In this document: positions 1 through 64,000 of the stretch, in pieces
How the letters are laid out: each line of letters begins with the position of its first letter
Position numbering within the stretch: position 1 is the first letter of the stretch
Assembly (NCBI GenBank): GCA_030435675.1
Contig: CM059625.1
Span: forward strand, 9,486,001-9,550,000
Direction of reading: 5' to 3'
Origin: Steinernema hermaphroditum
Taxonomy: Eukaryota > Nematoda > Chromadorea > Rhabditida > Steinernematidae
DNA length: 64,000 nt
The notes under the pieces: generated by a model
Database searches by the model: none
Seen by the model: only the letters and a program-made list of their open reading frames with translations
What the model was told of the DNA's origin: nothing
Made by a program: the position numbers and the translations under genes

Positions 1-1229
1 AGAGTAAAAATCTGCTGCTCGACTTCCGCACTTATTTTCGATCGAAACAACGGAACAGACAGCCAGTTCAGACATTTGAACCTGTGACTGGCAGTCCACG
101 CTATTGCTTTTGCACTTTTTGCTAAATTGTAGTTACAACATGTAACAATGAAGGTCACTGACCGGCAAATGGTTAGCTTTGACGAAAAGTCATGATTGGT
201 ACAGTTGGGTAATGAAAGTGGTGTTTGGAGAACCTTTTTTGTGCATGGAGCGACTTCCAGAAGTGTTTTTTGATTTTTCAATGAAAATGGTGAGCACAAG
301 AAAAGGAGAAGTCTGCTGACTTCAGTCAGCTTCACTCGAAGGTCTTCGTCGGCACACATACTTGTTTTCTGTCGCAAACATGCCAGTACATCGTTGTAGG
401 TTCTGTAACAGTTAGCGAACACGCGAGGAACACAAGCAAGACTTACCTACACATATGCAGAAGCTTTGCTTCGGATGATACGTTGTAGACTATCTTCATG
501 ATGTCGGCATCGATTATAACGTTTCGGGATTTCATGTGCACTACACATCCCATTACATCTTTTATTTCACACTTCGCGTGCGATCTGATCACTGATGCAA
601 TCAATTAAGTGGTGACGCTAACAGGTGATTCCTACCAAATAAGCAGAGCGTCGAAAAGACGAAGAACTGAAGTGACATAACAGGGTGACTCATGAAAACT
701 TCAGATTCTGAACTGTCTGCCTGACATGCACTCCGTTCGAAGTGTCAGAACAACCAATGAGACGGCGATATACGATATGTCACGAGTCGACTGTAGTTGA
801 TCGGCCATTGTCTAACCTTTCGCAAACAGCAAAGCTATTTGCATCTCCTAGCCGAACAACGACAGCAAAAACCAATGGAAATGTAATGCGCTTTTTATTA
901 GAATTCCCTGATGGAGACGCGGTATGTATATGTACAATGTTCTAAGCACCTTTGACCTGATGAGTAAAGCAATGATAGAGAATTTTTGAGATGAAATGTA
1001 ATAAAACTTTGATTGAGAGTTGTCAGAATGGCAACGTTGGAAGTGAGTTGAAGTAACGAGCATTAAAGTTGAGCATGGGACCCATATTCCGATGTGTAAA
1101 TGCAGGAAGTAGTTTAGAAGGACAGAGCGATGCATGCATACTACTGCACGGATTCGGCTAGGCCTTCTTCTTTCAGAGACAGTGCAATTTGCCGGCATTC
1201 TGAATTTTTGCACTCGATCGCCCTGAAAG
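1..1229. other. Intergenic left edge, no gene supported
   Basis: Short open frames occur here but none shows a protein family, a splice-supported continuation or a convincing start. It lies downstream of the RASSF-like gene on the minus strand. I see no RNA gene or repeat. Confidence 0.4.
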
Positions 1230-2257
1230 TCATGTTATGTGGAAGCAATAATTGAGCAAATCAAACTCTGTGATCATGGTCAGCTCGTTCTTGAGAAGAT
1301 CGATTTCGTTCGAAATGTTGCTGCTCTTTTCTAGCTCCTTCCTGTATTCGTGTGGCCAATCGGTAGTCTTCAAAGAGTCGAGGACTGTGCGTAAATTAGC
1401 CTGAAAGTAACGATTATCTTTATTCCGACTATCCTAGATATACATGCTGCTTTGTTAGCTGTAGAAGTTCAAGGTGGTCGTTGTTTCGCAGGTTGTTGTC
1501 CAGCGAAGCCATGTATTGTTTCTGTTCCCGAATAGCATCGCTGAAATCTGTACAATAGAACGGGTATACACTTAAACATTGCTACCTTTGCGATTGCAGA
1601 AGAACTTCGAGCTCTGTTCTGCTGAGATTTAGAGACGAGATGAATAAGTCGTTCGAATCTTTTGAGAATGTCGAGGTTACGACATCTTCCAAACCGTTGG
1701 GATGAACTGGATAGAGCATTGCATGCCTTCTTCTGATGAAATCGTGATATGCTGAATTCTGTCCTCTTACGGTGGTAGATTTCCGGAATACCTGGCGGTG
1801 GACCGTTTCTTTCTTCATATTCTATCTCCTTATGCAGTGGGTGTTCTGCGTTCATGAATGAAGCGGTTGCGATGTCGTCGATTTCTCTCAGTTCGAACTC
1901 AACGTCCTGGGTCTTCGCGTCTGATTTCCAGGGACGCTCGCTCGGTGCCAATGTCTTTTCCTGCAAATTTTAAATTATAGCATGTGATAACACAAATGAG
2001 TGAACAAAATGAACAAAAACTTTACTGAGAGGAGCACGAAGATGGGTTACGACAAACACATCTCGACGTACCTTTCCAGAGGCGTCGCGAACGACAAGCA
2101 CGAACTTCCCACGCTTACTCATGGAGTGGGCGAGCGCATAGATGATTTCGGAGCACATGGTATGCTCTGTCACTCCAGATACGTATCGATCAACACCATC
2201 TACGCGAATTTTGAAATCTCCACAGTCGATATCACCTTCATAGTCCTCTTCAATCAT
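1230..2257 (-). CDS. RASSF7-10-like Ras-association domain protein
   Basis: Predicted small scaffold protein with an N-terminal Ras-association (ubiquitin-like) domain of the RASSF7/8/9/10 class, which couples small GTPase or junction signalling to coiled-coil partners. Five exons join in frame: 2257-2072, 1960-1792, 1751-1586, 1540-1444 and 1400-1230, giving 262 residues. The RA domain covers about residues 12-75 and holds the family block FKIRVDGVDRYVSGVTEHTM followed by LAPSERPW. The C-terminal half is polar with helix/coiled-coil character, including a stretch starting LRTVLDSLKTTDWPHEY. All introns are GT-AG; the one at 1752-1791 is only 40 bp. The protein is shorter than vertebrate RASSF7-10 (about 370-435 aa). 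Family recognition is from RA motif order; the partner is unknown. Confidence 0.8.
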
Positions 2258-2731
2258 AACGAACTATGCTCGGCTGAGCGTGGTGCACCTGAAATGGAAA
2301 ACATCTTGCAGATGATAGTTATTCACTTTATTTAATGATATGATACAGCACAAGTAGATGGTTCCAATTGAACGATTTTACGGGGAAACCAGAATTGAGG
2401 AAGTGAACATAGTGAACATGAGAACATCATCGGACGGTCAGACGTCTTGCAACGACGACCGCTGTTTTCAAAAGGTTTCTTATGAACGAGCAATGCAATC
2501 ATGCAAAATGTTGCTAATGCTCTCTTGTAGCGCTAATATCTGTGATGGCATTTGCTATATATGATATGCGTGCCAAAACGTTCTTTCACATGCTACTCAC
2601 AGCGGTGATGCGAACTGTACACAACGCCGTCGAATATTATTAGCTTAAAATGTTTTCAATCTTACAGATTCCGATTCGTTATATTATCGTTGCTATGTGC
2701 TTTTTAAACTGTTTCGCTTTCAGGGTGCCAC
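2258..2731. other. Divergent intergenic region between RASSF-like gene and tomm-70
   Basis: About 470 bp separate the divergent starts of the RASSF-like gene (-) and tomm-70 (+), so it probably holds both promoters. I see no conserved element; a 68-codon open frame at 2358-2564 shows no family signature. Confidence 0.4.
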
Positions 2732-4976
2732 ATGCAGTCTCACACCTCCGATTCTTGGGGCACATGGCCGCGAGCTGTTGCGATTGCTGGTGTTGTTGGT
2801 GTCGGTGGCGCTCTAGGGTACTACTACTACGCTCGTTCAACGAGTACGAAGACAGAAAAGGGACAGGTAGTTCTTGAACGATGATGCTGTTTGCGTATGA
2901 CAAAACTTTCAGGACACGCCAATAAATGCCGATGAATGGAAGAAACAGGGAAATTCGTGGTTTAGAGAAAAGAACTACGACAAAGCTCTTGAGTGCTTCC
3001 AGAAGGCGATCGACGTGATTGGCGAAGACAGTGAATTGAAATCCCTTTGCTATCAGAACTGTGCGGCGGTTTACGACATGAAGGTAGCTTCGAATCATTA
3101 CAATTTAGCCGAGAACTCGCAGTCTTTTAGGAAGATTTCAACGCGTGTTTGGAAGCATGCACGAATGCTTTGAGGATAAATCCTCGGTATGCCAAGGCCC
3201 TCCATCGTCGCTCAAAGTGTTATAATAAACTGGGTGCTGGTCGCGAAAGTCTGGAAGGTAAGGCGTCATTTATCTTCTTTAGCAACTCCAAAAATGAAAA
3301 GACGCATACACTGGTAAAGAGCGTTAACAATTTGATTTATACATCAACATTTCTTTCCAGTAGCTCCAGTGGGCACCACTCGGTTGCTATAGGAGGTTCT
3401 GCAGTGTATTGCTAATCACGGAGCTTTTGAATGGATCTTACACAAGAGACTTGTATTGTTTAATTTTAGATGAAATTGCTGCATGTGCTGTGGAGAAAAA
3501 GACGCTAAGCGCACCGCACTGTCAACAAATTCTCACTTCAAGTGCAGTGTCGGCAGTGGAAGCCAGGGTTTGACAATTTCCATCTTAAATCGTCTTAAAA
3601 CCTTATTTTGCAGCGGTCGCGGAATTACAAAGTGCCAATTAGTCCCACTTATATAGAAAACTGGGCCTTCTATTCGTTTGAACGCGATCCCGCAGTGTCG
3701 CTCATGAAAAGTGCATCATCAGAAGGCAATGACAGGTACGCAACTCTTCAGAAATTTTGTATTAACAATATTCGCTTAGGTTATTCGCCGAATGTTTTCA
3801 AAAAGTTAAAAGCGGCGATGTAAACGAGCTGCTTGATCTCATTTTGCCTGAAACCCAAAGTGAAGATTCTCCATTTTTGTTAGAATCACTTCTCTTTGCC
3901 GCACGTCTCTATTTCCATCACGGTTGTCTTGAAGATGCACATAGATGCCTCAACCGTTGCGACAAACTCTGGGAGGATGCAGGTTTGTAGACGTCTTATG
4001 ATATGAATTTAAATGAAAGGACTTTCAGGTGAAGAGCAACGAAGCAAGTGGACAGATCACCGTGTGTCCGAACTTATTCTGCGTTTCGAACTGGCACGTG
4101 AGCCAAGTGTGGGCAAATCATTTTTGACCAAAGCAGCCGCCCTCGACAGTACCAATCGCGACATGTACATAGCCGAAGCCTTGCACGCCCTGGAGAACAA
4201 CGATTATGAGTCGGCTTTATCGGCTTTTGAAAAAGCCAATGACGAGTCAAAGGAAAACTACTGCGTCAGGTATGTTTACGGATTTTTGAATAATCTATAA
4301 GGACTTTATTCAGTTCACATATCAAGTTTATTCGCGGTCTGAAAGCATTCATCAACAGCGATATGGCCGGCATCAATAGCACAGTCTTGGAAATGGAATC
4401 ATACGCGGAACGAATCGGAGAAACGTACCCCTTGATTCACATGTTTTTGGGTCGCATATACTCGATGTGCAATGCTAAGGATCAAGCGGTCAACCAGTTC
4501 AAAAAAGCAGAAGCCTTCATGCCAAAATCAGCCGAACTGGCTTTGCTGAGAGCGTAAGTGCCTCGGAGTCTACTGTACGTAACTGACTCTTTCCTAACAA
4601 AATTTCAGATCTCTAGAACTCTCTGCTGATCAAGCTTCAGTAGAGTTCTCTAAAGCAATTGAAATGATGGAGTCTGTAGCGGACATGGACCCCAACTACG
4701 GTCCCACCTTTGCCATCCTCGCTCGTCTTTATATGCAGTCGTAAGTGCATCGAAACATCCGGATGGGGCTATATGCATTACTTCAGAAGCCAGTATGACA
4801 AAGCAATAGAGGCTTTCGATCGAGGTCTTGCTGTCATTGCCAACTTGCAAATGTTTTTCGTTCTCTACATGGAGCGAACAATGTTGGCGAAGTCCCTCGA
4901 AATTGCGAAGCGTTTGAACGTGCCGGTGGAAGATGTGGTGACCGATGTCATGGGAAGCAGTGCCTTGCTTTCGTAA
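2732..4976 (+). CDS. tomm-70: TOM70 mitochondrial protein import receptor
   Basis: Outer mitochondrial membrane receptor that docks Hsp70/Hsp90-bound carrier precursors and hands them to the TOM complex. Ten exons (2732-2866, 2913-3083, 3131-3257, 3470-3567, 3614-3735, 3780-3982, 4029-4269, 4314-4553, 4609-4740, 4787-4976) join in frame to 552 residues, close to the family's usual 570-610. An N-terminal membrane anchor at about residues 15-34 (AVAIAGVVGVGGALGYYYYA) is followed by a short linker. The first TPR (EWKKQGNSWFREKNYDKALE) begins the Hsp-clamp, and TPR repeats run to the C-terminus, ending in LAKSLEIAKRLNVPVEDVV. The start is the ATG directly before the anchor. A likely poly(A) signal (AATAAA-like) lies near 5025. 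The third intron (3258-3469) is the only long one. Confidence 0.93.
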
Positions 4977-5201
4977 GCATTATTGTTAAGTTTACGTATA
5001 GTTGTTGCATAGTTCATTCTTTATTAATAAAAGTTTAAAATCAAATTTGGTTGAGAGCAAAAGAATCTTGGAAAATGTTTTCAATTACACAAGGCAGTTG
5101 CGAATACAGGAAGGGGCTGTTATCATCCTCTGGTGGGATGTGAGTTAACAACCTCTAAATACTCGTAAAATAACGCACTGGGTGTGATACAATCCATTCG
5201 G

Positions 5202-6946
5202 TTAGAGAACGAACATAGGAATGACTGCCAAGATAACCGGCAGAATGCTGTTTAAGGATGGAACGCTGTTTCCTGTAAATGCCATCATTATGCGGGTAGG
5301 AAATCAAAGACGAACCAGGTCGCTGCTCGATTCGGCGAACAGGGGTGGAGACAGTCACGTAGTTTTGTGCAAGGGAACCGTACCCGAGAGTGTTCTTGGC
5401 TTTCAGCTGCAGCTCAAATTCAGCCCCAGATGGCAGGAAACTCGTGGTGTCGACTTTGTGCTCCCACAAAGAACCGTGTTGCTGATCTAAGACAGAGTAG
5501 TTTATTTTCGTTGTACTTTAGAAGTAATTACCTCTCGAGGCGCGAATGACGTGCTCTTTGTTCCAACCGTCTTCAGTAACTTTTCGGAAGAGGATCTTGT
5601 ACTCGAGAATCGGTTCGGCAGACTGCACAGTCCAAGAAAGGATATTTTTACGAAGTACCAGCAGGGGTGGTCCAGGACGGGCTAAACGAATACATTTCGG
5701 CGGTGTTTTTGTTGCACTATAAAAAGAAACAGCTAGTAGAATCTCACCACTCAAGTGGATCGTCTTTTCCACACTGCCCAGTCCGTTTGATATGCGGCAA
5801 CTGTAGTCACCGTAGTCGTCTTCGTCCAGATCGGTCAATTGCAGAATAGCTTCGCTGTAATTGGTGCGGCGGACGCCATATTCTACAACGTTTTCGAACT
5901 TCTTATCATATTTCTGAAATATTTCCGTTATATTCAAACGCTTTACAGTTCAACGTCACATTGATCTTGAACGAGTTGTACCACCACTCGGTTTCAGGAG
6001 CAGGCTGCCCATTGTAACGGCACGTTAGATTGACGTTGACGTGGGGAGAAACAGGAACATACGTGCTATCCGTTTCAACCCAAGGTACCGCTACAATGCA
6101 TTCATTTAGAATGTCTGAAGTCTACGTTTCCACCCCTACATTGAACGATTATTTCGATCTCTTTCGAGACCGTTCCCTTCACTCCATTGGTGGCCACGCA
6201 CTCATAAATGCCGGAATCGTCCACCTTCACTGAACTGATTTTCAGACGGCCATCGAGGGTTTTCGTAGCGGGGGAGAATGGGATGCTGCTCTGAAAAAAA
6301 AACTTGCTTTCAACTTAATGCCACCATTTTTTTACCTTTTTGCGCCACGTCACCTTGGGCTGAGGGTTTCCGGAGGCAAGACAGCGGAGAGAAACGTCCT
6401 CACCCTCCTTGACACGCAGAGAGTTGGTTGCCGGCGAAATAGAAACCGATGGAGGAACTAAATATGAGCAACAAATCTACGCACTGTTGCTGTAACGCGA
6501 ACCTCGAACTTTCAACGTATGCGCGATCTCGACGTCCGAATTAACGGTGATCCCGCAGTAGTAGGTAGCAGCGTCGTAAGGTTCCACGTTTTGAATGGAA
6601 AGGGTGTAATTCTAAAATGCAGGATTTGCTTGGACACCTTTCTAGTAACCAACGTGGCCATTCTTTAGCAGTTGCAGGCGCTGATCGGACTCGAGTCTCT
6701 CTTCGTCGAGAAATAGAATGTCTCTCTCGCGCTTCCAAATCACAACCGCATGCTCGATGTCTGCATGTGGGCATTCAGTGACAAAGGGGAAAAGATTTTA
6801 CTACCAAGCTCTTCGATATTGCACGGAAGATCTACAGTATCTCCTTCGTCGACAACAAAAGTACGCTGGACGGTGGTGATCGTCTGTGCAGCCGTTAATA
6901 AGGAATAGGGCACCAACAGAAACAGGGCTAGGAGCTTTGTGGTCAT
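5202..6946 (-). CDS. wrk-1: WRK-1-like (Wrapper/Rega-1/Klingon/lachesin family) GPI-anchored Ig protein
   Basis: Cell-surface adhesion protein of the Wrapper/Klingon group; C. elegans WRK-1 acts in axon guidance at the midline. The frame opens with a signal peptide (LLALFLLVPYSLLTAAQ) and the family block TFVVDEGDTVDLPCNI. A V-type Ig follows (closing motif AATYYCGI), then two more Ig domains (one with LRCLASGNPQPKVTWRKK, DDSGIYECVA; the last with DYGDYSCRISN) and one fibronectin-III domain (PPKCIRLARPGPP to LKAKNTLGYGSLAQNYV). Reading the last exon after an intron ending at about 5274 gives the hydrophobic tail GNSVPSLNSILPVILAVIPM and stop at 5202, a typical GPI-attachment signal. Without that intron the end would be hydrophilic. 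Introns are about 40-50 bp. The domain order fits WRK-1 well; one-to-one orthology is inferred. Confidence 0.82.
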
Positions 6947-8314
6947 CGTTCAACAACCTGCAATAGATGTAATTTGATGAGAGGAACCACGAGGGCACTG
7001 ATTTTGATTTATGTTGGACTTAGAGGATACTCGTCGGAAGCTGTTTTTTAGGGGTCGACGATGGTCACCACTCAGTTGAATGGTCTCCTGTTTAGCAAGT
7101 TATTAAAATTCCCAGGGGACTATTGGAATTGCAACAAATGCGGATGGAAGAAATATTCAAAGAGGGAGTGTTGTAATTTGCCCTCGGTGATCGAATCAAA
7201 CCCTTTGTCTGCCGCTGCATCCGGCACGACTCCGAAAAGTGCATCGCGATGAGTGGATAAATAACGGAACACCGAAGGCGATTGGTGCCGGACAAACAAT
7301 GCCACTACTTCTCTCGCGGAACAGCCTATGGTGATAATGAATGATAAAATGCTGAAGAGGCAGTGGCTACCGCTGGCGGACCTCGGACTCTGAAAAATCT
7401 CCCGAACTGTCGCAAAAACAAAGGGTAGGGCGTGCGAGATTCGGACCGCCTGGAGCTTAGATGGCATTGTTTTGTTACACAGAATTCTGTCGTGCGCCAA
7501 TGGGCCGGCTAATAGCGGTTTTAGGGTCAATAAGTTAGTGACAAAAAGTTGACTCTGCAATATGTGGCCCATTAGAAATAACACTTTCCGCGACAATAAT
7601 GACCAGTGACAGAAAAACCTAGCAGGATTGGGGAAGTCGTCGCTAATCGTCCGAATGGTCACCGCCAAAAGCCACGCGCCGCTAAAGGACGACATAACAG
7701 TTCTGACTGCTGCCAGATTGCTACTGCTAAATGGGAGGAGTTTGAGGGAACGGTGAGGATAGGGTGGACTGTATCAATGAGTCATTGCGGAAAAGTCTAG
7801 ACAGTCTGCATTGCCAATGAGAACCGACGAGACAGAAGAGCTCGAATGAGGCAGGAATTCGTTATCGCAGAGGAAATCAGACAGACGTCCATATGCAAAA
7901 TTTTTGTTTTGCATTCACAATTTGTCTACAGACGACGCCATTCACTTTTGCAGCAAAATGAAAATAGCGACGAAAGGAAAGTAGTCAAGAGGAATAGTTA
8001 GTAATGGTAGCCACAGAAGGAAGCAGACTTGCATTCAACGCCTCAATTCATGTATACTCGATGTTATATAAACGATCTTGCTATGCAACAAGACTCATGC
8101 ATTCGATTAGAGCGGGCTATCGGCACTGGACAAATCGCGAGTCAGCTGTTCCTGTGCTGGACTGCGGCGCCGAAGGCATTGTTAGAATTCGCGCGTATAA
8201 TTTTGTGTCTAGCGTTCTGCGGTTGTCTTGACTTGAAAACGCATATGCACAAAATTCTGACTTATTTGTGTTAACCGTATTTAGACAATCGGTGACTGCC
8301 GTCTGATTCGTCGA

Positions 8315-8423
8315 AAGGCCTGTTTATACTCTGCGCGACAGTGTCGCGTAGCTGTGCGACCGGTCGCCGCGCTGCGCGACACGTTTTGCTGTCGCGCAGT
8401 CGCGCAGAGTATAAACAGGCCTT
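8315..8423. mobile_element. MITE-like palindromic element, 109 bp
   Basis: The two ends are perfect inverted copies of at least 25 bp: the left end reads AAGGCCTGTTTATACTCTGC and continues GCGAC, and the right end is its reverse complement. The interior is rich in GCGCGAC-type motifs and would fold as a long hairpin. There is no coding capacity. I see no clear target-site duplication, so transposon origin is inferred from structure only. Confidence 0.55.
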
Positions 8424-8988
8424 AAGGACTTCAGACCTCAGGCAGACGTTGCAACTTTGTTCGCCATTTGTCACGTTAGTGTACAATTGCGAAGGACGCA
8501 CCGGGAAACGCTGTTTTTGCATGTTGATGAATACAACCGCAGAGATCTAAGGAGACCGCTGAGGCAAAGAGTATAATTTAATTAATTTGGCTGTGTAGCA
8601 GATACATCGGAGAAGCGGTTTGCGAAATCAAAGGATACTGAAGTGACTGAAGGACAACAGACAGTAAGGAGGAATGAGAGATGCCTAAAAGAAGCAAGAA
8701 GAGAAAAAATTGAAATGGCTTTCATATCGAAATATACACGGTGGAGAGTATGTATCGTTTGATCCCGTCCACAGCAACAAGAGGGGAACTTAAGATGAAT
8801 CAGAGATGCAGGAGTACTCAGATAGTATTACACAAGAGATATTGAGTATTGGATGTTACTCAGCCTTACAGTTTGTAAACGAAATGTCTCGTTCCATAAA
8901 AAAACTACGGCAAAATATTCCTATCACTCAATGATAAACTGTTTACTCGCGGATGAGGCAAAGGGTCCGTTGTCCACTCCTGAGCAGT

Positions 8989-9005
8989 TGTTGTTGTTGT
9001 TGTTG
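8989..9005. repeat. (GTT)n microsatellite
   Basis: Short perfect trinucleotide run of GTT/TTG units in intergenic DNA. Confidence 0.6.
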
Positions 9006-9464
9006 CTCAAGTGAAGCGCCTAGTAGTGCGATCGTCACTACTTTCAGGTAAAATCAAATGGTCCTCATCAGTTGTCGATTCTTGCCAAACACCGAAGGAA
9101 TTGTGCTGACCGCTAAGTATCGGTGAAATACACACTATGAGGATTTGATTACAATAAACTAAATCTGGCCAAGGTGACAGTTGACATGCCTTGGTTTGTT
9201 TATGCAAAGTGAGAACAAAAAACGAGCCGGCATAGCGGAGTCATAATTTGGAAACGAAAATAAACAGATCTTTTGAGCGTCCCGAATTGTAAAACCGAGA
9301 GTGTGATGGAAATTGGCTCATCCGGAGGACACGATGATTTGGGTCACTGTCGCGATTTACATACCCATACATACGAAAGTTTCATTTATATGTAAAACAT
9401 CGGGTAAGCAAATGAAACACGGTTGTTATGATGATGGCGATTCTATTGAAGTTATCAGAAATCA

Positions 9465-10449
9465 CTATCTGTCTTTGATATTCGTTAGTTGCTGTCGAAG
9501 ATGATTGTGGTTGGGGCGCAGGGCCACAAGTAGCCATCCGAGAGTGGCCGCACATGCTCTTGCTATGCAAAGATAGCGCCACACTGGCACAGATGAGAAT
9601 GCAGAAGCTTTGAGTGGATCCAAAGCGGAATCGAAAACGGCTTGTTCGTATTTTGTCGCGACCAGATTGAAACTACTTCCGAGCAACCAGATGCAAACTG
9701 CTAAACCGCCTTGCTGCATAAGAACAGCTCTTTTGAAGTTCTCACAAAGCGTTGATCCAGTTTCAAACCTGGAACATGGATAAACACATTGCGGTCAACG
9801 TCAAAAATACCTATCAAAGGCCGCAATAGCGCTTAGCGTGAAGCAAACGAATAAAACCGACTGAATGTACGGAGACACTACACTCAAACTGACTTCGGTG
9901 TCGCTCTGAAAACATAAAAAGTTGTGTACGTTGTGTGTCGCTTACTTGTCGATATAAGACGGATAGGAAGGCCTGCGCAACACAAAATCCGGAGAGGAAC
10001 CCTGAATATCATCGTGTCTTGCGCGGGATTTTGCGTTACCTTGAAGAACAATTGTGACATTGTGAAAGGCGCTCTGAACAGCAATGGCCACAGAAACGGT
10101 TTCGCTTTGAAGAACTTCAGCTCCAGCAGCTTCTTCGCTGATCCATTTTTGGTATCTCTGGGATCCTTGCCTCAGAAATTCATCTGAAAGCTGAGGTGCA
10201 ACCAAAGTTTTTAGACCACTGACTTTGTATTTGAACGAAGATATCCGCGTTTTGGCCTTCTTCTTCGATGACAGCGCGACCCATAGATGGATTATCTGGC
10301 GACTGGATTGTCAAGCACGATTAGCTTGCCGCAGTTGGTTTGCTGCACTCGTTGCCTGGCAACACCCCGTGGTCGGCACGTCCGTCGTTCACCTTATTCC
10401 GTGCGTACCGCGCGCTTTCAATGTATTTTTCAGTTGCGAGTCTTTGCAT
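9465..10449 (-). CDS. jbts-14: TMEM237 (JBTS-14) ciliary transition-zone membrane protein
   Basis: Tetraspan-type membrane protein of the ciliary transition zone (the human gene is a Joubert syndrome locus; C. elegans JBTS-14). Well supported exons: 10295-10040, then one starting near 10000 giving GFLSGFCVAQAFLSVLYRQ, one giving SPYIQSVLFVCFTLSAIAAF, and a long last exon giving QGGLAVCIWLLGSSFNLVAT and AATLGWLLVALRPNHNHL. The order of hydrophobic segments and the AAFDR and W-L-x-x-x-RP motifs match the vertebrate TMEM237 C-terminal half. The N-terminal part is basic (SSKKKAKTR), as in the family. The proposed first exon (10449-10393, starting MQRLATEKYIESARYARNK) is in phase but tentative. 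The last exon may instead splice on to a further one (see findings). Confidence 0.78.
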
Positions 10450-10845
10450 AGAACGATTTATTGGACAATATTCTACCGGGTATGGTGAGCTTTGTACAGT
10501 AATGAAGGTTGAATAATACACATCGAGATCTAATCCTAATTGCAGTTCGTACTAACAACTGTTGTTGAAAGAACTCGCAAAAGGCAATCTTTAGAACACA
10601 AGGGGGACAGTTCGCATTCGTAGCATAAGACGCTAACATGAGGACGACGTAAGGCGTATTCTTATACAGGACAATGCAAGAATGAAGTCGGCTCCGTGTT
10701 ACCTTTGAACCCATATATAGCAGCTTAGTCAAAAAGCATTTAGGCGCGAGCGCTAAACGTATGGTTTTGCCAGACTAGGAGCGCTGGGAAATCTTAAGGC
10801 CGTTATTTTGTAAATTTGGTAGAATTCTGCGTAATATTCACAACC
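10450..10845. other. Short gap between Trabid-like and TMEM237 genes
   Basis: About 400 bp lie between the stop of the Trabid-like gene and the proposed start of TMEM237, both on the minus strand. No gene or repeat seen. Co-transcription is possible but nothing in the sequence proves it. Confidence 0.4.
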
Positions 10846-13482
10846 TCATTTCTTAGACGGGCACAGGATAGAGCGACTCTTGAGGCTGGCGTCATCGGAC
10901 GATATTTCGCAGTCTGATTCGTCACTCGACGAGATGATCATGTCGGCGTCGTCACCTTGACTGATGCACTGCCGGTGCCGGTTGGCGTTGCGAACGGCGA
11001 ACTCCGAAAGCACGGTGAAGTCAAGCATGTTATTAGGAGTGAGCATTTCGCGCTGCACTCCACACAAGGTGACTTCATTCGAATTGACGAAAGCGCATTG
11101 GTTGACAGCTCGAATCCATTCCGCTGCAATTGAGCGGTTTTCCGCAATGTTTCTCATAATTCTTACCGTAGAATACTGTGATGTCATACAGGCATCTTTT
11201 GGGCAGTCGGTCGATAATAAGTGAATCTCGATTGTCAGTCATGTTAATGTAAGTAAACCCAATATTGAGATTTTCACGTTCGCATCGTGTCAGGAATCGC
11301 AACTTCGATTCGGCGAAAGTAGATCGCGATCGTCGCAATCGCATATTCCGGTACACCGTACCATTAGCGTTTTCGTAGAAAACTACAGTATGGTGCGCAA
11401 TTGACTTAGTAAACGAGAGAAACAAACTTTCAGAAGTTATGAGCGCGTAAAAGGAGCCATTTTGATATCCGATGATGACCGGCGATCGGGAGCACAGCGA
11501 AATCGGCAACAGGACGGGCAGATAGATACCCTCGTAACAGTGAGTGTTTTTGCAACTCTCCTTTTCCCTCATCTCTTCCTCGTTATGCGCTTCATCCATC
11601 ATAATGACGACTATTGGGCGAGCGATCACATGGGCGAGTACAAAGATGTGGATCTAACAGTTTCTGTTATGCACCTTCTATGAATTGACAAATTACCGGT
11701 TCAAGGGCGAACAACGTGTTCGATGCTGCTGTAATGATATCTTCCCAGTCGCGTTTCAGATCAGCTTCGGACAGACTTAGCCCACATTCTCGAGCCATTC
11801 TCTGTACGTGATCGCGCCATCTTGCCTCGAACCTAAACAACTAGTTACACAGTTTACGAATAGTGTTCTTACTTTTTCGATGTATGGGAAATGTTAAAAC
11901 TGAGTGCATCACGGAGGAGGGAGAACCGGTCGCAAAGTCCATACATGAACTGAAAATGTCCATGAGAAACGCTATTAGCTTTCCATTTGCCTGCATGACG
12001 GCGTCGCACAGGGACAACGAAGCTCCTCTATTAAGCAGGGCAAGGCTTGTAGGTTTTCCGAGAAAGAGTCCCGCTTGATTGCTGTCGAAACAGTCTACGA
12101 AGTCGATAGTCGGTGGAATCGAGGGACAGGGCTTGCAAAGTAGACTGAGAATGTGGTGTGACACTTCTGTTCCGTTGATGGGATCTGAACATGAGTCCTC
12201 AGTATTCGCTAAGAAAGTAAGTTTGTATACATGCAAGGATGTTGAAGTTGTGGGTCTTCTTCAAATATCGCAGGTTAACTCCTTCCTTAGAAAAGCTTTT
12301 GAACGATCGTGCAACTTTCGAGCAGGCGTCGGTGATCAGATTCGAGTCAAGAGCACAGGGAAGTTTGTCATCGTGCCCATTGCCCACTCTCTTGAACATT
12401 TTATAGAAGGGCTTGAGGTCGGTTTTCCGAGCCAACTCGATTATGCAGTCGTTGCGGGTAGCTTTTGTGCGTCCTCTGGCACTCGCATTAATCAGACGGC
12501 ACTAAAACGTTTGTCGGTTTGAAGTCACGTAAGATCGAGGCATACCTCGAATGTAGTAAAACGACGAAAAGGGTTCCCATCATTTGAGAGGAAATAGAAT
12601 GCTTTTTCAGGCACGAACCGCTCGGCCATCGGGTCAATGAGTGCAACGGCCGTTTTCAGAAAATACTTGTCTCCTGAACTTAAAGTGCCATAATTTTCGA
12701 GGAAGTTGTCTACCGGTTTCTGTAAAATTCCTTGGCTTAGATTTAGAGAGCATGGTGACCTACCTTGTCGTATTTCACATCAGAATAGGAATAGTCGAGG
12801 ATGCTCGGGCCAGACAGAGACAAAGAGGTACTACCAAAGCAGTTCACTAAAATCATGACTCAACATTGTCTCTACATGGGTACTGAGGAAACGGATACCG
12901 GATGGAAATGCGCTCGTAGATGCTGGAGCACGAGGAGGAGGTTCATTGTGTGCAGAAGTGTTGAGAGGTTGTTGTGTGGAGCACATAGTGCATTTGGCTG
13001 CCCGAGGCCAGTTTAGGTAGCTACATGCATGACAGGACCATTTGACGGCTGAAGAGCGGTCACCGCTGTTATCTTGCTTGGGTGCAAGGTTTTCATGTCG
13101 GAAATTCGACGCGTCGCAGAAACTTTCTAGACGTTTATCTGTAGTACAGAGGTTGGATACACATTATCTAACCTGATACGACACTGCTGGCAGAGGAGTC
13201 GTAGCGGACTGGTCGATCTGTAGAGCACTGAATACAGGCGGCCGATTGGACATTGTTCAAATATGTACAGAGGGGACACGGCCATAGTTTGCAATTGGCG
13301 TCAATTATATTCTGATTCATAAATGCGGAATTAGCTTCAGGCTGATTTCGGATGTTCAGCGAGGAGATGAGGATACTGCCATCTCGTTCGATGCTGCAGA
13401 TCGTACAGCGCGTGCTGTTCATGAAGTTCAGATATGTGCATCGCGAACAGGTCCATTTCTCATCTTTTTCGCTCTCTGTCAT
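10846..13482 (-). CDS. zranb1: Trabid/ZRANB1-like protein, three NZF fingers plus OTU domain (predicted catalytically dead)
   Basis: Trabid reads K29/K33-linked ubiquitin chains with three Npl4-type zinc fingers and cleaves them with an OTU domain. Three fingers are visible: WTCSRCTYLNFMNSTRCTIC, WPCPLCTYLNNVQSAACIQC and WSCHACSYLNWPRAAKCTMC. An AnkUBD-like region follows (starting PVDNFLENYGTLSSGDKYFL). The OTU domain is clear: LALLNRGASLSLCDAVMQ, YGLCDRFSLLRDAL, IHIFVLAHVIARPIVV, EGIYLPVLLP and SPVIIGYQNGSFYALI. Against human Trabid the catalytic Cys is replaced by Ser (codon at 12012-12014) and the catalytic His by Ser (11453-11455). The acidic tail (SSDESDCEISSDDASL) also matches. One intron (11950-11990) appears to use a GC donor. 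The ATG at 13482 is preferred because it starts just before finger 1; an in-frame ATG at 13584 exists. Confidence 0.85.
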
Positions 13483-14718
13483 TCCTGGAACAGTATAGAG
13501 AAATTTAGATTGGGACGCACTATTCCTTTCTGTTGCGAAACACGAACAGTGCTCGATCTGGACTCTGCCCAAGACGCAAAACATGGTGCTTTCAGCACAA
13601 AAGTGAAAACAGTTGATTGCGGTCAGTTGCGATCAGCTGATCGAAGACAACAACAATAGCTGCAGAGTAACGAGTGAGAGTCAGGTACAAATTCTACTTC
13701 AGCGCTCGCGTTGATTTGTGATGACATTTGACAACTAAACAAAAACACTCCACTACGGGAAAACTGCGCAGAAGCGATGACGAATATTCAAGCTTGCGCC
13801 AAAGAAACGTTGTCGGTGAAGGTTAAATAGTTATGAAGGTTAGATAGTTCGGTTCGAAAAAATGCTTATTCGGATGATTCTCACAATGCTCCACAGGCAT
13901 GAAAACAGATGATCGCCAGCGATCAGTGGAGCAAAGAGGCGCCGCTGGATGCGGCGACGATTCCCGCGACGCGACCGCGGCCGCGACTTCGCATATCGCC
14001 GCGACGCACGTCATCGCGATCGTGTTTTGATGATCGAAAGCGCCACTCGACTCACTTCGAATTTCAGGGATTTCGCTTCGAGGATCCAAAGGACTTTTTT
14101 CTCAAAATCCGTCGCTGCAAGAAGCAGCATGAGCGGTGAGGGTGGCAAAGGTTATTAAGATATGACGTTTGTGGCAACAAGAACAACTTTTTGCCTTGGT
14201 CCCGTGACATCATAGCGTCCTAGGAGGGCAATGGAAGTGATATCTCATTCTTATATGTATTCATGTAGAGCACAACAAAGGTGCCACTAATGTGGTAATA
14301 TTTGTTAAATAAATAGTTGTTGGAAGCACTTCACAAGAAACTCAGCGAAAAACTCAGAATGCATAAGTTTGTCAGTTTTCTTGAGTACACATTCATGTCG
14401 GCGAGTGTGTGAATTGCAGAATAAGCGGCTGATACTTTGTAGATGCTTCATTAGACATCGCAGCGTTTTCTTCCAGCGCCGACGACTGGCAGCCAATGAC
14501 GATCGATTGGCTAGACGAGGCTTTATTCCGCTTCTCATCGATTGTTAGTGCAAATATTAGTGTTGTTGTGTTCCCAGCTTGTTAGCCGGCTGAGTTCTTT
14601 GCACAAAACTGCTTTGTGGATGATATCTGGGATATTTCGTTGTCGCTGCGCACAACTGTGTTAAAATCTAGCCCACTTTAAGACTCTTTAAAGGAAAGAC
14701 CTCCCTTTCGCGGTAACC
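13483..14718. other. Divergent promoter region, Trabid-like gene / choline kinase
   Basis: About 1.2 kb separate divergently transcribed genes. A CpG-rich patch at about 13930-14030 is full of CGCGAC-type words. No coding exon is supported. Confidence 0.4.
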
Positions 14719-16526
14719 ATGGATGCTGACGGAATCGAGTAAGTCATCTTCTTCAAAAATACACTTCATCCAATATTTACGCACTATATCTGTTGAGAAA
14801 CCTATCGCTATTTCCAGCTGATTCACTATACTATCAACCTGGTGTATTGTTATTTAACGAATTTCAGGAGCGAAGGACATGAATACGCGGTAGCTGACGC
14901 AATGCATTTTCGGTTAGTGTTGTAAAGATACTTTTACAAATTGTACTTAGGGGAATGAAAGAGCTTCTGTCAAGCATGGAGCCTGCAACGGATGCTAATC
15001 TAGTGCTTGAGCTCAAAAGAAGAACTCACAATTTGTGTTCTCGTTTCCTTGGCGGAGCATGGAAAACTCTGCCTTTGGACTTTCTGAAAATCAATCGTAT
15101 TAAGTAGGTTTCGCGGCTTTAGCGCTAAAAGAGAGCAGTCATCTATAGGGGAGGCATGAGCAATATGTTGTTTTTGTGTCGACTAGGAGAGCCTCATCGA
15201 CCCATTAGGAACGAGCCCGACAAAGTGCTCCTAAGAGTGTATTTCAATCCGGAGACCGAGAGCCATCTTGTCGCTGAATCCGTCATCTTCACTCTGCTTT
15301 CGGAGAGGCGACTCGGACCGCGGCTATACGGTATCTTCAATGGCGGTCGTCTAGAAGAATACATTCCGGTCAGCTTTCATTTGTTAATAATGTGGACAAA
15401 GTACTGATTAGTCACGACCACTGACTTGCCAAGAAATTGCTAAAGTTCCCATTTCTAACAAAATCGCCAAGAGACTTGCCAGGGTTCACCAGTTGGATGT
15501 GCCCATTTGGAAGGAGCCTGACTACCTCTGCGAAGCCATGGAACGGTAGATCGCGATCCTGGTTTTTTTATTTAGTGTTGTTCAATTCTAGATGGCTTCG
15601 TCAGTTGGTAAACAAAGAGGCTTTTGACCTTCCCGAAATGTATCATCAGTGGGGCCCGGAGTCAATCACTTGGTCTGAACTGCTGCAGGAAATTAACTAC
15701 TTACGGTAGCGGAGCTGCTCAGCATACCTTATCGCTTATTAATTTTTTTACAGAACTATGATTCGCAAAAGTACAAGCTCCGTTGCGTTCTGCCATAACG
15801 ATCTACAGGAGGGTAATATGCTTCTGACCGGGACAGATTTATATCTTGATATAATACAGGCAACATTCTGTTACCGAAGGCAAGCTCGGGAAATATTCGA
15901 ATGCCGTCAGTGTCTGACGACGCACCGGACAACATGTTAACAGCTTTCAATCCAGCTGACCCCCGCTTAGTTCTGATTGATTTCGAATATGCAAGCTACA
16001 ACTACCGGTACTGCCCAGTTAAAGAATGAATGTGATTGCCGCATTTAGGGCGTTCGACTTTGCAAACCACTTTGTTGAATACACTATTGACTACGACATC
16101 GATCAGCCCCCATACTACAAGATTATACCTGATCGCTTTCCGTCCGAGGAAAGACAAGTCGGCTTTTTCGAATCTTATATTCGCGAACAGGGGCACCTAA
16201 AAAATGACAGCGAAATTCATGATGAAGCGATTAAACTGATGGAGGTGAGTCGTCACGCGGCGGAAAAGCGCCGTTGCCTCAAGTGCACAAATATTACCAA
16301 AATAATTGTTCGTTGCAGGAAACAAGACCGTTCATCCCGGTGTCACATCTGTTTTGGGGAGTCTGGGGTTTCTTACAAGTAGAAGTGTCTCCTGTAGGAT
16401 TTGGATTTGCTGTAGGTTTGATGTATTCGGTTCAACACCATTGTTTATTTTGTTTAGGAATATGGTCGTGATCGTCTCGGTCTCTACTTTAAACACAAGC
16501 ACTTGCTGGAGGTCTTCCATGATTGA
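14719..16526 (+). CDS. Choline/ethanolamine kinase
   Basis: Cytosolic kinase that phosphorylates choline (or ethanolamine), the first step of the CDP-choline (Kennedy) route to phosphatidylcholine. About ten small exons join in frame from ATG 14719 to TGA 16524-16526. Landmarks in order: SRFLGGAWKTLPLDF, the GGMSNMLFLC phosphate-binding region, EPDKVLLRVYF with the conserved R, ESVIFTLLSERRLGPRLYGI, the Brenner motif CHNDLQEGNML (catalytic Asp), RLVLIDFEYASYNYRAFD (metal-binding IDFEY), and a C-terminal WGVWGFLQ helix. This is the complete choline-kinase set. An AATAAA signal sits at about 16564. Sequence alone does not separate choline from ethanolamine preference; nematode CKA/CKB enzymes are the closest class. 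Confidence 0.92.
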
Positions 16527-16786
16527 TATGTGCATTGCTTAATCTTCGCTCTTAACACAATTTTAATAAACAGAACGAACATAGTATTCTCAGAAAGTAG
16601 ATTTTCAGATCATCGAAAGAATTGCATGATTGATGAATGGCACGTAAAGCACAAGATGTGATTATGAATTCATTTTGTAGGTTTGACTGATGGTGTGAAA
16701 GAAATTGTTGAGCAAGAGCGAAGTTAACAAAAGGGGAGAGCGCAATGAAAGAGACCCGCGCTGATCAACAGAGAATTGACGAGGCA

Positions 16787-18520
16787 CTAGCGACCGAGAC
16801 TGTCAATGAAGTACGATACGAAGAAGGTGTTCACGATTCCACAGCAGATGCCAAGGATCAGGAAGAAGGCAGCCATCATTCCGGCTATGCGACAGTTCTT
16901 CGTGTCAACAACACTGCAAGTGGATGTGATTTATATGATCAGAACGCTGCAGAAGTCTTACCGAGGAGCGTACATCATCGCAAGCGAGCTGAAGTAGCCG
17001 CTGGTGACCGACATGACGATTCCGAGGAAGATGAAGGTCCACTCGCTCTCGATGAGCACAGGCCACGAGCGGAGTTCAGGTCGGTAGTTGCAGAACATGA
17101 ACGCGGGGATCAGCAGCAAGCGAAGAGTGACTGGGATCCACAGAGTTTTGGGATTGGGCTAAATGATAGCGGTTGAAAGGTTCGGCAGCTCGACTCTCAT
17201 TACCCATTGAACAAAGTTGGCGATGACAGATCCAACGGACGCGAACACGTTGAAAAGGAGGAAAGTGGTGACGGCGGTGAAGAGGTAGTCTACAGTATAC
17301 ATGTTAACCAAGCACGGCAAAATTGTGTTATACCAGGGATGAAGAAATCATATTTTCCGTCCGCGCGGAACAATTTCACGTCAGCCATGATTGCAGGGAA
17401 GATGGTAAGAGTGACGAAGAAGACGCAGAACACGTTGTACATCTGCACCCATCCCTGTCGGAGGACTTCGGCGTATCGTTCAAGTGAAATAACTTCTTCT
17501 TCCTCTTCTGGTTCGTCTCCGCTCTTGCAGTGGGCTTTCTCCGTGTAGTAAACGTAGAACTCCTAGAAATTGCATATCAGAAAAGTTGTTCGTATTGGTA
17601 TTACAAAGCGCTTTAGCATAAAGAACGTGACGAAGCAGGCTCCAATCGTGAGAAGAGCAACGAAAAAGTAGAAGAAGGCGGCCCACTGGATGTCCTTCGA
17701 GACTAAAAGGAATCAGGTAATTCAAATGAATGCTTGAGGATTCACGAACACATAACAGTAGCAATGGAGATGACTGTAACAAATGTTCCGCACAGGTTGT
17801 TTCCGAGAATGATGGCGTTGGTGAAGCTCGGAGGGAAGTCAGCGACTACTCCATAGATGCTGTTCTGATACACTCCGTTAGCTCCGTTAAGAATGGCGAC
17901 GGAAATCATGGTGATGACGAAGAAACCGAACACCCCTAGAAGAGGAGGTCACGACAGACAAGCATAAGAGGATGCTTACAGGTGGAGGAGTCTACGAAGA
18001 TCATGATGATGGTGAACACGCACACGACGCCGACGATGATGAGGGAGATGCCGATGCGAGGGGCGAGACCACCGCGGAGACGGACGAAGATGTTGAGGAG
18101 GTTGAGGAGCAGGTTAGGCAACTGAGAAAAGATTCCCAGGTAACTGAAGAAGTTCAGGGAGTAAGGCGTAGGCAGAAGGGTTCCGTTAGGTGCCATTTCC
18201 ATCATTTTGTAGTTTACAAAATACTAAAAGATTGAAGTAGAAGGTAATCTGCCAGGAAGAGTACCGAAGGTGCAATGGTGATGAACATATTCCACGGCAT
18301 AAGACATCCGATTCCATGAAGGAGCATGATGAGGTAAACTGCATTGTACTTGTCCTTAGGTGCATTCAACTCATCTTGCTTAGCTGCGGTGTTCTCAATG
18401 AACGGCTCTTCCTCAGGACGCTTATGTTCGCTATCTGGAAGTCGCTATACGTAATGGACATGTTAGCATATCTAACTCACCGAAATGCTTCTCTGTTCCG
18501 TTCTGGGTACCCGGAGCCAT
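16787..18520 (-). CDS. Equilibrative nucleoside transporter (SLC29/ENT family)
   Basis: Eleven-helix membrane carrier for nucleosides or nucleobases. Starts at ATG 18520 (MAPGTQNGTEKHF), followed by an acidic cytosolic leader and TM1 with the family motif LHGIGCLMPWNMFITIAPSY. Later blocks include SLNFFSYLGIFSQLPNLLLN, the TM4 region RIGISLIIVGVVCVFTIIMI, the TM5 signature NGANGVYQNSIYGVVADFP (ENT-like N-x3-G-x-YQ), a long acidic loop after TM6 (SGDEPEEEEEVISLER), FNVFASVGSVIANFVQW, LRLLLIPAFMFCNYRPE, SGYFSSLAMMYAPR and GMMAAFFLILGICCGIVNTF. Exons are joined by introns of about 41-50 bp, all GT-AG in my model. It ends in SLGR at 16787, converging with the choline kinase. The substrate cannot be told from sequence. 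Confidence 0.9.
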
Positions 18521-20120
18521 TGTGGTGGTTGGAGTGCTGAATGCGATCACCACTGTCTAGCTAAAATTGCGTGAACGGTGGCGACAAACGATTATCCGGT
18601 TTATCGCGATCCCGTTAGAAAGGAACGGTGGCAGGTAAGCGCACCTGCTGATAAGCGGGGTAATCATTGGCACCAAACAAAGGCACAAAGCTTTAAAATT
18701 GATAATTTTCCCTTCCGCAAATAATCAACCGCTCGATAGCTCTACTCCCCAGGTTGTTCGTTTCGAGAGAACAAAACTTGGAAGGACGTATCTATGCTGC
18801 ATCGTGCTTTTGAGAGACCGAGAAATCAAAGGTCGGCGGCAAATGGAGCGCGCCACATGACCCAACGAACGCAAACAACACTTCTGTCGGTCGACGGAGG
18901 GAAACGATCCGCGCATCCCAGAGCTGCGTTATTTATGACTTTATTTATGATCCCTCCCAAAAACCAAATTCTGCCATATGACGCAACAAATCAAACAGTC
19001 ATGGGAACTGCGTCTGAGTAACTGAATATGACGAACCTGGACAAATCACTCTGGACAATGTTTCATACAGTCACATCCGCTGATAGAGCGCGAAAGTACA
19101 AAGAGCGTGATATCGTGGTTTCGATGCACGCCCACATTGAAGTGAAAAGTAAATTTAGTTTAAATATTAAATTATCCCCTTCAAAACGAATCGCAAAGTG
19201 CATTAAATTTAAAGTGTCTGTCTGACGTATCAAAAACCACACGTGAAACCAAAACTAAATGCGTATCGTCCGAATTTCGAAAAGCATACATACGGCTAAG
19301 TGAATCAATGCCATTAGCGGAGCTAAAAACGATAACTTCCCTACGATTGCTTACACGTTAACCTTCGCTAATAAATAGGCTGGAGGGATCTAGTCTAGTT
19401 CACCGCAGCAGTTGTCAGTGCGCGTCAGAGAGCACAAGTTATCTTAGGCCGTTCTCACCAAGTAGACATGTGAGCAAAGGTGGGAGGTCACTGGTCAACA
19501 GAGATAGGGTAGTAGGCAATACAACACTAGCTACGAGAACATGTCAAATGAACGCGTCCCACTGACTTTTACGGACGCCACCTATCTTGGACAGACATCT
19601 TTTTTTCTGTACTTTGAAAGGGTCGGCATTTTTTGCATACAGAGAAGGAAAGGCTTCGTCGCAGACGGCGCCACCAATGAGGCGGCCCTATTTATTGCGG
19701 CCGCCCGCGGGTGCAAGTGCAACCGCATTGCCGGGAAATGTGGGAGTCTGTCGACGACAGCGCAACTGTAGCCCAAGACAAGGCTGCTGCGCCGACTTCT
19801 GGTAAGCCAACAAAAAGTAGAAAACGCAATTTGCGCGGCCCAAGAGGAAGCTGACGAATGTCAGCTCGCTTTCATGTTCGCGTTAGCGATTACAGCTAAA
19901 TACCAAATGTCTATAGATAAGTGCAATAGCGAGTGCATGCTAACGATCACGACATGTCTATCACGAAGATATGCATTTGTCATTAGCGAATTAACAATTA
20001 TTAAGTGAGAATTATTAGGCGATTAAAGGAACACAACGAGCAGACACTTAAGAGTCTAACAGTAACAACAGAAACAGAACACACGCTGACCGGCAGCGCT
20101 TATCGGTTCACCGCGGTCGT
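18521..20120. other. 1.6-kb intergenic region upstream of the nucleoside transporter
   Basis: No exon with family similarity or matching splice signals was found on either strand. Small open frames near 19541-19805 run through GC-rich sequence and look accidental. Likely promoter of the ENT gene plus 3' flank of the carotenoid-oxygenase-like gene. Confidence 0.4.
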
Positions 20121-23089
20121 CTAGTTATGGAAGAGGCGACCGTGCGGGCGCGGATTCGGTTCTTGTTGTCCGTATGGTAACTCTTGAGGAGTCTGGTCGA
20201 CCCCTACCAGCGACGATCGGATTCGTTCGGCGTAGCTGTCAGTCAACGGCGATACCCATCTAAAACTCTTTATCTGAGACGCGATTTCCGCTGTTCCATA
20301 CTTGGCTGCTTTCTGTCCGCTCTCCAAGCACAAATCAGTGCTAATACTTTTGAAGACTTTAGGGAGCCATTTGCAAAGGGACTTCAATGTCTCTTCATAG
20401 AACTCCATGAACTTCGACGAGTTCTCGGTTGTTGTCGGCATTTGATTAGTGTCGGTAGCACTTTCGACTTTCCTGTAGGCAGCTGGCTGGATTGGTCTCT
20501 TCGTGATTGGCGACGAAGGATACACAGGGCGCATTGGGGTTGGTCGGTACTGAAATACGATCTTGGAATAAGATACAAAGGCACTGCTGCGAACCTTGAA
20601 TGTGAAGGGAGGAAGTGTTTCTGGCGTCTGTGTTGTTGTTGTTGTCGTCCTCATGGTGGTCGCTTGTTTTACCCTTTCCCACCACGGCTTTTGCGTAGAC
20701 GATGGAGCTACAGGGAACCATGTGGGCATTTTCGAAGGTTCAGTGCTTGTAGCTATATGGGTTGTATATGTCTTGAAGGAGGACACTTACGTTGAGTAGT
20801 CGTGGAAGTTGTCGTGGTGGTGGTAGGTCTTGTCCATTTCTGTGTAGTCGTCTGAGTAGTAGACGAGGAAGGCAAGCGTGAAGAAGCGGTGGAACTTCTT
20901 TGTCCAAAAGCGAGCGACGGATGAAGAAGGTTACGGGTGTTGTAGTCATTTACGTCGAGTTCATCGCGCGCAAAAAAGCGATTATGGAAGCCGAAAGGTA
21001 CACTAATCGGCACGTGGGCGCGTCCAACTTCCGTCATCGTCGTCGCATCGACAACCAAGAGAACTCCTAAAGCAAATAAAAGTGACCACTGCGCTTACTG
21101 ACCATAAAGGATTTGCGAGACTCGTTCAGCAATCCTCAGAAGGCAGCACATATGTCATTAACTCACCTTTGTTTTCCTGCAGATCGAGTGCGCGAATAAG
21201 AAGAACACCGTCGTCTTCGCGAGAGGCTTGGGGTCGTGGTACAAACCAGGGTTCATGGAGAACAAAGGCCGGTTCCGCCTCGAACTTGCTGTTTCGACTT
21301 CCTAGATGCCTGCTTATTAAAATATACAGCTTCTGGGTTTACCAGCAAGGTCGTCTACGTTAATCTTAGTAATCGAGTTGCCAGATGCAAAAGGATGGTC
21401 GACCATATACGCCCACTGGTAAGGACGTCCTTCGTAGTTGTGATTTATTTGAGGAAAATCGGAAGCCGTGGTTTCCTGCAATGAAACTGTTAACTGCTGA
21501 ATTGAAGCGCTGTCGGACCTGAGGAATGAGGTAACTGTACATGACCCGATGCTCGACAACGTCGAGGGTGAATCGGAGAACGCGTGCAGTGCTCGGATAC
21601 ACATGTTGAGTGAGAAAGTCCGTGTAGAAGTATTTCACATACGGATCATTGTTGTCGTACACAATCTAAGAAAGCTCGAGTAGACACTTCAACATCTTTT
21701 TATTTACCATATCAGCGTAGATCGTTCCATCGGGGTTTTCGAAAGCATTCAGTTGATGGGTAACGAACATTGAGGGGAACACTTCTAAGGGTTTCTGGGT
21801 ACTCCATTCTCCCGTTTTCTTGTTGAAAACAAGGAATCTATGGTTGGCACTTAATCAACAAATTGAAAAAAAGGTGATACCTCATTGGAACCATGTCGTA
21901 AAAGTCCATTCCCCACAAACCTCCTTTTTGGATGGAGCTTCTGGCGTTTGTCATCGGAGGTTCCTTGAACTTGCACGGATTGATCAGCAGTGAGGTGATA
22001 GGCAGAATAATGTAGTTCTCTGTGGAGGTGATCGAATGGATGTAGCCGGGAAGTAATGTCTTGTCTCCTGAAGGGGACGGTTAGCCTCGAGACGCTATCA
22101 ACGCTTACCGATATATTCGTCGTTTTTACCACAAGCACTTTGATCCCAGACACCATAGTCGTAGAGACCAACAACTTTGCGCACTCCCTCATCATCCAGA
22201 GTGAATATACCCTGAATAAAGTGTGTGTATTTTGATTTCGACAGGTTCATACATGGTAGAATCGTTGTTCATTGAAGTTCATAGCGCTAAATGATCCCCA
22301 GATGAGTCCATCGGCGCTTCGTCGTTCGTGAACAGACATCGAAATAGGAATCAGCGCAGGATTTGGGCTGCCGAACACATCGTTCTTTTCGATGAAAGGG
22401 AAAAGCTTGAACTTCGAAAGTGAGTCCACCTTAAAAATTCGATGAAAGATATGATCCACTGGGCATCTTACATCGAACTGGTATCCAACCCAGTATGGAG
22501 CTTCCGTCGCGGCCAAAATCTTTTTTCCAACTCGCCAGAAGTCCAAATTGGGGTGGAATCGCGCGGCGTCAGGATTTACGGGAACTTGTTCCCAGCGAGC
22601 CATTGCGCTCACATTGTAATCAGACCATCCAGCCCATGGCACTGAGGACTTGGACATGTTTCGGTCATAGAATTCCCAGATTTTGTACGGCCGTGAAGGG
22701 TAGTATTGGGAAGAGAACGTCACCTGTTGTTTTTGTGTTGTTGATTGTGTGCACTCAAATTACCTGTCCATTGCTGATCTTGAATGAACCTACAGCTCCA
22801 ATGGCGTCAATCATATGGTTCAACCGGTGGCCTGGAGCCGCAGACGCACTGCCATATGACGCGGACAGTTGGCACAGGAAGTAGCCCTCTGAAATAATGC
22901 CGAATGAGTTGAAAAGAAAGCGATGCGATTCCTACCCAAATAGCGGGGAATGTTTTTCGATGGACAGTACAGCTCGTTGTATTTGTCTCCGTCCCACGCC
23001 TCAGGGAAACCGACATGGACTCCATTGAAGGATTGTGCAGCAGTCAAGGAGTAACACAGAAAAGAAAGGCACAAAAGAAAACGTGACAT
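20121..23089 (-). CDS. Secreted carotenoid-oxygenase-family protein with Thr-rich C-terminal extension
   Basis: Member of the BCO/RPE65/NinaB family, non-haem iron enzymes cleaving or isomerising carotenoids and retinoids. It begins with a signal peptide (MSRFLLCLSFLCYSLTAAQ), unlike the usual cytosolic enzymes. Some thirteen exons join in frame. Four candidate iron-ligand His sites occur in order: SMSVHERRSADG, GYIHSITSTENYIILP, FVTHQLNAFENPDGTIYADM and VPFGFHNRFF. Other family blocks are SSQYYPSRPYKIWEFYDRN, ASDFPQINHNYEGRPYQWAY and EPWFVPRPQASREDDGVLL. After the last His the protein does not stop: two Thr-rich mucin-like runs (starting PTTTTTTSTTT and MRTTTTTTQTPE) and about 130 more residues with two Cys follow, ending GRLFHN at 20121. 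Iron-site geometry suggests an active fold; the substrate is unknown. Confidence 0.85.
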
Positions 23090-23678
23090 ATTAAGGCGGA
23101 AACACGCCGTGCGATTTACGGAAGCAGCGGTCATAGCCGAATAGCCGACTGGCAAGAAGCCGATGGACAGTGACCTTTGTAAGGCCAGTCCATCGCGGAC
23201 ACAGGATTAGACTGTAGTGCTTTCGGATTAGAGCCCCCCGATTTCCCTTATTTACTTCCAACAAGCTTATTGCAAGGCTGCGTGGCTGCGTTCACAAATG
23301 ATCAACAATGTAACTGCGGTGAACGGTCACTGCATTCGCTACCCTCTCCCCTTCTGTCATTTTTTTGCATCCGGTCTCTATTCTCACGTCACGCTCACGA
23401 CACACAAAGAATTTGGACACAGACAGACGAAAGAAGTGCGGAAATACGCGGTAGCAACGAAGACGTTTACAGAGGTTTTTTGGCTGGATGGACAAACAAT
23501 CGCTGTCTTTGCAAATTTCTGATTACTTCCAAAAAACGCAATGAGAGCAGCTTTCAGGCAATTATGCATGCTTCTCCACATCGTCGGCGGTGCTTTCGCA
23601 CAAAGTAAATCGCTTGACTCAAGAGTATAAACTCAGAAGGGACCTGTGCAATGCTTATATAGGATTGGTGCACGGCTT

Positions 23679-23722
23679 TTTCTTTTTTTTTCTTTTTCAC
23701 GGTTTCTTTTCTTTTTTTTTCT
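23679..23722. repeat. T/C-rich low-complexity tract
   Basis: Runs of T broken by single C residues, interrupted once by CACGG. Confidence 0.6.
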
Positions 23723-24190
23723 AACTCTTTAAATTTTGACGCAGACTGTGATGATGAGAAGTGCTGCATGGACGTCAATAAAAATTTCGCTTCTGCATGG
23801 ATGAAGCGAAATTTCCACCCCAGGGTGAAAATGATCTCTGCACGGCGAAAGCGATCAGCAAGGCAATGATTTCCGTAAACTGACTACTCTATGTAATAGT
23901 AGTCGCATAGCGTCTACGGACGCCTTTTTTGTCTTTGATTTTACAAATTTATAACGATTTTTTTACACGAAAATCGATACGTCACATATATTGGGTTGAT
24001 GCATTGAAAACGACCGATCATTTTTGTTATTATTTACTGAAACAAAAGACGAAGATTTCAGTTAAGGTATTCACCATTCTTATGTACAACTTCAGTCCAC
24101 TTTATGGCCAACAACCGGATTCCTCGTTCTTAGAATACGTAGGGTTTATAATCGAAAAATATTTTTGATCCGATTTTCGACCACCTTGTC

Positions 24191-24424
24191 TTATTTTGAG
24201 TGGTTTTCTCTGATATCGTCATTTATAGATGAGCACAGATGACGGTAATATAGGCGCACCTCGGAGTCGTTCAGGTCAATGCCACCTGTTCCTCGCCATC
24301 GTATTTCAGTTAGTGCGACGACGTCGATGAGTATGCCTTCGAGATCGTGCTGTAGCTCCAGAAGGCGGTCTTGTGTAGCAAGACGTCGCACATTTAGTGA
24401 CTCCAAAATGAAGGAGTGAGGCAC
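24191..24424 (-). pseudogene. LINE retrotransposon endonuclease fragment
   Basis: A 78-codon minus frame resembles the start of the apurinic-type endonuclease of non-LTR retrotransposons (often annotated as craniofacial-development-protein-2-like): NVRRLATQDRLLELQHDLEG, then IDVVALTEIRWRGTGG, i.e. the N-V-R and alternating hydrophobic then T-E-x-R-W blocks that hold the first active-site residues. Neither the rest of the endonuclease nor a reverse transcriptase follows downstream (below 24190), so it is a solitary, dead fragment. Confidence 0.6.
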
Positions 24425-25847
24425 GAAGACACGAAAATCCTACATACTTGAATGGTGGTCATATATGGGTGCAACTTTGTGTAAGCTTATGAGATTGCAA
24501 AATAAATCCTAAATTCTAAACAGATGACGGTTAGATAGGGCTAAGATGAGAGCTATATAAACAGCAGACAGGAATCTCTCTGCTCAAAATGGAGAGCCAC
24601 TGGTGGTTGACTTGAAAATATGAGATCTCGAGTAGTAGTACTTTTTGACAATTCAAGGGTCATTTTTCCATATTTGACCACTATTTCCGTGAAGTTTAAA
24701 TGAGCTCGTGGAGTCGTTATGTGGGCATGGTAGGTGTGAATGGTGGCTACCTGTTGCATGTCCCCGTTCCCTGTTATAGTAGCTAACGAATTGGAAACAT
24801 TGGAGTTAAGAGAACATGGTGATCCGACAAAGAAATGTTTTTCAAGGTTGCTTATGTTTTGAAACATGACGAGCACAACGATGGGTGCGTTTGGTAGGTG
24901 AGACCCAAAGATGTACATGGTTTAAGGCATCCATTATGCAATTAATACCATAGAAAGCCCATACACCACAGCGCGTTTTGCCATCTCGAGGTGCTAAAAA
25001 TGGCCCTTAAGATAGCATCGTCCCTTAACATCAAGAGGAATGTAAAGGACAAGCCGCCAATCATAGTGTAGGGCGCGAGTTCACTGTACTCAGCAAGGCG
25101 CCTATCGGTTATACCCGTAAACGTTGCGAAATTAGAACATGTTTATGTCATCGGCCATTTCCCATGTACCAACCCAATAGTTTGTCTGAATGCTCAGGTG
25201 TGCAAGAAATGAAGTCGTCTGAAAAACACAGTGTTGTGCCCTTTTCACTGAACGGTCCTGCATCAAGAGGTATGTTTGTTTTCGCAAATGAGCTTTTGCA
25301 TGAATCCAGTTTTTGCTTGATCATCGCCTGATGTAGTTTATAGAAAGGGCAAATATAACACCAAGATCCGGATCTGATTCAGAGCAGTTGTTTATGAAGG
25401 AACCGAAGGTCGTGCTGTCTTCACAACAACAACATCAATGAAGTCTTGCTCGTTAAATAAGTTCAGGAGAAGATGGAATTTTCATGAGAGACCATGCACT
25501 GTGAGTGGTCTTTTCCACTAGTAACAGATTCTGTATGTTCTGCCAAAGTGCACAAGTAAATAAATATTGATCTACCGGAACTGCTTGTAAACGCAAAATT
25601 TCATTTTAACTCATGGCGCTGCTCATGAGTGAGTTAATTAGTTTTTCCTTTCCACTTATCGGCACTGGGAGCGAAGTCGATGATGAGATTGAGAGGCTGC
25701 CGAGCTCAAGGTGTAACCATAGGCAACAAGCGTTGCCACGTAATTCGGAGACTGCAAACTAGCCAGTCCTAGCTTAATTAGTCGACTATTACTCGCGGAA
25801 GAAAGTTCCTCACACATCTTCTGCTTTATTCGTCTGCGTCCTCGGAA

Positions 25848-27797
25848 ATGCTTGTGCTAGAGCGGAAACATTGGTTTCAAGCGACAGCTCTCTTCGCACT
25901 ACTACAAATAACTCACGCAAAGTACAGTTCGGGCGTGCTTATCTCCAGAAATGTGAGATTTATTTATGTTTTATGTGAGCAGTACAAGTCTTTTAGAACT
26001 GGGAGTATCTAGAAAGGTTTTGTTTTGTGTCGCAGTCGAGCAGTCTATACTTTTTCATAGAATACCCAAAGGTAAGCCGCTGAGTTCCGGCTTGTGTGAG
26101 TGCTTTAGAAATACGAAATACAAACTCTGTATCTTTACTTCGACACGGAAACACAATGGGAGTCTGCTTATAACGATAGTGTGGTAACGTTTTTTGAAAC
26201 CAGTTCGATTTAAATGTTGCCTATAGAAGTGCCGGGACAAGGAAGCTCTCCTCGACCCGACGAACAATCAGATCCTGAATCTGAGTCCACAGCAGGCATT
26301 TGGTGATGGAACGAGGTGCTGGGAAAATGCAAGGAATAACGAATCTTGGTACTCATGCGAGGGTCGACGCTCTTTCACGTGAGTCAAAATATGTCGGTAT
26401 CGTCCACGTATTGATTAAGTTCCCAACGGCCTCGATGGTGGTATTTGGCCGTTGGCAATTGCGACAGCTTCAAAGGACTTTACCTGGAGTACAGCATTGA
26501 AATGGCGAACGATCTCCCTTCAAGCGTCTGGTTTTACCATTTCTCATTCGACGAATTCTGTAAGTACATGATGTGTCGGTTCTCTTTATGGTCTTCAGAT
26601 ATTTTGCCCGTTAATCTGATCTTCCTTGCCGTTGAGTTAAGTATATTAATAGCCGCCGTGTCCGTAGCAAGTAAGAACCACATCTTTCACCTTTCAAAGT
26701 GCAAAGTTTTCCTTTAGTTGTTCTAAAGAGCCGCAAACTGTTCCACCAAACTTATAAACTCTTCTTTCAATCTGTGGTGTTCGAATGTCTTTCGCTCTTC
26801 TTAATGTGCACTGCTTATGCAATTTATGCTCATAATGGTATCGGTTCTCCGATGCTGAAGTACATAAGCCAGATATGCAGGTATGACAATAATTCGGTTA
26901 GATGACATACAGGTAACCGCAAATTAAGGCAAATGGCCAACATGTCGTTCCTACTTCTTTTGCTTCTTCTTTCAAAGGGGTTCACAATCACACGTGGTCG
27001 TCTCTCATTGTGTGGAATGACTAAACTCAGTTTGTTCGTCTTCGCTTACGCCATAATTTCGTCCAGCATGTTGATTTGGCAGGAGCGAGTAAGCATTGAA
27101 GAGCTAGTTGAACAGGAAGTTGAACACATTTCGAAATTCAGATGTTCGATCCAGCGTTGGTGACATATGTTTCGGAGTGTCTTCCAGCTTACGTCATCGC
27201 AATCATGCGCATCATTGCGTGGCTCTGGTTTCTGAGATCAGTCTTGATTACGTGCAGCAAATACGAACAGAAAAAGCGATTCTACACGACCTTTTCGTGT
27301 CTTATGACCTTTTGGTAAAATTTTGTAATTAATCATTTAGTGACCGTTGATTGAAGGTTTTGGTCGGGTCCCGCTGTTCTGATACTTGCCAACTTCGTTT
27401 TGGACAACTGGGTACGCGAGGAAGTAGTTAGCGGCGTGGAATGTGCGGTCGTGGCCTATGGTTTTTTTGTTTTCCTTGTAAGTCCTACGGTCTCTGGTGA
27501 TTTAGTTGTTTTTAAGGTGTTGACATGGCCTTCCGCTGCAAATCACAACTTCCCATATCATGTGCGTACAACGCAAGTGGGTGACACAAACTATCCGCAA
27601 AACAACTACGAGGTATCCAATTAGGTGTAAATTTGATTTCATTAAGTCTCCAGGTACGTTATACGACTAATGGACAGGACGTAAGAATCGAGGGCCACAG
27701 AATGGACGACAATTCAGACCAGTCTTCGGTTCAGCGTGAGGATTCCTCAAGTACTAGTCCCGAAATTCGACACGTTCATAAAGTGGTGACCGATTAA
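25848..27797 (+). CDS. TMEM145/GPR180-family seven-helix membrane protein
   Basis: Starts at ATG 25848 with a signal peptide (FQATALFALLQITHAKYSSG), then a Cys-containing luminal domain (NWEYLERFCFVSQSSSLYFF; CWENARNNESWYSCEGRRSF; WYLAVGNCDSFKGLYLEYSI; WFYHFSFDEF). Seven hydrophobic segments follow: YILPVNLIFLAVELSILIA, the FFQSVVFECLSLFLMCTAYA segment, LLLLLLLSKGFTITRGRLSL (family hallmark K-G-x-T-x-TRGR), AYAIISSSMLIWQ, the AYVIAIMRIIAWLWFLRSVL segment, CLMTFWFWSGPAVLILANFV and VECAVVAYGFFVFL. After the last helix comes the near-invariant WPSAANHNFPYHVRTTQV block, then a Ser/Asp-rich cytosolic tail. This matches human TMEM145 throughout. The family sits in intracellular or plasma membranes; its molecular role is not settled. 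Stop TAA 27795-27797. Confidence 0.9.
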
Positions 27798-27920
27798 AAT
27801 GCGGCGTTATTTGAGTGATTTTATTGCCATAAAATATTTAAGTACACAGACTTCAAACTATAGTTGTTTTCATTACAGCACAATGTACATAATCCCGTTG
27901 TGTGTTCCCATTTAGCTTAT

Positions 27921-29011
27921 TTAAGCCTGCTCGCTGAGCAGTCTTTGGATGAATGGCTGGACAACCTCGCCGTGGCTCCAGGCTGTCGGGTGGAAACGGA
28001 AACGCGGGCGTCCTTGTCGGTCGATGAGGAATTTCTCAAAGTTCCAGGTGATGTCGTTGACGCGGATAGGGTTGTAGATGAGTTCATTAGTTTTGCCAAT
28101 CTGGTTGACAGTTTGAGGACAAGAGTCCTGAAAAGACCATTTTAAAGAGGTGGATGCTTATCGATGTTTTTACGGCGTTCACACGTACACTTTGAAAACC
28201 GGAATGGTGTGCGGTAAAAGCGGGATGATTTGGTGAACGCGCCCGAAGGTGAAAATAACTTGTTTTTTACCTTGAGGAACTCGTACAGGGGATGGTGGTT
28301 GACCCCATTGACCTCGAGTTTGCCGTAGATGTGCAAGTTTTGGTGCGGCTTCCATCCGTTGCCCGGGCGGACCATGGTGATTCCGTTCATGAGTTCATGG
28401 TTTTCGGCTGGTTCCTGGAGGTAGAACTGATTGCAGGGGAAGGCAAGAATGGTGAATCCTCCGGCCTCATTGGATTCGATCAGAGGGTTGAAGTCGGTGT
28501 ACTGTTGAGTGTAAGCTAAAACAATACTGATATGGAAATCTTAGGGATAGAGCGGTCTACCGCAGAATGTGGCAACATTAATGACAAGCAGAACCTGTCC
28601 TTTGTATTGACTAAGGTCGGTGAACTGTCCTTGAAGGGTTTCCACTTGGAAGTCGTAGATGGACTGGTTCACGTCCTTACACTGACTCCAGCGAGTTGCT
28701 TCGTCAACGAGTTTCGGTCCTAAATAAGAGCGAGTAAACATCGAGCAAAGGTCATTTCAAATGCCCTTAAGTGCTCTGGGCAACTAAGGTGATATAAAAA
28801 CTAGTGGTGGGCAGGGGGGAATCACAGTGTTACTGATTGCCAGTTACCATTTCTAAATCTCTTCAGGTTGACCGCCAGAAAGACGAAATAAGAACTTCGT
28901 TTCGGTATTAAATAGGCAAATTGCGCATGAACAAAACTGACCCGGTTGTTCTTTCTCGGCGGCGAAGGCGACGAATGCCAAAAGGGTCGATAGGAGCAGT
29001 TGACTGATCAT
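27921..29011 (-). CDS. Secreted glutathione peroxidase, cysteine type
   Basis: Reduces hydrogen or lipid peroxides with glutathione or thioredoxin. ATG 29011 begins a signal peptide ([20 protein letters not shown]), so the enzyme is exported, like nematode GPX-3/5 type enzymes. Core motifs: the strand [15 protein letters not shown] with Cys in place of selenocysteine, then [24 protein letters not shown] (catalytic Gln region), [20 protein letters not shown], and [18 protein letters not shown] (catalytic Trp and the WNF-KFL block). Five exons; the first intron (about 28720-28930) is the longest, the others are about 40-60 bp. Ends SEQA at 27921. No selenocysteine codon or SECIS is needed because the active site is a plain TGC. 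Confidence 0.93.
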
Positions 29012-32000
29012 GACTACGATGCTGAAGAATGCTCGCTGCCAACTGCGGTGCAGCCGATTCTTATATACGGACTGAACGAAAACTGAACAAGACCCGCCTC
29101 CGCCTTCTTCCTTTCAAAATTGTTAACATTGTCGATCGCAAACAAACATCGTCGCCGAGACCATCCAGGCATCTCCGGGGAATGTGGAAGGCCGCTTCCT
29201 CAAAACTGTGTGCTCGCCGGAAGCTAATACTTGATTTTGCTTCCAGCAGCATATGCAAACAGCTTTTACAACCATTGTTTATTTATTAGTTTTCGTGTAA
29301 GGGTTTGTGGTTCACGATGCTTTGATAAAACTAATCTTACAAATAAGTTCTTTTTGGAGGATAAAGCGATTGGATTATAGAGTAAAACGTATGTGTATTC
29401 GTCTGAGTTCCCATATGTCCTTCAGAATACTCTGATAAGTGGTCGAATGGTTCGGTATGCGGTGAAATTAATCATGCAAATGTCAACGCATAGTATGGCG
29501 CATAGCGCAATTTGCAACTTTATAAACAGCATCTCGAGTGGCTGCAGAACGAGACATCACTGCACTTCGCTTTCGTCGTTTCGGACGCATCCGAATGTGT
29601 CGTGTCGTATCGGTTTCACTGCCGACCGTTTCCAGAATACCAAAATTCACGTCGGTGCGTTCTCCGACGGTTCTGAATGACAACTGCGGATCGACCTGTC
29701 TTCGACGGAGGAAAGCGAAAACAAACGGAAGATCATCATCTTCTGGATCTCTGTCTGTTTTCACCTAACTGTTCTCCGTGAACAACGAACAAGTTGCCTG
29801 AGGGGAAAGGCAGCCGACGAAGTGAAAGGTTAATGATGTTATCGAGACAAGATTATGTCGTAACAGAGAGATCAGCACTTTCACAAAGGGACAAGTTGAT
29901 TTCTACTGGAGCCTCCGTGGGCGTTCGCTGTTCCGGTCCTAGAAAGCTTCTTCCAGAAAGTTAGTGAGGCTTAATGTTTGCACTATCCGGAGCATCTGGA
30001 GTGCTTCATAAGTTTCTCTTATTCGACAAATGACAGGAGCGATTAAACAAAAAATTACCCTTCCTGATCCAAACCCTCAAAGCAAACAACAACCGGCTGA
30101 GACTATTGAGGGAGGTAAGGGCAAGATCTGAAGCAGGTTCACACTTTGTTCGAGCAGTAGAAAGGAACAAACCTCAAAAATTGTGTTTTCGAAACATATA
30201 AACGCACAGTAAGATTTTCATAAATCGCAACTGACAGCCAATTTAAAAATTTGCCTGCCCAACGTGATGTCGATTAACCCTAACTGCAAAGTTTAATATT
30301 TTTCTCGACGTTTCCATCTGTTTCACCACATCACTCGAATAAAAGTGCACTGATTCGTAGTAACAAACGCGCGGCAAATTCGCCAAATGAGTCGCCCTGA
30401 ACTAAAGTCGTTGCTAAGCGCAATAACATGACATTTGAAAGAGTAACTTTTTCAATCATGTGCTTTCAATGCTTGTTCGAAATGTTGGAATTCAACCTCA
30501 ATCACACGCTTCGTTAGCTTTTATCTATACTAGGAAAGTTTTCCTCGTTCGTTGTGGTAAATTTGGTGTGATGTCAATAGTGAAGCATCTTGTAGTGAAC
30601 CGAGAATCAATGATACCGAAGTCAGCAGTTGAAGAAATGTTCAAATGGTACAAATGTCTGTTCGCTGGTTCTTCACTTAGAAGATGGTTGTGAAGTGAAA
30701 ATCCACCAGTCATGTCGCCAAATATGGATTCAGCTCTTGACAAAGTTTAGTCATTATTACAGACTGTGGAATGTTATTTGTACGACCTCATTATCGGATT
30801 CAGAGTCGGAGCGTCGCCGGATTTCGCAATGTACTGCTGATTAAATGACAGGAGCGCGAAATAAAAAGAGCGCGCAAAATGAAGGCTATGAGAAAAAAGC
30901 GCGAAATGAGCCATACTCTTAGCAGAAACTCTTCTAGAACTTCAGTAACAAGAATTCTAGAACTTTCCATTAGCGTTTTCGTTTCCTTTCCATCTTCGAT
31001 GCATCTAATTTTGAAGTGAACTCTGAACTCTAAGTGTGTAAAAAAGGGCCAACTAGATTTTGCACCATATGCCAGGCAGTCAAGCCTTTCGGATTCGCTT
31101 AAAAAATCCGTAGGTACGACCCTGGCAGATTTTGATAGTGTGTAGCAAGAACGCCGCACATAACCTGAGAATTCAGTTGCTGCGTAATGTCTTAGTGATC
31201 CACAATGGTTGAGCTTAATCGACGGTTAGTCTTTCCTTTGTAAAAGTATTTCTGAAAAAAGGGCTAACTAGATTCTGCACCATATGCAATGATCGTAATG
31301 ACTTTAGCACTCTATGTTGTATATGAAGAGAACTGATAGAATGACCAAAACACTTAGCGGTTTAGCTAAAGAATCGACAACCTCGCAATTTATCTTTTGG
31401 ATACTCTGCCTTATTCGTTACAGATAATACGCAACGGACTGGTCTATTCCGAGCGTAGCTATTGTACATCTACAGTGCGCAAGCAGACAAGCAAAGTTCA
31501 TTAGACACAAATCCGCTCCGCAATAAATCGGGGAGAGCTTACGTGAAAAATCTCGAGTTCACGAGTTTATTTCTCGTATCTAAGGCTTACGCCTTGCGAG
31601 ACGTCATATACACAAGAACCACATTGTCACGCCGTAGTCGTCGGTCTTCTTCTGGCTTCGGCACAGGGCCCCGGATCAGAGTCGAACGCGGCGATCCCAT
31701 TAGTGTGTGCAGGCATCAGAGAGACGAAGAGCTGATTCCAGAGACGATGGAGCATAGCGATGTCATCTTTAGCTCGGGTGGCGGCGCGGACTTGGAAGTT
31801 GAGGAGCTTCCTCGGCGGTTTCCGCGGGCGGCACGAGCGAAAAACGGCTTCTGGTTGAACACGTTGGAGGAGCACAGCGGGCGAACCTGGAACCATCAAA
31901 GCAGGCTGGCTATGCGGACTTCTGAGTTGTAGATGTTCTTGGACGTCTCTGGCGGCGCGGGTGGAGTCGGGCGGCAGTGACTAGCTTCTTGTCAAGACGG

Positions 32001-34229
32001 TTGAACTACGGCTCCCTGGTGTTCCAGGACTTCTGGGAGTCGGGGCGATCACTGTTCCAACAAAGACGGCCAGGAGTGACCGCTCACAATTCATTCGGCT
32101 CAGACAGCCTCAGAGACCCGACCGATCACTGGGGTACAAATGAAAGATCGTGAAAAATCTCATCATGGATTAATCGAAAAATTCAGACTACGATCTTAAA
32201 CCCACAAAATCGCTACCTCTGTTATCTCTGTTAGCGCACGCTTTAACATGATTTTCCTATCTCCTGTGAAATTTCCTGTAACGATATTATGTCTATCGGA
32301 TCGGAAATGATTTGCAATATATTGAGGAGAAGTTGCTGCGGTTTTTAAACCCATTTGTTAAGATGTTTTTATAGTGACAGAAAGATCTAATCATGAAGGC
32401 CACGCCATTGTGCTCCACGACATTGCAAGGGACGTGTAGGCCACTGTCCTGGAGCTAAACTGGGAGGCTGTTCAGCGAGAAGAGAAGAAAAACGGCAAAA
32501 AATTGTCCAGCAACCCAATATTTGATTATAATGTCATGTCAATCTGAGCGTTATATGCAGTGGTGGGTCTCTCTCGAAATTTGGCCGAGTCTCGGTCTCG
32601 GTCTTGAAACCATCGAGCCTCGGTTTCGGTATCGTAAAATACAGAAAAAAAGAAGTCAATTTTGATCCCGACAGACGTGCTCTCAAATGAAATCGTTTTT
32701 TGGTTTTTGTTTCACGGTTCTTTTGGTTTCCAGTCAGCTACAGTGTCAATCATGACGGATAGAGTGCAAATAACTCAACGTAAACTTCACGCTTTGTTTC
32801 GTGGCACCAAGTGCCATTTATAAGAAATCGGGCCAATGGGTGTATATAATTTACCATGCGTTCAACTTTTTTCAACGGATTTCTGAGGGTTCTCTTTCTG
32901 CATAATGTAAAGGGTCCTTTTTTGGTTTCGATTTCACAATTCTGTCTTTTACCATTGACTTGCTGGAAACGAGAGCAACTTTTAAAGAAGCAACTAAAAG
33001 AGACAGCATCTATCTCATCATTCCGACTTTCAAAATACCCGACTTTCAGAGGAATCTATATTAGCAACCTGTCTCATACACATTCTGAAGAACTTTCATG
33101 TCCGCAGGGAATTCAATCAGAACTTGCATAACATCCGTTGTACATATTTGTTTAATTCTTAAAGGAAGAGCATATGACATCTCTATCTGAAGATAGGTGC
33201 TTTTCGTATGCTGGTTTTGAATATCTTTTTCCATATTTCAAATACTTTTAGGTAATACGATATCTTGCAAACGTCCCAAATTGAATAATAAGCACCTTGA
33301 TAAAATTAGTTGATACCAGGTGCTATTTTATTTCAGGTGCAACTTCGTGTTCAATTATTTTGAGGTCGACAATCTCAGCTGCATTTGCGTGCCGTCTGGT
33401 CTCACTACGGACAACAGTACTTCAGCAGCAAATATTAGGAAATACGGTGGTATTTGAACCATCAAATTCGATATTTCATGCCTTTACGCACATGAAATTA
33501 TGAATGTCGGCTGTGATGTTAGAAATTCTCATGGGAGAGCTTAATCTTGTGCTTTATATCGCTTTGTTTAACTCATGAGCCATCAAATGTTGGTCACTCA
33601 AAATATACAAAAGGAACTTTATATGTATTATTCAATCAGTCAAATTATCATTGCAAATAGTGCCTTCTGGAACTACCTTCCTTTTCATGTGGGCATTCCG
33701 TCCACCATTTGGTTTCTTTGCAATAGCCGCTATACATGTGTTTGCAGGGAGGATGTGCATAAAAATCCCCAATAAGTGGCGTTGCCAAAATATCGATTTC
33801 GGAGGAACAGCGTTCAAGAGTTGAGAGGGGTTGCAAAAGGAACTCGGGGCGTTGCAAGCGAAACGGCTTCTTTGGGCGTGTACCCTGTTTCCTTTAAATT
33901 TCGTATGCAAAGCGTTGCGCGATTCCTGTCTGGGCAAGCTGGAACACCTTAGACAGGATTTCGCGCTGTGCACCCGAGTGCTTCCTCGTGATTTCCAAGC
34001 GTTGCGAACCACGTTCGCTCGTGTGGTTCACATAGGCATTCTCCCGAAAAGCAGTGTTTTCTTATCGTACCGTTTGTGTGTGTATGGAGTGTAATCGTTT
34101 CTTTGTTGCCGATACGCCGTTTGGCACCCAAAAGCCAGCGAGTTGCATCGTTGTTCCCCTTTAGCAGGCGATGTTCTGTCGGCAGATGAACTTAGCTTGA
34201 GCGAGCAGCGCAAGTAAGCGATCTCCGTC
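29012..34229. other. 5.2-kb gene-poor region between glutathione peroxidase and lin-14
   Basis: No gene is firmly supported. A 93-codon minus frame at 29483-29764 (starts MKTDRDPEDDDLPFVFAFLR, later RPKRRKRSAV) could be a first exon but has no recognised partner. There is a pair of 33-bp direct repeats (31040-31072 and 31255-31287) and a GC-rich block at about 31620-32120 within AT-rich DNA. The rest is AT-rich without signals I can name. Confidence 0.35.
31040..31287 (+). repeat. Pair of diverged 33-bp direct repeats
   Basis: Copies at 31040-31072 and 31255-31287 differ at only about two positions; both contain AACTAGATT then TGCACCATATGC after an A-run and GGG. They probably mark remnants of a dispersed element. 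Confidence 0.55.
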
Positions 34230-37153
34230 GAGCATTGCTACCAGCAAGCAGTCGCCGAACTAACCACCCAAGTCATCATCCGTCCAACCAGCCGTTGTCA
34301 GCCCGGGTCCCGGTCGCCTCAGTCGCGCGCCCTCTTGCATCTTTCGTTCGCTCTTCTCCGCACTCCGCTTGCTGCTCGTATCGTCTTCGGGCGAAGCATT
34401 CGCTCGTCACCCCGCGTTCTTCTTGCCAGCGCGCGTTCTCGCTCTGTATGTCTGCGTGCATTCGCGACTGCCGCTTGTCTGAACGCCGCCCCGAACGCGC
34501 TCTCTCTCGTCGCGCCAACAAACAACGCGAGTTTTTCAAAACCAGCGGCAACACATCACACACACGACGCCGCGGAGTATTCTTTGTTGGTTTTTCACTG
34601 CGAACAGTCGCTTTTTCCGCGCACGTCGCCGTTGTCGTTGATTCCGAGTGTTCAGCTTCACACTGGCAGCCTCAGGGCATTCCGTTAATCACTACCCCTC
34701 GCTCCTCGTTCAAGCTTATTTGCAACAGGTAAGCCTACTTTCTTTAAGTGGTTCCCTTTTGTCTGGAAGCCCCGTCTAAAAATAACTGTTTTCGTCGGCG
34801 TTCCTTTTGACTGCTTTTTTGCTATTTTCCTTTTGTTAAGGGTTATCAATTATCTAATGGTCGTTCCTTGTCCATGTTCCCTAGGCGATTCGTTTTATCG
34901 CAGTTACTATAATCGTTTTGCTGATTAGAGTCGATCGTTCGTGCGGCCGGTGAATTCGTTTTGCCGCATTGAAAATATATATGCGCGTAACTGCCTACAC
35001 TTTAAGAACGCTGTCGAGGGAGTCTCTTTAACATTTCTGTTTAACGAAAAGCAGGCGCTTCGACGGACTCTGCTCTCGACGCTGTATTGAAATGTTCCGC
35101 GGCTGTCGCAGACAATTGTTAGGCATTTGCAGTCCGATCGGGTGTTAGGGAAGTGAAGCGTCGTTAAACACATTTTGAAAACGTTCATAACGGACAGCAC
35201 GCAAGTGTGTTCCTACGTCTGTCTCGAGCAAAGGAACAGTTGCGATTTTCGGCATTTCATGCGGGAAGGGCTGTAGGAAGTGGTTTCAACGATTTGAGAC
35301 GAGCGACTAGAGAAACACGTTTGCGCCATCTGCTAGCACAAGAACGAGTGCGTCGCGCTGTTCAATTGATCGGCAAGCAGTTAGTTCGTGGTCGGTTCAA
35401 GACGACCTTGGCAGCACACTGACTTCTCCTGAACACGTCGTCGTGAACGACCGTCTCAACCGGATTTTTGCCGCGAATTTCGGTTGTGTCGAATCTCATC
35501 GGTTCTCCGTCGGCACCCGAAGAGCAATTTCGATTTCATTGTGCACCACAGTTTCCGAAATGAAGGACAAACAGGGTGTAGCGCACCTCTCTCCTTGCGG
35601 GCACTCCATCCACCTTCGACTCACAGGCCAACAAAAAACATCGATAATGCTAGGATGTTTCTTTTCTTCACTTTATCAAAAACTGCAAAATATGAAGGGG
35701 CTGAAATCACAAAAGAACACCTATTCTTTCAACCCTATTCGAAGCATCCAAATGTTCATTTTCAGATCCAACAGCAGGGTAGTGGACTCTGGCGAGGAAA
35801 AGAAGAAACTCTAGATCAGGGAACTGCAGCTCCGGCTGCGGTGACCCCAACCTTCTGTAATGGATGTCGAGAATTGAGAAAGTAAGTTTATTTTTTACAT
35901 TCCGTTGCACAGCAAAGATTAATTGGACGGTTTGGGTTTTTCTATCCCCGACATTCACTCGCTTGTTGCAACATGTGCACCTAAGCCTAGCTTTGGGAAC
36001 GGAGTTCGAGACATGGTTGACTCAATTCGAAACAAGTTTTTGCGACGGAACTATCCTCACCCAACGCCATTGAAATGCGAATCGGCTCGTTTATCGGGAT
36101 GCGTTTACGCGCTCGCGAACGAGTGCGCACATTTCAAGGTCGTGATTCTGATATGTTGCAAGAAACAGGGAACGAAAATTACTGCGAAGGGATCTGACAT
36201 TCCTGACATTCACATTCAAATCAGGGTGATCGAGTCGAGAGAAGTATATTCTTCTTTGACTCCCTGGAAAAGAGCTGTTGCCTGGGAACCGAGTCCTAAT
36301 AGCCTTCTAGAACAGCGCCATCGCTCTGATTACTGTCCAACCCTTCAAGCGTCCTTGGGTGCGGTGCTGGAGAGTGCGATAAGCAGAAACCGAAAACGCT
36401 ATGTCAGCTGAAACACAAAACAGAATTAAAAACTGCTTAGTCAGGGCCGCATTGTTGATTTCTCGATGTTCGCATTTTATCGGCACAGTGAGCGGAGAGG
36501 TACAACCCTGTATCAGCCTCTGTCTTCGCGACCGCTTTTTTCATGTCTGCGCTCTGACATTTTTCCGTACACTATTCCCGACTTTGAACACATTGTAATT
36601 AAACGAGAGACGTTACGACGATGCGGTTCAAGAGTTTAAGTGCTCCAACCAGAGGTGGCAAGGCAGGCGAACGCGTCTAATCAGTTCTGACACTGGGAGG
36701 TGTGCAGACTCGGAGAAACCATCGCGCGGCCGCGATGAGGGCATCGAACGTAGCGACACACAATGACTACGGTACAGCCTACCCACTTGCGCTTTTTGTC
36801 GATGTTTACAGACAGCGAACGTTTTTTTTCTTGTGCGTGCAAACAAAGAAGTTGGTCTCATGATGTTCAAGGCATAAAAGCGCGCGCACGTCCTCGGCAC
36901 CACAGTTGCTGAAGTCGGCGTCTCGTTCTAACCATTGCGCGCTAGCTACCCGTTCCACTTCTAATATCTGTTCAAAAAAGTGGGTGAGCGAACGGTGCTG
37001 GACGTTCGTTTCAAAAAATCGCTAATCTGCAACTTTGATAAGAAGTACAAAAAAACCGACAATCAGTTGAAAGGGTACCAGACGTCAGTACAATTGTGCT
37101 CTCGCTCGCAGCCGTTCGCTTCGGTCATTCGTTCCTCTAGTGGAATTTACAAC
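34230..37153 (+). promoter_or_regulatory. Upstream region of lin-14, with possible non-coding and alternative first exons
   Basis: A GC- and pyrimidine-rich stretch (34230-34727) ends in a good splice donor (CAACAG then GTAAGC at 34728). Its frames lack a plausible ATG-initiated protein that splices onward, so I read it tentatively as a non-coding first exon. A second candidate exon, 35766-35881, is described separately. Which promoter is used cannot be decided from sequence. Confidence 0.3.
35766..35881 (+). CDS. Candidate alternative N-terminal exon of lin-14
   Basis: Flanked by an acceptor (TTTTCAG before 35766) and a donor (GTAAGT from 35882). It reads IQQQGSGLWRGKEETLDQG and ends FCNGCRELRK. 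Its 3' end leaves two bases (AA), the same phase as the main first exon, so it can splice to the common exon at 37399 giving CRELRKDIEVV. The start of this form upstream is not found. Confidence 0.35.
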
Positions 37154-38779
37154 ATGGTTTTGTTTTTGCCGAACCGTACACATCCCCTTTGTGATCCCAC
37201 AACGCTAAGCGCATATCAAGAACCCCGTATATGTTTATACTGCCCCGATGTGTGCAATCAGCAAGCTAACATGAGTCTACAAGTTTCTCCCAAAAGTGCT
37301 TTTAAAAGAGTCGAAAGGACTTGGTAAGTTTGATCCTTCTTCAAACCTTGCTAATGGAAGATCTAATGGAAGAAAATTACTCCCTAATGTTGTTGCAGGG
37401 ATATCGAGGTTGTGAAGGAGATCCTAATACGTCATCTCCAGCATCACACAGATCCAGATGCCAATGCCCTCAGCCTTCTCATGAACCGCAACAGAGTTAA
37501 CTCGACATCAACCGCCACGGAATGCCCTTTGGCTCTTCTGCAACGTCCAGTGCCCCAATGTATGACTTGTGCGCCTCCATGTGGTCACTGTGTGTTTCCA
37601 GGCGGACTCCCAACTATCAACTTTGCTAACGCATGGGGAATCAGTGCCACAGCTGCGCCAGGCAGCCCAACCCTACCACAAGGGATTTTCCTCGACGCGC
37701 AGCAGACTCAAGAGAACAACTGGAGTTCACCGAGTAGCGTCGGATCTACAAACAAAACGGACAGCTCCAATGGGGAGTCCTCCGCACACATAGATCCTGT
37801 GGGACTGGATACAAATGAAGCACCGTCTACGTCCGGTCAAAGTGCACAAGTAAGAGGCGGGTTATCTTGCAGGCGATAAATCGGTCGCTTTCAGCAACTT
37901 CCTCTTTCTGCGACCGCCGAACTTTACAAAGAGCTTGCTAAGCAGTCTCTTTTCGGAGCGCCGAACAGCAATTTCAATGCAGCGCTCTTGCGAGCGGGTG
38001 TGCAATTTCCGGCGGCAGCTCTCGGTTCATTACATTCGGCAGAACGCGCAGCGACAACCGATGTGCAGACAGCGGGCGCTATCGAGAAAAAGGTGCGATA
38101 CATCTGTCGCAGTGAGGCATAGCAGTTGCAAACAGTTTCAGAAACCGATATCCGATGACTACGTTAAGATCATCCGACAACAGAACTTCACCCCGGAAAG
38201 AGCGAAGAACATCGAAGTGCCTGTGAGAGAAGCATTCATTTGTGACCCTCGTAAGTGCCGAGGACGCACTTTCCGCATCATGGGTTCATTTACAGATTTT
38301 CTTCCGGCTGGTGAGAAGCAAATCATCGATCAGGTCTTGCATGGCAAGAACGGAAATGGGAGATTCGACGTGCGTGAAGCCATGACGGTGATGTGCAAGA
38401 AACTGGCGGAAAAAAGGGTTTTCGGTCCAAAACTCATGGCGAAAACTACCGTAGCCGGCCCCAATCATTCCACTTACAACAACCTGCCGGATAGCGGAAT
38501 TCACTACATTCAAAGTGAGCTAATTAACGCAATCCGGTTTCACAGAGTTGCTCAGGTGTTTGTTGGGAAGTGTTCGGACCTGGGAAGTATGTGAAAGACG
38601 ACGAAGAATTCTGGGACCTGTTCAAGGACGCGATGCGCAAGCTGGCTGCTCGCTGCCGTCGTGTGAGGCATGCGAAGAAGAAATGTCATCAGTCCGACAG
38701 CTCCTTGTTGCTTCCTAGACACAACATCCGAACCTTAGCTTCCCAATCTGAGCCGAACATTGAAACGGCTAACTCGTGA
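37154..38779 (+). CDS. lin-14: LIN-14-like heterochronic transcription factor
   Basis: LIN-14 is a nuclear DNA-binding protein that specifies early larval fates in nematodes and is repressed by lin-4 microRNA. Exons 37154-37323, 37399-37849, 37895-38092, 38142-38555 and 38588-38779 join in frame to 474 residues (the C. elegans protein is about 540). The first two thirds are low in complexity and rich in Ser/Thr/Pro/Asn. The C-terminal third is a compact conserved domain: VPVREAFICDPRKCRGRTFR, IMGSFTDFLPAGEKQIIDQV, MCKKLAEKRVFGPKLMAKTT, YNNLPDSGIHYIQSELINAI, then EEFWDLFKDAMRKLAARCRR with a basic RHAKKK run (nuclear localisation). Its layout suits a BEN-type domain, reported for LIN-14. Identity rests on this domain plus clustered lin-4 seed matches at 39086-39237. 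The final 32-bp intron (38556-38587) is inferred from the frame. Confidence 0.72.
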
Positions 38780-39085
38780 TCTCGCTTCACAGATCGGAAT
38801 TTTCAGAACAAATTTTCGATTTCCACTCCTTTGCCTCCACTTGTCGGCTTTTGTCTACGTACTCCCGTGCTCAGAACATTATCCGGTGATTCCGGTGTTA
38901 TCCATCTTGACGTTTCTCAATTTTTGTCACACCTCTCCGGTGAACCTCCAATCGTTCGGTGATGTTCCTTACAAGAAACGTGCTGCTTTTACTCAGATTT
39001 TTATTTTAAAGTCGTTTTCGTAGTTTAGTTACACATAGTTATGTCAGTTATCATTACAGAAATTGTATATTGCCTGCCCATATTT

Positions 39086-39237
39086 CTCAGGTCATTATGT
39101 CTGCCTCATCAATTGTAAACTCAGGGAATCTTTATAAACCTCGATTCTATGCATCCACCTCAGGTTATTACTTTCATCTCAGGAATCTTTTTCAACTCAG
39201 GGATACTACATGGTATTGTTATCGCATTTCTCAGGGA
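39086..39237 (+). promoter_or_regulatory. Cluster of lin-4/miR-125 seed-match sites downstream of lin-14 (putative 3' UTR)
   Basis: Three perfect 8-mer matches to the lin-4 seed (CTCAGGGA) lie at 39120-39127, 39196-39203 and 39230-39237, and three further CTCAGG 6-mers at 39086, 39159 and 39178. All six fall within 152 bp, 307-458 bp after the lin-14 stop. A let-7-like wobble match (CTGCCTCA) sits just upstream of the first 8-mer. The UTR end is not clear; it may reach about 39390. Confidence 0.75.
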
Positions 39238-40545
39238 TATTCACGCAACCGAATGCAACGCACAGGGCCTTTTTGAGATTGTCTCTGTCTTTGTTTGTTC
39301 AGTTGTTCTGTGAGCTACGTTACTCAGCAATGTTTTATTTGTAATGTTCCATTGCTTATAATGCAATACTGTTGGCATAAAAACGCTTTTCAATGCCCTT
39401 CCTCACATCTACCCTCGCGACATGCAATGTAGATGATGTCCACTGTTGGGGACTGTCGTCGTGCTCACTTCGTGAAACTTACGGTCACAAAGCAATAGAA
39501 AGCACTCAAAAACGAGGAAAGCGGAATACAGTGCATACAGAACATATGCTTTATTTTTGCTCAAAATCAACGATGGCAAACAGGAACAACACTTACCACT
39601 TTTCGCATCTCCAAGCAAACCGTTGAACACAGGCCTTCGACACAGAACGCAACTCGAACGGCGAATGAGACAAATGAACGCGGAAAGGAACGCAACGGCA
39701 GCTTAGTACCAGTTCTGTTCTCGGAACACCACAAGATACAAACATTAAATAACCTTTCCGCTCTGGGCGGTGGTTCGCTCTTATCGGCGCACCACTCAAG
39801 CAGCTAGAAGGTGGCACCACCCTTCCAACCGAAGCTATGGTGTACATAAAGTTGTGCTCGCTTTGTCACGTTCGGCATCATGCGTAAACAGAGGACTCTA
39901 ACCCTCAGGAACATAAATGAACTTACAACACCACTCTCAAATGCATAGCAAAACCATAATCGCACGTTTCCCTAAGTGTTTTCAATGAATTGCGCTTCTA
40001 ATTCTCTGTAGCACTTAGCTGTCTGGAAAACGTGAGACAGTTATTTCAGACGGAGTCTGGTATCGTATGACTTGTCTACTACATATATGGTACAAATATG
40101 CGGCAGTTCTGCGGTGCAATGCCAGTTGCTTTTGCAGTAAGCGCATACGAAATCACATATTAGACAGTGTATTCATTATCTTGGGCAACTTCTAATAATC
40201 GACACAGTTTTTTCGTAGGTTTTAGTTTCGCTTCGATCGCTCTTCGCGATGCTTTTTAATTGTCCGTTAAAAATTTTATGCTGCATAATTTAAACACATA
40301 TCTTTCAGGTCAATGCAATCACCGCATCAGAAATTCTCTTGCCATAGTTCCGAGAGTAGGTCAGTGCAGATATGAAAGGAATGATATTCCAACGGCTGCG
40401 CCAATTACTCGCGGACGAAGTTTTATTCATTGCGCGTTTATAACCACCGATTCGTCTACGGTTTATTTAGTCAACTCCTCTTCGGTGCCTGTATAGTCAA
40501 TTAGGTTTTAGGTGTACCAACGTTCTGAACAAGCTGCCCTTGACA
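39238..40545. other. Intergenic region between lin-14 3' UTR and LIM gene
   Basis: No exon with family similarity; small open frames on both strands only. Presumably lin-14 3' flank and the promoter of the LIM protein gene. Confidence 0.4.
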
Positions 40546-41346
40546 ATGAAGAATTGCGGTCTTTGTGGACAAAACGTGTTCCTAGCCGAATGTGTTCAAG
40601 GGTTTGGTAGGGTTTGGCATCAACACTGTTTTGTTTGTTGTAAGTTCTTGTCGTCGCGATCACTTATTCTCGGTGAAAATGCTTTGTAGCCGTTGGAAGT
40701 TGTGGTAAACTTCTCGACAGCTTGACAGCATGCGAGCATAAACAAGCGGTAATGTTGTCTCTGCTTTGCACGAAAAAATGCTCTTCAGCTTTATTGTCAT
40801 CAGTGCTACAATCGGACAGTCGGCACCCTCCGTTCCTATCATGGACTTCGCCCTACGGTCACACACATTTCGTCAGCGGACGAAGCTGCCCACTCGTACA
40901 AAATATACGACCAGAAAAACGCAGCTTGCTACCAAAATTCCAAACAGGATCGCACAAACGAAAGCATAAGCAGAACCAGCGTTGAACAGAAAGCATCGAA
41001 ATTCGAAACTACTTTCACGAACGAAGCAAAGAAGTGTCCAAAGTGCGAGAAAACCGTTTATGATGCGGAAAAAGTTTCAGCTGCCGGAAATGTACGTTTA
41101 GTCAACTTCGTGACGTGGAAAATTAACTGAGTCCTCAGGTCTGGCATAAGAACACATGCTTCACTTGCACGGTATGTTCGAAACGACTGGAGTCACGTAG
41201 CTTATGCGAGAGAAAGGGACAGCTCTTCTGTAACGGTACTTGTTCTATTGTGTGTACTTAAATGGTTTCATGTTTTAGTGTGTTACGGTAAGCAGTTCGG
41301 CCCAAGAATATATGGACACGGTTCAGCTTTCATTAACGTTCTGTGA
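40546..41346 (+). CDS. Two-LIM-domain protein of the CRP/muscle LIM protein type
   Basis: LIM-only proteins of the CRP/MLP class act at Z-discs/dense bodies and in nuclei as scaffolds. Exons join from ATG 40546 (MKNCGLCGQNVFLAECV). LIM1: C-x2-C, then WHQHCFVC, then GSCGKLLDSLTACEH. A spacer rich in Ser/Lys follows. LIM2 is textbook: CPKCEKTVYDAEKVSAAGN, VWHKNTCFTCTVCSKRLESR, CERKGQLFCNVCYGKQFGP, ending RIYGHGSAFINVL with the glycine-type block found after CRP LIM domains. In my splice model LIM1 has four instead of two residues between its central cysteines and lacks a full last finger, so it is either degenerate or slightly mis-spliced by me. Stop at 41344-41346; an AATAAA follows near 41405. 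Confidence 0.85.
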
Positions 41347-43155
41347 ATTTGTGCGATAAAGTAACCAGTTTCCTTTTTGTATGCTTCTTTGTATACTGTT
41401 TGCAATAAAATCGGTCAGTATGTTCTTCGATGCGGTGGACAATGCATGATTTTCGAAATGTATGCCATTTGAGGTTGGTATAGTGAGCGTCGGATGGCAG
41501 CCGGCATGAAGCGAGTATGCTTGCGCACGCTCTCCTTTCGTCCTAAACCCGGTGCTTCGTCTCTCTTCTGCGAGCTATTACCAATTCGCGTTTGGCACCG
41601 CCGCCAACGACTTTTCAGAACAAAGTGCTGCTTGTAACTGGTTTTCTAGTGAGGTAGCGGACGCAATAAGAGCGAAACTGCCGAGAGTTGGCTGCATTAC
41701 ATAGGGGGTTTTCACAGAAATGTGAATTTTTCTTGTAAAATGAGAGGACTACCGCGCCGCTTTTGCGACGAGGCCGAAAACAGCGTGGCGATCGATCGCA
41801 GTTCGTACGTTTGGGGTCGACATATTCGATAGTTGCATTGATCGATTTCTTTGGCGCCAAATTCACAAGAACGACATGGGTTCAAAAGTTTGTTATTTTG
41901 GCAAAGGTTAAACGGGTCGGATGCACTTTCTCAAAGCTGATGACGCGCAACATCGCTGTGATTGCGGCGCGATCACTCTTTTATGATGTTGCGCGCGTCG
42001 AACAGTCCTACCAGGGACGCTTATGTGGTATTTTTGCAAACTTTTGTGAACTACGGCCAGCATGGAAGCAAAAGTGCATGCAAGAAGCGTTTGCTGAGAA
42101 TACTAGGCTAACGAAGTCTTCATAGTTATGCTTGTATCGGAAAAGCAACGCTCGTGTGTGCAGTGCGATGCTATGTTTTTGTTTACGGCATAGCTTCGTG
42201 TATGTATTATTAAACTTTTTTATTGACAAGTTGCGCTTCACTGTGTCAGTATTTCAGCGCTGCTAACGGTTCTGGTATAGCCGTTTGTCGAACGGTAGCA
42301 ATTAAATCCGTCTTATTTACATTGCACCCACACATGCGTTGCCACTATCTTGTTTGTTCTTCAAGTGCTCGTTTTTGCTTCGGGTGTGTGCACTTAGCTA
42401 GAGCCAGGTAAGCTCATCGCAGCGTTGTGACTTTTCGCTTCATATCCTTCCTGTACTCTCCGCGCAGATCTTTCTCTTCGTCGCTTAGCTAAATGTTAAT
42501 TTTCGACTTGATTTCCTGTCTTCGCTCGCCCGGAAGACATTGTAAAACAGCAAAATGAACGTGCACAGAAATCGTTTGGCTAACAGCCGGGATCCAGTAA
42601 TGCGTCCCACAACATCTGTGTCGCCTTTTTTTCTCGTTAGCAGATCACTTCGCAACGCATTTTGGCATCACTAATGTAATATTCATCTTCTTCAACAGTT
42701 ACATTTTACGGACGCGATTTGCAGTAGCGATGGCCGTTAAGATGTTCGCTTGTGTCCACCAGATCCCTGGCTGTGCCTGCACTGGCTTTCTTAGTACTAA
42801 CTTGCTTTTCGTGGCAGTTGTATTTCGGTGCCGTCGGCGATCGCGTTGTGATAGGATGTTGCCCACGGCAAGCCGGGAAGGAGGAGTTTTGCCGATATGC
42901 TCCATCAGATGCGGGGGCGACTGACCCATTCTTAGCCGACTGAGCAGACCCTGCCGACACTATTCCTTTGGCCGTTGTTATTGCGAACGCTTAGTCCAGT
43001 AATCAGAAACGATCCCAACCGTAGTCAATTTCTGTATGGAAATGATTCTGATATTCGGTCAAGTCCTTTGGAAGGAGTCACCACCGCGACACCATTTCTA
43101 AGCTCCTTCTGAAGTTAAAGTTCCGCAGTTACAGGCTAAGAACGCTACGAACAAG
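41347..43155. other. 1.8-kb region upstream of dim-1-like gene
   Basis: Two small open frames (41763-42125 plus strand and 42752-42943) start with non-ATG codons and show no family, so they are not called. Sequence around 42300-42700 has no recognisable features. Probably the promoter and 5' UTR of the Ig gene. Confidence 0.4.
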
Positions 43156-44682
43156 ATGCCAGACGGAAAGGCTCCCCACTTCCCCCAGCAGCCTGTTGCT
43201 CGCCAGAATGACGACGGATCGTTGGAGCTTGAGTGCTTTCTGGAAGCCAGCCCGACTCCCGACATCAAATGGTTCTACGAGCAGGTAAAGCCTGTGCCAA
43301 CAACAATACGTCTTATACTCTGCTTCAGAACGAAATCAAGGTTACGCCTGGAGGCACTTTTGAACGTTTCACTTTCAACTTGAACAACAAGGGAGGCGAT
43401 GCCTATTCCGCTATCCTTAAGATTAAGGTAAACTTTCGCTTTTAACGATAAGCCGAGAGCGGACGTTGTGCAGCATGCGGCATTTTGTTCACTTTTACTC
43501 GGGCTTACACCCGCACCTGCCTACACTAAATAATGCCGCCGGACCAGTCATTCGAGCCAGTGTAAAGTGAAGCGCATCCTTGCTGGACACCCACTTGTCC
43601 CAGCGATAGCTTTCGCATCTGGATGACTGCATGTAAACAGTTGCAGTACACAGTCGCGTAGACGAAAATTGATTTGATATTGATGTGTCCCGAAGTCTTA
43701 CAATAGCATCACTCATTTTAAGGACCTCGCTGATAGTGATGCCGGAGCCTACCGCTGCGCAATCGTTAACCCGTACGGAAAGGGCAACGCCAACTTCAAT
43801 CTGAAGCTGACCGGATTCAGCTCTCCCACCTTCGTGGAGAAGCCCCAGATCTCGTCCCGCGAAGATGGCCGCGTCATGATCATGGAGTTCAAGGCCAAGT
43901 CCATCCTGAAGCCCACCTTTGTCTGGACGCGCGGAGAGGAGATCGTCGCCGAATCCGATCGCCTCAAGATCGTACAGAAGGAAATGGGAAATCAGGAATA
44001 CTACGCTGCTATCGAAATTACCGATCCTAAGAAGGAAAAGGACGCTGGACAGTTTGTCTGCACAGCCAAAAACGAGTCCGGAAAGCTTACGGCCACCTTC
44101 TCGGTGAAATTCGAAGGTTGATACTTTTTGCAAATGGGGGTTTAAACGAGCGCATTTCAGTTCCTCAAGGAGCTCCCACCTTCACTCGCAAACCGCAGAT
44201 CCTGCAGAAGACTTCCGACTCTGGAGACCCGGCCATTGTGTTCGATATCGGATTCCAAGCTGACATGAACCCCGAAGTCGCCTGGATCAACCCTAAGGGC
44301 AAGAAGATGAAGGAATCGAGCAGAATCAAGTTCGTGCAGCAAAGCGACGGAACGGCTAACACGTACACTGCTCAGCTCGAACTCAAGGTTTACCAAATTG
44401 CTTAACGATTCCGTCTAACGCTGCTTTCTTTAGAACTACAAGGCCAAGGACAGCGGCACCTACGTCTGCAACATCAAGAATGATGCTGGCGAAGCCAATG
44501 TTGAGCTTACGCTGAACATCGAAGGTGAGTACATTGGCCACATATAATTTGCATTTTGGGTATTGTTTCCCTTTCACCACTCCTTGTCTTCGAGTTTTGG
44601 GCTTGACTTTTTTGACCTGTCTCACATGCTTACATTTTCAGGTCCCATGGACGACGCAGGTGACGATGCCAGCGAGGCTTAA
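43156..44682 (+). CDS. dim-1: DIM-1-like muscle Ig-domain protein
   Basis: Three immunoglobulin I-set domains without signal peptide, as in C. elegans DIM-1 (disorganised muscle protein 1), which stabilises muscle attachment near the membrane and dense bodies. ATG 43156 gives [20 protein letters not shown], and Ig1 carries [20 protein letters not shown] and [20 protein letters not shown]. Ig2 runs from [19 protein letters not shown] to [20 protein letters not shown]. Ig3 runs from [20 protein letters not shown] to [21 protein letters not shown] short acidic tail ([12 protein letters not shown]) ends at 44682. Codon use is strongly C/G-ending, suggesting high expression in muscle. The intron at about 43427-43719 is unusually long (nearly 300 bp) for this window; the others are under 130 bp. 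Confidence 0.85.
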
Positions 44683-44938
44683 ACAAATGAATCTCATTGC
44701 ATCTTCGTTTCGAGTGTTAATTTTGTATGTAATGAAAGCTTAAAGTCGTTAAACAACGTGATTCTAAATATCTTTTATTTCCCCGTGTGCCTCTTGAGAT
44801 TTCGAACTGATAGAGTTATCTCAACTGTGCCTCCTTCCATAAGTTTTTCGAATATCTCTCTCTCGCAAACAGTTGTTGTAGTATGACTTTATCGGACGAT
44901 AAATATTGTTTCAAGCACGAACATTGATCGTATCTTTC

Positions 44939-46300
44939 TTAATTTTTGTCGCTGCGACGTTTCAGGGCGTGTGTGGAATATTCACGGAGTTCTCTACGCA
45001 CAGAGCGCGGGAGCGTCCTGACGAAGTCTCGTTGTTTGGAGGACTCCAATGTAGAGAGCGTTTTGAGTGCGTCTCGAGCGTCTTCTGATATGCGCACGTT
45101 GGTTTGTTGTTCACGAAGTCGTTTGCGTTGGTTCGTTGACCAAGCGTTGTATGCTTGAAGTTGCTTGGTAGTGAGTAGCGAAACTGCCAGCAGGTGCAAC
45201 TTAAGACATCACATTTGCAGTTGCTATTAAATCGACTGGAGAATTACCTCTTCTTGGCGGCGTTCCTCAGAAGGAATATCGTTGTCGTTGAGCACTTTCA
45301 GGAACTCTTCAATAACCTCAGGAGACGCTGTTTTCAGGAATGGCAACTTTTCCACGTCAGGGACATTTTGCGGCCCTTGAATATCCTGCAGATTCTAAAT
45401 TTTCCGTAAGACAGCTAAATTTAGGTACTGTATGTTTACCTCTTCGAAAGCATCGTCCTCACTGGTTGTAAGTTTGTGTGGACGTTTGGTCCTAAACTTC
45501 TTACTCTTTGGCTGCCACTTTTTTGTTTGAACATGGCTAGCAGTAGTTTGCTCTATGGAGGTTTCGCTTTCGTCAGAACTGGCACGAACTGATGGTACTG
45601 TTAAACTTCGTACCTAATGGCTAGCAGTTACCTGATGTCGTCGTACGACGAGGAACCGAGAACGTTGTGGTCTCGTCTGTATACTCTTCACTGGATGATT
45701 CCGCCCTTGCAGTTGTCCTTTCTCGAGATGCTTGATTCTTTCGAAGTGTGCTACGCGAGCTAGCCGGACTCAAAGTCGGGAAAACCAGAGTCTTCATAAA
45801 GAGCTTTACTAATTTGGAAGACCTTTCTCTACCTTAGGAATATTTTCGGCAGGTATCTCCTCCGATGCTGCCAGATCCTCGCTGTGGTTTTGATCCACGC
45901 TCTTGTTGTCCGATTCGTCTTCCTTTTCAATAGATGTTGACGGATGTCTCGAAGATGTGGTGCTGCCAGACAATGTACCTTTGTTGTCTTCGTTTTCGAA
46001 CATTTCCAGCACAGCCATTATGTCGTCCGTAATCAACAACTCGTGATCGCAGTTTTTTCCAGGAACATAATTTTTCCTTGAGGAAATACGCATTATATAG
46101 GAACCTAAAAAGAGTAGGTACCACACAGCTCGAAGCTCTTCTTGGGCGAAGTCTGGTAGAGAACTATAGTTATCTGGCAGTCCACATTTTTTCGTCTCCT
46201 ATATAATAGTACTAGAGAACAGCACAACGACTTCTACAAATACCTTTGCTGCGCCTACAAGGCACACCAGTCCAATGGCAAGAAACAGTGTACAACTCAT
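44939..46300 (-). CDS. Secreted SXP/RAL-2 (DUF148)-like protein with long disordered linker
   Basis: ATG 46300 starts a signal peptide (MSCTLFLAIGLVCLVGAAK). A Ser/Thr/Glu-rich low-complexity stretch follows (e.g. NKGTLSGSTTSSRHPSTSIE; RTTARAESSSEEYTDETTTF; KWQPKSKKFRTKRPHKL). The C-terminal part resembles the all-helical SXP/RAL-2 domain of secreted nematode proteins: LPFLKTASPEVIEEFLKVLN, DNDIPSEERRQEE, LLTTKQLQAYNAWSTNQRKR, then a helical KRLREQQTNVRISEDARDAL and a basic end. Exons join in phase with small GT-AG introns, the first at about 46200-46244. Assignment is by motif pattern and is moderate; the domain's role is not well defined. The long central insert is unusual for the family, which is normally 150-200 residues. 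Confidence 0.6.
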
Positions 46301-47162
46301 CTAAACAGAGCACTTAACGCGGTAAAACAACTTTGACGCAATGACCACGATGCACAAATATGATTTCTGCTGGGCGTTGAGGAGAGTTTAGATTACCCTC
46401 AATGACAGACCATCATGTTGTGAGGTAATTTAGGAACAAGTTTGTGACAGCGCGGCTAGCCAATTATCTCTATCCGGATATCTGAAGACTAAGCGTTGCA
46501 AGGCCACAAGCACTTAGAAGATCTTAGACGGAAGCACCGGTTTTCAAGACAATTTGGGTTCATTCACAATTTTCGTGATACCTTGCAATTTCGTTCTTCA
46601 CAAAGCCATTTACACGACTCGCGCAGTGGACATGCATATTTGATACACTTTATAATTCAATATGTTTTACACTGCAGATGGATTTTACGATAGTGATCAA
46701 TTCATTTATGACGAGGTGTTTTGGGTGCGATGATTTGTGGTAACATTTAACTCTTTCAGTGCTGGGCTTAGCCAAATCGGATTACGTACAGTCTCTCTGC
46801 TACTAGCTTATCTATGCATCTCGTCTTAGCCATAAGTTCACTTTGTAAAAAAAAAAAAAGATTCCGCCTCAAATTCGATAATGAAAACTAACAAAGTTGA
46901 TTTGCAAAGGTAAATCCAAAATGCTGTCCAGAAAGCTAGCGAGTAACAGGACAACAAAAATCGCCGACCGCTCACAAGAGGTGGCACTGAATGATGTCAT
47001 TGCGTTGGTTGTTGTCTTTATAAAGCAACCAGCAAGGTTGGAACGAGATGAGTCAAGTGGTCAAAACGAAAACAACTTAAAAAGATTCCACTTATGGCTT
47101 CTTGAACTTGAAGTTTGAGCTGATTGTGCGTGAGGGAGCAATTGTGGAGAACAGGAATAGGG
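46301..47162. other. Intergenic region with A-tract
   Basis: Holds a 13-14 base A run near 46847-46859. No exon is supported. It lies between the starts of the SXP-like gene and the stop of the unknown Ser/Lys-rich gene, both on the minus strand. Confidence 0.4.
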
Positions 47163-48696
47163 TTATGGCAAACTGAGACCGGCAACAACATCCGAAAGTG
47201 AAGCGTTCCTAGCAGCTTTTGTCCGGTTCGCGAGGGCAACGCCGTCGGGCAGAAGCACGGTCGAGACGAACTCCTTTGCGTCGCGCCATATTTGAGCCTG
47301 ATTTTTTAAGCACCTATGACATTAGCTTCCAGGAGCACAATGTACCTGTTTACGAGCACTTGATGCAATGAACTGATTAGCTCTCAACCGAGAGTATTTG
47401 TCAAATGTTTCCAGTAGTGCACTATCAATCACTTCGTAGAGCTCACTGCGATCATCAAGCTGAAAAGTTTTATGGGCATCAGATGGCCAAAGAAAAACAT
47501 ACTTCTGTAGTGACGTCTTTGCTGCGACCTTGAAGCAGAGTATAGTCATGCGTTTGCGTCGCTTTTTGCTGCCTGCTTTGAAATTCGTCATCTTCCATTC
47601 CAGTTGATGACTCTCGTGATGATCGCTTTTCCAAATTCTGAGAAAGACCTCATCTGTCTGTGCAAGATGAAAATGGAAAGAAAGAGCTCATTTGAGGAAT
47701 GAAAATCTCGAGTTTTATAAACGTTACAAACATTGTACGCCGTGAATTCAAAAGCAGCAAAGTTGGGAATCGAAAAAGACGATTCTACCATTTTACTCAC
47801 ATCTGTTTGCGTAGAAACCTCTCTCGTTATGAGCGTTCGTATCTTGTTTTCAGTCTCCATGCGGATCCCTTTGGATTTCTGTTCTGGTTCAATGTTCTGG
47901 GCAGACTTGCTGGTGACTAGTTTTGGAATTGGCTTTATTTCAGCAGTCCTTTGACTGTTCTGAATGGCAGTGATGTTCCGCATCTTCCTTTCAGTCCCAT
48001 TGCTTCCGTTAACCCTCGGTGACGTCAGACTATTCATCGACCTTGAGCGGCATCGAGACTCTCAAACTCTCAGCTACTTGGACTCAAGTGCATTGGACCT
48101 TACCTCCACTTACAGTGCTATTCGACTTGCACGTGAGGCATCGGGAACTTTCAGAATTGAGGTTTGCGTGATTTCTAACGATTTTGACGCCCAAGTCGTC
48201 ATTGTCTAAAATACGTTCTCACATCGCCGAAAAAAAGTATTCGAAATACTCTGCTCTGATTTAGGCGAGGGAGTTGTGCGATAACTCTTCTTCGACTTCG
48301 TTTCTCTTCCATTCTGCTTCGTTATGTTTGTGAGCTGAGGTAGTATCGTACTCAGCGTTCCGTTCGGATAACTCGAGTGCCCTTTGAATCGGCCTAAATC
48401 GAGGAAATTCCGTGGTTTTCGTATGCCCACAGAGTTACCGTCTTCCACATTCGAGGTAATGACGAGTTCGATTTCGGTTCTGGCCGGCGATCTGCAAAGT
48501 TCACAATGCAGATATCGTCAAATCACATAGCGAGAAAATATTTGTAAAAATACTCTTTATTCAAACCACAGCTCGTCAGAAATACGTACCTCCGTCCATC
48601 GTGCGCACACTCGATATACGGTAGTTCCCTCGGTTTCTTGTCGATGTTGCATCCCGTTTCACTGGGGTCGATGATGACCGGGCTAAAAACGTACAT
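47163..48696 (-). CDS. Unrecognised Ser/Lys-rich protein
   Basis: I do not recognise this protein. A chain of exons joins in phase from ATG 48696 ([20 protein letters not shown]) through [39 protein letters not shown] basic sequence (part read as [20 protein letters not shown]), [55 protein letters not shown] and REVSTQTD. The predicted C-terminal region is the most ordered: [57 protein letters not shown] and a short Ala-rich end at 47163. The first two thirds look disordered and are rich in Ser/Thr, Lys and Arg; the last third is predicted helical. No signal peptide or membrane segment. Several splice sites are inferred from frame only. Confidence 0.5.
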
Positions 48697-50109
48697 TCAA
48701 AACCCAACCTAATATGTCGGTTTTTAAGTGAACACAATGTGTATGGGATGGTGAGATTAGCGCCTTGTAGGTCATCGTGAGCATGAATATCGATTCCAAA
48801 TGCTAATGAGGGGCATTTGCACTATAGCCATCTCTCTTGGGCAGTGGTGTTTTGTTTTGAATCTCGTTGCCTACAGCACATCTCAATAAGGGAGACGGGA
48901 GGTTTATGTGAAGTTCAAGCAGATCCTACTCAAAACTGGCAAAAGAGTAGAAAGAACCTTGTAAATTTGTTGACATTTAACATTGATCATCATCGTTATA
49001 TAAGAAACATAATTTATACCTATAAAAATGCTTATACCGATTAACACCACGGACGTCGGGCATGTAACGAGCACGTATAACGGCAGACTGCGAAGCCAAA
49101 TTCGTCGGTGAGCCGTTCATTGATACAGAGCGATAGAAGAGCAAAATGGCAGAAGTACGTGCTGGCCTATTTAGAAATTCCCAGAGAGAACAGGGTGGTC
49201 TGGGAGTATGCAGATGACTACGATCCTGCCCAGCGACATCGTCAAGTCGGCTAAAACGTATGATTCACTCTGGGCGAAAACGTCGCGGGAAGAAGAGGGG
49301 TGTTTTATCCGAAAACAGGAAACGGCCACCGACAGTGTTAATTTACGAAGATCGCGGCACGCATAACCGAGGCGTCAATATGCCCGAGATATAAATGTAT
49401 AGAACTATCAACGCAGAGCGAAAAATACACATATGCGCGTACATACGAACATAGCGCATCCGAAGACCTTTTCACCTGTGCCGAAGATAAGAAGCCGTAA
49501 TTCAAACGCAAGCTTCTTTAGACGATCGTCACGTCTTGCCCACGCCAAAGGACGACGTGGTGCATATGCCAAGGCCACACCTCTTCACGTCAAATGAAAT
49601 CACATATTCGAATCATCAAGTCAGATACGTGACATATCTGCTCGCGCCACACTTATGGAAGAGATTTGGACAGTTGTTTCTGATGTGTACGAACGTGGAC
49701 TTGCGGAACGGGTGTGTTTTTTGACTTTCCAGCAGCCGAAACTAAGAGGATTCAAGAGAGACGTCGGATTGTCGTGTTCGGTCAGCAAAGCTGACTTTGT
49801 AAGCGGAAGCTTCAGCCAGCGTCAGTGGGCGTCGTCGGCATGACTATATACTCAGCAATAATGATAATGGATCGCGAGATGGGCTACGTAATAATTTATT
49901 TGGAATCAAGACAATTATGCAGACGAAAACAGGTACACCGCTAAAGCGTTATCACAACAGAAGGAGAATTCAAATCGTTAGAGATCATATGCAGCTTTAG
50001 AAAACTAGTTCAGCATGGATTTTGTGGACTAGAGGACGGGCCCCTATCGGTAGTGTACAAAAGCTTCAAGTGAAAAGACGATAAAAGCGTTTCAAAGGCG
50101 GCTTCCCAT
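48697..50109. other. 1.4-kb intergenic region
   Basis: Upstream of the unknown Ser/Lys-rich gene and downstream of the PAF-AH-like gene. No exon, repeat or RNA gene is supported. Confidence 0.4.
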
Positions 50110-50912
50110 TCACGAGCTGAGAAGATTGTTGAGTGTGTTGAAGACGCTCTCGAACACCTTGCTGTACCCTTCCTGGGTCAAATGTGCGAAATCGAACATC
50201 ATTCCTGGTTCAATTGAGTCATTAGGACCTAAACCAAAAATGAATTTAATTAATACAGGCGCTTCCATACCCAGTGAAGACATGTCGCAGTCTATTATAT
50301 TTGCTAAACCTGCAAGGGTTTCTTCCAGCTTGCTATTCACCTTAGCGACCACTTCTCGTCTTACATTCCAATTACGGCCACTTGGCAACAGCTTCATGAT
50401 ATAGATTCGCGCATTTGGACGAAGAGTTTTGAGCAACGTGGCCACATCCTTCAACCCACTTAGGAGCTGAGACGCGTTCAGGTCAAGATCCGACCCTCCA
50501 ATGGAAACAACGATGGCCTACGTTGACTATAACCGGAAAGGCGGCAGAATACGGCACTAACCTTAGCTGTCGAACTCTTCAGTTCTCCGTTCTCGATTCT
50601 CCACAGTAGATTGGATATTCTATCTCCTATGATGCCGAAGCATACACAATGCATTGGGGCCAGGAAATCCTTGAAAAACTAAAGGCACAGAGCCTAAACC
50701 AAGTCCCTGTATTTGCATTTCTACCTTTGACTGTTCAAGGAGAGCAATATGGTCGTCGCCCAGAAAGAGGACTTCGGGTTCCTTCTCGCTTGCTTCCGAC
50801 ACGAAGTGCGCATGCTAAACATATGTATGCAACGAGTAACTCATCTGGCAGGTCCTTTTACCGTATCTTTCCAGCGAGAGTCGGGGAAATCATCGCGTGG
50901 TTTTCTCTCCAT
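50110..50912 (-). CDS. PAF acetylhydrolase Ib alpha-subunit-like SGNH protein (catalytic serine missing)
   Basis: Resembles PAFAH1B2/B3, SGNH-fold esterases that remove the sn-2 acetyl group of platelet-activating factor and bind LIS1. Exons from ATG 50912 (MERKPRDDFPDSRWKDT) run through SEASEKEPEVLFLGDDHIAL, CFGIIGDRISNLLWRIENGE, AIVVSIGGSDLDLN, LRPNARIYIMKLLPSGRNWN and MMFDFAHLTQEGYSKVFESV, ending NNLLSS. All blocks line up with the mammalian alpha subunits. The nucleophile block reads GDD instead of GDS (codon 50752-50754), and the oxyanion Asn block GTNN is GGSD. The Asp/His pair (DFAH) is kept. It is therefore probably non-catalytic and may serve as a binding partner. Small introns, all GT-AG in the model. 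The ATG is chosen because it aligns with the start of the family's N-terminal helix. Confidence 0.83.
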
Positions 50913-51203
50913 CAGTGTTGGAAATCTAGTAATTATCCGATTGACGTCTTTTCCAGCCGGCAGTAGTCGATGATCCAATTCGCCGCTGACTGGCAGTGTT
51001 TTTATGCGATTGTTGCGGAACATGAAGGCAATTCGCTTCGGGAGCCACGCCACTGTCGCGAGAGGACGTGAGGGTATGCCTCGGAAAAACACCCGTGGTA
51101 ATTTCTATTGTTAATTCACTTTTCTTCACACAATATTATTTGTACATGCAAGCTCTTTTGTACATGAGGCGTTAATTAGCATATATGCAACAGTATTTTC
51201 ATA

Positions 51204-51983
51204 CTACACCCTCCTCTTAGGGCTGAGAACGTTATTCAGAAATTGATCTTTTTCGAACCGATTCCCTTCCGGGTCGTGGTGAATAACAACGAAGTAACCT
51301 GAAGCCGGGACTTGAGTGCCAATACGACAGTCGCCAAAGGCATTCCTAAATCAGTCGCTTATCTTATTTGCCACATTTAATCCGTACTTCACAAATTTTC
51401 GCTCAAACACTCCGATACCAATTTGCTTGACTCCTTTCCATATCATTTGAGTGAAATGAGCGGCTGGCACTCGGAATCCGGGCCTATCAAAGCTGTAAAA
51501 CTTAATCTCGTCGTAGAATTCTTTGACGGTGAACTCGGCCAATTCCCTTTCGCCGACAGGTGCATAATTCCAATAAAACATTAAATTTTCTCCATCTAAA
51601 TAAAGGTATTACATTGTACCCTGTCGTACTGTTCTTAAAAGGGGCTTTTCATAGAATAAGCCGAAGTCATCAATTCAACAACATCTAACCTACTTTTCCG
51701 GCTATGTACAAGACAGGGTTGAGCAACGGCCCGGGTACCCAGCCTTTGTGCATAATGTTCACAGTTCAGGCTCATAGTTTTGTTAAGGGTGACGCTTTTG
51801 ACTCCGTGCAAGCTGCGGTAGAAGTTGTACTGCTCGAGAACCTAGCGGAACGTAACGGTCTACAGACTTCTCTATCCTTACCTGTTGGGCAAAGAAGTCA
51901 CGGTCGAGTTTTGCCCTCACAAGATAAAAAAACAAAACAAAGATGGCGATGGAACGACTTGGAACCAGTGCCATGGTCGACAT
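51204..51983 (-). CDS. CAP/SCP-domain (GAPR-1/GLIPR2-like) secreted protein
   Basis: ATG 51983 starts a signal peptide (STMALVPSRSIAIFVLFFYL, then VRAKLDRDF). The CAP domain follows: VLEQYNFYRSLHGVKSVTLN, CEHYAQRLGTRAVAQPC, GENLMFYWNY (CAP motif 4 region), VKEFYDEIKFYSFDRPGF, AAHFTQMIWKGVKQIGIGVF (the HFTQ-x-W-K signature with one of the two His), then GYFVVIHHDPEGNRFEKDQF and the family's basic end SPKRRV at 51204. Length and the late HFT.. / G-YFVV order fit GLIPR2-type single-domain CAP proteins rather than venom-allergen forms with a Cys-rich hinge. Function is unknown; CAP proteins often bind sterols or lipids. The intron between AQPCLVHSRK and GENL is about 100 bp and its exact donor is uncertain. 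Confidence 0.85.
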
Positions 51984-52500
51984 CTGAAGACGGCAATTCC
52001 TTCTCACCGGCTTTTGTACCTGAAGCCGCTAACAGCAGTAGAACAAGTTCTCTTGCAGCAAGCAGGAAACAACAGACAGCATGAATCGAAGCCGCCCGTA
52101 GGAACTTGTTTTTTCGTTAGCAAAAGAATGGCTGTGAAAATGATCTTATCACAGGATGTTTTGCTATCCGGCTAAGGGCAGCGAAGCAAAAGTGCACCCA
52201 CGTTTTGCTATGTGTAGAGTTTTTTCATGTCGCCCCGCTTTCTTCATGTTTGTCAACAACAGGGAGAGAAGAGAACGTGGAAACGGATATCGCTTATCCA
52301 GCGGATAAGTAAAGAAATACGACAAACCTGTTGTGTTAAAGCAATAGAGATAGAGAAATTCGTTAGAAAGCATTTCCGCCTTCTAGTGGCTTCCTGTTCT
52401 GCAAGTTGAAAATATGCTTTGCGGTTGAGATCATAATTCAATAAACTTGTTTACAAAAGTTTATTTGTACATTACGTAGAACACGTATAACCGTATTGAG
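51984..52500. other. Gap between CAP gene and LRR-Ig-Fn3 receptor gene
   Basis: About 500 bp without supported exons, between the CAP start and the LRR-Ig-Fn3 stop. Likely the CAP promoter and receptor 3' UTR. Confidence 0.4.
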
Positions 52501-55500
52501 CTAGACAGCGATGTCTTCAACTGTAAGAAGATGACCGTTACTCGTGTCGTGGTTCGATGTGGAGGGGAACCCTGTGAGAGAATGGGACTGCGCCAGTAGT
52601 TCAGATGTCTGAAATGGGATTGTGTATGGTGTTAGCTAACAAGGGAACATCCCCAAGTGTCCGACGAGTTAGGAGCTGAGATGTGGCGCGGCTTGTAGAC
52701 GGTCTTCTAACTAAGAAAACGCACATAATCTCATCGGCCATAAATCAGTCGGGCTACCATAAAGATGGTCATGAAGTTGCAAAAATTGTAAGGTCTCCTG
52801 GTGCGATGTCCCTGACTAGTCAGAATATACGGTATTTTTGTCCGATTTTGGACGGGGTTTTTAAGGATTTCGGCATTTAGAGCCAAAATTAACATTACCA
52901 GTTAACAACCATGTTCTTTTAGCAAGAAAAGGGGTCAAAAAATGACAAAAACTGACATGAAAACCGTATATTCTGACTAGTCAGGGACATCGCACCAGGA
53001 GACCTTACAATTTTTGCAACTTCATGACCATCTTTATGGTAGCCCGACTGATTTATGGCCGATGAGATTATGTGCGTTTTCTTAGTTAGAAGACCGTCTA
53101 CAAGCCGCGCCACATCTCAGCTCCTAACTCGTCGGGCACTTGGGGATGTTCCCTTGTAAGTTAATCGGTACCTGAGATCTGTTCTCGAATGTAATCGAAT
53201 GGGAAAGAGCGTTCCCGTTCCTGGAAGAATTCGAAAGGAAGCTCTGACCGCTGAGACTTTGATTCATGCGGGACCTGTAAAGAGGCTCTCATCTACGTGC
53301 GTAACTGCTTGTGAACACGTACCGGTATTTAGCTTGTTGCCAGATATGGAAGCGAACGTAGAATGTACGGAAACACACGAGAACGCATAGTGAGGTAAGA
53401 ATTAAAAATGATGTTACTACGGTTGACCAGCTAAGGGACCCCCAAAACGAGAGATTGGGTTGAGTCTGCACGTCAACGCAACTTAAGTGGAACGTATTGC
53501 TCTGACTTCCTTCAAACAGAACATAAGCAAGGCAAAATGTATAGTTCTGAAATTATCCATTTAAAAATTGTTCTTTTTATATTTAATATTACCTGATTTG
53601 ATTTTAGTCTCATGACATTGTAGCTGAACCATGGATTCTGCAAAGACAGCTGAATTGCTCGCGCACTAGTTTTTCCGGTTTCCGACACGTTCAGAAACAG
53701 CCTCACTCTGTCATTTGCTCTGATCCTTAGGGAGTTGTTCCATGCCAGAGAGACGTAGTGCGATCCGACCTAGAACCCTTTTAGAATCTGACTTTCGGTT
53801 GTAATCACCTCTAGCGGATAGATGTTGATAAATGGATGATCTATGTCAAGACGTATGGTTCGTTGGCTAGTGTAACCACCACTGGTGACAGTGCATCTGT
53901 ATTCTCCCGAATCGCTGGACAGTAAAACGTCAAATCGCAGCTGTTCAGAAGTTGCAAGAATGCGAGGACGGTCGATGCTCCTTGTCGGAAGAAACTCATA
54001 TCCCGAGCTGTGCATTCCTATTGCCGTAGAAGCGCGGTTTTCCATCCGGTAGGCTGCTGCGAGCTGTTCAGACGTCTAAAAATAACATGGATATTGACTG
54101 CGCGACTAAATAACATACGTTGTTGACGACAATCTGGCTTCCGTTCGGAAATGTCCACATTATAATTGCGTCATTAATATTTGCGCTACAGAAAAGAGAA
54201 AAATATTCTCCCACGCTTGAGCCTGTTCGGTCGCCAAAGGGGAGAATAGGCTTTATCCGGCAGGACTCAACGAGATTCATAGCTAACAGATCCTTCAACC
54301 TAATGACGTCTTAAATTTCACCGCCAACAGGCTGAACATACTTGACAAAATGACCGGATGAGGTTGAACAGTTGGCCGTTTCGGGATTTACAATCGTCGT
54401 GTAGTACGTCTGAATAGACTTCTGCAAGCAGCTGCACTGCAGAGGGCATCCTGACAGTTCGACCTTCGAAGCTTTTGATAATATTTCTTCAGGAAGAATT
54501 TCGAGGGATGTATTGCTAACATTAATTCTAAACTTATCGATTGTAGCAACTTCGAAATAACTCAAAAATACTCGTAGAGCAAAGTTGTGTTGACAAATGC
54601 ATGTGGCGACAAAAAAGAGAATCTTCTGTTGTTGCTCAGATTTACGATCTGGAGGCTCGGAGTGCGTGAAAATGCACGCGCTTCCACAACTCGCAAAGTG
54701 TCCGTGTAAGACAGATCGAAGACCTAAAGGCATAACCATCGAAGAAAATACGTGAAATGGAGGAGCAAACCTGTAGAACAGGCTGGCTCAGATCACCCGA
54801 TGATATTTTTGTTATCGGATTGCCACTAATGTTCAATACCCTCAGTCCAACGAGCTGCTTGAAATCACTGCCCGGTATTGTTGTCAGATTATTAAAGGAC
54901 AAGTCGAGAATTTCGAGCTGATATAAAGGGGAAAACGAGTCGTAGTCAAAGCGCTGGATGTAGTTGTAGCTGACGTCGATTCGTCGGAGCCTTTGTGCCG
55001 CGAAAAAGTTGCTGCTTTGCACTGCGATCAAGTGGTTGTGAGCGAGACTAATGAATTCCAAGTTCGGCGTAAATCGTAACATATGTTCGCTGATCGACTG
55101 CAAAAGAGTCACGAACTGTTTTATGGTTCTATTTACCGAGAGAACGTTGTTGTTCAGGTAGAGACGACGTAGTTTAAAGAGTCTAAACGCTTCCCAGTCG
55201 ATAAGACCTATAAGATTGTAGTCGAGATACAGATCCTCCACGTTTGGAAACATTAGAAAGGAGTCTCTTCCCAATAGCTGAACGATCTCTTTGTAAGAAT
55301 CGAAAATGAATGTCTCACCGTTAGATGATTGTAGGATAAATTAACTGAGATGACGGAAGGGAAGGAGAGATGTCTCAGTGACTCAACGTGTTCCAGACGA
55401 TTTCTAGACAGATCCAGGTATGCCAAATTTGGAATTACAGGAAAACTGCTCATATCGAGGAGTTCACAGTCGTTGAACGAGAGTCGCTGAATCGCGCTTA

Positions 55501-55711
55501 ACCAGGGAATTGTTGGAACAGCTGCGAAGAATTCTTCCGTCTGACTGGCGGTCATTTGGGAACAGGCTATTTCCTTTCTCGCTAAAATTCACCTTTATTT
55601 TTGTTTTAGAATTCCCTTACCGTGACACTGACATTGTTTTGGACAAGTCCAATGTGCACTTGCCAGGAGTACGGTAGCGAAGAAAAGAATTAAGCCGAAT
55701 GAACTACTCAT
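52501..55711 (-). CDS. LRR-Ig-Fn3 single-pass transmembrane receptor
   Basis: Cell-surface receptor or adhesion protein of the LRR-Ig(-Fn3) group (LRFN/LINGO-like architecture; C. elegans IGLR proteins are distant analogues). ATG 55711 begins a signal peptide (MSSSFGLILFFATVLLASAH) and an LRRNT cysteine cluster (WTCPKQCQCH). Leucine-rich repeats follow (LAYLDLSRNRLEHVESLRHL; VEDLYLDYNLIGLI; LEFISLAHNHLIAV; LEILDLSFNNLTTIPGSDF), then an LRRCT (LSGCPLQCSCLQKS), one Ig domain (SLFCSANINDAIIMWTFPNG to SGEYRCTVTSGGYTSQRTIR), an Fn3-like module (VGSHYVSLAWNNSLRIRAND to YTFCLAYVLFEGSQSNTF), a TM helix (STVVTSFLILTSLCVLVCF) and a Ser/Asn-rich cytosolic tail ending LLTVEDIAV at 52501. The last intron (52609-53171) holds a 517-bp foldback transposon; the others are about 36-56 bp. 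The ligand is unknown. Confidence 0.85.
52640..53156. mobile_element. 517-bp foldback DNA transposon (MITE), TAA target duplication
   Basis: Two 194-bp terminal inverted repeats (52640-52833 and 52963-53156) differ at about one position and begin CAAGGGAACATCCCCAAGTG. A 129-bp unrelated spacer lies between. TAA flanks both ends (52637-52639 and 53157-53159), a likely 3-bp target duplication. No transposase is encoded. Near-identical arms imply a recent insertion. It sits in the last intron of the LRR-Ig-Fn3 gene, leaving the splice sites intact. Confidence 0.85.
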
Positions 55712-58065
55712 TGTGGCAACGTTTCAGCCTCACTTTCATCTTTTGCTGATAGCGTTCATCACGCAGTTGATATCCCGAAAAATGCGGACCATTACATAGA
55801 CGTAAGTAAAATTGGAAGGATAGGAAATTTGATTTGCATGGCTGACAACTATTGCGCGCTTCAGATGGTGGATAGCAGGTCTGCGGTAGTGAGGCGAACA
55901 GAAATTACGCTTAAGTAACAGTCAACGGTAAAAGAGCGAACCGTGTTCTGACTTCACACGCGAGTCACGTCAATTGGCACTCAAGAACATTGCGAATTTG
56001 TTGGGATTGTGCCCTATGTATTCCCCAAAGGCAATTTATATCCAAATGGACTTATCGGCTGTGCTGTTTTTGGTTGTAGTGCCAACAAAGTGAAGAAAAT
56101 GAACGATGAACGAGGCACTGATTGGAAAAGGCATTTACATAATCTCCTGTTGTGGACGTTGACCCCTTCGCATCCTATTGAGGATATTCTTAAGCGGTAG
56201 TGAAACTAGATTTGCGAAGCGACTCGAATGGATGCAAATTGCGGAGTCTCGCTTTAGCGATGCTCACTCCCTTAATCGCTTGCAAACGACAAAACTGCAA
56301 TCCTTCATGTGAATTTGAGCCGTGCGTTCCGAATATGCAATAACAAGCGAAACACGAAAGAAAAAAGAGGAAGTTGTGGGAAAACAAATTCATGAATAAA
56401 TTTCGCAGTAATTATGTTGTCTGCACAATAGTCGAACCGAGTGAAGATGAGCCTTATTCCCCCTCCCCCCGACAGTGACACAAATTCGGGGAGGGATTAC
56501 TACCAGCGATGAACAATGGCTGGCAGATCTCAAGGGCGATAACCGAATGTCGCGGTAATCCCCAATGATTGGTGATTTGCTTGCTGACGATCGCCCTTCC
56601 GCCCGCAACGCGCATATTATTAATTACGTACGGGGAGGTTAAGAAAGCAAGCGGACATGCAATACCAACACGCATGGTAGCCCCGACCAGCCCGAAAGGG
56701 ACATTTCAATCATCATCCATATGCAAACCGGCGGAGGAGGGGCAGTTGAGTGGCGGTAATATTGCTGTGAAATGACTTTACGAAAAGTTCAAGATGGCGG
56801 CAGGGACGGCCAGTCAAATAGCCGAACGGATCAGTCGACACTTGATACATCCTCCGACCTCGGCGCATTCGTTAGAATGCACTATTAATTGAAAACTATC
56901 GTTGACATTGCCAGGAGAGATTAAACATATTCGTCTTTTGCACGCGCTGCATGCCAAATACACTCACGCACCTAATTCATAGGAAACGATGCCCGCTTTT
57001 GGCTAACGTCGCAGGCTTATATCACTCTTCCACGATCGCTTTGCAATTGAGGCACGACGAGAACCGTGACCGACAGAAGTATTTGCATGACGAATGACCG
57101 ACGGGAATTGGCGTCTTCTTCGAGGCAATCATCGTTTGATGGACGGCGTGCCAACTTGTTCAAACGCGATTATGCCGTGTATTATTTATGTAGTTCGGCA
57201 AGAATAAACATGACTCTTTGCAACTGGCTCTTTAGCGAAAATGCAACAGACGAACGAAATGCTTATGATTCCCAGTGAGTGCAACTTGGGTGGACGGTAT
57301 AAATCCGATTACACGCGTCAATCATCGAATGACACCGAGATGGGAAAGTGTCAAGAAGATGAGTGGGGAACATATCATAGACAGAGTTAAGGTGATGTGA
57401 CAGATTTTTGGGATATCGATGCTATTGTACAGGATTGATTTGTACCAATATGGACGAAAAACGCAGTTCTTACAACAGCATGAGAAGGCACTACTTTCCA
57501 AAGACATCACTCAGAGTTTGCAACCAAGAGGACATTAGTGCAGCCAACCGTCACAGGCGCATCTGATTACGGGTGGCGGATTTGATCTCTTTACTGCCCT
57601 CCGCGTCAGCAAATAAGGAGTAGCCAAGACGGCCACTCAAACGGCCGCTATTCTCAATGAGTCTAACAAATAAGCCGATCGTACGTCTCAAATCCGTTAA
57701 TGAGGGTCAATAAATAGCGGTTTACTCTTACTGGTCGTTCTTGGAGGAATATATTCACCAGCATCGCCTCATTTTCCAGTTAAAAAATGATCAACTGGCA
57801 TCATATGCCACACTTCCAAAAAGCAATACAAGCGGAAAGCAGTTGCAAAACTAACTGAATCCCTCTCTGATTGCCATGTTCCATGCGTGGTCGCAAACAA
57901 GATTAAGTGTCATGGCCTCTAACAATAGGGATCGTGATTGCGACTTGCTCAGTGCGGCCCACCCAAATTTATGCTCATTACGCTAACAGTTGTTGATGCG
58001 CTAATGAGGACAACGCGAAACATGAAACAACACACTCAACGCGCAATTAACATAAGCTCGTTGAC
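55712..58065. other. 2.35-kb intergenic region upstream of the LRR-Ig-Fn3 gene
   Basis: No exon with family similarity or connected splice signals. Small G- and C-rich patches near 56460-56620. Probably promoter and enhancer sequence of the receptor gene plus the 3' flank of the channel gene. Confidence 0.4.
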
Positions 58066-59963
58066 TTAAGCAAGTAGATGAGGAGAGCTCAGCATGATTC
58101 CGCACGTCGAAATCACGATGAATGCTGTAAAGACGAAAAGACACAGACGATCGACAACCATAGCAGCAAATCGCCAGTCGTCTTCCGCATCTTCCTCCTA
58201 TAGGTTAATCACTGTCCACAGTAGGAGAGAACGATTTGCCGAACCTTTGCATCGAGCTCCATTTTGTGTTGAAATGCTCTCAAGTATTCATTGGTCTGCT
58301 TCAGCTGCTCGCATACTTCCACAAACATAGCTTCCGAACAAACTCCGAATTCCGATTGTTTCTGAATTCCATCTGCCTTTGGTCCTTTGATCGCTGCAGC
58401 GTTTGCACCTGGAGAGCTACGCTGGACCGAGCTATACACGTACTCGCGCATCAAATATTGAGCACTGAGAGCGGCATCGCAAACTGTGAAAGGAGCAAAG
58501 CTGGAGAAGGATTTGGATCGTGCTGTTGATCTGAGCCCACCAGTGGCAAATGCTTTTTTGAAAGATTTCACTCCAGGGCGGCGCATAAGGAGAATCCAAG
58601 GAAGCCAGTACAGTAAGCACAACCGCAGCTAAAGAAAAGGAATATGTAGGGTAAACGAAGGCGACTTACAAAAGGGGACATCTCGTGGGTGAACAGTTTC
58701 CGATTGTGCAAATTGAGGACAAGGACTGTGAACACTACTGACGCCGACACCACTAACATACAGCACGAAAAATAAACACCTGAATGTAATGAAATAAAAC
58801 GATTAGCTTCACTTTGAAAGTTATCCACCTATCAGAGGAATCGCTTCTGATGTAGGAGGAGTCATTTCGGCTACCATACTCAGAAAAAAGCACACGGAAA
58901 GAAGAATTGTTATCTCTGCAGGAATGGTGGTAGATTGATGTTTGAAGACGGTAATGTACCTAGCGTTATTTTCTCACCTGCTTCAGGAGGTAGAGTAAAG
59001 CCGAGCACAGTCATTAGACAAATGAGAAGACTGGGAACTATCAGGTTGAAGGCATAATAAAGAGTTCGTCTTTGAATTATCAGATAAAAGTAGATCGACT
59101 GAAAAGTCTGCTGGTTAAACTGAGTGGTTTCTATCCGCGCAGGCGTTGCAAGTAAGTTCCACTCTCCGTTTTCAACATAATATGAAGTATCCATAGCGGA
59201 CGTGGTGCTCGCGTCTCTGTTGTCTGGGAATCGAATCGACAAGTCCAGTGATTCTCCGCTGTATGTCCATGAACCAAACTGGATTCCTTCCGTTAGCATC
59301 TACAGGTACAAAGCTACCTTTAAATGACAGACTTGGTTGTCAAATGGAAACCAGGTGATGTCGATCTTGCAGCTGAGTTTCAAAATTCCCGGTGGCACTT
59401 GGACGACTTTTCCGTCGTAGTGCACAATAATGTTAACTGGAAAAGTAGAGTCGAAATTCTCGTCTGCGCTGAAAACATCTAATGGCATAGTGTTGAGCCT
59501 TGTTCAATACCTATTATACAAAAGCACATCAGGCCGCCATATGCTGTGCGACGATCCAGGAAAGCGGATGTCAGTGATGCCCGCATATTCTGCTGGATCC
59601 CATCTCAGCTTGCTGTCGGACCAGGTCTGTATTAAAGTATTTACGAAAAATCACATTACAAAAATATGAAAAAATTAAGATATTTTCATAAAAATAGTTC
59701 TTACGTATTCAATCCAGGTAAGCAAAGTGATGACTTGATTTTTCTCGTCCTGAAAATGGCGGGTTAGGCATCACAAAACGTTTACTTACCACGTCCAAAA
59801 TTTGCTGTAAATAAAGCTTCACACTAACTTTTAGTGCTTCCGTGTAATTGGAAACTGGACGAACGAAAGGATCGTAGTTGTGTCGTAGATCTCGGAACAA
59901 CCGAAACTCTTCGTCGAGAGAGAGCGCAACTACGAACAAACTGACAAGCAACGTTAGTAGCAT
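58066..59963 (-). CDS. Cys-loop ligand-gated cation channel subunit, nicotinic type, non-alpha
   Basis: Pentameric ligand-gated channel subunit. ATG 59963 begins a signal peptide ([20 protein letters not shown]). The extracellular domain shows [49 protein letters not shown], the Cys-loop [15 protein letters not shown] and [10 protein letters not shown]. The loop C region ([20 protein letters not shown]) lacks the vicinal Cys pair, so this is a non-alpha subunit. TM1 starts [21 protein letters not shown]2 follows [20 protein letters not shown], whose Glu at -1' predicts cation selectivity. TM3 starts [21 protein letters not shown] long M3-M4 loop follows, and M4 is [20 protein letters not shown]. 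Stop at 58066. The first ATG is preferred over an upstream in-frame non-ATG start. Confidence 0.9.
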
Positions 59964-60804
59964 CTCGATTAACAAAAACTGTGGTTGTCTACCCTATTTA
60001 GGAAAAAATTTGATTAGTCCAATTGCATTTTATGCTTCAGTGTTCACTAATGCAGCCATTTCAATACCATACTTTATTAAATAAACAACAATTAAAATCT
60101 CTGAGGCAAAAAAAAAAATCAGAAGAATGTAACAACAAATGTTAAAAATCACCAAATAGAGTCGCCTTCGCCAGTTATCAAAGACGACACCACAGGTTCA
60201 AGACTTGAACGCGGCGCTGGAGATGAGTCCTTTGACCGCCTTTTTTGGCGTTGTGCAATGGATAAAGATGAACGCTAAAATGAGGACGCTACAGTAACTC
60301 ATATGAAACACGAAGGAACATGGATTAAGAGACCTTCAACCGTTTGACACTTGACCACCTGACGGGACCTCCAGACCTTAGAATAACACTAAAAACACAT
60401 TAGATAGTTTAAAACTGCAAGCTCTATCATTACTTAAGACACATAGCTTTATGTACAGATACTGTGATTATTACATAACACCATTGTTAGCAACAACGGG
60501 TAAATCAACAAGATTTGACAAGTCTTTGAGCATTTTTATGGAATACACAGTCAAAAATAAAAAGTGGACGATCACGAGAGAAAAAGCGAATAGGACTAGT
60601 AACAAGTAAACAAAAGGTGTTAACAGTTAGTGTCAAGGCAAAGGCGTCAAGGATTTGCATAAATGTTTGTGGTTAAAGCACTTTGAGGGTAAAGCCAAAG
60701 CAACACAAGATTAGATCACAATGAAAACAATATGAGACATTTGTACCCAAAGCCAAAGGCAACGTAGACCGTGACGAGAACCCGCCCGAAGCACGGAAAG
60801 TATT
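59964..60804. other. AT-rich intergenic region
   Basis: About 840 bp between the channel start and the liprin stop, both on the minus strand. AT-rich, with no exon or repeat supported. Confidence 0.4.

Positions 60805-64000
<3,196 letters not shown>

Follow-up and report, generated by a model that had tools for sequence, protein, structure and literature searches.

A compact cluster of six lin-4 sites lies just past the stop codon of the lin-14 ortholog of the insect-killing nematode Steinernema hermaphroditum and, placed as it likely is within the lin-14 3′ UTR, would very probably let a predicted lin-4 microRNA silence LIN-14 as in Caenorhabditis elegans. The lin-14 ortholog beside the sites, together with a predicted lin-4 hairpin that the ARMC9 ortholog harbours in one of its introns, makes a conserved lin-4::lin-14 switch the best reading. 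The sequence evidence suggests that Steinernema, a member of Tylenchina and distant from Caenorhabditis, has retained the founding microRNA–target pair. The window—the whole stretch of DNA that was analysed—comprises 64,000 bases (C5:9486001–9550000) of an assembly of 90,648,085 bases; positions without a contig prefix are those of the window.

An earlier note on this DNA had described three perfect CTCAGGGA 8-mers plus three CTCAGG 6-mers at 39086–39237, a few hundred bases after the stop of a LIN-14-like gene. A word search agrees on all six and places them on the plus strand; their starts measure 307 to 451 bases past the stop codon that ends at 38779:

39086..39091, plus strand: lin-4 offset 6-mer site CTCAGG, starting 307 bases past the stop
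39120..39127, plus strand: lin-4 8-mer site CTCAGGGA, starting 341 bases past the stop
39159..39164, plus strand: lin-4 offset 6-mer site CTCAGG, starting 380 bases past the stop
39178..39183, plus strand: lin-4 offset 6-mer site CTCAGG, followed by AA, starting 399 bases past the stop
39196..39203, plus strand: lin-4 8-mer site CTCAGGGA, starting 417 bases past the stop
39230..39237, plus strand: lin-4 8-mer site CTCAGGGA, starting 451 bases past the stop

On the minus strand, CTCAGG does not occur within 38780–40500. Against the predicted mature lin-4, CTCAGGGA forms a perfect 8-mer site, with nucleotides 2–8 paired and an A opposite nucleotide 1. CTCAGG alone corresponds to pairing with nucleotides 3–8, the match to nucleotide 2 being missing at three of the six copies.

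The overall word counts in the window are not striking—four CTCAGGGA (the fourth at 23000) versus 1.48 expected, with 3 of 100 shuffles reaching four, and 20 CTCAGG versus 23.6 expected. It is the clustering that is unusual. In 152 bases, 0.028 CTCAGG are expected, and the Poisson probability of at least six is 6e-13; that of at least three CTCAGGGA is 7e-10. These values are after-the-fact; a crude correction, in which the CTCAGG value is multiplied by the number of positions (64,000) and of words (4,096), still leaves about 2e-4, and the claim that the cluster is far from chance holds. Within the 641 bases past the stop, CTCAGG has the lowest probability (4e-9) among the 71 six-mers occurring at least twice, as does CTCAGGGA (3e-8) among the 14 repeated 8-mers after the lin-14 stop. 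When the window was scanned in 20-base steps, CTCAGG was the sole 6-mer with at least three kinds of letters to reach at least five non-overlapping copies per 152 bases.

Genome-wide, pairs of CTCAGGGA 12–42 bases apart give eight rows and the reversed pattern gives one. Triples of CTCAGG with gaps of 5–35 give at least 89 rows (53 + 36), and their reversed-pattern control at least 1,153 matches (584 + 569). This control is uninformative for the cluster, and hence the spacers were compared instead, across 19 rows from elsewhere in the genome plus the four of lin-14. The 19 other rows are mostly tandem repeats: in 13 of them the spacers are alike (z ≥ 2.3), and a further two are adjacent copies. 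Four rows carry unlike spacers, two of them inside one evident repeat on C1. At C3:3568018 and C4:6502447, three CTCAGG each stand with unlike spacers and no evident repeat; lin-14 holds six.

Could the cluster be a product of chance or a decayed repeat without function? These two other places might be read in that way, and a second word, TCCGGTG, is likewise present in three copies within these 641 bases (38780–39420), upstream of the lin-4 array. The Poisson probability, also after its correction, speaks against such an origin; in addition, no tandem repeat was found at the array, its spacers are unlike one another, and lin-14 is the one gene expected to carry lin-4 sites. We regard an origin of this kind as exceedingly improbable.

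When the spliced gene adjoining the array was used as a protein query, QR680_001862 of S. hermaphroditum was retrieved; protein homologs, alignment, and a ranking of BEN structures support the identification of what had been called a LIN-14-like gene as the lin-14 ortholog. Its coding exons and possible coding exons are as follows:

34657..34728, plus strand: upstream lin-14 coding exon, residues 8–31 of the deposited protein P0001 (tblastn, 96%)
35763..35882, plus strand: upstream lin-14 coding exon, residues 31–70 of P0001 (tblastn); its end is approximate, as the matches finish in a stop just after
37154..37323, plus strand: possible alternative first lin-14 coding exon, with a GT donor at 37324 and a frame that fits the next exon
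37399..37849, plus strand: lin-14 coding exon (gene model and tblastn)
37895..38092, plus strand: lin-14 coding exon (gene model and tblastn)
38142..38250, plus strand: lin-14 coding exon that opens the BEN region and that begins two codons earlier in the deposited protein
38296..38514, plus strand: lin-14 coding exon, BEN region (tblastn and alignment)
38556..38779, plus strand: final lin-14 coding exon, encoding the arginine-rich last helix and carrying the stop (tblastn, 100% to P0001)

The exon at 37399..37849 is probably split by a 42-base intron, since 14 of its residues are missing from the deposited protein. The 5′ end of the gene may be either 37154–37323 or 34657–35882, which suggests alternative first exons; the former resembles the start of the Steinernema glaseri homolog P0002 and is unused in P0001.

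The search returned 51 LIN-14 homologs; all 44 that bear an organism name come from nematodes, and several are named lin-14, with identities to the named proteins of 40–62% over the aligned part. A larger set of 139 homologs from more than 100 nematode genomes has been reported earlier (PMC10080584). An alignment of 29 proteins contains 43 invariant columns, including the segment KLAARCRRVRH, and the invariant RCRRVR within it falls into helix 399–433 of the structural model; in C. elegans LIN-14, arginines of the last helix contact DNA (PMC10080584). A two-residue insertion (VFGPGKYV) is common to the three Steinernema LIN-14 proteins and absent from the other 26. The S. hermaphroditum gene is predicted to encode a LIN-14 with a BEN domain: when VIA-align was applied to its candidates, six BEN-domain structures took the first ranks. 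The structural model underlying this comparison covers the whole protein (457 residues) at a mean pLDDT of 58.7. Foldseek with this whole model gave 177 matches at E ≤ 10 and zero at 0.001, the BEN domain being absent from the best 50 of the 177. Pfam and PDB sequence searches of the protein yielded no match, and Pfam across the 29 aligned proteins nothing consistent. The likeness to the BEN-domain LIN-14 proteins described in PMC10080584 comprises the conserved C-terminal region, the arginine-rich last helix, and, tentatively, the predicted BEN fold.

The likely location of the sites is given by one further feature:

38780..39420, plus strand: likely lin-14 3′ UTR, placed by its position after the stop

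From the lin-14 stop until 41404, AATAAA does not occur. Variant signals are found at 39376 (CATAAA) and 39744 (ATTAAA), and a transcript end at either would include all six sites, while one at the TATAAA at 39133 could exclude four of the six.

The microRNA itself can be predicted as well. A lin-4 hairpin in the genome had been named as a check, and one is predicted at C5:4617369–4617448, on the same contig as lin-14. The genome pattern used for the lin-4 21-mer, TCCCTGAGACN(9)GA, occurs at chance level genome-wide (six matches versus seven for the reversed pattern), so that it is the hairpin and its host intron that carry the lin-4 assignment. One of the six pattern loci, that at C5:4617369–4617448, matches lin-4 in Rfam (RF00052) over the full length 1–80 with 34.1 bits and E 0.002, below the curators' gathering cut-off of 40. 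Its fold has −33.3 kcal/mol and a z of −6.06, with none of 200 shuffles as stable. The predicted mature lin-4 has the 5′ sequence UCCCUGAGA with the lin-4 seed, and the small RNA would read UCCCUGAGACCUCAUUUGUGA. Compared with C. elegans lin-4, the seed and the first 14 mature bases match and 19 of 21 bases are identical, the other two differing. RF00052 matches one other place in the genome, at 20.1 bits and E 8, which was rejected as a second lin-4 hairpin as its sequence lacks the lin-4 seed; at E ≤ 10, the same family also matches 7 of 14 control genomes, all below the cut-off.

The gene hosting the hairpin, on the same strand, is the ARMC9 ortholog P0052 (933 aa, QR680_000867), and the hairpin occupies one of its introns. 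The stretch encoding ARMC9 residues 580–636 finishes about 2.4 kb before the mature lin-4, residue 637 begins about 100 bases downstream of it, and Pfam finds ARMC9_ARM in two frames upstream of the hairpin. F59G1.4 of C. elegans is presumably the ARMC9 ortholog. Intron 9 of F59G1.4a houses the C. elegans lin-4, with an exon following about 200 bp downstream (PMC5764303), and the common position in an ARMC9 intron supports orthology of lin-4 in both worms. In seed, hairpin, and same-strand host-gene intron, the S. hermaphroditum locus thus resembles the known lin-4 family, from which it departs in score and in the two mature bases. As for the host gene, the S. carpocapsae ARMC9 ortholog is annotated as two proteins, L596_002140 and L596_002142 (P0053 and P0063), and a second promoter of the host may lie close to lin-4, as has been described for C. 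elegans F59G1.4b (PMC5764303). One of the loci fetched from the genome, L003, holds a U4 spliceosomal RNA gene at L003:2776–2914 (115 bits).

Two further properties of the sites, 3′ supplementary pairing and accessibility, were considered as extra proof and rejected, as neither backs the lin-4 sites. The duplexes of the three 8-mers are no stronger than those obtained when the seed is placed into random local flanks (fractions 0.41, 0.86, and 0.49), although pairing beyond the seed need not be present at every site, and the sites are predicted not to be open, with unpaired values of 0.013–0.048 versus a median of 0.078. The pairing result, together with the three of six copies that lack the match to lin-4 nucleotide 2, would also suit a reader of CTCAGG other than lin-4—an RNA-binding protein or a second microRNA sharing the seed. 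Such a reader appears very unlikely: the exact 8-mer with its A opposite nucleotide 1 is present three times, RF00052 reveals one convincing hairpin only, and lin-14 is a lin-4 target in C. elegans (PMC3772890).

Taking lin-4 as the reader, the switch would operate as follows. Early larvae would make LIN-14, presumably a DNA-binding protein with a BEN domain, which would maintain the programme of the early larva. The lin-4 microRNA, released from the intron of the ARMC9 ortholog, would then rise, and Argonaute loaded with it would bind the array—mainly at the three 8-mers, with the offset 6-mers helping. Translation of lin-14 would drop as a consequence, and the next larval programme could begin.

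In its composition, the proposed switch resembles that of C. elegans, with the same target gene, the same microRNA family, and several sites past the stop. C. elegans lin-14 is described as bearing three canonical and four near-target lin-4 sites, the canonical ones being unchanged across five worm species (PMC5903666), and the three canonical and three offset sites of S. hermaphroditum agree with this make-up. The two systems differ in compactness—the S. hermaphroditum sites are packed into 152 bases, whereas the seven of C. elegans lie in a 1.6 kb 3′ UTR (PMC3772890)—and with respect to let-7, which also targets lin-14 in C. elegans (PMC5903666), whereas no let-7 seed match is found within 38780–40500 of the window. 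The compactness of the array might indicate that functional lin-4 sites were gained convergently in the Steinernema lineage and not inherited together with those of C. elegans. We consider this unlikely, given that the gene pair, the number of canonical sites (three), and the presence of near-target sites are as in C. elegans, and that the canonical sites are reported as unchanged in five worm species (PMC5903666).

Inheritance of the sites from a common ancestor bears on the age of the pair. The earlier note had proposed that the same regulation operates in a possibly early-branching nematode and that the pair would thereby be pushed deeper into nematode evolution. The regulatory part gains support from the lin-14 ortholog and from the predicted hairpin in the ARMC9 intron, but the early branching is ruled out by the species match and its taxonomy (Chromadorea, Rhabditida, Tylenchina, Panagrolaimomorpha). 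What is left of the greater age is a modest extension: if the sites are homologous, the pair would go back to the ancestor that Tylenchina and Rhabditina share. The age of the switch thereby becomes testable, through comparison of the lin-14 3′ UTRs of Tylenchina, Spirurina, and Rhabditina. Our literature search, which drew on partial texts, met no report of a Steinernema lin-14 with lin-4 sites; microRNA targets of S. carpocapsae are predicted in the supplementary files of PMC6868747, and lin-14 may therefore be among them.

A second lin-4 target was sought in lin-28 and rejected, as a LIN-28-like frame (a weak match, E 1e-7, 35% identity) carries no CTCAGG in the 2,500 bases past its stop; a let-7 seed match is likewise absent from these 2,500 bases. 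The gene model of this frame is provisional, and hence the missing lin-4 sites are no proof of absence.

The lin-4 hairpin (C5:4617369–4617448) and the lin-14 array (window 39086–39237) are both situated on C5. This common chromosome raises a question of dosage that is absent in C. elegans, where lin-4 lies on chromosome II and lin-14 on X. In S. carpocapsae, the LIN-14 (L596_003585) and ARMC9 (L596_002140) orthologs are both encoded on a contig of 20,922,283 bases. Serra et al. (PMC6686942) identify the 20.9 Mb scaffold of this species as chromosome X, with homology to portions of the C. elegans chromosomes II, IV, and X. The LIN-14 and ARMC9 orthologs, the only two markers used, suggest that C5 corresponds to the X chromosome in S. 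hermaphroditum. The Steinernema X is reported to have fused twice, with Nigon B and with Nigon D, and S. carpocapsae to compensate dosage incompletely (PMC12629237). The fusions have probably joined lin-4 and lin-14 on the X. One may speculate further that, with the II-like lin-4 and the X-like lin-14 joined on an incompletely compensated X, their doses co-vary between XX and XO animals, that this balances the switch in both sexes, and that the linkage was kept by selection—an idea we hold to be rather doubtful. The literature matches listed contain nothing on point for X-linkage of lin-4 and lin-14 and its dosage.

Downstream of lin-14, the window holds two further plus-strand frames: a LIM-domain-like frame at 40471–40689, which scores 22 bits versus a Pfam cut-off of 22.9, and a frame with an immunoglobulin I-set domain at 43684–44121 (Pfam E 2e-14).
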